This document shows positions 1-64,000 of a stretch of 64,000 nucleotides of DNA, piece after piece. Source of the stretch: Variovorax paradoxus. GTDB taxonomy: Bacteria; Pseudomonadota; Gammaproteobacteria; Burkholderiales; Burkholderiaceae_C. A program made the translations under genes and the position numbers. The notes beneath the pieces are model-generated. The model made no database searches. It saw only the letters and a list, made by a program, of their open reading frames with translations, and had not been told where the DNA came from. How positions within the stretch are numbered: the stretch's first letter is position 1; every line of letters starts with the position of its first letter. The stretch is taken from NCBI RefSeq assembly GCF_029919115.1, contig NZ_CP123990.1:4862501-4926500 (forward strand). The letters run 5' to 3'.

Positions 1-498
1 CACCGCCGCCGTGAGGCCGACGGCGATCGGCGCCATTGCAAACTGTCCGAAGGAACCGCCGGCATTCACCATGCCGGTGGCCAGGCCGCGCTTGTTCGGC
101 GGCACCAGGCGGGTGCTCGCGGCCATCAGCACCGAAGGGCCCGCCATGCCGGCACCGCCGGCCGCAAGCACGCCGATCGCGAAGATCAGGCCCGCCGTGC
201 TCGTCATGAGCGGCGTGATCAGCGTGCCAATGGCCACCAGCATCACGCCGATGAACACGACGCGCCCGGTGCCGATGCGGTCGGCCACGGCGCCCGCGAA
301 GGGCTGCGTGAGCCCCCACCAGAGCTGCCCGAACGCGAACGCAAGGCTGATGCTCCCGATGCCGAGTGCGGTCGATGTGTTGAGCGCCGAGAGAAAAAGC
401 CCCATCGTCTGGCGCACGCCCATCGTGAGCGCAAAAGCGCCGGCAGCCGCCAGCAGCACGAGCCAGAGCGCATGGCGCCGCAGAACAGTTTCATTCAT
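1..498 (-). CDS. MFS transporter, N-terminal part (cut by window start)
   Basis: Major facilitator superfamily permease; 166 residues are visible and the gene runs off the left edge. The N-terminus (MNETVLRRHALW) is followed by hydrophobic helices and a cytoplasmic loop between helices 2 and 3 with the family pattern G-x-x-AD-R-x-G-x-x-x (GAVADRIGTGR). A further segment near residues 105-160 is rich in Gly/Ala, with NAGGSFGQ, as in oxalate/formate-type or YbfB-like MFS members. The start at 498 overlaps the last 8 bases of the upstream marR gene, so the two are translationally coupled. A MarR-linked efflux pump is the simplest reading; the substrate cannot be told. Confidence 0.85.
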   Translation of the reverse strand, partial: MNETVLRRHALWLVLLAAAGAFALTMGVRQTMGLFLSALNTSTALGIGSISLAFAFGQLWWGLTQPFAGAVADRIGTGRVVFIGVMLVAIGTLITPLMTSTAGLIFAIGVLAAGGAGMAGPSVLMAASTRLVPPNKRGLATGMVNAGGSFGQFAMAPIAVGLTAAV

Positions 499-994
499 CA
501 CGGGCTCCTGTGGGTTCTTCCGGCTGTCCATCGCCCAGGCCTGCGCGCTGCAGCAATTCCAGGCTTTCATCGAGAAGGGCATGCAGCGCAAGCACCCGCT
601 CCGTGCCGAGGATGTCGTTGAGCGCCAGCTGCGCGCCATGCCACAGGCGCTGCGCCTCGGCGCGCTTCTCGCGACCCGCGTCGGTAATCGCCAGCATCCG
701 GCTGCGCGCATCGGGGCCTTCCGTCTGCACCAGGAAGCCGGCCGCCAACATGGGCTTGAGATTGCGCGTGAGCGTGGACGCATCCACGTTCATCTCGCGC
801 GCCAGGTCGACCGGACGCAGCGGCCCGAAATGCAGCACGTGCGAAAGCAGCGAATACTGCGTGGTCTTGAGCCCGCTGGGCGCAACGTGCGCGTCATACA
901 GGCGCGACGCCACCCTGGAGAGCCTGCGCAGGCGGAAATTGGTACATCCTTGGGGCTTGACCTGAGGAGGCTGAGGCTTCAGAGCGGTGTTCAT
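491..994 (-). CDS. MarR family transcriptional regulator
   Basis: Winged-helix repressor, 167 residues, usual MarR length. The region FRLRRLSRVASRLYD gives helix 1; VDLAREMNVDASTLTRNLKP is the recognition helix-turn-helix; the following wing holds a D-R-R-like turn (GPDARSRMLAIT). The ATG at 994 was chosen because it directly follows a perfect palindrome (1001-1014) that probably serves as its operator. The gene overlaps the downstream MFS gene by 8 bases and is divergent from a PaaI-like thioesterase. MarR proteins usually repress themselves and a neighbouring transporter and respond to small aromatic ligands; the ligand here is unknown. Confidence 0.9.
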   Translation of the reverse strand: MNTALKPQPPQVKPQGCTNFRLRRLSRVASRLYDAHVAPSGLKTTQYSLLSHVLHFGPLRPVDLAREMNVDASTLTRNLKPMLAAGFLVQTEGPDARSRMLAITDAGREKRAEAQRLWHGAQLALNDILGTERVLALHALLDESLELLQRAGLGDGQPEEPTGARDE

Positions 995-1000
995 GTTTTT

Positions 1001-1014
1001 ATTGTAGCTACAAT
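1001..1014. promoter_or_regulatory. Probable MarR operator palindrome
   Basis: ATTGTAGCTACAAT is an exact 14-bp inverted repeat in the 51-bp gap between divergent marR and the thioesterase gene. A second imperfect copy of the TACAA half lies at about 1022-1028. Position and symmetry fit a MarR dimer site controlling both directions. The assignment is inferred from context only. Confidence 0.7.
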
Positions 1015-1045
1015 AATTGCACCTACAACTATCACGGAGTATTGC

Positions 1046-1591
1046 ATGACCGAGCCCCACGCCATCGACACCTGGATCGCTGAAGAACGCCGGGTGGTCG
1101 AGCGTCTTGAAGCCGGCCCCGGCCCGGGGCTCGCCCGCCCCGAGCAGATTGCCGGGAAGACCGGGCTCGAAATGATGCTGGCCATGCTGAACGGCGAAAT
1201 TCCGTATGCCGCCATCGCCAAGACGCTCGACTTCACGCTTCTTTCGGTGAGCCCCGGCGTGGCCGTGTTCCAGGGCAGGCCGCTGCCGCAGCATCTGAAT
1301 CCGCTTGGCACCATCCATGGCGGCTGGGTCGCCACGCTGCTCGATTCGGCACTGGGCTGCTCGGTCCACACCATGATGCCGCCGGGCCGCGCCTACACGA
1401 CGGCCGAACTGGGCGTGAACTACGTGAAGGGTCTCACGCCCAAGGTGCAACGGGTTCGCGCCGAAGGCAAGGTCATTCATTGCGGCCGTCAACTGGCCAC
1501 CGCCGAGGCGCGGCTTTTCGGGCCGGACGGCACGCTGTATGCCCACGCCACCACCACCTGCCTCGTGTTCGAGGTTCCTCCGCCGCGCTAA
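1046..1591 (+). CDS. PaaI-family hotdog thioesterase
   Basis: 181-residue hotdog-fold acyl-CoA thioesterase, likely hydrolysing aromatic or short acyl-CoA esters in the cytoplasm. The signature PLGTIHGGWVATLLDSALG (about residues 89-107) contains the hotdog helix and the catalytic Asp/Gly region, followed by the strand YTTAELGVNYVKGLTP. The N-terminus carries about 50 extra residues, typical of the longer PaaI/YdiI-like subgroup. The ATG at 1046 has GGAG about 7 bases upstream; the longer open frame reaching back to position 11 is antisense to marR and the MFS gene and was ignored. It is divergent from marR and probably shares its operator. Confidence 0.88.
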   Translation: MTEPHAIDTWIAEERRVVERLEAGPGPGLARPEQIAGKTGLEMMLAMLNGEIPYAAIAKTLDFTLLSVSPGVAVFQGRPLPQHLNPLGTIHGGWVATLLDSALGCSVHTMMPPGRAYTTAELGVNYVKGLTPKVQRVRAEGKVIHCGRQLATAEARLFGPDGTLYAHATTTCLVFEVPPPR

Positions 1592-1606
1592 GCCGTGGCC
1601 GCCACC

Positions 1607-2299
1607 ATGCCCTCCACACCTCCAGACCCCACGCTCGCTACGGCTCTCAAGACCCTGCTTGCCGAGAGGTACAGCTGCCGGGCCTACCTTGCGGAACCGG
1701 TTGCGCGCGAGACCATCGACGCCATCCTGCAACTGGCGCAGCGCACAGCGTCCTGGTGCAACTCGCAGCCGTGGCAGGTCATCGTGACCAGCGCCGATGC
1801 CACCGGGCGGCTGCGCCGGGCCTTCGACTCGGACGAGGCCGCGGAAGACGCCGCGTTCGACATCGCGCCTCCGGCCGAATACCGCGGCGTGTACCAGGAG
1901 CGCCGACGCGAATGCGGTTTTCAGCTGTACGAAAGCGTCGGCATCGTGCGCGGCGACCGCGAGGCTTCGGCGCGGCAGGCGAAAGAGAACTTCAGGTTCT
2001 TCGGGGCGCCGCACATGGCCCTCATCACCACCGAAGCGCTGCTGGGCACCTATGGTGCGGTGGATTGCGGCGCGTATGTGAGCAACTTCATGCTCGCGGC
2101 GCGCAGTTTCGGGGTGGCCAGCATCGCACAGGCGGCCATTGCATCGCGCGCAAAGTTCCTGCACCGCTGGTTCGACATTCCGGACGACCGCCAGATCGTC
2201 TGCGGCATTTCATTCGGCTACGAAGATCCGTCGCACCCGGCCAACCGCTTTCGGACCACGCGCGCAGCGCCGGAGCAGGCCTGCCGGTGGGTCGATTGA
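1607..2299 (+). CDS. Nitroreductase family protein
   Basis: FMN-dependent NAD(P)H oxidoreductase of the nitroreductase superfamily, about 230 residues. The FMN-phosphate signature is at the N-terminus (LLAERYSCRAYL) with the NSQPWQVIV strand after it; the GAPHMALIT and GAYVSNFMLAARSFG segments form the usual dimer and flavin contacts. It follows the thioesterase by 15 bp and is probably in one transcript with it. An in-frame GTG at 1595 is an alternative start; I prefer the ATG although neither has a clear ribosome binding site. The substrate (nitroaromatic, quinone or enone) cannot be assigned. Confidence 0.85.
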   Translation: MPSTPPDPTLATALKTLLAERYSCRAYLAEPVARETIDAILQLAQRTASWCNSQPWQVIVTSADATGRLRRAFDSDEAAEDAAFDIAPPAEYRGVYQERRRECGFQLYESVGIVRGDREASARQAKENFRFFGAPHMALITTEALLGTYGAVDCGAYVSNFMLAARSFGVASIAQAAIASRAKFLHRWFDIPDDRQIVCGISFGYEDPSHPANRFRTTRAAPEQACRWVD

Positions 2300-2356
2300 C
2301 TTGCACAAGCCGGTGCGTCCTGTAGGTGCAAAGAGGTAAAAGCCGTCTGGGGCAGT

Positions 2357-2375
2357 GATAATGATTCTCATCGTC
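2357..2375 (+). promoter_or_regulatory. Fur box upstream of ferric-iron ABC transporter
   Basis: GATAATGATTCTCATCGTC agrees with the 19-bp Fur consensus GATAATGATAATCATTATC at 15 of 19 positions. It sits about 58-76 bp before the start of the iron-binding protein gene, where it would overlap a promoter. This implies iron-repressed transcription of the three-gene operon. Confidence 0.75.
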
Positions 2376-2432
2376 AGCCACGTGGCTTGCGATGCTTTTC
2401 TCATTCACGTCTCTGCACCTGGAGGATCTTTC

Positions 2433-3494
2433 ATGACCGACCGCCTCGGCGTTCAAGGCCGCGCCGCCCGCGCATTGCTCGGCGTCTCCGCCGCCTGGCT
2501 GGCCGCTGCCGCCCTGCCGGCCTATGCCGCCAACGACGAGCTCACGCTCTATACAACGCGTGAACCCGCGCTGATCCAGCCGCTGATCACGGCCTTCAGC
2601 ACGCAGACGAACATCAAGGTCAACACCGTGTTCGTGAAGGACGGCCTGCTGGAGCGCGTCAAGGCCGAAGGCGCACGCTCGCCGGCCGACGTGCTGATGA
2701 CGGTGGACATCGGCAACCTGATGGACCTGGTGGACGGCGGCGTGACGCAGCCGGTTAAATCGGCCGCGCTCGACTCGGCCATTCCCGCCAACCTGCGGGG
2801 GGCCGACGGGCAGTGGTTCGCGCTTTCGTTGCGCGCGCGCGTGCTCTACGCAGACAAGTCCCAGCCGCTCACCAGCTTCCGCTATGAAGACCTGGCCAAC
2901 CCTAAGTGGAAGGGCAAGGTCTGCATCCGCGCGGGCCAGCACCCCTACAACACGGCGTTGATCGCATCGATGATCGCGCATGAAGGCGAAGCCAAGACCG
3001 AACAATGGCTGCGCGGCGTCAAGGCCAACCTGGCGCGCAAGGCCACCGGCGGCGACCGCGACGTGGCGCGCGACATCCTCGGCGGCATCTGCGACATCGG
3101 CGTGGCCAACTCGTACTACGTCGGCCAGATGAAGAGCGCTTCGGCCGGCACCGACGCGCGCAAGTGGGGCGACGCCATCAAGGTGATCCGCCCGACCTTT
3201 GCCAGCGGCAAGAGCGGCGGTACGCACGTCAACATCAGCGGCGCGGCCGTTGCCAAGAACGCGCCCCAGCGCGCCAACGCGGTCAAGCTGCTCGAGTTTC
3301 TGGTGTCGGAGCCGGCGCAGTCGCTGTACGCGCAGGCCAACTACGAATACCCGGTGCGCAAGGGTGTGGCGCTCGATCCGATCATCGGCGAGACCATCGG
3401 CGAGCTGAAGGTCGACCCGCTGCCGCTGACCGAGATTGCCAAGTACCGCAAGCAAGCCAGTGCGCTGGTCGACAAGGTCGGCTTCGATCTGTAA
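2433..3494 (+). CDS. Fe(3+) ABC transporter periplasmic binding protein (FbpA/FutA-like)
   Basis: 353-residue periplasmic ferric-ion binding protein. A signal peptide ends at AYAA (about residue 30), and the mature protein starts NDELTLYTTREPALIQPL as in the FbpA/FutA family. The paired tyrosines in NSYYVGQ (around residues 227-230) match the Fe-coordinating di-tyrosine of class C iron-binding proteins. The ATG at 2433 is preceded by a strong GGAGG at 2421-2425; the longer frame beginning upstream lacks this and runs through the Fur box. It heads an operon with permease and ATPase genes and is probably Fur-regulated. Confidence 0.93.
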   Translation: MTDRLGVQGRAARALLGVSAAWLAAAALPAYAANDELTLYTTREPALIQPLITAFSTQTNIKVNTVFVKDGLLERVKAEGARSPADVLMTVDIGNLMDLVDGGVTQPVKSAALDSAIPANLRGADGQWFALSLRARVLYADKSQPLTSFRYEDLANPKWKGKVCIRAGQHPYNTALIASMIAHEGEAKTEQWLRGVKANLARKATGGDRDVARDILGGICDIGVANSYYVGQMKSASAGTDARKWGDAIKVIRPTFASGKSGGTHVNISGAAVAKNAPQRANAVKLLEFLVSEPAQSLYAQANYEYPVRKGVALDPIIGETIGELKVDPLPLTEIAKYRKQASALVDKVGFDL

Positions 3495-3519
3495 TGTTGC
3501 TCGCCCCCAGGCTTCGCGC

Positions 3520-5184
3520 ATGAGTTTCGGTGGCCTGCGCGCTGCAGGCCCGCTCTGGCGCAGCGCCTCGTTCGCAATTGCCGTCGGCGTGCTTGCGCCG
3601 GTTCTCACGCTGGCGTGGCTTGCGTTCGGCTCCGGCATGGCGCACTGGGGGCCGCTGTTCGCACACGTGCTACCGCAGGCGGCGCTCAACACGGCCGTGC
3701 TGCTTGCGGGTGTCGGCACACTGGTGCTGGTGATAGGCACCGGCTGCGCCTGGCTGGTCACGGCCTGCGACTTTCCGGGACGCCGCGTTCTGCATTGGGC
3801 ACTGCTGCTGCCGCTCGCAATGCCCACCTACATCGTCGCCTTCGCGTATCTCGACCTGCTGCACCCGATAGGGCCCGTGCAGGGTGCGATCCGCTGGGCA
3901 TTGGGCTTCGACAGCCCGCGCCAGTTCCGCCTGCCCGACCTGCGCTCGATGCCGGGCGCAATCTTCGTGCTCGGCTTCGTGCTCTACCCCTACGTCTACA
4001 TGACCGCGCGCGCCATGTTCATGACGCAGCCGGCCCACTTGATGGAAGCGGCACGTACGCTGGGCGAAAGCCGGCGCGGCGCGTTCTTTCGCGTGGCGCT
4101 GCCTCTGGCACGCCCGGCGCTTGCCGTGGGGCTGAGCCTTGCGCTGCTTGAAACGCTCAATGACATCGGCGCCTCCGAATTCCTGGGCGTCAACACACTC
4201 ACCGTGGCGGTCTACACCACGTGGATCACGCGCTCCGACCTGGCCGGCGCGGCGCAGATCGCCTGCGCCATGCTGTTCGTGGTGGTGGCCCTGGTCTGGC
4301 TCGAACGCAACGGACGCCAGCACCAGCGATTCGGCTCCGCGCAGCGCATGCGTCCCATGCAGCCGCGGCGCCTGCACGGCGGGGCTGCATGGCTCGCCAC
4401 TGCCACTGCGGGATTGCCGGTGATGCTCGGATTCGTGGCGCCTGCTCTCTACCTCGTCTGGGAAAGTGCCAAGCGGCTGCGCCTGGGCGGCGGCGTGTCC
4501 CAAGGTCTGCTCGCAAGCCTGGGCAACACGCTTGCGCTGGCCGCGGGCGTTACCGTGGTGGCGGTTGCCGCCGGGCTGGTCGTGGCTTGGGCGGCGCGCA
4601 GCCAGGGCTCGAGCCCCAACCACGCACGCTGGCAGGCACGCGTTGCCACGCTGGGCTATGCAGTGCCGGGCACAGTGCTCGCCATCGGCCTGCTCACGCC
4701 CGCACTGGCGTTCGACGCCGCATTGGCCAATGTGCTGGGCCTGCGGGGTTTGCCGCTCATGGGTGCGGGCGTCGTGCTGGTCGTGGCGTGCGCCATTCGC
4801 TTTCTTGCCATGCCGGTGGGCGGCATCGAAGCGGGGCTTGCCCGCATTCCGCCCGCCATCGAACAGGCTTCGCGGCTGCTGGGCGAAACGACCGGCGGCA
4901 CACTGCGCCGGGTGCATCTGCCGCTACTGCAGCCCGCCATTGCCACGGGCGCGCTCCTGGTTTTTGTCGATGCCATGAAAGAACTGCCGGCCACGCTGCT
5001 GCTGCGGCCCGCCAATTTCGACACCCTGGCCACATGGCTCTACGCCGAAGCCGCGCGCGGCACGTATGAAGAAGGCGCAGTTGCCGCGCTGGCCATCGTC
5101 GCGGCCGGCCTGCTGCCGGTGGTGCTGCTGGCGCGCAATCAACTGGGCACGCCATCGGCCTTGCCCGGCCCGGACAAGACATGA
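3520..5184 (+). CDS. Fe(3+) ABC transporter permease (FbpB-like, fused)
   Basis: 554-residue inner-membrane permease with two homologous halves, each with about six hydrophobic helices and an EAA-type loop contacting the ATPase (MEAARTLGESRRGAFFRVALP in half 1; IEQASRLLGETTGGTLRRVHLP in half 2). This two-in-one layout is characteristic of FbpB/SfuB/HitB ferric transporters. It starts 25 bp after the binding-protein gene; its stop overlaps the ATPase start by four bases (ATGA), so expression is coupled. Confidence 0.93.
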   Translation: MSFGGLRAAGPLWRSASFAIAVGVLAPVLTLAWLAFGSGMAHWGPLFAHVLPQAALNTAVLLAGVGTLVLVIGTGCAWLVTACDFPGRRVLHWALLLPLAMPTYIVAFAYLDLLHPIGPVQGAIRWALGFDSPRQFRLPDLRSMPGAIFVLGFVLYPYVYMTARAMFMTQPAHLMEAARTLGESRRGAFFRVALPLARPALAVGLSLALLETLNDIGASEFLGVNTLTVAVYTTWITRSDLAGAAQIACAMLFVVVALVWLERNGRQHQRFGSAQRMRPMQPRRLHGGAAWLATATAGLPVMLGFVAPALYLVWESAKRLRLGGGVSQGLLASLGNTLALAAGVTVVAVAAGLVVAWAARSQGSSPNHARWQARVATLGYAVPGTVLAIGLLTPALAFDAALANVLGLRGLPLMGAGVVLVVACAIRFLAMPVGGIEAGLARIPPAIEQASRLLGETTGGTLRRVHLPLLQPAIATGALLVFVDAMKELPATLLLRPANFDTLATWLYAEAARGTYEEGAVAALAIVAAGLLPVVLLARNQLGTPSALPGPDKT

Positions 5185-5864
5185 GCTCACCCCTTTCCAT
5201 CGAGTCGATCCAGCTCGCCTACGAAACACCGCGCGGCCTGCACACCGTGGTGAACGACTTTTCTCTTTCGCTGCCCGCGGGCGAAATAGCGTGCCTGTTC
5301 GGTCCGTCGGGCTGCGGCAAGACCACCGTGCTGCGCGCCATAGCCGGCTTCGAGCCCTTGCGCGCCGGCACGGTCCGGCTGGGCGACGTGCTGCTGTCTT
5401 CAACCCGGGCGCACCTGCCGCCCGAGCAGCGGCGCGTGGGCATGATGTTTCAGGAGTACGCGCTGTTTCCGCACCTGTCGGCCAACCAGAATGTGGCTTT
5501 CGGCTTGCGCCGATCGAGCCGCGCGCAGCAGCAGTCGCGCACGGCCGAAATGCTCTCGCTCGTCGGCCTGGCCGACGCGGGCGAACGCTTTCCGCACGAA
5601 CTCTCGGGCGGCCAGCAGCAACGCATTGCGCTGGCCCGCGCGCTCGCGCCCGAACCCGCCCTGCTGCTGCTTGACGAACCCTTTTCCAACCTCGACGGCG
5701 GCACGCGCGAACGCCTGACGGCAGAGGTGCGCGGCATTCTCAAGCGCGCCGGGCAGACAGCAATCCTCGTCACCCACAACGACGCCGAGGCCCACGCCAT
5801 GGCCGACCGCATCGGCGTGATGCACGCCGGCCGCATCACGCACTGGCTGGACGCCGCCAAATAG
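5181..5864 (+). CDS. Fe(3+) ABC transporter ATP-binding protein (FbpC-like, short)
   Basis: 227-residue ATPase of the iron importer. Walker A is GPSGCGKTT, the Q-loop is FQEYALFPHL, the signature is LSGGQQQR, Walker B is LLLLDEPFSNLD, and the switch His is in LVTHND. It ends soon after the nucleotide-binding domain, whereas typical FbpC proteins run to about 340-350 residues with a C-terminal regulatory domain, so that domain is absent here. It overlaps the permease by four bases. Confidence 0.93.
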   Translation: MSSPLSIESIQLAYETPRGLHTVVNDFSLSLPAGEIACLFGPSGCGKTTVLRAIAGFEPLRAGTVRLGDVLLSSTRAHLPPEQRRVGMMFQEYALFPHLSANQNVAFGLRRSSRAQQQSRTAEMLSLVGLADAGERFPHELSGGQQQRIALARALAPEPALLLLDEPFSNLDGGTRERLTAEVRGILKRAGQTAILVTHNDAEAHAMADRIGVMHAGRITHWLDAAK

Positions 5865-5872
5865 CACAAGGC

Positions 5873-5895
5873 GCCCGTTCGGCGAATGGGCTTTT
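5873..5895 (+). terminator. Possible terminator after the iron ABC operon
   Basis: An 8-bp stem GCCCGTTC/GAATGGGC with one G-T pair and a 3-base loop is followed by TTTT, starting 9 bases after the ATPase stop codon. The U-tract is short, so its strength is uncertain. Confidence 0.5.
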
Positions 5896-5961
5896 CGGGA
5901 AAAGGTTGTTCGGGATCGCAAGAATGCGGCGCTCCCACATACCTATTTTCCGGAACACCCC

Positions 5962-6639
5962 ATGGCCAAGCCCCTTACCCTCGTCAGCCACCTGCTGTGC
6001 CCCTATGTGCAGCGCGCGGCCATTGCCCTCGCCGAGAAAAACGTGCCTTTCGAACGCGTGGTGATCGACCTTGCGAACAAGCCGGACTGGTTCATTGCAA
6101 TCTCGCCGCTCGGCAAGGTTCCGCTGCTGCGCCTGGAGCGGCCAAGCGGCGGCGAAGCCGTGCTGTTCGAAAGCAACGTGATCTGCGAATACCTCGAAGA
6201 AACCCAGCACGGCCCGCGCCTGCACCCTGAAGACCCGCTCACCCGCGCCAAGCACCGCGCGTGGATGGAATTCGGCTCGGCCGTTCTGGGCGACCTGTGG
6301 GGCTACGAGACCACGCGCGACGCCGAAGTGTTCGAACAGAAGCGCCTTGCACTGGCTGCCAAGTTCGAGCGCGTCGAAGCGGCATTGGGCACAGGCCCTT
6401 ACTTCGCGGGCGAAAACTTCAGCCTGGTCGACGCCGTCTTTGCGCCGGTCTTTCGCTACTTCGAGGTATTCGACGAGATCAGCAACTCGCACATCTTCGA
6501 TGCCTTGCCCAAGGTGAATGCATGGCGCAAGGCCCTGGCCGCGCGGCCCAGCGTGCAAGGCGCCGTGGTGCCGGAGTATCCGCAGCACCTGCGCGAATTT
6601 CTGCAGAAGCACGAGGCGCACTTGCTCACGCTCGCGTAA
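5962..6639 (+). CDS. Glutathione S-transferase family protein
   Basis: 225-residue soluble GST-fold protein. The N-terminal thioredoxin-like domain has [15 protein letters not shown] (Cys at about residue 13) and the cis-Pro strand GKVPLLRLE, then the [11 protein letters not shown] glutathione-contact helix; an all-helical C-terminal domain follows. A Cys at the N-terminal catalytic position points to an omega/beta-like or dehydroascorbate-reductase-like class rather than a Ser/Tyr class. It precedes glyoxalase I, another glutathione enzyme, by 44 bp and is likely co-transcribed. The substrate is unknown. Confidence 0.88.
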
Positions 6640-6683
6640 AACCGACAATCGAATTCTTCCCACAACGAACAGGCACCCACGAG

Positions 6684-7124
6684 ATGCGACTTCTCCACAC
6701 CATGCTGCGCGTCGGCAATCTCCAGCGTTCGATCGACTTCTACACGAAGGTGCTGGGCATGAACCTGCTGCGCACGTCCGAGAACCCCGAGTACAAGTAC
6801 AGCCTTGCCTTTGTCGGCTACGGCAATGGCAACCCCGACCAGGCGGAGATCGAACTTACCTACAACTGGGGCACCGAAAGCTACGAACTCGGCACGGCCT
6901 TCGGCCACATTGCGCTCGGCGTGCCCGATGCCTATGCAGCCTGCGAAAAAATCAAGGCGGCCGGCGGCAACGTGACGCGCGAAGCCGGCCCCGTGAAAGG
7001 CGGCAGCACCGTCATCGCGTTCGTGACCGATCCGGACGGCTACAAGGTCGAGTTGATCCAGGACAAGTCGAAGGCGAACGGCAACAAGCCGGAAGCCGCT
7101 GCAGACGCGTTGCGCGCCCCGTAG
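6684..7124 (+). CDS. gloA: Glyoxalase I (lactoylglutathione lyase)
   Basis: 146-residue VOC-fold metalloenzyme converting the methylglyoxal-glutathione hemithioacetal into S-lactoylglutathione. Metal ligands expected from E. coli GloA are visible: His5 (MRLLHTM), Glu in AEIELTYNW, His in FGHIALGV and Glu in YKVELIQ. The phrase [12 protein letters not shown] is the family hallmark. Length is close to E. coli GloA (135), with a short charged tail after the last ligand. It follows the GST gene, consistent with glutathione-dependent detoxification. Confidence 0.95.
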
Positions 7125-7441
7125 CCAAGGCGCAGGCAATAGGTTGGTTCGGTCTTTGGGCCGGGTCAATCTCCGCGAGGTTGCAAGCAACCGTAAGAAA
7201 CGCGATGCGTGGAATGCGCGGGCAAATTAACGAGACAAAATAGCCGCCTTCGCAGGGGCGACCGGCATATTCTTTGCTGCAGTTCCTTGGCAGGGAGCGT
7301 TAATGCTAAACGCTTCAGACGCCCGAATTTGCAACAAGAACTTTCATGCTCGAACGCGAATAGCAGTTCAAAAGTATTGAAATGCCCCGTTGATTTTTGC
7401 CCCGTCTTCCAAATGAGCGCTTTCTTCTAAGCGGAACCAAT
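7125..7441. other. 317-bp intergenic stretch with lower GC
   Basis: No convincing gene is seen between gloA and the next membrane-protein gene. Base composition drops markedly toward 7300-7440 compared with the neighbours. A small hairpin (GGTTG/CAACC, about 7179-7192) lacks a T-tract. The stretch probably holds the promoter for the following two genes and may mark the edge of an acquired segment; no strong sigma-70 pair could be fixed. Confidence 0.4.
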
Positions 7442-8602
7442 TTGACCAGTTTAAGCATACGCGGCAAGGCCATCGATCCGGCAATCTCGCTCATCGTATT
7501 TCTATTTGCCGCTCTTGTCGTTGGCGCCATTCCGTTTGCGTACCACGACACGGCAGCACAGATCTTTCCGGACGAGGACACGCTGCTGAGCTTCTTCGGC
7601 GCCGATGCGTGCCAGTTGACCTCGACCACCATCGAGGAAAGAAACTCCTACGCCTGCAGCGCGTTCCTGCTCGAGTCGATTGGGTTGAGCGCCGGCACTG
7701 CGCCATTGGCCGGCGCCCTGCTGAGCGTGTCGCTTACCTTGATACCCGTCTTTCAGTTCGCCCGCATTCCGTTGGGCGTATTTCTCGCATCGCTGGCCTG
7801 GGGCGTCATCCGGGCCATCTTTCTGTCCGTTCTTTCCAAGGACATGCTGTCCGCTGCGGTGGTGCTTGTCTCGGTGATGGCCGCGCGGCAATCATGGTTT
7901 GGGCTCACCTGGCTTTTGTCCGCAACGATTTACGGCTGGGTGGTCAGAAAATACTGGCTGCTGGTCAGCGCCGTGTGGTTTGGACTGAGGCTGATAAGAA
8001 AGCAGCTCACCGTATTCAGGCTGCTTGTCATCATCGTCCTGGTTTACGTTGCACTTGCGCTGACTTTCCAGATTGCGTTGGGCGTTACGCTCGACTTTGC
8101 ACGGCTGGCCGTCAACGAGAACAGAGAGGTTGGCGCCGAGGGATCGCGCACCGTGATCGAGGCTGTCATTGCTTCCGACAACGCATTGCTGCAAGCGCTC
8201 AATGCAACCATCACTTTCTTCAGGCTGGCATTTCCGCTCGAACTTCTGCGCTTCGGTTCGGTGAGCCAGCTTGCGTTCATTTCGATCATGCCCTTCACAT
8301 TCATATGGATGGTGAAGGTCATCGTCAAGAGCGCCAAGTCAGACAATAAAAAAATCATCCAGGCCGGCAAGATTGCGCTGGCGCCCTTGGCCTTTCTCAT
8401 CATCGAAGGCGTATTCGAGCCCGACTTCGGCTCTTTTGCGCGCCACTTCGCCATTGTGAGTCCGCTTGTTTTTTCTGCGATGGCGCTGCTGCAGAAAGCC
8501 GAGCTGGGCATCGAAAAGCGGCCGCGGAGCAGCAGCAGCTCGGCCGCCCCTTCCGGTTCGCCGGCCTTGGTTGGCGCCCTTCAGCAGGATCGCATCTCGT
8601 GA
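7442..8602 (+). CDS. Polytopic membrane protein, possibly EpsG/Wzy-like polysaccharide polymerase
   Basis: About 386 residues with roughly ten hydrophobic helices (for instance the segments around ISLIVFLFAALVV and LLVIIVLVYVALALTF) and a hydrophilic Ser-rich C-terminus (SSSSSAAPSG). I do not recognise a specific family. Size, topology and coupling to an acyltransferase 3 gene suggest surface-polysaccharide assembly, but this is inference. A TTG start at 7442 has GCGGA 6 bases upstream; an in-frame TTG at 7397 is possible. The stop overlaps the next gene (GTGA). Codon choice is less GC-biased than in neighbouring operons. Confidence 0.6.
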   Translation: MTSLSIRGKAIDPAISLIVFLFAALVVGAIPFAYHDTAAQIFPDEDTLLSFFGADACQLTSTTIEERNSYACSAFLLESIGLSAGTAPLAGALLSVSLTLIPVFQFARIPLGVFLASLAWGVIRAIFLSVLSKDMLSAAVVLVSVMAARQSWFGLTWLLSATIYGWVVRKYWLLVSAVWFGLRLIRKQLTVFRLLVIIVLVYVALALTFQIALGVTLDFARLAVNENREVGAEGSRTVIEAVIASDNALLQALNATITFFRLAFPLELLRFGSVSQLAFISIMPFTFIWMVKVIVKSAKSDNKKIIQAGKIALAPLAFLIIEGVFEPDFGSFARHFAIVSPLVFSAMALLQKAELGIEKRPRSSSSSAAPSGSPALVGALQQDRIS

Positions 8603-9660
8603 AGTCTCAATCCATTGCGGTCGACCAGCCCCAGTACGTCGAATCCATCCAGGCGGGAAGAGGCATTGCCGCCCTACTGGTCGTGGTGCACCACATCGCA
8701 CAGAAATCGCATGCGCTCTCCGGCGGCGCCATTCCGTCGTTCGATTTCGGGATCGTCGGGGTTGACATCTTCTTCATGATCAGCGGCTTCATCATCTATT
8801 TCGTCACCGCCAACAAGACGATGACGCATGTGGAGTTCATGGAAAAGCGGATCGTGCGGGTGTTTCCGCTTTATTGGGGGCTCTCGTTGCTGGCATTGCT
8901 TGTTCTCATCTTCAAGCCGAACTTGATCAACAGCAATGCGCAGCAGGCGACGGATATTGCCGCCTCGTTTTTCTTGTGGCCCACCACCGCGCCGTACCTG
9001 GTGAACAACGGCTGGACGCTGACCTACGAGATCATTTTCTACGCGCTCTGGGCGCTCGTCGCGCTGCCCACCGCCAACCGCAAGACCGCCACCATTGCGT
9101 GCCTGGTACTGGCTGCGGGTTCATTCATGGGGCTGCTTTTCAACGTCGACCCCAAGGTCATCAATTTTTCGCTGTTCGTGGAATTTGCATTCGGCGTGGC
9201 CGTTGGTGTCGCGTTCAAGAAGGGGGTGTTCCAGCAGAACATTCTCTTGGGCATCGTGCTGGCCATTGCCGGGGCCTTTCTTGCCTATCTTGCAATATCC
9301 CAAGGCCTTGGCAGCGGCCAGCTGAGAGGCTTCGCGCTCGCAATCCCCTCGGCCATGATGTTCGTTGGAATCATCCTGCTCGGGTCATTCTGGAAAAGAA
9401 GACGCACGGTGCTGGCAATCGGAGACAGCTCTTATTCGCTGTACCTCTTCCATCCGTTCATCCTGGTCGGCATTCCCATCACGGTGAAGCTGCTCGGCAT
9501 TTCCTCACCGGTGCCGATACTCGCCATTTCCGCAGCGGTCGGCGTTGCGGCCATTGCGGCTTCGCACATGGTCTACAAGCTGGTGGAATTTCCGCTCACG
9601 CAGATGATGCGCGGAATGATCAAGTCCGCGAAATCTCTGGGCGCAGCAAGAGCAAGGTAA
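8599..9660 (+). CDS. Acyltransferase 3 family protein (OafA/ExoZ-like)
   Basis: 353-residue integral membrane O-acyltransferase likely acylating a surface glycan. The N-terminal family motif is present: Q-A-G-R-G-I-A-A-L-L-V-V-V-H-H with the catalytic His, then FDFGIVGVDIFFMISGFI and the Arg-containing RIVRVFPLYW. About ten transmembrane helices follow, with SSYSLYLFHPF near the end. It starts at a GTG whose bases overlap the preceding TGA stop, showing translational coupling to the polytopic membrane protein. Confidence 0.9.
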   Translation: MKSQSIAVDQPQYVESIQAGRGIAALLVVVHHIAQKSHALSGGAIPSFDFGIVGVDIFFMISGFIIYFVTANKTMTHVEFMEKRIVRVFPLYWGLSLLALLVLIFKPNLINSNAQQATDIAASFFLWPTTAPYLVNNGWTLTYEIIFYALWALVALPTANRKTATIACLVLAAGSFMGLLFNVDPKVINFSLFVEFAFGVAVGVAFKKGVFQQNILLGIVLAIAGAFLAYLAISQGLGSGQLRGFALAIPSAMMFVGIILLGSFWKRRRTVLAIGDSSYSLYLFHPFILVGIPITVKLLGISSPVPILAISAAVGVAAIAASHMVYKLVEFPLTQMMRGMIKSAKSLGAARAR

Positions 9661-9683
9661 TTGGCCGACGAGTCTCGGCGCGA

Positions 9684-10412
9684 TCAGCAGCCCAGCAGAT
9701 CGGCCAACTGGTTGATGTCACGCGCATGCAGGTTGTTCTCTGCGTTCGGCGAAACATCCTTGGGTTGCGCGCGGCCGTACTCATGGGGCCGCTCGATGTA
9801 GGCGGTCTTCAAGCCGCACACGCGTGCCGCGGCAAGATCGTCGTGGTGCGCCGCCGCGAGCATGACTTGGCCGGGCGTTGCGTCGAACACGCCCGCCACG
9901 CCAAGGTAGGTGCGCGGATCGGGCTTGTAGGCCTTGAACACTTCGGCCGAGAGCACGCAGTCCCACGGCAGGCCGGCGCGCTTGGCCATTTCGGTGAGCA
10001 GGCCGATGTTGCCGTTCGAGAGCGTGCAGATGGTGAACTTCTTCTTCAGGCGCGTGAGGCCCTCGACCGCATCGGGCCAGGCGGGCAGCCGGTGCCAGGC
10101 GCGGCTCAGGTGGCGCTTGGCGGCGGTGTCGAGCTGCTCCGTCAGGCCGAAGTCGTGCAGCACCTGTTCGAGCATGCTCAGGTGCAACTCGTCGAGCAGC
10201 GTGAAGCCGCCCTCGCCCGCCGCAATGCGCTCCATGACCGATTTCATTGCGGGCTGGTAGCCGGCGCGCCACGCCAGCGCGAAGGTGGCGCCGTCCACAC
10301 CCGGTAACGCAAGCTCGGCCTCGGCGGCAATGCCGCTGTGCCAATCGACCACGGTGCCGAAAACGTCGAACGCGATGACCTTCAGGTCGCTCGCGTCGAA
10401 ATCCGCGCGCAT
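9684..10412 (-). CDS. Haloacid dehalogenase, type II
   Basis: 242-residue HAD-superfamily hydrolase of the (S)-2-haloacid dehalogenase type. The nucleophile is Asp16 in FDVFGTVVDW, motif II is CTLSNGN, and motif III is KAYKPDP, with the acidic motif IV region near AAHHDDLAAAR. The AFDVFGT(V/L)VDW pattern is diagnostic of the L-2-haloacid dehalogenase subgroup. It begins 2 bp after the stop of eda, so it is very probably in the same transcript; a physiological link to the Entner-Doudoroff pathway is not obvious. Confidence 0.9.
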   Translation of the reverse strand: MRADFDASDLKVIAFDVFGTVVDWHSGIAAEAELALPGVDGATFALAWRAGYQPAMKSVMERIAAGEGGFTLLDELHLSMLEQVLHDFGLTEQLDTAAKRHLSRAWHRLPAWPDAVEGLTRLKKKFTICTLSNGNIGLLTEMAKRAGLPWDCVLSAEVFKAYKPDPRTYLGVAGVFDATPGQVMLAAAHHDDLAAARVCGLKTAYIERPHEYGRAQPKDVSPNAENNLHARDINQLADLLGC

Positions 10413-10414
10413 GG

Positions 10415-11050
10415 TCAGCGCTGCAGTTGGCTCGCGGCGCGTGCCAGCTGCTCGATCAGCGCCCAGTTGCCTTCGCGGATCGCGTCGGTCGGCACGATCC
10501 ACGAGCCGCCCACGCAAGCCACGTTCGAGAGCGCAAGAAACTCGGCCGCGTTGCCCGCATGAATGCCGCCGGTGGGGCAGAAAGTGACGTCGCCGAACGG
10601 CCCTTGCCAGGCCTTGAGCATCGGCAGCCCGCCCGCCTGCAGCGCGGGAAAGAACTTGAGCTCGGTGTAGCCGTCTTCCTGCGCCGTCATGATCTCGCTG
10701 CCGGTGGCCACGCCGGGCAGCAGCGGCAAGCCGAGATCGTGGCAGGCCTTGCCCACCGCGCGCGTGTAGCCCGGACTCACGCCGAACTTGGCCCCGGCCA
10801 GCGCCGAAGCCTGCGCATCGGCCGCGCTGCGGATGGTGCCGGCGCCGGCCACGGCTTCGGGCACGTCCTTGGCAATGGCTTCGATGCACTCGAGCGCCTG
10901 CGGCGTGCGCAGCGTCACTTCAAGCATGCGGATGCCGCCGGCCACCAGCGCGCGCGCCAGCGGAATGGCATGTTTCACGTCGTTCAGCACGATGACCGGG
11001 ATGACCGGCGCATCGCGCATGACGTCGAGTGCGGTGAGTTTGTCTGTCAT
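10415..11050 (-). CDS. eda: KDPG aldolase
   Basis: 211-residue class I aldolase cleaving 2-keto-3-deoxy-6-phosphogluconate into pyruvate and glyceraldehyde 3-phosphate. The Schiff-base lysine is Lys132 in TELKFFPA, and Glu44 (MLEVTLRTP) matches the catalytic Glu of E. coli Eda. The phosphate-binding loop PTGGIH is intact. It lies 16 bp downstream of edd, forming the classical Entner-Doudoroff operon. Confidence 0.97.
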   Translation of the reverse strand: MTDKLTALDVMRDAPVIPVIVLNDVKHAIPLARALVAGGIRMLEVTLRTPQALECIEAIAKDVPEAVAGAGTIRSAADAQASALAGAKFGVSPGYTRAVGKACHDLGLPLLPGVATGSEIMTAQEDGYTELKFFPALQAGGLPMLKAWQGPFGDVTFCPTGGIHAGNAAEFLALSNVACVGGSWIVPTDAIREGNWALIEQLARAASQLQR

Positions 11051-11066
11051 TTCATTGCTCCATTGT

Positions 11067-12893
11067 TCACAGCCACGAGCATGCGCCCTCTTCCGCGGTC
11101 AGTGCATTGCGCCGCATGCCGGCGAACAGTTCGCGGCCGAGGCCGTGGCCGTCGGCGATGCGCTTGGCTTCGGGCAGCCTGGCAAGCTCGCGTTCGGCCC
11201 ACTCGTCGTCGGGCACCAGCACGGCAAGGGTACCGGCCACGGCATCCAGGCGGATGACGTCGCCGTCGCGCACCTTGGCGAGCGGGCCGCCCGCGGCGGC
11301 TTCGGGCGAGACATGAATCGCGGCCGGCACCTTGCCCGATGCGCCGCTCATGCGGCCGTCGGTGACCAGCGCCACGCGGAAGCCCTTGCCCTGCAGCACC
11401 GAGAGCGGCGGCGTGAGCTTGTGCAGTTCGGGCATGCCATTGGCCTGCGGGCCCTGCCAGCGCACCACGCACACCACGTCGCGTTCGAGTTCGCCGGCGG
11501 TAAAGGCCTGCTGCAGCGCGGCCTGCGAATCGAAAACACGCGCGGGCGCTTCGATCACGTGGCGGTCGTCGGGCACGGAAGACACCTTGATCACGCTGCG
11601 CCCCAGGTTGCCGTTGAGCAGCTTCAGGCCGCCGGTGGTGCTGAAGGGGCTCTCCACCGGCCGCGCAACCGAATCGTCCTTCGAAGGCGCGGCGGATTGC
11701 CAGACAAGGCGCTTGTCTTCGGCCATGGTGGGCACGTTCGCAAATTCGCGAATGCCGCCGGCGCGCACGGTCAGCACGTCGGCATGCATGAGGCCCGCAT
11801 CGAGCAGCTCGCCGATCACGAAGCCCGGCCCGCCCGCGGCCTGGAACGCGTTCACGTCGGCACTGCCGTTGGGGTACACGCGCGTCAGCAGCGGAATGAT
11901 GTCGGAGAGGCGCGAGAAGTCGTCCCAGTCGATCACGATGCCGGCCGAGCGCGCCACGGCCACCCAGTGGATCAGGTGGTTGGTGGAGCCACCCGTTGCC
12001 AGCAGCGCGACCATGGCATTGACGATGCAGCGCTCGTCCACGACCTCGCCGATGGGTGGGCAGTTGAATTTCGTTTCGCTCGCGCGGCCGAGTACCGTGC
12101 GAACGGCCTCGCGCGTGAGCGTTTCTCGCATGGCATCGCCGGGCTGGATGAACGCCGTGCCGGGTACATGCAGGCCCATGGCCTCGAGCAGCATCTGGTT
12201 GCTGTTGGCGGTGCCGTAGAAGGTGCAGGTGCCCACGGTGTGATAGGCCGCCATCTCGGCGTCGAGCAGGCCCTGGCGGCCGACCAGGCCTTGCGCGGCC
12301 TGCTCGCGCACCTTCGACTTTTCGCCGTTCGACAGGCCGGAGGGCATGGGGCCGGCGGGCACGAACACGGTCGGCAGGTGCCCGAAATGCAGCGCGCCGA
12401 TCAGGAGGCCCGGCACGATCTTGTCGCACACGCCCAGCAGCAGCGCGCCGTCGAACATGTCGTGGGTGAGCGCCACCGCGGTGCCCATGGCGATCACGTC
12501 GCGGCTGAAGAGGCTCAGCTCCATGCCGGGCGTGCCCTGCGTCACGCCGTCGCACATGGCGGGCACGCCGCCGGCCACCTGCGCGGTGGCGCCAAGGCTG
12601 CGCGCCTCGTTCTTGATGATGTCGGGGTAGCCCTGGTACGGCGCATGGGCCGAGAGCATGTCGTTGTAGGCGGTGACGATGCCGATGTTGGGCGCGCGCT
12701 CTGTCACCACCCTGAACTTGTCGTTGGCCGGAATGCCGGCCACGGCGTGCGCGACGTTGGCGCAGCCCATGCGGTCGGAGCCGCGGTCGCGGTTGCGGAT
12801 TTCGGTGAGGCGCTCGAGGTACGCGCTGCGCGGCCCCCGGCTGCGTTCGCGAATGCGAGCGGTAACGTCAAGGACGGTGGGATGTGTGCTCAT
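11067..12893 (-). CDS. edd: 6-phosphogluconate dehydratase
   Basis: 608-residue iron-sulfur dehydratase of the IlvD/Edd family, making KDPG from 6-phosphogluconate. Family blocks are visible: [64 protein letters not shown] and [10 protein letters not shown]. Cysteines in these blocks correspond to the [4Fe-4S] ligands. Full length compared with E. coli Edd (603). Head of the edd-eda-dehalogenase transcript. Confidence 0.97.
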
Positions 12894-12984
12894 GGGGATG
12901 TATTCGGTCGCGCTGCCGGCATCTGGCCAATGTCACTTTTGCGACCTTCGACTTGGAAGTGAATAGTACCAAGACAGCAGCAAC

Positions 12985-13006
12985 AAGGCCGATCGAAAAC
13001 GGCCTT
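12985..13006 (-). terminator. Hairpin between ompA-like gene and edd
   Basis: A perfect 7-bp stem AAGGCCG/CGGCCTT with an 8-base loop lies about 60 bp downstream of the OmpA-family stop codon and upstream of edd. It has no long T-tract on the minus strand, so it is only a candidate terminator or leader structure. The rest of 12894-13065 shows nothing I can name. Confidence 0.35.
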
Positions 13007-13065
13007 CCGGCAATACGCATTTACATCCTGCATTTACTTCCGCGCCGATCAGGGGCGCAGGAGGC

Positions 13066-13623
13066 TCAATCGATGAGCTTGACTTCGACGCGGCGCGCCT
13101 CGGCGTTGTTGCCCGAACCTGCCGTAACAGGGGGCCTTTGCAGGTCGACCTTGCCCGCCGGAACGCCCAGGCCCACCAGCACGTCGCGAATCATCTCGGC
13201 GCGCTTCTTGGCAAGCTGCTCGTTGATGGCCGCGTCGCCCGTGGTGTCGTGAAAGCCCGAGACCACCGCCTTGCGGCCGCTCTCCACGCCCTTGATGACG
13301 GCAGCCAGCGCCTCGGCGGCACCCGGTGCGATATCGGCGCTGCCGGTCGCGAAATAGAAGTTGACCACGCCGTCGGCCACACGGATGCTGGCACCGTCGG
13401 GGATCACGACGGTGACCGTTTCGGTGACCTCGGCCACCGTGGTGGCTGGCTTGGCCGGTGCCGGTGCCGGTGCCGCAGCAACCACGGGGGCGGGCTTGGC
13501 CTTTGCCGCTGCGTTCTTGCCCTTGTGCCAGAACGCGATGCCCAGTACGAAGGAGATCACCAGCGCAATCAGTATCAGGAGAAATCCGAGGGCGAACTTT
13601 TGCTGGCTTTCGTCTTCATTCAT
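13066..13623 (-). CDS. OmpA-family membrane-anchored protein
   Basis: 185-residue protein with a short cytoplasmic start, one transmembrane helix (FLLILIALVISFVLGIAFW, about residues 14-32), an Ala/Pro-rich linker and a C-terminal OmpA-like peptidoglycan-binding domain. The domain shows VNFYFATGSADI and the LAKKRAEMIRDVL helix. The linker-helix layout suggests inner-membrane anchoring with the domain in the periplasm. The ATG at 13623 (MNEDESQQ) places the helix sensibly; upstream in-frame Met codons would add a basic unstructured leader. Confidence 0.82.
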   Translation of the reverse strand: MNEDESQQKFALGFLLILIALVISFVLGIAFWHKGKNAAAKAKPAPVVAAAPAPAPAKPATTVAEVTETVTVVIPDGASIRVADGVVNFYFATGSADIAPGAAEALAAVIKGVESGRKAVVSGFHDTTGDAAINEQLAKKRAEMIRDVLVGLGVPAGKVDLQRPPVTAGSGNNAEARRVEVKLID

Positions 13624-13746
13624 GGGTCTGCGTGCTCCGTAAGGAAGAGGTCGGTAAATAATGGTGCGGTGAACCATGATCGCCAAATTGTAGGCGCCGG
13701 CCCATCAGGCCCCGCACCCGACCCCGGGCCGCCGGGGCTGGACCCG

Positions 13747-14508
13747 ATGCCCCGGCCGTTGCGCGACCCGCAGCCGATGCTCGAAAAGGCTATTGCTGAC
13801 TGGGGCGGCCGCGAGGACCTGTGGCTCTTCGGCTACGGCTCGCTCATATGGCGGCCCGAGTTCGATTTTGCCGAGCGGCGCTTTGCCTGGGTGCATGGCT
13901 GGCATCGCGCATTGAAGATGTGGAGCCGCATCAACCGCGGCAGCGTGCAGACGCCAGGCCTCGTCTTCGGCCTGCTCTCGGGCGGCAGTTGCCGGGGCAT
14001 GGTGTTCCGGGTGCCGACGTCCCAAGGCCTCGAAACACTGCGCAGGCTCTGGTTGCGCGAAATGCCGACGGGCGTCTACGACCCGAAATGGCTCAAGTGC
14101 ATCACGCCCGAAGGCCCGGTGCGCGCGCTGGCCTTCACGCTCTCCAGGCGCAGCCCCAATTTCACCGGCGAACTCAGCGACGAGCGCTATCGCCACATCT
14201 TCACCCACGCCGTCGGCCGCTACGGCAGTTCGCTCGACTATGCGCGCCAGACCTTGCTGGAGCTGCGCCGCCACTCGATCCACGACGCAGCGCTGGCACG
14301 GCTGGTTGCGCTGGCGCACGAGAGGCAGGAACAGCAGGAACACCAAGAACGGGAGGACCGGCAAGCCAAGCAGGCGCAATCCGGCGCGGCGTCCGATTGC
14401 GGCACGCCCCCTCCTCCGGTATACGTTCCGGGGTCTGCGGAGAAGAATTCTTCTTCGCGTTCTTTTTCTTCCCAACCATCATCCGGACAGTCCAAGGAAA
14501 AACCATGA
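13747..14508 (+). CDS. ChaC-like gamma-glutamylcyclotransferase
   Basis: About 253 residues. The GGCT fold starts at DLWLFGYGSLIWRPEF, the ChaC hallmark for glutathione-specific gamma-glutamyl cyclotransferases, and continues with GLVFGLLSGGSCRGMVFRV. A catalytic Glu lies in the following strands. After the domain, about residues 200-253 form a low-complexity Gln/Glu/Ser-rich tail not found in typical ChaC proteins. The start was set at ATG 13747; ATG 13777 is an alternative. The stop overlaps the sodC start by four bases. Confidence 0.85.
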   Translation: MPRPLRDPQPMLEKAIADWGGREDLWLFGYGSLIWRPEFDFAERRFAWVHGWHRALKMWSRINRGSVQTPGLVFGLLSGGSCRGMVFRVPTSQGLETLRRLWLREMPTGVYDPKWLKCITPEGPVRALAFTLSRRSPNFTGELSDERYRHIFTHAVGRYGSSLDYARQTLLELRRHSIHDAALARLVALAHERQEQQEHQEREDRQAKQAQSGAASDCGTPPPPVYVPGSAEKNSSSRSFSSQPSSGQSKEKP

Positions 14509-15047
14509 ACCATCGTCTCTCGATCGCCACCGGCACAGCCCTTCTCGCCAGCGCCCTTCTTTCGGCCTGCGGCGGCATGATGGGCGGCAAGCCGGGTGCG
14601 GCCGCCGAACTGACGCCGACTGCGGCGATCTCGCCCAACCCGACGCGCGGCACGGTGACCTTCACCGCGCTGGACCACGGTGTGCGCGTAGCGGGCGAAG
14701 TGCGGGGCCTGGTGCCGGGCAGCGAACACGGTTTTCACATCCATGAAAAAGGCGATTGCGGCGACAACGGCAACGCCTCGGGCGGCCACTTCAACCCCGC
14801 CGGCGGTACGCACGGCAAGTTCGGCGCGCCGGGCAGCCACGCCGGCGAACTCCCGAGCCTCGCGGCCGACGCCAGCGGCGTGGCACGCTTCCGCGTCGAC
14901 ATCCACTCGATTTCTCTGACCGAAGGCGCCGCCAACAACGTGGTGGGCCGCGCGCTCGTCGTGCACCGCGACCGGGACGATTTCACGACCCAGCCAGCCG
15001 GCAACTCCGGCCCGCGCACCGCATGCGCGGTGATCGCGCGGAGCTGA
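14505..15047 (+). CDS. sodC: Cu/Zn superoxide dismutase, probable lipoprotein
   Basis: 180-residue periplasmic SOD. A lipobox (LLSAC, Cys22) predicts outer-membrane lipoprotein processing. Copper ligands His78, His80 and His154 (HGFHIHEKGDC, LVVHRDRDDF), bridging His95 and zinc ligands His103 and His112 are present, as are the disulfide cysteines 85 and 174. The zinc-site Asp usually following in HxGD is replaced by Glu115 (SHAGELP). The gene overlaps chaC by four bases. Confidence 0.94.
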   Translation: MNHRLSIATGTALLASALLSACGGMMGGKPGAAAELTPTAAISPNPTRGTVTFTALDHGVRVAGEVRGLVPGSEHGFHIHEKGDCGDNGNASGGHFNPAGGTHGKFGAPGSHAGELPSLAADASGVARFRVDIHSISLTEGAANNVVGRALVVHRDRDDFTTQPAGNSGPRTACAVIARS

Positions 15048-15055
15048 TCGACCCG

Positions 15056-15628
15056 TCAGGCCGAACCCGCGGAGCGCTCCCGCCAAAGGGCCTCTGCGTG
15101 CGCCAGGTCCTCCGGCGTATCGATGTCGGTCACGATTCCGACATCGTCCACCACAAGGTCTGCGACGGCATCGATGGCGCGCATCGCCTTGAGGATGGGC
15201 GCCGCGCCAAAATTCCCTTGCAGCGCCGCAAGTTGCGCACGGCATCCGGCCGCAAAGCCTACCGGGTGGCCACGCTCGCCTTTGTATTGCGGCTGCGCGG
15301 CGCATGTGCGGCCGGTAAGCGCCCCCGCAACCGCACGCAGTGTTTCAGGCCGTACCAGCGGCAGGTCGCCGGGCAAGATCAGCCAGCCGGCAGCATCGGG
15401 CGTGGCCCGTACCGCGGCGGCAATCGAATCGCCCATGCCTGGATGGCCGGCATCTTCGAGCCGCCAGGGTAGTCCGCTGGCGCGAACAGCATCGAGCGTT
15501 CGCTCGAGCAGCGGCTTGCCCGCGAGCGGCGCCTGCAGCTTGGAGCCCACGCCGCCCGCCGCATTGAAACGCTCGCCCCGGCCTGAAGCCAGCACGATCA
15601 CCCACGGAGAATTTGCCTTTGTTGCCAT
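15056..15628 (-). CDS. MobA-like nucleotidyltransferase (MocA/CoxI-type)
   Basis: 190-residue Rossmann-like NTP transferase. The N-terminal [17 protein letters not shown] loop is the nucleotide-binding signature of the MobA-like family; [15 protein letters not shown] has the metal-binding Asp, and ERGHPVGFA and [12 protein letters not shown] are typical of the molybdopterin cytidylyltransferase branch. The family activates molybdenum cofactors for hydroxylases such as xanthine or CO dehydrogenase, but no such enzyme is in the window. It is divergent from pdxH. Confidence 0.85.
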
Positions 15629-15682
15629 AAGCCGAGTATGTGCGCGGAATGGCTCCCGGCAAGCTTGCGCAACAATGTCGGC

Positions 15683-16336
15683 ATGACCTCTTCCCCAACC
15701 ACCGAAACGTTGGCCGCGCTGCGCAAGAGCTACGAGCGGGCCGAACTCGGCGAAGCCCACAGCGCCGACGATCCGCTGAAGCAGTTCGAGCGCTGGCTCG
15801 GCGAAGCCATCGACGCCCAGGTGCCCGAGCCCAATGCGATGACCCTGTGCACCGTGGCGAGCGACCTGCGGCCTTCGAGCCGCATCGTGCTCATCAAGGG
15901 CTACGACGCGCGCGGCATCGTCTGGTACACCAACTACGAAAGCCGCAAGGGCCGGGAGCTGTCGGGCAATCCGTACGCGGCATTGCAGTTCCACTGGGTC
16001 GAACTCGAGCGTGTGGTGCGCATCGAAGGCCGGGTCGAAAAAACCACGGCGGAAGAAAGCGATGCCTACTTTGCCAGCCGCCCTCTCGACTCGCGCATCG
16101 GCGCCTGGGCCAGCCCGCAGAGCGAAGTGATCAGCGGCCGCGACGTGCTGGTGAAGAACGCCGCGGTGGCCGCCGCCAAGCACTTGCTCTCGCCTCCCCG
16201 CCCACCGCATTGGGGCGGCTACCGGCTCGTTCCCGACCGCTGGGAGTTCTGGCAAGGCCGCAAGAGCCGCCTGCACGACAGGCTGCGCTACCGGCTCGAA
16301 GGCGAGGGCTGGGTGCGCGAACGGCTCGCGCCCTGA
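15683..16336 (+). CDS. pdxH: Pyridoxamine 5'-phosphate oxidase
   Basis: 217-residue FMN enzyme of vitamin B6 synthesis, oxidising pyridoxine/pyridoxamine phosphate to pyridoxal phosphate. Recognisable blocks are [19 protein letters not shown] and [19 protein letters not shown] for FMN and substrate, ASPQSEVI, and the C-terminal PDRWEFWQG plus RLHDRLRY signature. Length equals E. coli PdxH (218). The start at 15683 fits the E. coli N-terminus. Confidence 0.96.
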
Positions 16337-16342
16337 GCCCCT

Positions 16343-17545
16343 TCAGGCCTCGCAGGGCGCGACCTTGAATTCGACGCGGCGGTCGAGCGCATCGCTCGCG
16401 TCGTCAGCGCCGGTGCCCACGATGTTCTCGCGGAACCCCATGCCCGATTCGCGCAGCTTTCTCGACAGCGGCGGCGCCTCGCCCACCAGCCGGGTCTTCA
16501 CGCTCACCGCGCGCTGAAGGGAGAGGCGCTCGTTGACCGCCTCCGGGCCGGTGCGGCTCGTATGGCCCGTGACCACCACGCATGAATCGATCTGCGCCGC
16601 CTGGCGCGCGATCTGCCGCAGCCACATCGGGTAGGCGGCGCTGATCTTCGGGTCGGCCAGGAAGTCTGTGGAGCCGGGCTTGAACAGGAACTTCACGCTC
16701 AGGTTGTTGGTTTCCAACCCGAGCCGCGCCAGGGTGCCGAAGGTTTTTTCTGCATCGGCCGTGCGGCCGAGGTGTGCCTGCGTGAGATACAGGCCACTGT
16801 AGATGCGCAGCTGCTGGCCGTCGTGCCGGCGCGATGCGGCTTCGTAGCGGGCGAGGGCTTCGCTCATGCGGCCGGCCTCGTAGGCGGCGGTGGCTTCCTG
16901 CAGCACCGTCGACGTGGGCAGGCGCTCCAGGTACAGCGCGTCGGCAGCCTGGCCGGGCTGCGTTTCGGCGGTGCGGATGTAGCCTTCCACGCCGCGGTCC
17001 TTGCCGTTCACCGGGCTGTCGCGAAAGAAGGCTGTCGGCCGCGTGTCGAGCGTCGGATCGCTGATGCGCGCCACCGATTGCGCAATGACCATGCCGCTCC
17101 TGATTTCAGTCAGCGCCAGGTTCAGGCGGTAGCGGCCGTCTGCCGAATCCTTGTCGCGCACCAGCGTGCCGTTCAGCACGTATTGCGCACGTTCGATCTC
17201 GGCGCTGTTGAAGGGCGTGACGGTGAACTGCTTGAACTGCGACTGCATGCGCTGGACCACGCGCTGCTCGGCCACGCGCGTCACTTCGGTCTGCTGGCCG
17301 CTGGAACCTTCGAGCAGCGGATCGATCACGATGCGGCTCTGCTTGATGGTCGACTCCACCTTGGCCAGGAAGGCCGGCAGCTTCTGCGTCTGCACGATCA
17401 GGTCGTCCACCGCCTGGTTGACGGCCTGGTCGAAAGGCATGGCATTGCCCGGTGGTGGCCGGTGCGCGCACGCAACGGAAAGCGCCGCGGCGCACAGCGC
17501 AAATACGCGCAGTGCGGTCCTGATCGGATGGGTGGTCTTCATCAT
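16343..17545 (-). CDS. OmpA-domain lipoprotein with TPR-like middle
   Basis: About 400 residues. A signal peptide ends in LSVACAH, a plausible lipobox. The first half resembles lipoproteins that assess PAL-type partners (VNQAVDDLIVQTQ, with VLNGTLVRD and YRLNLALTEIRSG strands). A short helical repeat-like part follows (EATAAYEAGRMSEALARYEAA), then a C-terminal OmpA-like domain (FKPGSTDFL, VVVTGHTSRTG, NERLSLQRAVSVKTRL). The start at 17545 forms TGATG with the upstream gene's stop; ATG 17551 is an alternative with GAGGAG close by. It likely binds peptidoglycan from the outer membrane. Confidence 0.78.
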   Translation of the reverse strand: MMKTTHPIRTALRVFALCAAALSVACAHRPPPGNAMPFDQAVNQAVDDLIVQTQKLPAFLAKVESTIKQSRIVIDPLLEGSSGQQTEVTRVAEQRVVQRMQSQFKQFTVTPFNSAEIERAQYVLNGTLVRDKDSADGRYRLNLALTEIRSGMVIAQSVARISDPTLDTRPTAFFRDSPVNGKDRGVEGYIRTAETQPGQAADALYLERLPTSTVLQEATAAYEAGRMSEALARYEAASRRHDGQQLRIYSGLYLTQAHLGRTADAEKTFGTLARLGLETNNLSVKFLFKPGSTDFLADPKISAAYPMWLRQIARQAAQIDSCVVVTGHTSRTGPEAVNERLSLQRAVSVKTRLVGEAPPLSRKLRESGMGFRENIVGTGADDASDALDRRVEFKVAPCEA

Positions 17546-17928
17546 CAGCATTGGCTCCTCAAGATCTTCATGTCTTCCTCCGACAGCGGCTCCCCCACCG
17601 CTGCTCGCATGTTGATTTCGCTGCAGCGCCTGGAGAGCGGCGGCTTTTTGGGAGCCGCGGGCTTCTCCGCCTCCGGCACTGGCAGCGGCTGCGCGGCCAC
17701 CGCGACCGCCTGCGGCCTGGCACCGGGCCGCGTTGCCGCAGCCGGCCTGGTCTCTGCCGGCTTGGTTGCAGGCGGCGGCGCCGCTTCCCGCGGCACGCCG
17801 GCCGAAAGGCACGGCGTCCTGCAAGGCTTGGTATCTGCCGTGGCGGCAAACGCGGCGCAGCACAGCGCGACCGCCATTGCGATCGGCGCCATGGCGGAAA
17901 ACGGCGAAGACCGCACCTGGTAAATCAT
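17545..17928 (-). CDS. Small Ala/Pro-rich secreted protein
   Basis: About 127 residues, function not recognised. A hydrophobic segment (APIAMAVALCCAAFAATA) looks like a signal peptide, followed by Cys-containing TKPCRTPC, a Pro/Ala-rich linker and a charged conserved-looking end (SRRCSEINMRAAVGEPLSEEDMKIL). The start could be ATG 17928 or ATG 17892. Its stop codon shares a base with the start of the OmpA-domain lipoprotein, so the two probably act together in the periplasm. Confidence 0.6.
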   Translation of the reverse strand: MIYQVRSSPFSAMAPIAMAVALCCAAFAATADTKPCRTPCLSAGVPREAAPPPATKPAETRPAAATRPGARPQAVAVAAQPLPVPEAEKPAAPKKPPLSRRCSEINMRAAVGEPLSEEDMKILRSQC

Positions 17929-18022
17929 CAGCCGGCAAATGTAGAGCGGCGGGCGCCGCCCGCCATCTCGCCAAATGGCCACCCTGCCGAACGGCATAGG
18001 CGCCCGCCGGGCTACTGAAGCT

Positions 18023-18973
18023 TCAGGGAAGCCACTGCGCCAGCGTCATCACCAGCGTGAGCGTGGCCAGCGCGAGCACCGTCGACACCGCCACGCTGGC
18101 CGTCACCAGGTCTTCGGCCGTGCGGTAGCGCTGCGAAAAGAGAAAGACGTTGGCGCCGATGGGCAGCGCCGCCGCCACCACCATCACGGTGAGCGGAATG
18201 CCGCGCACGCCCAGCAGCCAGCCGATGCCGGCCACGAGCAGCGGATGCAGCAGGTTCTTCACCAGGGCCTGCACCGTGGCACCGCGCCAGTGCCGGCCGA
18301 TGGGCGTCAGCGCGAGCGTGATGCCCACCATCACAAGCGCCACCGGGCCGAAGGCCTGCCCGAGCAGCATGATCGGCTTGTCGAGAAAGTCGGGCATCAC
18401 GAGCCCCGTCTGCGCGAACAGCAGCCCCGCGATGATCGGCATCGGCACCGGGTGGATGATGGCGTTGCGAAGAGCCCGCAGCACCGTGCGAACCATGGAA
18501 CGCTTCTCCTCGCCGCTCACCACCGCATGCTCGCGCGCCACGGCCAGCTCCAGCACCACGGTGGCGCTCGTCAACAGCACCAGCGAATGCAGCGAGATCA
18601 GCGTGAGCAGCACCACCATGCCTTGGTCGCCATACGCAAGGCCGACCAGCACGATGCCGATCATCACGGTATTGCTGTAGGTGTTGGCCAGCGCCAGGAC
18701 GGCTGCCGTGCGGTTGAAGCCGCGCAGCGCCAATGTGCCCGCGAACAGCAGGCCCGATGCAATGAAGTACGCCGCCACAGGCTTGAGGCTGAGTTCTTCC
18801 ACGTGCACCGTGCTCATCGCACGGAACAGCAGCGCCGGCGCAAGCAGCAGGAAGATCAGGTTGGAAAGGTCCTTGACGGCGTTGCCGCCGATCCAGCGGC
18901 GCCGGCCTGCCAGGTAGCCTGCTGCGATCAGGACGACGACCGGCAGCAGCGAGGAAATGACGAACGGGTTCAC
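18023..18973 (-). CDS. AEC (auxin efflux carrier) family transporter
   Basis: 316 residues, about ten transmembrane helices in two inverted five-helix halves, fitting the AEC/BASS fold. Recognisable are SNLIFLLLAPALLFRAM in the first half, ALANTYSNTVMIGIVLVG at the crossover, and FGPVALVMVGITLA in the second half. Family members export or import organic acids such as malonate or malate; the substrate is not evident. It is downstream of and same-strand with the ZnuD-like receptor, 80 bp apart. Confidence 0.88.
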   Translation of the reverse strand: MNPFVISSLLPVVVLIAAGYLAGRRRWIGGNAVKDLSNLIFLLLAPALLFRAMSTVHVEELSLKPVAAYFIASGLLFAGTLALRGFNRTAAVLALANTYSNTVMIGIVLVGLAYGDQGMVVLLTLISLHSLVLLTSATVVLELAVAREHAVVSGEEKRSMVRTVLRALRNAIIHPVPMPIIAGLLFAQTGLVMPDFLDKPIMLLGQAFGPVALVMVGITLALTPIGRHWRGATVQALVKNLLHPLLVAGIGWLLGVRGIPLTVMVVAAALPIGANVFLFSQRYRTAEDLVTASVAVSTVLALATLTLVMTLAQWLP

Positions 18974-19006
18974 CCGGTCGAGGATAGCCGAGGGTGCGCT
19001 CAGCCC

Positions 19007-19039
19007 GGCCTGCCCTTTCCTTTCGAGAAAGAGCAGGCC
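19007..19039 (-). other. Inverted repeat between receptor and AEC genes
   Basis: GGCCTGC and GCAGGCC (7 bp) enclose an inner CTTTC/GAAAG pairing, giving a long hairpin directly after the receptor stop. No T-tract follows on the minus strand, so termination is doubtful. Confidence 0.3.
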
Positions 19040-19053
19040 TGATGGGCGTCAGG

Positions 19054-21168
19054 TCAGAACGTCACGCGCAGGCCGACCTTCAGCGAACGTCCCGGCAGCG
19101 GCGCGTTCGGGTACACCGTCGTCGTCAGGATCGATGTCGGGCTGTAGGCCAGCTTGTTGGTGATGTTGTCGACACGCGCATACCAGGTGAGGTTGGCGCG
19201 CTGCACCTTCATGCGGTACGTGACGGCCGCATTCCACAGCGTGTAGGAGTCGGTCTCACGCGCGCCCACGCTCGGCACCCGGCGCTGCGCCGCGTTGTAG
19301 TCGAAGCCCAGGCGCGCACCCCACGGGCCATTGCCGTAGGCCAGCGTGGCGCCCACGCGCAGCGGCGCAATGCGCGGCAGCGGCTCGCCGGTGTCGAGGT
19401 TCTTGGCCCGCACGATGTCGCCGCGCCACTCCAGGTCGAGCGTGGAGCCGTCCGCCGAACGCGCAAAGCCGTCGGTGCCCAAGAGGCGCAGGTTGCCGTT
19501 CGCCTCGATGCCGGTGAACCGCGCGCGCACGCCGCTGTAGAGGTACTCGGCCAGCGTGTCCGTCGCCTCCGGGTCGGTCACCACCTGGCCTTCTTCATCG
19601 AGCGTGCGGCCCGATGCCGTCAGGCCGATGTAGTTGCGGAAACGCGTGACGTACGCGTTGACGCGGGCGGTGTTGGCGCCCGACTTCCATTGCGCCCCCA
19701 GGTCGAAGCCGGTCGACTTTTCCTTCTCGAGATTCGGGTTGCCGACCTCCCATGCGGCCGTTGCCACGTGCGGGCCGTTGGCAAGCAGTTCGTAGTCCTT
19801 CGGAGCCCGCTCGGTGTAGGCCAGGTTCGAGGTGAGCTGCCACTGCGGCGTCAGGTTGACCAGCGCGCCCAGGGCCGCGCTGTGCGGGTTGAAGGTGCGC
19901 TCGCCGACCGCAAAACGCGTCACGCTCGGGTCGTCCGGATAGCCGAGCGAGGTGATGCGGACCTTCTCGGTGCGCGCGCCAAAGCTCAGCCGGCCCCATG
20001 AGGTGCCGAGCTCTTCGTACATGAACAGCGCGTTGGAGCGCGTGCGGCTGTGCGGCGCAAAGGCTTCCGCGCCGTCCGCGGCAAAGCGGTTGGTCTCGCT
20101 GCTGAAACCCACCAGGCCTTCGAGGTTGCCGATCTTCTGGTGGCGCGCCTCGATGCGCAGGTCATTGCTCATGTTCGAGAAGGTGGTGCCGGCCTCGCCG
20201 CCTTCGAACTCGGTGTGGCGGTAGTCGGTGTGGCTGAGCTTGGCGTGAACGCTGCTGATGATGCCGCCCGGGCGCCATTCGCCTTCGATGGCATAGCGGT
20301 CGGACTTCATGCCGATGGTCACGTCGTCTTCGGCCACCGTGCCGTAGTTGCTGCGGTAGGTGCTCGCCGAAGCGCCGATCCATCCCTGGTCGAAGAACAG
20401 CGTGCCGCCCACGGCGCCGCCGTGCGCCTCGTTGGCCGAATTGCAGATCTTGCGCGCCAGCGTGGGACGGCCAGGCTTGGTGCATTCCAGTTCGATGGGC
20501 ACCGAGACGTCCTTGGAGTCGCGGTTGAACGCATCGACGTGCAGCGCCAGGCGGCCGTTGCCGCCCTCGAAGACCACACCGCCGTTCTTTTCCTTGTTGC
20601 CGGTCGAAAAGCCCAGGTCGGCACGGCCGCCGAAGCCGTCGATCGGCTCGGTCGGAATGCGGTTGTCGATGACGTTGACCACGCCGCCCACCGCACTGCC
20701 GCCGTACTGCAGCGCAGACGGCCCGCGCAGCACTTCGACGCGGTCGGTCACCAGCGAATCGACCGGCACCGCGTGGTCGTAACTCAGCGCCGAAGCATCG
20801 GGCGCGCCGCCGCCGTTCTGCAGGATGCGGATGCGGTCGCCGTCCAGGCCGCGAATGATCGGGCGGCTCGCGTTGGGCCCGAAGTAGCTGCTGCTCACGC
20901 CGGGAAGGTTGTTGAGCGTTTCGCCGAGCGTCGATTCGGAGCGCATCAGCAGCTTGTCGCCCGAGAGCGTGGTGGTGGGCGCAATCAGGTCGGCCGCGCC
21001 TAGCGGATTGCCGGTGACGGCAATTTCAGGCAGGGAGGCCGCGGGCGCTTCAGCGGATTGCGGCTGGGGGGCCGGCTGGGGCTGCGGTTGCGCCTGGGCC
21101 AGGCTCGCGAAAGAGGCGAGCGAAAGAACGGCAGCGCCGATGGCGTTGCGACGGAAATTGGGAATCAT
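19054..21168 (-). CDS. TonB-dependent receptor, ZnuD-like
   Basis: 704-residue outer-membrane receptor. A signal peptide ends at SLAQAQ, followed by a Gln/Pro-rich spacer and a TonB-box-like LPEIAVTG. The plug has SRPIIRGLDGDRIRILQNGG and DASALSYDHAVPVDSL, the phrases that mark the ZnuD zinc/heme receptor family; the barrel ends with an aromatic residue (VGLRVTF). An extracellular loop carries two cysteines (IELECTKPG, RKICNS). Zinc or another divalent metal is the likely cargo. It is expressed downstream of a small His-containing membrane protein. Confidence 0.88.
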   Translation of the reverse strand: MIPNFRRNAIGAAVLSLASFASLAQAQPQPQPAPQPQSAEAPAASLPEIAVTGNPLGAADLIAPTTTLSGDKLLMRSESTLGETLNNLPGVSSSYFGPNASRPIIRGLDGDRIRILQNGGGAPDASALSYDHAVPVDSLVTDRVEVLRGPSALQYGGSAVGGVVNVIDNRIPTEPIDGFGGRADLGFSTGNKEKNGGVVFEGGNGRLALHVDAFNRDSKDVSVPIELECTKPGRPTLARKICNSANEAHGGAVGGTLFFDQGWIGASASTYRSNYGTVAEDDVTIGMKSDRYAIEGEWRPGGIISSVHAKLSHTDYRHTEFEGGEAGTTFSNMSNDLRIEARHQKIGNLEGLVGFSSETNRFAADGAEAFAPHSRTRSNALFMYEELGTSWGRLSFGARTEKVRITSLGYPDDPSVTRFAVGERTFNPHSAALGALVNLTPQWQLTSNLAYTERAPKDYELLANGPHVATAAWEVGNPNLEKEKSTGFDLGAQWKSGANTARVNAYVTRFRNYIGLTASGRTLDEEGQVVTDPEATDTLAEYLYSGVRARFTGIEANGNLRLLGTDGFARSADGSTLDLEWRGDIVRAKNLDTGEPLPRIAPLRVGATLAYGNGPWGARLGFDYNAAQRRVPSVGARETDSYTLWNAAVTYRMKVQRANLTWYARVDNITNKLAYSPTSILTTTVYPNAPLPGRSLKVGLRVTF

Positions 21169-21245
21169 GAATGGGCACTCGTTGAATCAATGGACGATCT
21201 GCCGCGACCACCAGAGGCGGTGCAGCAACCGGAACACGGAGGGAT

Positions 21246-21641
21246 TCAGCGAGTGGAAGGCGGGCCGCGCGCGTCGAACAGCGCAACCCAGCGGGCGATG
21301 GCCTCGCCCTGGAGATACGCAAAGGTGGCCGACGGCAACAGCACCGGCAGCACCACCATGGGCACACCCAAGGCGCCCGAACCGTGCGACAGCTGGTCGT
21401 ACAGCCGGCACTCGGCATCGGAATGGTCGCCGAAGAGGCTGGCAATTCCGTGGATGTGCTTGCCCGCAGCGTCGGCATGGACAGCCTGCGCGGCGGAGCT
21501 GGCCTGCCCCAGCCCGGGCACGTGCAGCGTCCGGTGGATCAGCCCCAGCGTACCCGCAAACCACAGCGCAACCACCAGCGCGACGGCGATCGCGCGGGTC
21601 GACAGAATCGACCGGTGTGGAGCTTGGCAGGCGGTGTGCAC
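21246..21641 (-). CDS. Small His-containing membrane protein (DUF2946-like)
   Basis: About 131 residues with a hydrophobic helix near the N-terminus (AIAVALVVALWFAGTLG), a His-rich stretch (IHRTLHVPGLG, HADAAGKHIHG, FGDHSDAECRLYDQLSHG) and a second hydrophobic segment (VPMVVLPVLLPSA). The pattern HxxAxCRLYDQLxHG is seen in small proteins encoded beside ZnuD-type receptors, which suggests periplasmic metal handling. The start is a GTG at 21641. I am confident it is a gene but not of its function. Confidence 0.65.
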   Translation of the reverse strand: MHTACQAPHRSILSTRAIAVALVVALWFAGTLGLIHRTLHVPGLGQASSAAQAVHADAAGKHIHGIASLFGDHSDAECRLYDQLSHGSGALGVPMVVLPVLLPSATFAYLQGEAIARWVALFDARGPPSTR

Positions 21642-21727
21642 AGGGAGCGGGTGTTGAAAACGGAGCGGGCAGGAAAAAAGCGAACCCGATATTGTCGCGG
21701 CTTGACGGGCCGGATGCGGGTCACTAC

Positions 21728-21747
21728 ATTACTAACCCGCGAGTCAT
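21728..21747. promoter_or_regulatory. Possible TetR operator
   Basis: ATTACTaacccgcgAGTCAT is an imperfect dyad (5 of 6 positions pair) ending 7 bases before the tetR start. It lies in the divergent gap with the metal-related gene pair. Autoregulation is inferred from position only. Confidence 0.4.
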
Positions 21748-21754
21748 TAATCTC

Positions 21755-22432
21755 ATGCCCACGCCCCGTTCCTTTGTCGACAAGATCTGCCCGGTGCGCT
21801 CCAAACGCGAGCGCCGCAAGGAGGCGCGCCCCGGCGAACTGCTGGCGGCGGCACTCGATCTGTTCGTTGAAAAAGGCTTTGCCGCCACCCGCTCCGAGGA
21901 AGTCGCGGCGCGCGCCGGGGTCTCCAAGGGCACGCTCTTTCTTTATTTTCCGAGCAAGGAAGAGCTCTTCAAGGCCGTGGTGGTCGAAAACCTCAGCGGC
22001 CGGTTCTCCGAGTGGAACGAAGAGTTCGAAACCTTCGAGGGCACCTCGGCCGACATGCTGCGCTATTGCATGCGCGTCTGGTGGGAGCGGGTCGGCATGA
22101 CCAAGGCTTCGGGCCTGACCAAGCTCATGATGAGCGAAGGCGCCAATTTTCCGGACCTGGCGGAGTTCTACCGCAAGGAAGTGATCCGGCCGGGCCATTC
22201 GCTGTTGCGGCGCATCCTGCAACGTGGCATCGACAAGGGCGAATTCGCGCCGGTCGACATCGACCACGCCATTTACTCGGTGGTGGCGCCCATGGTCTTC
22301 CTGATGCTGTGGAAGCACTCGGCCATGGTGTGTGTCGACGAAGACACCTCGCTCGACCCTGAAAAGTACCTTGCCACCCAGGCGGAAACCGTGCTTTACG
22401 GCCTTACCCGCCGCCCGGGAGCCGCGGCATGA
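21755..22432 (+). CDS. TetR/AcrR family transcriptional regulator
   Basis: 225 residues. The N-terminal helix-turn-helix is clear: ELLAAALDLFVEKGFAATR then EEVAARAGVSKGTLFLYF and SKEELFKAVV. The C-terminal ligand domain is AefR/TetR_C-like. It is divergent from the small membrane protein and ZnuD-like receptor genes and 90 bp upstream of the PCMT-like gene; its target could be the downstream tolC efflux-type gene, but this is not shown by the sequence. Confidence 0.9.
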   Translation: MPTPRSFVDKICPVRSKRERRKEARPGELLAAALDLFVEKGFAATRSEEVAARAGVSKGTLFLYFPSKEELFKAVVVENLSGRFSEWNEEFETFEGTSADMLRYCMRVWWERVGMTKASGLTKLMMSEGANFPDLAEFYRKEVIRPGHSLLRRILQRGIDKGEFAPVDIDHAIYSVVAPMVFLMLWKHSAMVCVDEDTSLDPEKYLATQAETVLYGLTRRPGAAA

Positions 22433-22522
22433 AGCGTGCATGGATGGCCGGGCTTCCGCGAGCGGGCGCTGCGCAACCTAAAATTGAAGGTTTGTCCTGA
22501 GCCCCACAAGGAAAAGCCCCCA

Positions 22523-23200
22523 ATGAACCCGACCCCCACCCTCGAGCGCTTGCGCTTCAACATGATCGAGCAGCAGATCCGGCCCTGGGATGTGCTGGAC
22601 CTCGAAATTCTCGACCTGCTGGCTGCCATCCGGCGCGAAGACTACGTGCCGCCCGCGCATCGCGGCCTGGCCTTCTTCGACATGGAAATTCCGCTCGGCG
22701 ACGGCTCCGTTCCCGGCCAGGTGATGCTCTCGCCCAAGGTCGAGGCGCGCATGCTGCAGGACCTGCACGTGCAAAAGCACGAGTCGGTGCTCGAGATCGG
22801 TACCGGCTCCGGCTTCATGGCCGCCCTGCTCGCCCATCGCGCCGCCCAGGTGCTGTCGCTCGAAATCGACCCCGTGCTGGCCGCCCGCGCCGCCGAGACG
22901 CTGCGCCAGAACGGCGTTGCCAACGTGGAAGTGCGCAACGCCGACGGCGCCGTGCCGCTGCCGAGCGGCCCGAGCTTCGACGTGATCGTGCTCAGCGGTT
23001 CCGTCGCCCGCATTCCGCAGAACCTGCTCGGCTCTCTCAAGGTGGGTGGCCGCCTGGCCGCCATCGTGGGCGAAGAACCCATGATGCGCGCGCACTTCGT
23101 CACCCGCAGCAGCGAAAGCAAGTGGGACACGATCCAGCCGTGGGACACGGTGGCGCCGCGGCTGCTCAATTTCCCCGAGCCTTCGCGCTTCTCGTTCTGA
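22523..23200 (+). CDS. Protein-L-isoaspartate O-methyltransferase-like protein
   Basis: 225-residue class I SAM methyltransferase of the PCMT family. SAM-binding motif I is VLEIGTGSGFMAALL, motif post I LSLEIDPVLAARA, and MLSPKVEARMLQDL is the PCMT-type pre-motif (usual form SQPxxVAxM). The N-terminal RFNMIEQQIRPWDVLD is typical of the Burkholderiales tolC-linked subgroup. Together with rhodanese and TolC it forms a conserved-looking run; true isoaspartate repair activity is uncertain. Confidence 0.88.
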   Translation: MNPTPTLERLRFNMIEQQIRPWDVLDLEILDLLAAIRREDYVPPAHRGLAFFDMEIPLGDGSVPGQVMLSPKVEARMLQDLHVQKHESVLEIGTGSGFMAALLAHRAAQVLSLEIDPVLAARAAETLRQNGVANVEVRNADGAVPLPSGPSFDVIVLSGSVARIPQNLLGSLKVGGRLAAIVGEEPMMRAHFVTRSSESKWDTIQPWDTVAPRLLNFPEPSRFSF

Positions 23201-23214
23201 ACGGACGTCTTCGA

Positions 23215-23553
23215 ATGATCGATCAAGTCCGCCCCGCCGATCTTGCAGCCTGGTTTGCCCAGAACCCCGATGCGGCGCCCGTGCTGCTCGACGTGCGCGA
23301 ACCCTGGGAACTGCAGACGGCAAGCGTCGCGCCCCAGGGCTTCACGCTGGTCGCCATCCCGATGAACGAGATTCCGGGGCGGCTTTCCGAACTCGACGAA
23401 GGCCAGCGCATTGCGTGCCTGTGCCATCACGGCGCGCGCAGCCAGCGCGTGGCGGCCTTCCTGAGCCAGAACGGCTTTGCCGAGCTGGCCAACGTGGCCG
23501 GCGGCATCGACGCCTGGTCCGCACAGCACGACCCGGCCGTGCCGCGCTACTGA
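23215..23553 (+). CDS. Rhodanese-like protein
   Basis: 112-residue single-domain rhodanese. The CH2A-like region is PVLLDVREPWELQ, and the active-site loop is CHHGARS with Cys70 as the sulfur or phosphate acceptor; VAGGIDAWS closes the fold. It begins 14 bp after the PCMT-like gene and is followed 21 bp later by tolC, so the three are likely one transcript. The sulfur donor and acceptor are unknown. Confidence 0.9.
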   Translation: MIDQVRPADLAAWFAQNPDAAPVLLDVREPWELQTASVAPQGFTLVAIPMNEIPGRLSELDEGQRIACLCHHGARSQRVAAFLSQNGFAELANVAGGIDAWSAQHDPAVPRY

Positions 23554-23574
23554 TTCTTTCTTCAAGGACGTTCA

Positions 23575-25128
23575 ATGCCTTCCAGGCCCAGGCTTTTGCC
23601 TCTTTCCGCAGCGCTCGCAAGTCTCTTTGCCACCCTGCTCGCACTGCCGGCCCAAGGCCAGACACTGAACGAACTCTACGAATCCGCACGCGGCTTCGAC
23701 GCCACCTACCAGGGTGCGCGAGCCCAGTACGACGCGAACGTGGCGCGCGCGGCGCAGGCCAAGGCGGGCATTCTTCCCGCCGTGGGGCTCACGGCCGGCG
23801 CCACGCGCAACAATCTCGACATCGACACCCTCACCGGCCCCGGCCGCGGCACCAGCACGCCGCGCGACTTCACGACGCAGAACGTCGGCATCAACGCCAC
23901 GCAGCCGATCTACCGGCCCGCCAACTGGGCCACCTACGAGCAGGGCAAGCGCCAGGCCGAGATTGCCGAGGCGGTGCTCACCGCGGCCGAGCAGGACCTG
24001 ATCGTTCGCGTGAGCCAAGCGTATTTCGACGTGCTCGCCAGCCAGGACAGCCTGACGCTGGTGCGCGCGCAAAAGGTGGCCGTGGCCGAGCAGCTCGCGT
24101 CGGCCAAGCGCAACTTCGAGGTCGGCACTTCCACCATCACCGACACGCGTGAAGCACAGGCGCGCTACGACCTCGTCATTGCGCAAGAGATTGCCGCGGA
24201 GAACGACCTGCAGGTCAAGAAGATCGTCCTCGACCAGCTGGTCGGCAGGCCCGGCAGCGTGCCGGTTCCGCTGGCGCAGCCCGTGGTGCTGCCAACGGCC
24301 ATGCCCGCAAGCATCGATGCATGGGTGGCGCAGGCCGAAGAAGCGCATCCCTCCATCCGCCAGGCGCGGCTCGGCCTCGACGTGGCCGGCCTCGAAATCC
24401 GCAAGGCCGAAGCCGGCCACAAGCCCACGCTGGACGCCAACCTGGGCTACAACATCACGCGCAATCCGCACGGCACCAGCACCAGCACTGTGGGCACGCG
24501 CATCGATGCCGCGTCGGTGGGCGTGGTGTTCAACATGCCGCTCTTCGCGGGCTTTGCCACCGAGAACCGCATCAAGGAAACGCTGGCACTCGAAGAGCAG
24601 TCGCGCAGCGTGCTCGAAGGCACCCGCCGCAGCGTGGCGCAGGCCACCCGCGCAGCCTACCTCGGGCTGGTATCCGGCGCGGGCCAGGTCAAGGCGCTCG
24701 AAGCCGCCGAAGCCTCGAGCCAGAGCGCGCTCGACGCCAACCGGCTCGGCTACCAGGTGGGCGTGCGCATCAACATCGATGTGCTCAATTCGCAAAGCCA
24801 GCTGTACCAGACCAAGCGCGACCTTGCGCAGGCGCGCTACAACGTGCTGCTGGGCAACCTGAAGCTGCGCCAGGCCAACGGCACGCTGACGGTGGACGAC
24901 ATGAACGCGATCAACGCGACGCTGGCGAAGAACGGCGGCCCGTCTTCGCAGCCGGCACAGCCTTCGACCGGCGAGCGCCCGCAGACGGCGCCTTCGACGG
25001 TGGTGCCGGTCACGCCGCCGAGCATTCCGGTGGTGCCGCCCGTGCCTGTGCCGCCGTTCAATCCGCCGGCTCCGACGATGCCTTCGGCACCGCCGCCACC
25101 GGTCATCCTGAATCCCCCCGTTCGCTGA
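23575..25128 (+). CDS. tolC: TolC family outer-membrane efflux channel
   Basis: 517 residues. A signal peptide ends at LPAQGQ, followed by TLNELYESARGFDATYQ as in TolC. Two homologous repeats hold long coiled-coil helices (VSQAYFDVLASQDSLTLV; YLGLVSGAGQVKALEAAE) and the RYDLVIAQEIAAENDL and NVLLGNLKLRQANGTL segments near each repeat end. A Pro-rich tail of about 60 residues (PPVPVPPFNPP) follows, longer than in E. coli TolC. It probably serves several exporters; no inner-membrane partner is adjacent. Confidence 0.92.
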   Translation: MPSRPRLLPLSAALASLFATLLALPAQGQTLNELYESARGFDATYQGARAQYDANVARAAQAKAGILPAVGLTAGATRNNLDIDTLTGPGRGTSTPRDFTTQNVGINATQPIYRPANWATYEQGKRQAEIAEAVLTAAEQDLIVRVSQAYFDVLASQDSLTLVRAQKVAVAEQLASAKRNFEVGTSTITDTREAQARYDLVIAQEIAAENDLQVKKIVLDQLVGRPGSVPVPLAQPVVLPTAMPASIDAWVAQAEEAHPSIRQARLGLDVAGLEIRKAEAGHKPTLDANLGYNITRNPHGTSTSTVGTRIDAASVGVVFNMPLFAGFATENRIKETLALEEQSRSVLEGTRRSVAQATRAAYLGLVSGAGQVKALEAAEASSQSALDANRLGYQVGVRINIDVLNSQSQLYQTKRDLAQARYNVLLGNLKLRQANGTLTVDDMNAINATLAKNGGPSSQPAQPSTGERPQTAPSTVVPVTPPSIPVVPPVPVPPFNPPAPTMPSAPPPPVILNPPVR

Positions 25129-25145
25129 GAATTCAGCCCACGCGG

Positions 25146-26525
25146 CTACTCGAGCGTGGGTTCCGCTCTCGCGTCTTCTTCCAGAGGCGCGGCGCCGGTC
25201 GGCACGGGGTCGGCAGCCTGCGCAATGGCAAGCACGGCCGCGGCGGTGCGCTCGGCCGCCCCGCGGTTGGACGATGAAAAAGCCAGCGCGGCCTGCGCCA
25301 TCGCAGCGCGGCGCTCGGGGTTCTCGACCAGCTTGAGGGCCGCCGTCACCGCCTGCTCCATGTTCTCGACGCGCAGCGAGGCACCGGCCGCAAGCGAAAG
25401 CTGCGCCGCTTCGGCAAAGTTGAAGGTCGAGGGGCCCATGACCACCGGACAGCCGCAAGCGGCGGGCTCGATGAGGTTCTGGCCGCCCAGCGGTTCGAAG
25501 CTTCCGCCCAGCAGCGCAACATCGGCCAGGCCGTAGTAAAGCGCCATTTCGCCGAGCGAATCGCCAAGCCATATCTCTGCATCGGTCGGCTGGCCGGCCG
25601 CGCTTCGGCGCGCCACGGCAAAGCCTTGCGATTCGATGAGCGCGGCCACTTCGTCGAAGCGCTGCGGATGGCGCGGCACGATCATCCATTGCACGTCATG
25701 CACGCGCTTGGCAATCGAGCGGACGGCGCCCTGCTCCGGCGGCACGGGCGACGTGGCACCGAAGCGCTTGAGCACCTCGAGCAGCATGCGCTCTTCGCCG
25801 TCGCGCGAGCTCGCAAGCACCACCATCGGCTTGGGCAGCCGCTCGCGCAGCGCCACGGCCGCGGTGAGCTGGCGCGCGTCGGGCGAGGCATCGAACTTGA
25901 GGTTGCCGTAGATGCCGGCCACCTTGGCGCCAAGCGACACCAGCCGGTGCGCGTCGGCCTCCGTCTGTGCCCACACGGCGGCCAGCGCCGAATACGCGGG
26001 CCGCGCGAGCCAGCTCAGGCGCTCGGCCGCGGCCAGCGACTTTTCGTTGAGGCGTGCGTTGGCAAGCACGAGCGGAATGCGGCGCTCGGCGCAGGCGGCG
26101 GCCATCTCGGGCCAGACTTCGGTTTCCATCAGCACGCCGATGCGCGGCTGGAAGCGATCGAGAAAACGCGCCACCGCGCCCGGCATGTCCCACGGCTGCC
26201 AGACCTGCGTGTCGCCCGGCTCCAGCAGCTTGGCCCCCTCTTCGCGGCCGGTGGCGGTGCCGTGCGTGAGCAAAATGGGTATGCCGGGGTACTGCCGACG
26301 CAGCTCGGCAATCAGGATGGCGGCCGCGCGTGTTTCACCGAGCGAAACCGCATGCACCCAGCACTGCCCTTCGCCAGTGGTTGCATCGTCGTAGTAGCCG
26401 AAGCGTTCCTCCACGGCCACGCCATAGCCCGGCTCGGCCACCGCGCGGCGCCGCAGCTTGCGGCGAACCAGCGGTTGCACAACGGTGGTGAAGACGCCGT
26501 ACAGGCGCAGCAGCAGCGAACGCAC
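25146..26525 (-). CDS. waaA: Kdo transferase
   Basis: About 459 residues. GT-B glycosyltransferase adding Kdo to lipid IV-A at the inner membrane. An N-terminal membrane anchor (LLLRLYGVFTTVVQPL) is followed by WVHAVSLGETRAA, LLTHGTATG, METEVWPEM and ANARLNEKS. The C-terminal half has WLGDSLGEMALYYGLADVALLGGSF and GGQNLIEPAACG, all WaaA hallmarks. The start is uncertain: GTG 26525 is chosen; a CTG at 26534 overlapping the upstream stop is possible. It is coupled to the phosphomannomutase gene. Confidence 0.93.
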   Translation of the reverse strand: MRSLLLRLYGVFTTVVQPLVRRKLRRRAVAEPGYGVAVEERFGYYDDATTGEGQCWVHAVSLGETRAAAILIAELRRQYPGIPILLTHGTATGREEGAKLLEPGDTQVWQPWDMPGAVARFLDRFQPRIGVLMETEVWPEMAAACAERRIPLVLANARLNEKSLAAAERLSWLARPAYSALAAVWAQTEADAHRLVSLGAKVAGIYGNLKFDASPDARQLTAAVALRERLPKPMVVLASSRDGEERMLLEVLKRFGATSPVPPEQGAVRSIAKRVHDVQWMIVPRHPQRFDEVAALIESQGFAVARRSAAGQPTDAEIWLGDSLGEMALYYGLADVALLGGSFEPLGGQNLIEPAACGCPVVMGPSTFNFAEAAQLSLAAGASLRVENMEQAVTAALKLVENPERRAAMAQAALAFSSSNRGAAERTAAAVLAIAQAADPVPTGAAPLEEDARAEPTLE

Positions 26526-26530
26526 GGGGT

Positions 26531-27913
26531 TCAGTGCGACGCTTCGGCCAGCGTCGCGTCGGCCTTCACGGTTCTGAGGAGCGCGAGCATCTCGGCTTCG
26601 ATGCGCTTCAGGGCCGCATCGGTCTGGCCTTCGAAGCGCAGCACCAGCACCGGCGTGGTGTTGGAAGCGCGAATGAGGCCGAAGCCGTCGGGCCAGTCGA
26701 CGCGCAATCCGTCGATGGTCGAGACCACCGCGGGTGCCGCAAAGCTTGCGCTTGAAACCAGCTTTTCGACCACCGCATGCGGCTCGCCTTCGGCGCACTT
26801 CACGTTGAGCTCGGGCGTCGAGAAGCTCGTGGGCAGCGCGTTGAGCGTGTCGCTCGCGTTGGGCGTCTTGCTCAATATCTCGAGCAGGCGGCAGCCCGCA
26901 TAGGTGCCGTCGTCGAAGCCGAACCAGCGCTCCTTGAAGAAGATGTGGCCGCTCATTTCGCCGCCGAGCGGTGAATCGATTTCCTTCATCTTGGCCTTGA
27001 TGAGCGAATGGCCGGTCTTGAAGATCATCGGCTTGCCGCCTGCGGCCTCGATGGCCGGCCCCAGGCGCTGCGAGCACTTCACGTCGTAAACGATGGTGCC
27101 GCCCGGCACGCGCGAAAGCACGTCCTGCGCAAAGAGCTGCATCTGGCGGTCGGGGAAGATGTTCTGGCCGTCTTTCGTGACGATGCCAAGGCGGTCGCCG
27201 TCGCCGTCGAAGGCCAGGCCCAGTTCGGCGTCGCCCGTGGCCAGCGCGGCCATCAAGTCCTTCAGGTTTTCGGGACGGCTCGGGTCGGGGTGGTGGTTGG
27301 GAAAGTCGCCGTCGACCTCGCTGAACAGCTCGGTCACTTCGCAGCCGATGGCGCGGAAGATGGCGGGAGCCGAAGCGCCCGCAATGCCGTTGCCCGAATC
27401 CACCACGATCTTCAGTGGCCGCGCCAGCTTGATGTCGCCGACGATGCGCTTCACATAGGCCTCGGTCACATCGACATTGCGCACGCTGCCGCCCGGTGCC
27501 AGCTTGGCGGTGCCTTCTTCCATCCCCTTGCGCAGGCCCTGGATCTCGTCGCCGTAGATGGCGCGGCCTGCCAGCACCATCTTGAAGCCGTTGTAGTCCT
27601 TCGGATTGTGGCTGCCGGTCACCTGGATGCCGCTGCTCGACAGCGTGTGCGCCGCAAAGTACAGCATGGGCGTGGTCACGGCGCCCACGTTGATAACCTC
27701 GATGCCGGTGGCGACAAGGCCCTTGATCAGTGCTTCGGCGAGCGCAGGGCCCGACAGGCGGCCGTCGCGGCCCACGGCCACGGTTTTTTCACCGGCGGCA
27801 CGGGCGGCGCTGCCAAAGGCCCGGCCGAGCGCTTCGGCGACCTCGGCATCGAGCGTGACGGGTACCACGCCGCGGATGTCGTAGGCCTTGAAAATCGACG
27901 CACTGAGTTGCAT
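26531..27913 (-). CDS. Phosphomannomutase/phosphoglucomutase (AlgC-like)
   Basis: 460-residue alpha-D-phosphohexomutase interconverting 1- and 6-phosphates of mannose and glucose for polysaccharide and LPS precursors. The phosphoserine loop is VTGSHNPKDYNG with Ser101, the Mg site is FDGDGDRLG, the sugar loop GGEMSGH, and the phosphate loop RASNTTPVL. Length matches Pseudomonas AlgC (463). It lies immediately upstream of waaA on the same strand, fitting an envelope role. Confidence 0.95.
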   Translation of the reverse strand: MQLSASIFKAYDIRGVVPVTLDAEVAEALGRAFGSAARAAGEKTVAVGRDGRLSGPALAEALIKGLVATGIEVINVGAVTTPMLYFAAHTLSSSGIQVTGSHNPKDYNGFKMVLAGRAIYGDEIQGLRKGMEEGTAKLAPGGSVRNVDVTEAYVKRIVGDIKLARPLKIVVDSGNGIAGASAPAIFRAIGCEVTELFSEVDGDFPNHHPDPSRPENLKDLMAALATGDAELGLAFDGDGDRLGIVTKDGQNIFPDRQMQLFAQDVLSRVPGGTIVYDVKCSQRLGPAIEAAGGKPMIFKTGHSLIKAKMKEIDSPLGGEMSGHIFFKERWFGFDDGTYAGCRLLEILSKTPNASDTLNALPTSFSTPELNVKCAEGEPHAVVEKLVSSASFAAPAVVSTIDGLRVDWPDGFGLIRASNTTPVLVLRFEGQTDAALKRIEAEMLALLRTVKADATLAEASH

Positions 27914-28024
27914 GAGAAGGCATTCCCTGTAGTTCTAAAGACCGAGCCATTGTAGGCAAGCAGCCTGGTGCCCACATGTCCGAAAACGGCCAGTTGAAAC
28001 GAGTCGAAACCGTATCATTTGCCC

Positions 28025-29629
28025 ATGCCTTCCACACATGCCTCCACCGAAGTGCTCGAGAGCGACGCCTGCTACCTGGCAATGAAGACGCACGATGCGC
28101 GCTTCGACGGCACGTTCTTCACGGCGGTGACCTCCACCGGCATCTATTGCAGGCCGGTCTGCCGCGTGAAGCTGCCCCGCCGCGAGAACTGCCGGTTCTT
28201 CCGCCATGCGGCGCAGGCCGAGGCGGAAGGCTTTCGCCCTTGCCTGCGCTGCCGGCCCGAACTGGCGCCGCGGGCGGCAAGCTGGTCCACCGAAGATGCC
28301 TCGCGCATTCTCGCGCTCCAGGCCGCGCGCCTCATCGACGAACCCGATGCCTGGACCGAGGACGGCCCCGGCGCCGCACAGATTGCAGCACGGCTCGGCG
28401 TGAGCGATCGGCACCTGAGGCGCATCTTCGAGGCGCAGTTCGGCGTCTCGCCCCTGCAATACCTGCAAACGCGGCGGCTGCTGGCCGCCAAGCAGCTGAT
28501 TGCCGACACGCGCCTGCCCATGACGCAGGTGGCACTGGCCAGCGGCTTTGCGAGCGTGCGCCGCTTCAACGCCGCATTTCTGGAGCACTACGGCCTCAAC
28601 CCGAGTGCGCTGCGGCGCGCGGGCGGCGCGGAGGGCGGTGAAGCAAAAGCCATCGAAGTGCGCCTGGGCTTTCGCCCGCCGTACGACGTGAACGCAATGC
28701 TCGGCTTCTTTGCGCGCCGTGCACTGCGGGGCGTCGAAGTTGCGTTCACCGCCGACGGCAAGGAGCCCGCCAAGGGCAGCACGCCAACCTTTGTGCAGCT
28801 GGCCCGCACGCTGCGCGTGCAGCAAGGCACGCAAACGCACGCCGGATGGCTGCAGTTGCGCTTCGACATGGAGCGCGAGCAGATGCTGCTCTCGGTGAGC
28901 GATTCGCTTGCCGCGGTGCTGCCGATCGTGATCAGCCGCGCGCGGGCCATGCTCGACCTCGATGCCGAGCCGATGGCCATCAACGCCGCGCTGCACGAAG
29001 CCTTTCCGCACGGCGACGGGCTGCGCGTGCCGGGCACCGTCGACGGCTTCGAACTCGCGGTGCGCGCAGTGCTGGGCCAGCAGATCACGGTGGCTGCGGC
29101 GCGCACGCTGGGCTCGCGGTTGGTGGCTGCGTTCGGCGAACCCATTGCCACCCCCATCGAGGGCCTGGACCGGTTGTTCCCCACGCCTGCAGCCGTGGCG
29201 GCCGCGAGCGGAGATGCACTTGGGCAGCTCGGCATCGTGCGCCAGCGGCAAGCCGCGCTGCAGGCCATTGCCCGCGAGGTCGCGGCCGGCAAGCTGGCGC
29301 TGCATGCGCGTGCCGACGTGCCTTCGACCATCGCCGCGCTGCAGGAGTTGCCGGGCATCGGCGCCTGGACCGCGCAGTACATCGCCATGCGCGCGCTGCG
29401 CTGGCCCGATGCGTTTCCGGCCGGAGACGTCGCGCTGCAAAAAGCATTGGGCGTGACAACCGCACGCGCGGCGAGCGAGTCATCGCAGGCATGGCGCCCC
29501 TGGCGCAGCTACGCGGTGCTGCGCGCATGGCATGCACCGTCGCCATTACCGGCAACCGCCACAACCGCGGAACCACCCGCGGCAGAACCTTCTTCCAGCA
29601 ACATCACAACGGCAGGCGCCTCCGCCTGA
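28025..29629 (+). CDS. Ada-type regulator fused to AlkA DNA glycosylase
   Basis: 534 residues in three parts. Residues 10-80 are the Ada zinc domain with Cys42, Cys46, Cys73 and Cys76 at exactly the E. coli Ada spacing, Cys42 being the methyl-phosphotriester acceptor. Residues about 115-205 are an AraC-type DNA-binding domain (IAARLGVSDRHLRRIFEAQFG; RRFNAAFLEHYGLNPS). Residues about 215-505 are an AlkA 3-methyladenine glycosylase with the HhH motif LPGIGAWTAQYIAMRAL and a downstream catalytic Asp in FPAGDVALQ. It probably activates itself and the adjacent ogt upon methylation damage. Confidence 0.95.
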   Translation: MPSTHASTEVLESDACYLAMKTHDARFDGTFFTAVTSTGIYCRPVCRVKLPRRENCRFFRHAAQAEAEGFRPCLRCRPELAPRAASWSTEDASRILALQAARLIDEPDAWTEDGPGAAQIAARLGVSDRHLRRIFEAQFGVSPLQYLQTRRLLAAKQLIADTRLPMTQVALASGFASVRRFNAAFLEHYGLNPSALRRAGGAEGGEAKAIEVRLGFRPPYDVNAMLGFFARRALRGVEVAFTADGKEPAKGSTPTFVQLARTLRVQQGTQTHAGWLQLRFDMEREQMLLSVSDSLAAVLPIVISRARAMLDLDAEPMAINAALHEAFPHGDGLRVPGTVDGFELAVRAVLGQQITVAAARTLGSRLVAAFGEPIATPIEGLDRLFPTPAAVAAASGDALGQLGIVRQRQAALQAIAREVAAGKLALHARADVPSTIAALQELPGIGAWTAQYIAMRALRWPDAFPAGDVALQKALGVTTARAASESSQAWRPWRSYAVLRAWHAPSPLPATATTAEPPAAEPSSSNITTAGASA

Positions 29630-29635
29630 AATGTC

Positions 29636-30130
29636 ATGAAGTTCAAGACCAAAGTCATCTACACATCGCACATCGAAACGCCGCTGGGCGGCATCACCAT
29701 GGCCGCCACCGACGAAGGCCTGGCGGGCGTCTGGTTCGACCAGCAACGCCATTGGCCCGACACCACGGGCTGGCAACCCAAGGACGATCATCCCGCGCTG
29801 GTCGAAGCCGGGGCGCAGCTGCGCGACTACTTTGCCGGCAAGCGCGACACCTTCGATGTGAAACTCGATCTGTCGCACGGCACCACGTTCCAGCAGAGCG
29901 TATGGCAGGCACTGCTTGCCATACCCGCGGGCAAGACGATGACCTACGGCGCACTGAGCGCCAACGTGGGCAACCCTGGCGCGGTGCGTGCGGTGGGTGC
30001 GGCCGTGGGACGCAACCCGATCAGCGTGATCGTGCCTTGCCACCGCGTTCTCGGTGCCAACGGCTCGCTGACCGGTTACGCTGGCGGGCTTCACCGCAAG
30101 ACCGCCTTGCTGGAACTCGAATCGAAATAG
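29636..30130 (+). CDS. ogt: Methylated-DNA-protein-cysteine methyltransferase
   Basis: 164-residue suicide repair protein removing O6-methylguanine. The acceptor Cys135 is in the canonical IVPCHRVLG, preceded by TMTYGALSANVGNPGAVRAVG (helix-turn-helix with the Arg finger). It starts 6 bp after the Ada/AlkA fusion gene, so the two form a methylation-damage operon in which the Ogt domain normally fused to Ada is a separate protein. Confidence 0.96.
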   Translation: MKFKTKVIYTSHIETPLGGITMAATDEGLAGVWFDQQRHWPDTTGWQPKDDHPALVEAGAQLRDYFAGKRDTFDVKLDLSHGTTFQQSVWQALLAIPAGKTMTYGALSANVGNPGAVRAVGAAVGRNPISVIVPCHRVLGANGSLTGYAGGLHRKTALLELESK

Positions 30131-30177
30131 GCCTGGCCCCGGCCGGGCGCGCAGATCAAGAGAATGCAAGAGAACGT

Positions 30178-31146
30178 ATGACTACAACAACAAAAGACAA
30201 CACCGCAGCCACCGACTCGCCAAAGCCCAAGGCATGGCTCATCGATCTCGTGCTGCTCGGCGCGCTCTGGGGCGCGTCTTTTCTTTTCATGCGCATCGGC
30301 GCCGCCGAGTTCGGTGCCTTGCCGGCGGCCGCGGTGCGCGTCGGCGTGGCCACGCTCTTCTTGTTGCCGCTGCTCTTCATGCGCGGCCACGGTGCGGCGC
30401 TGGCGCAGCACTGGAAAGCCTCGATGGCGATCGGCGTGCTGAACTCGGGCATTCCGTTCGCACTGTTCTGCTTTGCGCTGCTCACCATCAACAGCGGCCT
30501 GGCCGCGGTCATCAACGCCACCGTGCCGATGTTCGGCGCGCTCGTGGCCTGGGCCTGGTTTCGCGACCGGCCCGATGGCTCGCGCATCGTCGGGCTGGTC
30601 ATCGGCTTTGCAGGCGTTGCCATGCTCGCAAGCCGCAGCGCGGGCCTGCATGCCGATGCCGGAGGCAATGCCGCGCTGTGGGCCGTGCTGGCCTGCCTTG
30701 GCGCCTGCGCAAGCTATGGCGTGGCAGCCAGCGCCACGCGGCGCTACCTGGGCGGCGTGCCTGCGCTGGCCACGGCCACCGGCAGCCAGATCGGCGCCAC
30801 GCTGTTCCTTGCGTTGCCCGCGCTGTGGTTCTGGCCCACGCAAATGCCCAGCCTGCGCGCATGGCTCGCATTGCTGGCGCTGGGCATTGCCTGTACCGGC
30901 CTGGCCTACATCCTGTTCTTCCGGCTCATCGCCAACGCGGGTCCGGCGCGCGCCCTGACCGTGACCTTCCTGGTGCCGGTCTTCGCGGTGTTCTACGGCG
31001 CCGTGTTCCTGGGCGAAAACATCACGCAGTGGATGCTGATCTGCGCGGCGGTCATCGTGTGCGGCGTGGCGCTTTCCACGGGCCTCGTCAAGCTGTGGCC
31101 GGGCGCCGGCTCGGCAGCCGCTACATCGCCGCCGCGACCACGTTGA
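30178..31146 (+). CDS. EamA/DMT family transporter
   Basis: 322 residues with ten predicted helices in two EamA repeats ([40 protein letters not shown]) typical of drug/metabolite exporters. The N-terminus is a Thr/Lys-rich cytoplasmic stretch. It follows ogt by 47 bp. The gene end overlaps the convergent DUF1345 gene by 26 bp. Substrate unknown; amino acid or metabolite efflux is usual for the family. Confidence 0.88.
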
Positions 31147-31774
31147 CCGACAGCGCAAGCACCAGCATGTTGAAGCCGAAGGCGAGCACGCTGTGCATCA
31201 GCGTGATGCGCCGCATCTCGCGCGAGGTGGCCTGCACGTCGGACACCTGCGAGGTCATGCCGACCACGTAGGCGTAATACAAGAAGTCGAAGTAGTCCGG
31301 CTCGTCCTTGCCCGGAAAATCCAGGCCCCCGTCGGGCGAGCCGTCCCGCTGGTCGATGTAATAGCGATGCGCGTAGTGAAAGGCGTAGATCGTGTGCATC
31401 ATGAGCCACGAGCCGACCAGCGCCACCAGCCCGAGCGCAATGTGCCCGGTGCGCGCGGGCCCGCTCAGCAGCTTGACCTGCTGAAGCAGCATTGCAATGG
31501 CCACCACGCTCGCACCAATTGCGACCAGCATCGACACCAGGATCACCATGTTGGGTTGGTCCAGCGCTTGCGCACGCTCACGGGTTCGCTGTGCATCGAA
31601 GGTGTGGGCCAGCCACCATGTGAGCACCAGGTAGACCGCAGCACTCACGCACCAGCCCGCAAGGCCGCGCGCCATTGCGTCGACCGGCCACGGGATTGCT
31701 GCGACGACCAGGCCTGCGACTCCGCCGTAGAGAAGACGCTGCGGGCCGGTGGTGGTGGACAGGTGTTTGCGCAT
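31121..31774 (-). CDS. DUF1345 membrane protein
   Basis: 217 residues, about five transmembrane helices, with the DUF1345 phrase [19 protein letters not shown] and the end helix [20 protein letters not shown]. Function of the family is unknown. The ATG at 31774 is chosen over a TTG at 31780. It overlaps the 3' end of the EamA gene on the other strand. Confidence 0.85.
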
Positions 31775-31985
31775 GTTCAAAGCTTACCTTGAGTACTTTT
31801 TCAGGCGTGCAGAACATGTGCATGGGCACTGTCCTACAAGCGGAGCGGCGATCAGCGCATGGAGATTTGGCAAGCGCGCTATTAACTTGTCGGTCATCAA
31901 AAGGGAGCCCCGCCCGGAAGCACCGCGCGCATAAAAATTGCGTGTCGGGCCCGAGGCATTTTTTTTGCCTTCTGAAGGACCTTTC

Positions 31986-32825
31986 ATGCTGCTGCCTCGC
32001 TCCCGCCCGCTCGCCAATACCGCCAGATTGACGACGCTGGGTACATTGGCCGGTGCCGGATTGCTCTTTGCCCATGCAACCGCCTGGGCGGAACCTTCGC
32101 CCGCATTGGACCGGTTCAGTTTTTCGGTGGGAGCCTTCAGCGCCGATCCCAAATTCAATGCCTCGGTAAGCTCGCCCTACGGCGCGCTGCGAACGCGTGA
32201 CCTCGAGCCCGGGCGCGTAACCATGCCGCGCGTGACTGCCGACCTGCTGATCGGCGACAGCCACGGCCTGTCTTTCGACTACTACCGCTACAAGCGCGAC
32301 TACTTCGGCCAGGCGGGAGGCAGCGAATCGCTCGGCGGCTTCGGCACGTTCAACGCCCTCGGCAATGCCAGCCTCAATGTGAAGCTCGACTTTGCCAAGC
32401 TCTCGTACAAGTGGTGGCTCGGCACGGGCAACACGGTGTTCGGCCTTGGCGCGGGCGCGGCCTATTACCGCATCAATGTGGGCGCCAACGCCAACGTGGC
32501 GGTCAACGGGCGCATCGGCCAGTTGAACGAAGACGCGAGCGACGATGCCGTTGCGCCCTTGCTCGAAGTTGGCGTGCGGCACGCCATCAACCCCGACCTG
32601 CGCCTGTTTGCAGACCTCTCCGGCGTGCGCAAGGGCGGCGGCCGCTTTCACGGCAACATCTACAACGCCAGCGCGGGCGTGGAGTGGTTCCCGGTGAAGA
32701 ACGTCGGCCTGGTGCTCGCCTACGGTGTCACCAACATCGATCTGGCACGCGAAAGCAGCACTGCGGAAACGCGCGTCAAGGTCAAGCTGCACGGGCCGTC
32801 AGCCTTCCTCAAGGCGCGGTTCTGA
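31986..32825 (+). CDS. OmpW/Omp25-like outer-membrane beta-barrel protein
   Basis: 279 residues. A signal peptide ends at TAWAEP; alternating strands such as RFSFSVGAFSADPKF, SLNVKLDFAKLSYKWWLG and NVGLVLAYGVTNIDL end with a terminal Phe (FLKARF), typical of small 8-stranded barrels. The ATG at 31986 has GAAGGA about 7 bases upstream. The 205-bp gap before it (31781-31985) is relatively AT-rich and probably carries its promoter, but no definite site could be fixed. Cargo unknown. Confidence 0.8.
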   Translation: MLLPRSRPLANTARLTTLGTLAGAGLLFAHATAWAEPSPALDRFSFSVGAFSADPKFNASVSSPYGALRTRDLEPGRVTMPRVTADLLIGDSHGLSFDYYRYKRDYFGQAGGSESLGGFGTFNALGNASLNVKLDFAKLSYKWWLGTGNTVFGLGAGAAYYRINVGANANVAVNGRIGQLNEDASDDAVAPLLEVGVRHAINPDLRLFADLSGVRKGGGRFHGNIYNASAGVEWFPVKNVGLVLAYGVTNIDLARESSTAETRVKVKLHGPSAFLKARF

Positions 32826-32932
32826 AACCGCTCCGCGGCCGCCTCCTTGCCATGCATGCCATGGCCGGGGCGGCGCGCGCATAGGTGCTTGCGATCATCG
32901 GCGGCCACGCCACGGCCCCCTATGATCTTTTG

Positions 32933-33820
32933 ATGTACACCCCCGCCCCACTCCGCTCCGACAAACTCGATGGGTACGCCGCCAGTGCGCCTCGTACCCG
33001 CAAGCTGCGCTCGTCAGGCCTCGCCGTCTCGGCGGCGGCGCTGCTGCTGGCGGCGGGCGCACCGGCGCACGCGCTGGTCATCGGCGTGACGGAAGGCGTG
33101 AGCTACCAGGTCACCGAAAGCCAGATCGCACCGCGCTTCGAGCCCATTGCCGAGGTGCTGAGCAAGGCGCTGAAACAGCCGGTGACCATCAAGGTGTTGA
33201 TTTCTTACAACGGCGCACGCGAAGCGTTGAAGGAACAACAGGTCGATTTCGCCTTCGTCCACCCGGCCCACGTAGCGCTCGAAGCCGTCAAGAGCGGCCG
33301 CTACCAGGCACTGGCCTGGACGGGAGGCTTCACCGCGTACAAGGTGTCGCTGCTGTGCAAGGAGCCGCAACCCATTTCCGACTGGAAGAGCATCGCCGGA
33401 AAGGGCCTCGTGATGCCCGACCCGGATTCGATCACTTCGGTGATCACGCGCGCCATGCTGCGCGAGCACGGGCTGCAGCCCGCCGCGCTGAAGCTCACCA
33501 ACACACGCTACCAGGACGCCGTGCCCTTCTACGTGAAGAACGGCTTCGCGGCCTATGGCGCCACCGCCGCATCGGGCGTGGTCAAGACCTGGACGGAGGG
33601 CGGCGGCAACGTGTGCGCCGAATCGCGCGCGGTGCCCATCAAGCAATGGCTCGCGTCGCGAAAGCTCGATGCCGCCACCGTGGCCGCCGCGCGGGAAGCC
33701 CTGCTGGGGCTCGCACAAAGCGATGCCGGCAAGCGGGCGCTTGCAACCTCGACCTACACTGGGTTTGTCGCGCCGTCGGCAGAGGTCGAGGCAGCCTTGC
33801 TCACCTGGCTGGGCATCTGA
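32933..33820 (+). CDS. PhnD/SsuA-type periplasmic binding protein
   Basis: 295 residues. An unusually long N-region (about 28 residues) precedes a hydrophobic signal ending at APAHA. The mature part begins LVIGVTEGVSYQVTESQI and continues with VLISYNGAREALKEQQVDFAFVHPAHVALEA, typical of phosphate/phosphite/phosphonate-binding PhnD proteins, and MPDPDSITSVITRAML. No permease or ATPase gene is adjacent, so it is an orphan binding protein or serves signalling. Confidence 0.82.
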   Translation: MYTPAPLRSDKLDGYAASAPRTRKLRSSGLAVSAAALLLAAGAPAHALVIGVTEGVSYQVTESQIAPRFEPIAEVLSKALKQPVTIKVLISYNGAREALKEQQVDFAFVHPAHVALEAVKSGRYQALAWTGGFTAYKVSLLCKEPQPISDWKSIAGKGLVMPDPDSITSVITRAMLREHGLQPAALKLTNTRYQDAVPFYVKNGFAAYGATAASGVVKTWTEGGGNVCAESRAVPIKQWLASRKLDAATVAAAREALLGLAQSDAGKRALATSTYTGFVAPSAEVEAALLTWLGI

Positions 33821-33878
33821 AAACCGGCGGGCGCGGCGCTCAGGCCCCGTTCCTTTTCCGCTCTTCCAGAATTGCCCC

Positions 33879-34583
33879 ATGCACGATCTTTCCAGCTTTC
33901 CCATCACCAAGAAATGGCCCGCTCTGCAGCCTGACAGGTTGCAGCTTTATTCGCTTCCTACGCCCAATGGCGTCAAGGTTTCGATCATGCTGGAAGAAAC
34001 CGGGCTGCCCTACGAGCCGCACCTGGTGAGCTTTGAAACCGGCGACCAGATGTCGCCGGAATTCCTCTCGCTCAATCCGAACAACAAGATTCCCGCCGTC
34101 CTCGATCCCGATGGCCCCGGCGGCAAGCCGCTCGCGCTGTTCGAGTCGGGCGCCATTCTTCTGTACCTGGCCGACAAGACCGGCCAGTTCATTCCGCAAG
34201 ATGCCGCGGCCCGCTACGAAGCGATCCAGTGGCTCATGTTCCAGATGGGCGGCATCGGCCCCATGTTCGGCCAGCTCGGCTTCTTCAACAAGTTTGCGGG
34301 CAAGGACTACGAAGACAAACGCCCGCGCGACCGCTACGTGGCCGAATCGAAGCGGCTGCTCGGCGTGCTCGACAAGCGCCTCGAAGGGCGCGATTGGGTC
34401 ATGGGCAACAGCTACACCATTGCCGACATTGCCATCTTCCCGTGGGTGCGCAACCTGATCGGCTTCTACGAAGCAGCCGACCTGGTGGGCTTCAGCGAGT
34501 TCAAGAACGTGGCCCGCGTGCTCGAAACCTTCGTTGCGCGGCCCGCCGTCGTGCGAGGCCTGGGCATTCCGAAGCGCGGCTGA
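33879..34583 (+). CDS. Glutathione S-transferase, Nu class (YfcG/YghU-like)
   Basis: 234 residues. The N-terminal domain shows LYSLPTPNGVKVSIMLEETGLPYE, with the Thr-Pro-Asn motif of Nu-class GSTs (disulfide-bond reductases of the YfcG type), then NPNNKIPAVLDPDG and ESGAILLYLADK. The C-terminal helices include QWLMFQMGGIGPMFGQLGFF, also characteristic. About 20 extra residues precede the domain, as in YghU. Single gene, followed by a strong hairpin. Confidence 0.92.
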   Translation: MHDLSSFPITKKWPALQPDRLQLYSLPTPNGVKVSIMLEETGLPYEPHLVSFETGDQMSPEFLSLNPNNKIPAVLDPDGPGGKPLALFESGAILLYLADKTGQFIPQDAAARYEAIQWLMFQMGGIGPMFGQLGFFNKFAGKDYEDKRPRDRYVAESKRLLGVLDKRLEGRDWVMGNSYTIADIAIFPWVRNLIGFYEAADLVGFSEFKNVARVLETFVARPAVVRGLGIPKRG

Positions 34584-34590
34584 TCGCAGG

Positions 34591-34610
34591 GGGCGGCGCA
34601 TCCGCCGCCC
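34591..34610 (+). terminator. GC-rich hairpin after the Nu-class GST gene
   Basis: Perfect 8-bp stem GGGCGGCG/CGCCGCCC with loop CATC, 7 bases after the GST stop codon. No T-tract follows, so it may stall or stabilise the transcript rather than terminate it alone. Confidence 0.4.
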
Positions 34611-34720
34611 AATCCGAAAACAGAACTATTCATTTTCGGAGCAGGTGTCGCTTTCAGGCACGCACTTGGGTTTCCGAATCTTTATCGCGCGTCGTTCAGC
34701 AGCGGTTAAGGTTACACTTC

Positions 34721-34739
34721 AATAAGAATAATTCTTATT
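34721..34739. promoter_or_regulatory. Fur box upstream of the siderophore sigma factor
   Basis: AATAAGAATAATTCTTATT is a perfect 9-1-9 inverted repeat of Fur type (compare AATGAGAATNATTCTCATT), 85-103 bp before the sigma-factor start in an otherwise GC-rich region. It predicts that iron repression enters the whole locus through the sigma gene. Confidence 0.8.
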
Positions 34740-34824
34740 CAACCATCCGAGTCACCCTTCACACTGAAGCCGGTGGCCGGCCGGGAACCACCATCACTGC
34801 GAATGCTTGCGAGAAGGCAATCGG

Positions 34825-35439
34825 ATGCGCGACCTCGTCCAGGAACTGCTGGCTCACTATGCGGACTTGCGCCGGCAGCTGACGCGCGACCTGCGGGACC
34901 CGCACTACGCGGCGGACATCGCGCAGTCCAGCTTCGAGCGGGTGTATGCGCACGCACTCAAGCTGAACAAGGACATCCGCGTTGGGGCGGCAACCGGCGG
35001 TTCGCAGGGTGCGGGCATCGAATCGCCCCGCGCCCTGCTGTTTCGCGTGGCGCGCAACCTGTGCGTGGACGACGCGCGTCACCGCAAGGTGGCGCAGGAC
35101 TGGGTCAGCACGCATTTCAGCGCCGGTTCACGCCAGACGGTGCCGTCTTGCGAATACATCGCCTCCCAGCAGCAGGTGCTGGCGCGCGTGGTCGAAACGC
35201 TCGAAACACTGCCGCCGCGGCGGCGCGAAGTGTTTTTGCTGTTTCGCGCCTACGGACACACGCGGGCGGAAATCGCGCAGCAGCTCGGCATCACTGAAAT
35301 GGCGGTGGCCAAGCATCTGCTGCGCGCCGCCATCGACTGCTCGCGCGTGTTTGCCGCGCTGCGTTCGGAACTGGTCGAGCAGACCACGGTCTCGAACCGA
35401 ACGGGCTTCGACGCGAAGCTGGCCGAAGACTTCGCCTGA
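34825..35439 (+). CDS. ECF RNA polymerase sigma factor (FecI/PvdS-like)
   Basis: 204 residues. Region 2 spans DLRDPHYAADIAQSSFERVYA and SPRALLFRVARNLCVDDARHRK, the ECF iron-starvation pattern; region 4 is TLPPRRREVFLLFRAYGHTRAEIAQQLGITEMAVAKHLLRA. The ATG at 34825 has GAGAAGG upstream; a TTG at 34807 is possible. A Fur palindrome precedes it. It is expected to transcribe the surrounding siderophore genes when iron is low. The usual downstream full-length FecR-type anti-sigma gene is absent; only a 71-residue fragment-like gene follows. Confidence 0.93.
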   Translation: MRDLVQELLAHYADLRRQLTRDLRDPHYAADIAQSSFERVYAHALKLNKDIRVGAATGGSQGAGIESPRALLFRVARNLCVDDARHRKVAQDWVSTHFSAGSRQTVPSCEYIASQQQVLARVVETLETLPPRRREVFLLFRAYGHTRAEIAQQLGITEMAVAKHLLRAAIDCSRVFAALRSELVEQTTVSNRTGFDAKLAEDFA

Positions 35440-35449
35440 GCGCCGCAAC

Positions 35450-35665
35450 GTGGCAAGCGCGCCGGAAGAAAAGCTCATCGAGCGTGCACTCGCGCTCATC
35501 GTCGAAAGCGAAAGCGCCCCGCAAGATGCGGCGGTTGCCGCGCGCCTGGCCTTGAGCCGCTGGCGCAGCCGATCGGCCGAACACACGGCAGCGGCGCAAG
35601 AAGCGCGGCGGCGCTGGGACGCACTCGGCGGCATTGCGGCAGAACTGCGCAATCTGCAAAAGTAG
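35450..35665 (+). CDS. Short FecR N-terminus-like (DUF4880-type) protein
   Basis: 71 residues from a GTG start, 10 bp after the sigma factor gene. The pattern EKLIERALALIVESESAP, then SRWRSRSAEHTAAAQEARRRWDALGG, resembles the cytoplasmic N-terminal segment of FecR-family regulators, which binds the sigma factor. There is no transmembrane helix and no periplasmic domain, so it cannot sense a receptor by itself. It may be a stand-alone sigma modulator or the remnant of a full fecR. Assignment is by pattern only. Confidence 0.6.
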   Translation: MASAPEEKLIERALALIVESESAPQDAAVAARLALSRWRSRSAEHTAAAQEARRRWDALGGIAAELRNLQK

Positions 35666-35677
35666 CGCCGCCGGGCT

Positions 35678-35923
35678 TCACTGCAGGCGCCCCTCTTCGC
35701 GCTGCGCCTCTTCCATCGACGGCTTGATCAGCGCGGCGCCGGTCAGTGCCCACAGCGTCAGCACGTCGTCCAGCGCGCAGATGTTGCCGGGGTTCACGCC
35801 AAGCCAGCGTATGAGCTCTTCGGCCCGCTCCGGCGAGGGCGAATCATGCAGCGTGCAGAAGAGCGTCCAGGCGACGTCGAAGGCCGGGTCGCCGCCGGTC
35901 GGCCGGGTCGTCTTGTCTTTCAT
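35678..35923 (-). CDS. Second short DUF4880-like protein at the end of the exporter operon
   Basis: 81 residues, 9 bp downstream of the exporter gene on the same strand and facing the other short gene. DVAWTLFCTLHDSPSPERAEELIRWL and CALDDVLTLWALTGAALIKPS fit the FecR N-terminal layout (A-W...L...S...E...WL...P.N..AL..V..LW). It is not an MbtH protein: the conserved MbtH tryptophans and NxExQxSLWP-like motif are missing. Function is inferred only from resemblance and position. Confidence 0.55.
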   Translation of the reverse strand: MKDKTTRPTGGDPAFDVAWTLFCTLHDSPSPERAEELIRWLGVNPGNICALDDVLTLWALTGAALIKPSMEEAQREEGRLQ

Positions 35924-35932
35924 TACCCTCCT

Positions 35933-37624
35933 TCACGCTGCGAGGCTTTCCTGCGATTCGCGCACCTTGTCCTCGACGATCTTTCCCGCCTGCATGGTGA
36001 TGACGCGATCGGCCAGGTGAAAGTAGCGGTCGTCGTGCGAGATCACGACCAGCAGGTGTCCCTTGGCGCGCAGTTCGGGCAGCAGTTCGGTATAGAAAAG
36101 ATGGCGGAAGGTCGGGTCCTGGTCGGCGGCCCATTCGTCGAACACCAGCACCGGGCGCCCTTCAAGGTAGGCGTGCACCAGCGCCAGCCGCTTGCGCTGC
36201 CCGGTCGAAAGGTCGGTGGTGCTGAATGCGCCGTTCTTCAGGCTCACCTTGTGGGCAATTTCCAGCCGCTCCAGATAGGGCAGCGCCGTTTCGGGCAACA
36301 CCTCCATGCCGGCGCCGCCTTCGCTTTCTTCACCGGCCACGAGGTCTTCGAACAGATAGAAGTCGGAGAACACCGTGGTGAACAGCTGCCGGTAGTCGTC
36401 GCGGCCTTCGGGCTTGACCACCGAGCCGTCGATCAGCACGTCGCCTGCCTGCGGCGCATACAGCCCGAGCAGCAGCTTGATCAGCGTGGTCTTGCCGGAG
36501 CCGTTGTCGCCCACCACAAACACCATTTCGCCGCGGCGCAGCTTCAGGTCGATGGGCCCGAGCGCAAAGGCCTCGCCGCCTTCGGGCGCATCGAACGCAT
36601 AGCGCACGCCGCGCATGCCGATTTCATTCTTCAGGATGACGCCGTTGGACGCGCGCTCCAGGTGCAGGTGCGGCTCCGGCGTGGCAAAGCGTGCCGACAG
36701 GTCGCCAATGCGCTGGAAGGCCACCTTGGCACGGCCCACCCCGGGCAACAGGAGCGCGATCTGGTCCAGCGGGCCCTTCAGGAACAGCAGCACCAGCACG
36801 AAGCCGCTGAGCACCGCGGGCTCGGTCGGCTGGAACGCAGCCCAGCCCAGGATCAGCGCAATCAGCAAAAAGAACAGTGCCGAGCCGAAGGCGGTGGCAA
36901 TCACATAGGTGTTGATGGCACGCCCGTTGACGACGCGGATGGTGTCGACAATGCGCTCGATCTGGCCGGAGAACATGCGCGTGCGGCGCGTGCGGTGCAT
37001 GCGCAGCTCCTTCGCGCCTTCGCTGATGGCCCGGTAGGCCTTGTGCAGCTGGTCTTCCTGCTCGCGCGCTTTCCAGAAGCCGGCTTCGCCGCGGATCTGC
37101 GCCATGAGCTGCACCGTGATGCCGATCACCAGCGCCATCAGCATCAATCCGAACAGCGGCAGCGAAAGGAACGCGAGGTAGCTCAGGCAGCCCAGCGCCA
37201 CGGCAATTGCGATCAGCATTCCCGACAGCGCGAACGCCACGTCGCTGATCATGTCCACGTCCTGCGACAACACCGGCATCAGGCGGTGCGTGCGGTAGCG
37301 CTCCAGCGCATCAATGGGCGCCGCGAGAATTTTCTGCGCAAGGCTCTTTCGCACCTGGGCCACCAGGCGCTGGCCGACGAAGTTGGTCGACACGTCCGAC
37401 GCCATGCGCCCGAAGAGCGCCACGCCGCACAGGCCGATGAAAGTCAGCAGCAGGCCACCCGCCAGCCCGCCCGGCTGGTTGAGCACACGGTTGATGGTGC
37501 CGAGCAGCGCGACCGTGGCGGCACCGGCGCTGATGCCCGTGACCGCGGACAGCACTATCCACGGAAGAAAGGGTTTCAGCAGGCGCCCGATCTCGGCGCC
37601 GTTGCCTGCGGTGGTAGTTGTCAT
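35933..37624 (-). CDS. Cyclic-peptide/siderophore export ABC transporter (PvdE/SyrD-like)
   Basis: 563-residue fused permease-ATPase. Six transmembrane helices occupy about residues 1-300, and the nucleotide-binding domain holds Walker A GDNGSGKTTL, a divergent signature LSTGQRKRLAL, Walker B PVLVFDEWAADQDP and switch His ISHDDRYF. The signature LSTGQ and DEWAADQDP are typical of the PvdE/SyrD family, which moves siderophore precursors or lipopeptides across the inner membrane. It is divergent from the fhuF-like gene with a 183-bp gap that must hold promoters for both. Confidence 0.93.
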   Translation of the reverse strand: MTTTTAGNGAEIGRLLKPFLPWIVLSAVTGISAGAATVALLGTINRVLNQPGGLAGGLLLTFIGLCGVALFGRMASDVSTNFVGQRLVAQVRKSLAQKILAAPIDALERYRTHRLMPVLSQDVDMISDVAFALSGMLIAIAVALGCLSYLAFLSLPLFGLMLMALVIGITVQLMAQIRGEAGFWKAREQEDQLHKAYRAISEGAKELRMHRTRRTRMFSGQIERIVDTIRVVNGRAINTYVIATAFGSALFFLLIALILGWAAFQPTEPAVLSGFVLVLLFLKGPLDQIALLLPGVGRAKVAFQRIGDLSARFATPEPHLHLERASNGVILKNEIGMRGVRYAFDAPEGGEAFALGPIDLKLRRGEMVFVVGDNGSGKTTLIKLLLGLYAPQAGDVLIDGSVVKPEGRDDYRQLFTTVFSDFYLFEDLVAGEESEGGAGMEVLPETALPYLERLEIAHKVSLKNGAFSTTDLSTGQRKRLALVHAYLEGRPVLVFDEWAADQDPTFRHLFYTELLPELRAKGHLLVVISHDDRYFHLADRVITMQAGKIVEDKVRESQESLAA

Positions 37625-37807
37625 GCAAAGGCTCTTTCCGCCCCGGGGGCGACAGCGTGGAAACGACCATGCCGCCCGGCACAGCCCCGGTGGCTTCGTG
37701 CCACCTACTGCCTAGACGGTTGAGCCGCGGCAATGTTCAGCGCGGTGCGCGTGAACAGTTGCCCTGCAAATCCGTCTTGATGGCATGACCTCGCCGACGG
37801 CCGATCC

Positions 37808-38536
37808 GTGATCCCGCTGCTGGAGCCCCTGTTCCCCGGCGAGCTGGCCGTGCATGGCGAAAAGCTGCAATGCGCCGACGCCGTGCCGCCCGGCGCGCTG
37901 CGCGTGGCCGACCTTGCGCAATCGCCCGCGCTGCTTGCCGACGTGCTGCAGAGAAATGCGCGCTACCGGGGCGTTGCCGGCACAGACCTGCGCGCCGTTG
38001 CGTCCGCATGGAGCCTCGAATACATCGCGATGCTGCTGCCGCCCGTGATGGCCGCGGCCAGCATGCTGCAGCACGTGTTTCCGGTTGCGGCGGAACACAC
38101 CTGGGTGCGGCTCGACGCGCATGGCGGCCCCGCGAGCTTTCACATCCGGCACATGGGCCGGCCGCACCACGGGGCCGGCACCGCAGAGCGCTACGCGCCG
38201 CTGCTATGGCAGCACCTTGCGCCGCTTTTCGAAGCGCTCGCGGGGACGACGCGGCTTGCGCCCAAGATTCTCTGGAGCAACACCGTGCGGCTCATGGAGC
38301 CCGTATTCGACGTGGCGTTGGCCGCCACCGGCGGCGCACCGTCGATCTCGCGCGACCGGCAGCTGCTGCTGCACAGCGCCACATGGCCGAACGAGCTTCG
38401 CCCCAACCCGCTTCACGGCCGCGAACGCAGCCACCGCGTCAAGCTGCACCGGGAGTGCTGCCTCAACTACCTGTTGCCGCACGAGCACCACTGCAACGCC
38501 TGCCCGCTTGCACCGGAGCATCGCGGTTTCGGGTGA
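37808..38536 (+). CDS. FhuF-like siderophore-iron reductase
   Basis: 242 residues, GTG start. The C-terminal cysteine motif C-C-x10-C-x2-C (Cys217, Cys218, Cys229, Cys232) is the [2Fe-2S] site of FhuF ferric reductases, which release iron from hydroxamate siderophores in the cytoplasm. The body has the FhuF-type LEYIAMLLPPVMAAASML and LWSNTVRLMEPVFD segments. It leads the plus-strand run of tailoring genes, 49 bp before the formyltransferase. Confidence 0.9.
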   Translation: MIPLLEPLFPGELAVHGEKLQCADAVPPGALRVADLAQSPALLADVLQRNARYRGVAGTDLRAVASAWSLEYIAMLLPPVMAAASMLQHVFPVAAEHTWVRLDAHGGPASFHIRHMGRPHHGAGTAERYAPLLWQHLAPLFEALAGTTRLAPKILWSNTVRLMEPVFDVALAATGGAPSISRDRQLLLHSATWPNELRPNPLHGRERSHRVKLHRECCLNYLLPHEHHCNACPLAPEHRGFG

Positions 38537-38585
38537 ACAGATTGCGGGCCATTCCGTCTTCCATCTATCCATCCATCGCACACAT

Positions 38586-39504
38586 ATGCCCAAGGCCAAG
38601 CTCGTCTACATCCTGTCTTTGAGAAATGCCGCCGCCGACAAGGCCGGCCAGCATATTGCATACAAGGGCGAGCAGCGCTACATGGCCTCCCCGCTCGAGT
38701 ACCTGGCCAAGGCGCTCGATGAGACGCCGCTGGGCGACGCCTACTCGCTCGAAGGCATCGTCATCGACGACGATCCGCGCTCGCCGAAAGACCAGGCCGC
38801 GCTGCAGGACTACGGCTTTTCATGCCAGCCCGACAAGAAATGGATCTTTCCGGCGGGTTTGAAGACGCAAGGCAAACAGCTCACGGACATCTTCCATTCG
38901 GTGCCTTCCGAATACAGGCGGCTGCCGCTCGATTCAGCCGAACGCCCCGCAGGCAAGAGCCGCTTCGAGCGCACCCTGCTCGACAAGCTGCTGACGCTGC
39001 AGGCCGACATCGTCGTGCTCGACGGCCTGCTCGTGATCCTCGACGAGCTGGTGCGGCCCGGCGCACCGTGCCGACATCGTCGTGCTCGACGGCCTGCTCG
39101 TGATCCTCGACGAGCTGGTGCGGCCCGGCGCACCGTTCCACCGCAAGATCGTCAACATCCATCCGGGCATCACCCGTATCGAATCGCCCTACGAGCGCCG
39201 CGGCGCCTATGCCACGCTCGATGCGCTGCACGGTGCGCAGGGCCGCAAGATCGTGAACTGGCAAACGATGGAAAGCGTGCCCGTGCCTCCGCTCTACAAG
39301 ACAGGGGCCTCGCTGCACTACGTGGACAACGGCATCGACTCCGGCGAGGTGATCCATGACGCGTTGCGCACCACCATCGACCCGAACGACACCATCCTCG
39401 AGCTGCGCTGGAACAACTTCAACCACAGCCTCTTTGCCGCGCTGCACGAGGGCCTGGCCCTGCTCGCAGGGCAACGGCAACCGCTCACCGAAAGAACCGC
39501 ATGA
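38586..39504 (+). pseudogene. N5-hydroxyornithine formyltransferase, frameshifted by a 67-bp tandem duplication
   Basis: PvdF-like enzyme that would transfer a formyl group to N5-hydroxyornithine. The N-terminal frame (MPKAKLVYILSLRN) reads correctly to residue 161; the extra 67 bases then shift it, giving 96 unrelated residues and a stop at 39357-39359. The correct frame resumes after the second copy and encodes the catalytic half: NIHPGITRIESPYERRG and VDNGIDSGEVI, holding the His and Asp expected of formyltransferases. Deleting one copy restores 283 residues, close to PvdF. The 3' end overlaps the acyltransferase start (ATGA). As written the product should be inactive. Confidence 0.88.
39003..39136 (+). 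repeat. Perfect 67-bp head-to-tail duplication
   Basis: Unit 1 is 39003-39069 and unit 2 is 39070-39136; both begin GCCGACATCG and end GGCGCACCGT, with no mismatch. 67 is not a multiple of three, so the duplication shifts the reading frame of the formyltransferase gene by one base. The sequence either side matches an intact gene when one unit is removed. It could be recent slippage, a reversible switch, or an assembly error. Confidence 0.97.
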
Positions 39505-40544
39505 CGCCAACTCCCCATGTCTCCTATGCGGGCGGCATGCCGCACGCCATCACGCGCGACGGCGACGCGCTCAGCGTGCGCAACACGCAGGACGAAACAC
39601 GCTCGCTCTGGAAAACCAGCCAGGCTGCTTCAGGCGCCGTGCTCCAGTGGGTGGACGGCAGCAATGCGTCCACGGCCCACCTGCTGGCCGCCCTGGAAGG
39701 CGCGTTCGAACACCACCCGGCCCTCAAGACGCTGCGCGTTGCGCCGAGCCAGCCGGCGACGTCGCTCGTGCAGGCCGGCGTGCTGCTGCAAGCCGAAGGC
39801 GGCCAGGCCCTCGCCTGCCGCGACATGCTTTGGCAGCAGCCTTCGCTGTGGCTACCCGCAGTGCACGCCCCCATGGCCCTGCAATACGCACTGACCAAGG
39901 GCAAGCGCCACCCCGTGCGCCCGCCCAAGCCGCGCGGCGTGCTCTACCAGCGCTTCATTCCCTGGCTCGGCAAGACCTTTTCGTTTCGCAGCTTCGACTT
40001 CGAGGCCGACCTGCCGATGTTCAACCGCTGGATGAACGACCCCGACGTGGCCGTGATCTGGGAGGAAGAAGGCGACCTGGACAAACACCGCCAGTACCTC
40101 TCGGCCATCGACCGCGATCCGCACATGTATTCGATGATCGCCTGCCTCGACGGCGAGCCCTTCGGCTACTTCGAGATGTACTGGGCCAAGGAAAGCCGCA
40201 TTGCGCCGTTCTACGACGTGGACGACTACGACCGCGGCTGGCACGTTCTGATCGGCGAGCCGGCGTTTCGCGGCAAGGCCTTCGCCACCGCCTGGCTCAC
40301 CTCCATCTCTCACTACATCTTCTTGTGCGACCCACGCACCCGGCGCGCCGTGGGCGAGCCGCGCATCGACCATCTGCAGCAGATCCGCAACCTCGACAAG
40401 TCCGGCTACGCGAAGGTGAAGGAATTCGACCTGCCGCACAAGCGCGCCCTGCTGGTCGTGATGCTGCGCGAACGCTACTTCACCGACGCCCTCTGGCTGC
40501 CCCGCAGCGACGCCGCCGCCACGCCTGCCCAACATTCTGCGTAA
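39501..40544 (+). CDS. IucB-like GNAT siderophore acyltransferase
   Basis: 347 residues. About 150 N-terminal residues are a poorly conserved domain, then a GNAT domain with the siderophore-type pattern FRSFDFEADLPMFNRWMNDP, GYFEMYWAKESRIAPFYDVDDYDRG and HVLIGEPAFRGKAFATAWL (acetyl-CoA loop), ending LPHKRALLVVMLRERYF. Relatives acetylate N6-hydroxylysine (IucB) or acylate N5-hydroxyornithine. Its start overlaps the formyltransferase stop (ATGA), so the two modifying genes were designed to be coexpressed. Which acyl group it transfers is not determined. Confidence 0.9.
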   Translation: MTPTPHVSYAGGMPHAITRDGDALSVRNTQDETRSLWKTSQAASGAVLQWVDGSNASTAHLLAALEGAFEHHPALKTLRVAPSQPATSLVQAGVLLQAEGGQALACRDMLWQQPSLWLPAVHAPMALQYALTKGKRHPVRPPKPRGVLYQRFIPWLGKTFSFRSFDFEADLPMFNRWMNDPDVAVIWEEEGDLDKHRQYLSAIDRDPHMYSMIACLDGEPFGYFEMYWAKESRIAPFYDVDDYDRGWHVLIGEPAFRGKAFATAWLTSISHYIFLCDPRTRRAVGEPRIDHLQQIRNLDKSGYAKVKEFDLPHKRALLVVMLRERYFTDALWLPRSDAAATPAQHSA

Positions 40545-40557
40545 AGGAAAAACCGCC

Positions 40558-41892
40558 ATGGTGATTCACGACCTCATCGGTATCGGCTTCGGCCCTTCGA
40601 ACATCGCACTGGCCATTGCGCTGGACGAGAAACGGCGCGACGGCCGCCGCGTCGATGCGATGTTCATCGAGAAGCAGGCCGGCTTCGCCTGGCACAAGGA
40701 CATGATGCTCGACCAGGCGCACATGCAGATCTCGTTCATGAAGGACCTGGCAACGCTGCGCAACCCCACCAGCCGCTTCACCTTCATCAACTACCTGCAT
40801 GAAAAGAAGCGCTTGCAGGACTTCATCAACCTGAAGACCTTCTTTCCCAGCCGGCACGAGTTCAACGACTACCTGGGCTGGGCCGCATCCCAGTTCGAAG
40901 ATGCCTGCGTCTACGGAGAAGAAGTCTTCGAGGTGCTGCCCGAAAGAGAAGGCCATGGCGGCGAGGTCTCGCTGCTGCGCGTGCGCTCGCGCGACGGCAC
41001 CGGCCACGTGACAGAACGCCTTGCACGCAACCTGGTCGTGAGCATTGGCGGCATGCCCAACATTCCGGACGGATTCCGCGCACTCAGGAACGACCCGCGC
41101 GTGTTCCATTCGAGCAGCTACCTGCGGGACATGGCCCGCCTGCCCGATGCCGCAAGGATTGCGATCGTGGGCGCGGGCCAGAGCGCGGCGGAGATCTTCA
41201 TGGACCTGCAGGGCCGCCCGCACGCGCCGCAGGTCGACCTCATCATGCGGGCCCGCTCGATCCGCCCGTCGGACGACAGCCCCTTCGTGAACGAGGTGTT
41301 CAACGTCGAGTTCACCGACTACATCTACAGCCAGCCTGAAGACGAACGCGCCGCCCTGATCGACGAATTCGGCCACACCAACTACGCAGTGGCCGACCTC
41401 GACCTGATCCAGCAGATCTTCAAGATGTTCTACGAGCAGAAGGTTCGCGGCGAAGAGCGCATGCGCTTCCTGCGCCGGCACGAGATCCGCGGCGTGCATG
41501 CGGCGGGCGATGGCATCCACCTGACCCTGCACGACCAGAACACCGGCCACGAAAACACCCTGCTCTACGATGCCGTGGTGCTGGCCACCGGCTACGGCCG
41601 CGAGCAGCACAAGGCGCTGCTGACGCCGCTTGCCCCCTACCTTGGCGATTTTTCGGTCGACCGCCACTACCGCGTGGGCAGCACGCCGGACTTTCACCCC
41701 GCCATCTTCCTGCAGGGCGCCTGCGAGTCGTCTCACGGGCTGAGCGACACCCTGCTGTCGGTGACATCGGTGCGCACGGGTGAGATCGGCAATGCCCTGC
41801 TCAGGGCGATTCCGGCCGGCGCGGCGGTGGCCGCCACTGCCGTGAATGCCGCAAACAGCCCCCGCCATGAGCGGCAGCCAGTGCAGGCCTAG
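40558..41892 (+). CDS. L-ornithine N5-monooxygenase (PvdA/SidA-type)
   Basis: 444-residue FAD/NADPH hydroxylase making N5-hydroxyornithine, the hydroxamate precursor. FAD motif is GIGFGPSN (residues 8-15), substrate/flavin region HKDMMLDQAHMQISFMKDL, NADPH motif VGAGQSAAE near residue 208, and VVLATGYGRE near 343. Full length compared with PvdA (443). It is 13 bp after the acyltransferase gene and is closed by a strong terminator. Confidence 0.96.
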   Translation: MVIHDLIGIGFGPSNIALAIALDEKRRDGRRVDAMFIEKQAGFAWHKDMMLDQAHMQISFMKDLATLRNPTSRFTFINYLHEKKRLQDFINLKTFFPSRHEFNDYLGWAASQFEDACVYGEEVFEVLPEREGHGGEVSLLRVRSRDGTGHVTERLARNLVVSIGGMPNIPDGFRALRNDPRVFHSSSYLRDMARLPDAARIAIVGAGQSAAEIFMDLQGRPHAPQVDLIMRARSIRPSDDSPFVNEVFNVEFTDYIYSQPEDERAALIDEFGHTNYAVADLDLIQQIFKMFYEQKVRGEERMRFLRRHEIRGVHAAGDGIHLTLHDQNTGHENTLLYDAVVLATGYGREQHKALLTPLAPYLGDFSVDRHYRVGSTPDFHPAIFLQGACESSHGLSDTLLSVTSVRTGEIGNALLRAIPAGAAVAATAVNAANSPRHERQPVQA

Positions 41893-41924
41893 GCACGGCT
41901 ACCCGGCGCCGGGCAGGCAAAAAG

Positions 41925-41956
41925 AAAAGGAGACAGCCTGCTGTCTCCTTTTTTTT
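41925..41956 (+). terminator. Intrinsic terminator after the ornithine monooxygenase gene
   Basis: A 12-bp stem AAAAGGAGACAG/CTGTCTCCTTTT with loop CCTG, running into an uninterrupted T-tract to 41956. It closes the fhuF-to-monooxygenase transcript; the receptor gene that follows therefore needs its own promoter or read-through. Confidence 0.92.
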
Positions 41957-42019
41957 AAGCCAAACGTCTCATGTATGGAAGCGCCAAGGTGCCGAAATCG
42001 GCCAGCCCTGGGCGTCGCA

Positions 42020-42031
42020 ACGTGAACACGT
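42020..42031. promoter_or_regulatory. Inverted repeat upstream of the TonB receptor gene
   Basis: ACGTGaaCACGT, a 5-2-5 inverted repeat about 30 bp before the receptor start in a gap that must contain its promoter. No known regulator can be named for it. Confidence 0.3.
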
Positions 42032-42060
42032 CGTATTCAAGCACCTGGAGTATCAACTTT

Positions 42061-44262
42061 ATGCGTCCCCTGCCCCGTCAACGTCTATTGAATGCCGCGC
42101 TCGCCGCGGCCTTTGGCACGGCCTTTTCCCTTTGCAGCGTGAGCGCCCTGGCGCAGGCGGCTGGACAGCAGCAGCGGGCCGGCGATTCGACGCTGCCCGC
42201 CATCACGGTGAACGCCGACACGGAAGAAACCGCCACCGGCCGCGTCAACGGCTATCTTGCCAAGCGCAGCACGGCCGGCAGCAAGACGGACACGCCGATC
42301 GTCGAGACGCCGCAGTCGATCTCTGTCATCACGGCCGACCGCATGGACGCCATCGGCGCCACCAACGTGAAGGACGCGCTCGGCTATACCCCGGGCGTGA
42401 GCATTGCACCCTTCGGCGCCGACTCGCGCTACGACTGGATCTCGATCCGCGGCTTCGACGGCTATGCGCCGGGCTTCTACCTGGACGGCCTGCCGCTGCG
42501 CAACAACGGCACCTGGGGCCTCTGGAAAACAGAGAACTACGGCAGCGAACGCATCGAAGTGCTGCGCGGCCCTACCTCGGTGCTCTATGGCATGGCAAGC
42601 CCGGGCGGTGTGGTCAACATTGCGAGCAAGCTGCCCACGGCAGAGCCCGTTCGCGAGATCCAGCTGCAGTACGGCAACGACGCCCGCCGCCAGGTGGCCG
42701 GCGATTTCTCGGGTGCACTCGACTCGGAAGGCAAGGTGCTCTATCGCATCACCGGGGTGCTGCGCGATGCCCAGCTGCCCGGCGGCAGCTCGCGCGACGA
42801 CCGCACCTACATTGCGCCCTCGATCACCTGGAAGCCTTCCAGCGACACCACCTTCACGCTGCTGGCCCAGTACCAGAAGAACCGCGCAGGCAGCTACACC
42901 CGCATTCGCCCCGCGGCCGGCTCGCTCACGCCAACGCGCATCGGCACCTACATTCCCGACGACCTGAACGCCGGTGATCCCAACTTCGATCACTTCAACC
43001 AGGACCAGAAGATGATCGGCTACCAGCTCGAGCATCGCTTCAACGACACCTTCACCGTGCGCCAGAAGCTGCGCTACGGCAAGCTCGAGGTCGACTACCG
43101 CGCCCTGCAGGCGCCGAACTTCGTGCCCATGGACCCGGCGAACGCCCTGAGCTTCGAGAACTACCGCTACCTGAACCGCGGTGTCTTCGGCAGCCAGGAA
43201 AGCACGTCGTCCGTCACCATGGACAACCAGCTGCAGGCCGACCTGCGCTCGGGCGACTGGCGCCACAAGGTGCTCGTGGGCCTTGACTACCAGCGCACCC
43301 GCATCGACCAGTACACCTACAGCAGCGGCTTCGGCGCGCCGCTGCTCGACATCTACGCGCCCGTGTACGGCGGCACCATCGACATTCCGCAGCCCTACGT
43401 CAACGGCGTGAGCCGGCTCGCGCAGACCGGCATCTACCTGCAGGACCAGATCAAGTGGGGCGATCGCTGGTCGCTCACCATCGGCGGGCGCTACGACACC
43501 GCGCAAAGCACCAACTACAGCCGCCTGGACGGCTCCACGCAGCGCATTTCGGAGCACAAGTTCACCAAGCGCGCGGGCCTGGTCTACCTGGCCCCGAACG
43601 GCCTGGCGCCGTACCTGAGCTACTCGGAGTCGTTCGCGCCCATCGGCGCGCTCGACCCGGCGACCCGGACCCCCTTCAAGCCTGAAAGCGGCCGCCAGTA
43701 CGAGGCCGGCATCCGCTACCAGCCGCCGGGCGGCAAGTCGCTGTACAGCGCGGCCATCTTCGACCTGCGCCGCAAGAACTACATCACGTATGACGCGACC
43801 TTCATGCCGAAGCAGACCGGCGAGATCTCGGTGCGGGGCCTCGAGCTCGAAGCCACCACCGAACTCATGCCGCGCCTGAACCTCACGGCCTCCTACGCCT
43901 ATACGCCGCGCGCCATCGTCACGGCCAGCAGCCGCGCCGAAGAAATCGGCAAGCAGGCGATGTCCGTTCCGCGCAACCGCCTCTCGGTGTGGGCGGACTA
44001 CCGCTTCAGCAACGGCCTGAAGGTGGGCGCGGGCGTGCGCTTCAACGGCTCGACCCGCGGCGACGCGGAAGTCGTCGCGCCGGCCAAGGTGCCTTCGTAC
44101 ACGCTGCTGGACGCCATGATCGGCTACGACATCGACCGCTGGACGCTGGCGCTGAACCTGCGCAACCTGACCAACAAGACCTACGTTGCGAACTGCGCCT
44201 ACGGCTACTGCTACCTGGGCACGCAGCGCACGGCGGTGGCAACGGCCACCTATCGCTGGTAA
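42061..44262 (+). CDS. TonB-dependent siderophore receptor (FpvA/FhuE-like)
   Basis: 733-residue outer-membrane receptor. A signal peptide ends at SALAQA (about residue 30). The plug begins with a TonB-box-like LPAITVNA, then PIVETPQSISVITADRM, GYTPGVSIAPFGAD, RYDWISIRGFDGYAPGFYLDG and RGPTSVLYGMASPGGVVN, a combination typical of ferric-hydroxamate/pyoverdine receptors; the barrel ends in Trp. No N-terminal signalling domain of the FecA kind is evident before the TonB box. The ATG at 42061 with GGAG 10 bases upstream is preferred to ATG 41971, which would bury the signal peptide. It presumably takes up the product of the adjacent assembly line. Confidence 0.94.
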   Translation: MRPLPRQRLLNAALAAAFGTAFSLCSVSALAQAAGQQQRAGDSTLPAITVNADTEETATGRVNGYLAKRSTAGSKTDTPIVETPQSISVITADRMDAIGATNVKDALGYTPGVSIAPFGADSRYDWISIRGFDGYAPGFYLDGLPLRNNGTWGLWKTENYGSERIEVLRGPTSVLYGMASPGGVVNIASKLPTAEPVREIQLQYGNDARRQVAGDFSGALDSEGKVLYRITGVLRDAQLPGGSSRDDRTYIAPSITWKPSSDTTFTLLAQYQKNRAGSYTRIRPAAGSLTPTRIGTYIPDDLNAGDPNFDHFNQDQKMIGYQLEHRFNDTFTVRQKLRYGKLEVDYRALQAPNFVPMDPANALSFENYRYLNRGVFGSQESTSSVTMDNQLQADLRSGDWRHKVLVGLDYQRTRIDQYTYSSGFGAPLLDIYAPVYGGTIDIPQPYVNGVSRLAQTGIYLQDQIKWGDRWSLTIGGRYDTAQSTNYSRLDGSTQRISEHKFTKRAGLVYLAPNGLAPYLSYSESFAPIGALDPATRTPFKPESGRQYEAGIRYQPPGGKSLYSAAIFDLRRKNYITYDATFMPKQTGEISVRGLELEATTELMPRLNLTASYAYTPRAIVTASSRAEEIGKQAMSVPRNRLSVWADYRFSNGLKVGAGVRFNGSTRGDAEVVAPAKVPSYTLLDAMIGYDIDRWTLALNLRNLTNKTYVANCAYGYCYLGTQRTAVATATYRW

Positions 44263-44283
44263 GCCCTTCGGCCCCAAAGAGCC

Positions 44284-44319
44284 AAGGCCGGATGCCCTCG
44301 CGGGCATCCGGCCTTTTTT
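44284..44319 (+). terminator. Intrinsic terminator after the TonB receptor gene
   Basis: A 14-bp perfect stem AAGGCCGGATGCCC/GGGCATCCGGCCTT with loop TCGC, followed by T6. It sits between the converging receptor and NRPS C genes and may also terminate the long minus-strand biosynthetic transcript. Confidence 0.95.
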
Positions 44320-44345
44320 GTGCGCCGCTCGGCCTCGCCCTGCCG

Positions 44346-56313
<11,968 letters not shown>

Positions 56314-56314
<1 letters not shown>

Positions 56315-59300
56315 CAAGCGATCTCCAGGCTGTCCATGAAGGCGTCGATGTCCGAAAGAGACTGGGCCACGGGTTTCCTTTCGCCGGCATCGGCAATGAG
56401 CGCAGCCATGTCCATGAGAACCGGCTGCCTGAAAATATCGGAGACCGTGAGGTCCGCATGCATGGCGCCCTGCACCCGGGCGACCACCTGCACGGACATG
56501 AGCGAATGCCCGCCGAGTTCGAAGAAGTTGTCGTGGCGGCCCACGCGCTGCACGCCGAGCACCTCGGCCCATATGGCTGCGAGTTCTTCTTCCCTGGCAC
56601 CCTGCGGCGGCTCGTAGGCCCGTGCGCTCGCGCGTTCGGGTTCGGGCAGCGCCTTGCGGTCGACCTTGCCGTTGGCGTTCAGCGGCAGGGTCTCCAGCAC
56701 CATGAAGAGCGCCGGCACCATGTAGTCGGGCAATGCGCGGCCGAGTTGCTCGCGCAGGCGCGCCGCATCGATGGCGTGCTCCGCCTGCGCCGATACATAG
56801 GCCACGAGCCGAGCGCCGCCCGCGCCCTGGCTTGCCACGACGACGGCCTCGCGCACCTCGGGTTGCGCAAGCAGTTGCGCCTCGATCTCGCCCAGCTCGA
56901 TGCGGAATCCGCGGATCTTCACCTGGTGATCGATGCGGCCCAGGTAGTCGAGCTGGCCCTCGCTGTTCCAGCGGACCAGGTCGCCGGTGCGGTAGAGCCT
57001 TGCACCGCCTTCGCGGTCGAAAGGGTCGGCCACGAAGCGCTCGGAAGTGAGCGCGGCACGGCGCACGTAGCCGCGCCCAAGCCCGGCGCCGCCCAGGTGG
57101 AGCTCGCCCGCGGCGCCCGGTGGCACCAGGTTCATTTCGGCATCGAGCACATAGGTCTGCGTGTCGTCGATCGGCCGGCCGATCGGCACCTGGGTGCGCC
57201 CGTCGTCGCGGCAGCGCCAGTGCGTCACGTCGATGGCGGCCTCGGTGGGGCCGTACAGGTTGTAGAGCGCGGCTTGCGGCAATCGCCTGAAGACTTCGTT
57301 CTGCGCTTCTGCGGCCAATGCCTCGCCGCTGCAGACGATGCGCCGCAGGCTGGTGCAAGCGTCTGCGCCCTGGTGCGCAAGAAAGGCCTGCAGCATCGAT
57401 GGCACGAAGTGCAGCGTGGTCACCTCATACGCGCGAATCAGCTGCACGAGCCGCGCCGGTTCGCGGTGGTCGCCGGGGTTGGCGACGGCCAGCCTGGCGC
57501 CGAACATCAGCGGCCAGAAGAATTCCCACACCGACACGTCGAAGCTGAATGGCGTTTTCTGCAGCACGGTGTCCGCTTCGCCGAGCGCATAGGCCTGCTG
57601 CATCCACACCAGCCGGTTGTAGAGCGAGCCATGGCGGTTGGCCGCGCCCTTGGGTTTGCCGGTCGAACCCGAGGTGTAGATCACATACGCCAGGTTCTCG
57701 CTGTCGAGCGCCACCGCCGGATCGGCTTGCGGGTAGCCGCCAAGGTCCAGCGTGTCGAGCGCGAGCACCGGCATGCCGGTCGGCAATTGCAGCCGCTCTT
57801 TCAGACGCTCTTGCGTCAGTACCAGCGCGAGGCCGCTGTCCTCGGCCATGTAGGCAATGCGATCCGCGGGGTACTCCGGGTCGAGCGGCACATAGGCGCC
57901 GCCCGCCTTCAGGATGGCGAGCAGACCGACCACCAGCTCGATGCTGCGCTCCAGCGCCACTCCGACCTTCACCTCAGGGCGCACGCCCTCTTGCACCAGC
58001 CGGTGTGCCAGTTGGTTGGCCCGGCGGTTCAGTTCGCCGTAGCTCAGCACTTCATCGTTGAAAACGAGGGCAACGGCATCGGGAATTTCAGCCGCCTGCT
58101 GTTCGATGGTGCGGTGCACCGTTTGCGCTTCGCCGCGGCGGTGGGTGTTGACGCCCCACTGCGCGAGTTGGGTGCGATCTGCGTCGGAGAGCAGCTCCAG
58201 CTCGCCGAGCTTCGCTGCCGGCAGCTTTACCAGCGCTTCGAGCACGCGCTGGTAATGGCCCGCCATGCGCTCCATGGTGCTCGGCTCGAAAAGTTCGGCC
58301 GCATAGCGAAAGTTGGCCCGGATGCCGCCGTCTTCGCGCTCGATGGTTTCCAGCGTCAACTCGAAGGGGGCGGCGCGCTGCTCCAGGTCGATGCGCCGCA
58401 CGCTCAGGTCGGGCCAGCCCCGCAGCGGCTGGTCCCCTTGGCCGAGGTGGTTGAACATCACCTGAAACAGCGACCCAGAGCCGTGCCCATGCTCCGCGCG
58501 CAGGGCCTGCACCAGGCGTTCGAACGGCAGGTCCTGGTGCGCCTGCGCTTCGATCGAAGTGTCGCGAACCTGCGCCAGGAGGTCCGCCAGGCTGGTGTGC
58601 GCGGCAAGGCGTGCATCGAGCACCAGTGTGTTGATGAAGACGCCGATGACGCCCGCCGTCTCCGGCCGGCCGCGGCCCGAGGCGGGCACGCCGACGCGAA
58701 TTTCTTTCTGGCCCGTGTAGCGGAACAGCAGCGCATGAAAGGCCGTGAGCAGCGCCATGAACAAGGTACCGCCCTGCGCGCGCGAAAGCTGCCTGAGCCC
58801 CTCTGCAAGGCCGGCCGGTATGTCGAGCGAATACTGCGCAGCGCTGTAGCGGCCTTCGGCGGACCGCGGCCGGTCGGTGGTCAGCGCAAGCACCGGCTGG
58901 CTCGCGCCGAGGCGCTTGCGCCAGTAGGCGAGCTGCCGTTCGCCCTCGCCTTCTTCGAGCCATTTGCGCTGCCACAGCGCGAAGTCGACATAGCCGATCT
59001 CGGGCTGGGGCCGCGTGTCCGGCAGGCCCCGCACTCGCAAGGCGTAAGCCTGCGCAAGGTCGTCCAGCATGAGCTGGACGGACCACGCATCGGAAATGAT
59101 GTGATGCATCATGAGGAGCAGCTGGTGCTCGCCCTGCGCCATCTTCAGCAAGGCGCAGCGCAGCAAGGGGCCGGCCGTCAGGTCGAAGGGCGTGCGGCAG
59201 ACCCGAGCCACCGCCTCGTCGTAACGGATCTCTCGCTCGGCCGCGTCGAGCAGGCTGAGATCGGCGAAAGGAATGTCGATTCGACCCTCTTCCAGAATGC

Positions 59301-59646
59301 GCTGCTCCGGCACGCCTTCAGGGCCGGAAGCGAACACGGTTCGCAATGCGTCGTGGCGTTCGGCGAGCGACTGCATTGCAGCCTGCAGCGCCCCGACATC
59401 GAGCGGGCCTGAAAAACCAAGCCCGCCGCCGACGTGGTACGCCGTGTTGCCGGGGTTCAGCTGCCACAGGAACCATTGGCCCTGCTGCGCGAAGGAAACG
59501 GGCGCGGGGCCGGCGTTGTGGCCGCGCACGATGCTCTCGCGCGCGGGTGCCGCATTGCCGCCCTGCTTCAGGCGGCTTTGCAGCAGGCTCAACTGCTCTG
59601 GCGACAGGCGCGCGCGACGTTCGGAAAGGTGAGATGTCTCGCTCAT
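56314..59646 (-). CDS. NRPS A: C-A-T, serine module
   Basis: 1110 residues. Condensation domain about 48-480 with HHIISDAWS (His181, Asp186), adenylation domain with [11 protein letters not shown] and specificity residues D-V-W-H-V-S-L-I-D-K read by eye, a serine code, and thiolation Ser1048 (LGGHSL). It accepts the chain from the PKS ACP and adds serine. The start at 59646 overlaps the PKS stop by four bases (ATGA). The open frame continues upstream inside the PKS, but that part is antisense-free readthrough of another frame and was not included. Confidence 0.95.
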
Positions 59647-62600
59647 GATAAAAAACCTGCGGTGATGCGATCGGTTGCCGGTTGTGGGTCTGCGCTGGCC
59701 TCGGCCTCGCGCTCGATCTCTTCGATCAGCCGCAGCTCGATCAATGTGGCCAGCTCGGCCACGGTGGGCGCCTTGAAGAAATCGGCAGGCTGCAGCTCGA
59801 CGCCATAGGCCTTGCGCACGCGGGACAGCAGTCGAATGGCCAGCAGCGAATCGCCGCCGAGTTCGAACAGGTTGTCGTGCGCGCCCACTGGCGAGATGCC
59901 AAGTGCCTCGGTCCACAGCGCAGCCAGGCCTTCTTCCAGTTCGCCTTCGGGCGCGGCGTACGCCGTGGGCAGCGCGGGGCGCGAATGGCTCGCGCGCGAA
60001 TCGCCCGCTGGCGCCGCACCCGCTGCGCCCTGCGCTTCCACCGCGTCCAGCAGATTGCCCAGCGGACGAAGGCGCGGCGCGAGCGGCGAGACCGACACCA
60101 CCGTCTGCGGCAGGTCGGGGCCGTTGACGATGCGCTCGAAGGCGAGCACGCCGGTGCGCTCGTCCAGGCCGACGCCCTCCGGCAGGTCCATGTCGGCCGC
60201 TGAGCCCACATCGCGCCACGCATCCCAGTTGACCGAAAACACCGGCAGCGCCGATGTGCGGCGATGCGCTGCCGCCAGTGCGTCGAGATAGGCATTGGCA
60301 GCCGCGTAGTCGCTGCGGCCCAGCCCGCCGGCGAGCGTGGCAATGGAAGAACAGAAGAGCACGAAGTCCAGCGGCTCTTCGCGCAGGGCGGCAAGCAGCT
60401 CGCGCGTGCCCGCCACCTTGGGGGCGAACGCCGCTTCCACCTGGGCGCGGGTGCGCTGGGCGATCATGCCGAGCCCCGGGTCCATCACCGCGTGAACCAC
60501 TCCGTTTAGGGTGCCGAAGCGCGCATGCGCCGCCGCGAGTGCATCGCTCAGCTGCGCGGCGTCGGTCACGTCCGCCGTGACCGTCAGCACTTGCGCGCCG
60601 GTCGTTTCGAGTTCGATCAGCTGCCGCAGCTTGCGCCGCAGTGCAGCGGGCTCGTCGGACGATGCGGCAATACGCTCCCACTCGCCGCGCGCGGGCAGCG
60701 GCGTGCGGCCGAGCAGCACCAGGCGTGCCTTCCATGCGCGGCTCAGGTGCCGCGCGAGCGCAAGGCCTACACCGCCCATGCCGCCGGTGATGAGGTACAC
60801 ACCGCCTTCGCGCAGGCGCGGCGTGGCGGCCTGCTTGGGCAACGGCTCGTAGCTCTTGAGCCAGCGGTGTGGCCCGCGATAGGCCACCACGAAATCGTCT
60901 TGCGCAGACACCGCCTCGTCGGCGACGCGGCGCGCCAAATCGGTTTCAGCCGCGCTTTCCGGTGCGGGCAACACCACGTCGATCACGCGACATGAGACCG
61001 ACGGATATTCCTGGCCCACGACCTTGGCGATGCCCAGCAGGGTTGCCTTCGAGGGCACCAGCGCCTCGGTGCCGGAAACGTCCTCGACGCCATCGGTGAC
61101 GATGGTCAGCGCCGTCGGAGCGCGGCCGGACAAGCCCAGTGCGTCGAGCGCATGCACGAGTGCCAGCAGGCTGAAGTAGCCGTTCTCCAAAGCGTCCGCA
61201 TGCGGCGGCGCGGGCCGGCCGCCGCCAAGGCTCCACAGATGATGGATGTGCCGCACCGGGCCTGCCTCGGCTTCCACCTCGCGCAGCAGCGCTTCGTGGT
61301 CGGTGCGCTCGGTTTGCCGCAGGGTGTATTGCCGCGGCGCGGTGCGCGCGAAGCGCGGGCCTCGCAGTGCCAGCACCACCTGTTCGCCGCGCTCGCGCAG
61401 CGTGCGTGCGAGCCGGTCGGTGAAGCTGTCGGCATCGCCCAGGATCAGCGTGCTGCCTGTTCGCTCCGCAGGTTTTTCGGAGGGCGCTGGCGGTGTGCTT
61501 CGCTGCCAGCGGGGTGCGTAAAGAATATCGGCATCTGCGCTTGGCGAAGAAGGCGGTACGGCCTTGCCCGGCTCCACCCAGTAGCGCTGGCGCTGGAAGG
61601 CATAGGTCGGCAGCGGCACGCGGCGGCGTTGGCCGCCCTCCTGGTTCGCAGCCCAGTCGATGTCGACTCCGGCCGTCCACAGGCCCGCAACCGCATTTGC
61701 CAATTGCTGGCTGTTGCGCGCGGTCTGCTGCGCATGAGCCTGGCTGGCCCAGATGCCCGCGGCCGAGCTGGCACCCGGATGCTGGCGGGCGAGCCCGGCC
61801 AGCGTTTCGCCGGGGCCGACTTCGAGTACGGCACGTCCGGGCTTGCTGAAGATGTGGCCCAGGCCTTCGGAAAAGCGAACCGTGTTGCGCAGATGCCTGC
61901 CCCAGTATGCGGGGCTGGTGGCCTCTTGCGCGGTGATCGGCAGGCCGGTGAGGTTCGAGATGAATGGAATGCGCGGCACATGGCGCGGCACCGATGCAAT
62001 CAGCTGTTCCAGTGCGGCAACCGCCGGATCGACGAGCCGCGAATGGAACGCCACGGCAACGTGCAAGCGGCGCGCCGAATGCTGGCGCGCGCGCAGTTCT
62101 TCTTCAGCCCGTGCAATGGCTTCGGGCGTGCCGGCCAGCACGCAGAGTTGTTCTCCGTTCACCGCCGCAAGGTCGCACCCCATCTCGAGGAACGGCGCGA
62201 GCGCGGATTCGGCCAGCGGCACCGAGAGCATGGCACCGCCCCGCAGCGCCTGCACAAGGCGCGCACGCTGCGCGACGATGCGCAGCGCGTCTTCCAGCGA
62301 GAACACGCCGGCCACGCAGGCTGCGACGTATTCGCCAAGGCTGTGCCCCATCATCACGGCGGGCTTCACGCCGCTGTGCAGCCACCATTGGGCCAGTGCA
62401 TATTCGACGGCGAAAAGCGCTGGCTGCGCGACCTCGATGTGGAACAGGCGCTCGTTCGCCGATGCTTCTTCATCCGCTGCCGGGAAAAGCAGCGGCTGCA
62501 GGTCGATGCCGCTCTGCGTGCGCAGCAAGTCGATGCAGCGATCGAGTGCCGCGCGGAACACGGCGCTTTCGCTGTGGAGCGCAGCGCCCATGAAGGCATG

Positions 62601-64000
62601 CTGGCTGCCGCTGCCCGGAAAGAGAAACACCACCTCGGGCGCGGTGGCCGGTGCCTTGCGGAACGTGGCGCCTGGCGAAGACAGCATTTGCGAAGCCATC
62701 TGCGTATCGCTTGCGACCACGGCGCTGCGCCATGCGAAGGTGCGGCGCCCGGTTTGCAGGGTGTGCGCCACGTCGTGCAGGGCCAGTGCGGGCTGTGCCT
62801 GCAGGTGCGCCGCGAGTTGCGCTCGGCCTTGCGCCAATGCCGTTTCATTTTTTGCCGACAGGGGCAGAACCTGCCAGGCCGGCGCCCTTGCCGCATTCCC
62901 TGCGACGGCCGGCGCTTCTTCGAGCACGACATGCACGTTGGTGCCGCCGATGCCGAAGGAGCTCACGCCGGCACGGCGCGGCACACGGCCCTCGGCCCAG
63001 GCGCGCGCTTGGGTGTTCACGTAGAACGGGCTCGCCGCGAAATCGATCTGCGGATTCGGCTGCTCGAAATTGAGGCTCGGCGGCAGCACGCGGTGCTTGA
63101 GCGCCATCGTCGCCTTGATGAGCCCTGCCACGCCGGCGGCTGCGTCGAGATGGCCGATGTTGGTCTTTACCGAGCCTATGGCGCAGAAGCCGCGCCGCTC
63201 GGTATCGGCGCGAAACGCCTGGGTCAGTGCGGCCATCTCGATCGGGTCGCCCAGCGTGGTGCCAGTGCCGTGCGCTTCCACATAGCCGATGGTGTCTGCC
63301 GCCACACCGGCGATAAGCTGGGCCGCGCGAATGACTTCGGCCTGCCCGTCCACGCTGGGCGCTGTAAAGCCCACCTTGCCCGCGCCGTCGTTGTTGGCGG
63401 CCGAGCCCTTGATCACCGCATGGATGGTGTCGCGGTCGCGCAGCGCGTCGTCCAGCCGCTTGAGTACCACCACGCCAGCGCCGCTGCCGATGAGCGTGCC
63501 CGCGGCCTTTGCGTCGAAAGCGCGGCAGTGGCCGTCGGGCGAGAGGATGGCACCGGACTGATAGCGGTAGCCGCCTTCCTGCAGCAGGTTGAGCCACACG
63601 CCGCCGGCCAAGGCCATGTCGCAATCGTGGCCCAGCAGGGCCTGGCACGCGGTGTGTACTGCGACAAGCGATGTCGAGCAGGCGGTCTGCACGGTAACCG
63701 CGGGGCCGCGCAGGTCGAGCTTGTAGGCCACGCGCGTGCAGAGCGACCCGCCGGAGTTGCCGTTCATCAGCCCCAGCAGGTCTGCAATGCCGCTCTCCGC
63801 GCCAAGGCCGAACGACGGAAGCAGGTTGCGGATGAGGTACAGGTTGGTGCCCTCGCCCGCATACACGCCGACCTTGCCGGGCCAGCGCGCGGTGTCGCAG
63901 CCTGCGTGCTCGAGCGACGCCCAGGCGCATTCCAGGAAGATGCGCTGCTGCGGATCGAGAGTCTCGGCTTCGCGCGGCGTGTAGCCGAAGAAGCCCGCGT
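59643..64000 (-). CDS. PKS module KS-AT-KR-ACP (5' part outside the window)
   Basis: About 1450 residues visible. KS: active Cys in QTACSTSLVAVHTA, His in EAHGTGTTLGDP and NIGHLDAAAG. AT (about 62640-61760): FPGSGSQ, GHSLGEYVAA and VAFHSRLVDP; the AFHS motif indicates malonyl rather than methylmalonyl use. KR (core about 60810-60240): LITGGMGGVGLALA with catalytic Ser, Tyr (RSDYAAANAY) and Asn. ACP Ser in GGDSLL near 59850. The module adds a C2 unit and reduces the keto group, placing a beta-hydroxy acid before serine. The upstream partner that loads the starter, probably an amino acid, is beyond the edge. Confidence 0.95.
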   Translation of the reverse strand, partial: AGFFGYTPREAETLDPQQRIFLECAWASLEHAGCDTARWPGKVGVYAGEGTNLYLIRNLLPSFGLGAESGIADLLGLMNGNSGGSLCTRVAYKLDLRGPAVTVQTACSTSLVAVHTACQALLGHDCDMALAGGVWLNLLQEGGYRYQSGAILSPDGHCRAFDAKAAGTLIGSGAGVVVLKRLDDALRDRDTIHAVIKGSAANNDGAGKVGFTAPSVDGQAEVIRAAQLIAGVAADTIGYVEAHGTGTTLGDPIEMAALTQAFRADTERRGFCAIGSVKTNIGHLDAAAGVAGLIKATMALKHRVLPPSLNFEQPNPQIDFAASPFYVNTQARAWAEGRVPRRAGVSSFGIGGTNVHVVLEEAPAVAGNAARAPAWQVLPLSAKNETALAQGRAQLAAHLQAQPALALHDVAHTLQTGRRTFAWRSAVVASDTQMASQMLSSPGATFRKAPATAPEVVFLFPGSGSQHAFMGAALHSESAVFRAALDRCIDLLRTQSGIDLQPLLFPAADEEASANERLFHIEVAQPALFAVEYALAQWWLHSGVKPAVMMGHSLGEYVAACVAGVFSLEDALRIVAQRARLVQALRGGAMLSVPLAESALAPFLEMGCDLAAVNGEQLCVLAGTPEAIARAEEELRARQHSARRLHVAVAFHSRLVDPAVAALEQLIASVPRHVPRIPFISNLTGLPITAQEATSPAYWGRHLRNTVRFSEGLGHIFSKPGRAVLEVGPGETLAGLARQHPGASSAAGIWASQAHAQQTARNSQQLANAVAGLWTAGVDIDWAANQEGGQRRRVPLPTYAFQRQRYWVEPGKAVPPSSPSADADILYAPRWQRSTPPAPSEKPAERTGSTLILGDADSFTDRLARTLRERGEQVVLALRGPRFARTAPRQYTLRQTERTDHEALLREVEAEAGPVRHIHHLWSLGGGRPAPPHADALENGYFSLLALVHALDALGLSGRAPTALTIVTDGVEDVSGTEALVPSKATLLGIAKVVGQEYPSVSCRVIDVVLPAPESAAETDLARRVADEAVSAQDDFVVAYRGPHRWLKSYEPLPKQAATPRLREGGVYLITGGMGGVGLALARHLSRAWKARLVLLGRTPLPARGEWERIAASSDEPAALRRKLRQLIELETTGAQVLTVTADVTDAAQLSDALAAAHARFGTLNGVVHAVMDPGLGMIAQRTRAQVEAAFAPKVAGTRELLAALREEPLDFVLFCSSIATLAGGLGRSDYAAANAYLDALAAAHRRTSALPVFSVNWDAWRDVGSAADMDLPEGVGLDERTGVLAFERIVNGPDLPQTVVSVSPLAPRLRPLGNLLDAVEAQGAAGAAPAGDSRASHSRPALPTAYAAPEGELEEGLAALWTEALGISPVGAHDNLFELGGDSLLAIRLLSRVRKAYGVELQPADFFKAPTVAELATLIELRLIEEIEREAEASADPQPATDRITAGFLS

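Follow-up and report, generated by a model that had tools for sequence, protein, structure and literature searches.

The gene for a formyltransferase in a siderophore cluster of Variovorax paradoxus is interrupted, as assembled, by two identical stretches of DNA lying head to tail, and the question raised by this locus is whether the interruption belongs to the strain or only to its assembled text. An earlier note on the same DNA offered three explanations, i.e. a reversible on/off switch of siderophore formylation, a recent loss of function changing the siderophore, and an assembly artefact. The evidence considered here, from the window (the whole 64-kb stretch of DNA that was analysed), from the contig in which it lies and from related genomes, strongly favours the last, with a probability of about 0.95 that the duplication at 39003-39136 is an assembly artefact and not a real feature. 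The value of an artefact verdict, reached from sequence comparison, is that no false siderophore switch enters the literature.

The interrupted gene and its siderophore cluster

The repeat itself is as the earlier note had described it, namely two perfect 67-bp units placed head to tail at 39003-39136. Tandem Repeats Finder reports this interval with a period of 67, 2.0 copies, 100% match and a score of 268, and a separate repeat search pairs 39003-39069 with 39070-39136 at 100% identity. The boundaries of the units are unique, in that no base can be slid to the left or right, giving a junction homology of 0 at the formyltransferase site. The duplication is the sole perfect tandem duplication in the window over a unit range of 15-400 bp, and an exact tandem copy of 67 bp cannot arise by chance.

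Translation of the assembled gene from its ATG at 38586, with both units present, likewise bears out the claimed frame shift; the frame departs from the family sequence at residue 162 and reaches a stop at 39357-39359, giving a product of 257 residues that comprises 161 family residues followed by a foreign tail. In the adjacent frame the C-terminal half is intact, running to a stop at 39502-39504; a match to Formyl_trans_N in this frame (E 1e-4) falls short of the cut-off of that family. The motifs N-I-H-P-G and N-G-I-D-S, which we take to contain the catalytic Asn, His and Asp of formyltransferases, lie in this half, and the loss, in the gene as written, of the half with the catalytic motif, also claimed before, stands.

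The nearest relative, the sister genome G004, encodes a protein of 283 residues that aligns with Pyoverdine synthetase F (PDB 6cul) over residues 1-273 with an E value of 3.7e-124, in agreement with the earlier assignment of the gene as PvdF-like, and through this sister protein both motifs align to the same letters in 6cul. The window copy is the same protein as that of the sister, split in two pieces. By homology the gene is one for a PvdF-type hydroxyornithine formyltransferase, with a predicted role in formyl transfer to N5-hydroxyornithine. The likeness of the sister protein to PvdF is full-length (residues 1-273 of 283); the copy in the window differs from PvdF, however, in that its text is broken and in that its surroundings are a Variovorax NRPS-PKS cluster, with a GNAT acyltransferase next to it. 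When the genome was searched with the sister protein, the two pieces of the window gene were the only matches and no second formyltransferase was found. A two-piece enzyme, with the C-terminal half (140 residues) started from a GTG at 39082, was considered and set aside, the duplication itself being doubtful.

The features of the region are collected in Table 1. The stop of the formyltransferase overlaps the start of the Acetyltransf_8 acyltransferase by 4 bp (39501-39504), an arrangement that would put two possible hydroxyornithine acylases in one operon; the acyltransferase is perhaps the second of these, a substrate suggested by its neighbours. In excerpts of the literature, acidobactin, vacidobactin and variobactin from Variovorax/Acidovorax (PMC4598715) and variochelin from Variovorax (PMC10999976) are associated with NRPS plus PKS modules, as in the window cluster. 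A point of difference is that the variochelins have two N-acetyl-N-hydroxyornithines each (PMC10999976).

Upstream of the cluster genes, a long plus-strand frame (35846-37723) has no Pfam match and is overlapped by a minus-strand frame (35933-37624) that matches an ABC transporter (ABC_tran, E 1.1e-24). Because the match falls on the minus strand and none on the plus frame, the minus-strand frame is probably the actual gene.

Table 1. Positions of the formyltransferase gene, its repeat units, the neighbouring siderophore genes and the further duplications of equal length
Feature	Position	Strand	Remarks
FhuF-type siderophore-iron reductase	37808..38536	+	context
PvdF-type N5-hydroxyornithine formyltransferase, as assembled	38586..39359	+	98% to residues 1-164 of the sister protein
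First 67-bp unit	39003..39069	+	formyltransferase codons 140-161 and one further base; 0 differences from the lone copy of the sister, G004
Second 67-bp unit, most likely an unmerged assembly copy of the first	39070..39136	+	absent in 15/15 relatives matched on both flanks
Remaining formyltransferase, next frame	39070..39504	+	99% to residues 139-283 of the sister protein; N-I-H-P-G motif; stop overlaps start of next gene
GNAT acyltransferase, Acetyltransf_8 type	39501..40544	+	context
L-lysine/L-ornithine N-monooxygenase	40558..41892	+	context
TonB-dependent siderophore receptor	41971..44262	+	context
NRPS + PKS modules of the siderophore cluster	44346..63866	-	outer limits of four overlapping open frames
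Nine further 67-bp duplications	G000:C1, first bases 1242958, 2604818, 4339493, 5022133, 5024021, 5140243, 5201878, 5454488, 5475009		outside the window

Copy number in relatives and across the contig

The comparison with sister strains that had been proposed for this locus was made with related genomes. Sixty relatives were searched, 36 of them in Variovorax, and 33 of 61 genomes (that of the window included) gave a match, many of these matches being short. All 13 loci with a copy of the neighbouring gene at least 69% identical bear the name Variovorax. Fifteen relatives were matched on both flanks. In every one of them the target segments that match either side of the joint share 59-70 bp, and thus each has one copy and none has the repeat. 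The formyltransferase gene is present in 42 of 71 loci (L002-L072), four genomes being counted twice among the 42, and in 41 of these it aligns to the sister protein uninterrupted; the exception, L013, has two pieces meeting at residues 110-120, away from the site of the duplication.

In the nearest relative, identity is 97% on one side of the joint and 95% on the other. When the window gene is read in the family frame against it, there are 7 synonymous and 3 non-synonymous changes in the N-terminal half, 12 synonymous and 1 non-synonymous in the C-terminal half, and no differences in the 67-bp unit. A real duplication would have put the C-terminal half out of frame from the moment it arose, yet this half looks like an ordinary working gene, without sign of relaxed selection. 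This pattern of substitution weighs only against an old duplication; a very recent true one would look alike.

A mutation of the formyltransferase gene would be expected to have a length peculiar to it, and with this in view the tandem duplications of the same contig (G000:C1) were counted. Within a first 2.4 Mb there are 24 perfect ones over the unit range of 15-600 bp, and ten of these, including that in the formyltransferase gene, have a unit of exactly 67 bp; besides these ten there is no unit longer than 58 bp. A further 390,675 bases added neither a 67-bp duplication nor any other unit longer than 58 bp; at the mean rate about 1.6 would be expected there, with a probability of finding none of about 0.2 by our own estimate, so that this zero neither refutes nor adds to the pattern. 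Over the total census of 2,790,675 bases, i.e. 48% of the 5,810,675-base contig, all ten of the perfect tandem duplications with units of 59-600 bp are thus of 67 bp. The stretches of contig that were read contain no N.

The ten duplications are spread between 1.24 and 5.48 Mb and, compared by their words, are mutually unrelated in sequence, the longest word common to any two units being 10 bp and none of their 20-mers recurring in the rest of the 2.4 Mb. Six sites lack junction homology and four have 1 bp of it, which is near the chance level (by our own estimate, at least 1 bp in about four cases of ten). The ends of the units have no motif, their information content being 10.4 and 8.0 bits compared with 9.65 +/- 1.37 at random places. 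Perfect tandem duplications with units between 25 and 600 bp are absent from control loci of other genomes, which total 732,671 bases with some overlap; the rate of G000 would predict about 2.6 there (probability of none about 0.07), a result that is supportive, though taken alone modest evidence.

The nine other sites were compared with relatives in the same manner. Genome searches show a clear single copy in the sister at six of them, and inspection of 5024021 also gives one copy, there being one 98.5% match in each of two paralogous stretches; with the formyltransferase site, the single copy in the sister is clear at eight of the ten. The remaining two (5022133 and 5201878) are less certain, the sister sequence there being divergent or repetitive, though it gave no second full copy. 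Two other genomes, G034 at 1242958 and G025 at 2604818, align straight through the site, as two copies would, yet hold only one unit (partial in G025), the rest of the alignments being unrelated spacer. At eight of the ten sites, the formyltransferase included, the open frame of the sister is shifted by one base at the duplication; these are open frames, i.e. predicted genes, and 2604818 may be intergenic.

Origin of the duplication

The same length recurs at ten unrelated sites, with ends at chance level and with the repeat absent from relatives, and this combination points to 67-base overlaps that were placed end to end unmerged. In a node-centric de Bruijn graph, neighbouring nodes overlap by k-1 bases, a fixed length, as given in an excerpt of PMC10462168. 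Pieces of the genome would, like unitigs of such a graph, have shared a constant 67 bases with their neighbours at the ends; at some joins this overlap would have been written twice, and one such unmerged join would fall inside the formyltransferase gene. Since a constant overlap is set by k, the assembler probably worked with a k of 67, or of 68 where the overlap is k-1. It may be that short-read coverage dropped at the unit in the formyltransferase gene, which is 72% G+C, so producing a contig end there. Related errors are on record: false duplications, in which sequence next to a gap or contig end is entered a second time, so that genes are read wrongly, are described in an excerpt of PMC9516828, which, however, concerns vertebrate assemblies, whereas the case here is a short, fixed overlap of 67 bp in a bacterial contig. 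A literature search returned other related descriptions, and in the excerpts that it returned no account of the fixed-67-bp form was found. Several points weigh against an assembly error: the genome is scored as 100% complete in one contig, no N stands in the stretches read, a single copy in the sister is clear at eight and not at all ten sites, the second part of the census gave no new case, the zero of the control loci is modest evidence, and imperfect tandem repeats, one of them of period 67, also occur in G000.

Of the explanations proposed at the outset, the artefact is thus the one supported; the switch and the loss find no support, in view of the recurrence of the 67-bp length at nine unrelated sites, of the repeat being in none of the 15 relatives, and of a C-terminal half free of relaxed selection, and both also need a separate reason for the nine other duplications. 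A real and recent tandem duplication that inactivated the formyltransferase, leaving a strain without the formyl-hydroxyornithine group or without the whole siderophore, is consistent with copies that are exact, with a frame shift that is real in the text and with a genome search that found no second formyltransferase. It is nevertheless improbable; nine other sites with a duplication of this length, unrelated to one another, call for a shared cause, mutations that arose separately would not agree in length, and the out-of-frame half bears no scar of selection, although a very recent event would leave none. A phase switch, in which slippage expands and contracts the repeat to turn formylation on and off, has in its favour that contraction of an exact direct repeat would restore the frame. 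Such a switch would be expected to show a repeat that is kept, or that varies in copy number, among relatives, but all 15 matched on both flanks have one copy; moreover, there are two copies only, with no junction homology to start the cycle, and a length that recurs at unrelated places implies nothing specific to the formyltransferase locus. The probability of a switch is accordingly negligible.

A process in the cell that duplicates a fixed stretch of 67 bp at many places, e.g. a staggered double nick that is filled in and joined, must also be weighed, as the fixed length, the unrelated sequences and the homology-free junctions would follow from it too. We know of no enzyme that makes fixed 67-bp duplications, the unit ends carry no motif, nothing of the kind occurs in the control bases (again modest evidence), and an overlap left by the assembler accounts for all the observations with no need of a new process; an origin of this type is very improbable. 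There is equally little chance that the strain truly carries many 67-bp duplications, several of them in coding genes, made by a process indifferent to sequence, with formylation among the traits switched off.

The living strain most likely has a single-copy gene and an intact PvdF-type enzyme, formylating N5-hydroxyornithine in an ordinary Variovorax siderophore pathway. This single-contig genome, scored as 100% complete, probably holds about 20 such false duplications, as extrapolated from ten in 48% of the contig, and tallying exact tandem duplications according to the length of their unit is a quick, read-free test for assembly errors of this type.

Other irregularities in the contig

No exact overlap of 15-999 bp is present between the start and end of the contig. 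At two of the ten sites (5024021 and 5140243) there is a second frame change upstream, away from the duplication (in L092 near 5023810 and in L118 near 5140027, respectively), these perhaps being small indels or further sequence errors. Imperfect tandem repeats (at least 85%) with other periods, between 40 and 119 bp, are present in G000. An imperfect repeat of period 67 at 2884888 (61 of 67) lies in a dispersed repeat, with mismatches mostly at one end, and was left out of the ten. Five of the 24 perfect duplications have units of 26-58 bp and look, by eye, like variants of one dispersed repeat. Tandem copies of 26-58 bp that by eye resemble one dispersed, G+C-rich repeat (CCCCCGGCCTGCGGCCTCCTCCTTTATTTCGC and variants) lie at about 335190, 1420143, 4027201-4027369, 4677968 and 5542261 in G000:C1; with a similar repetitive region as the query, the sister genome showed 151 matches.
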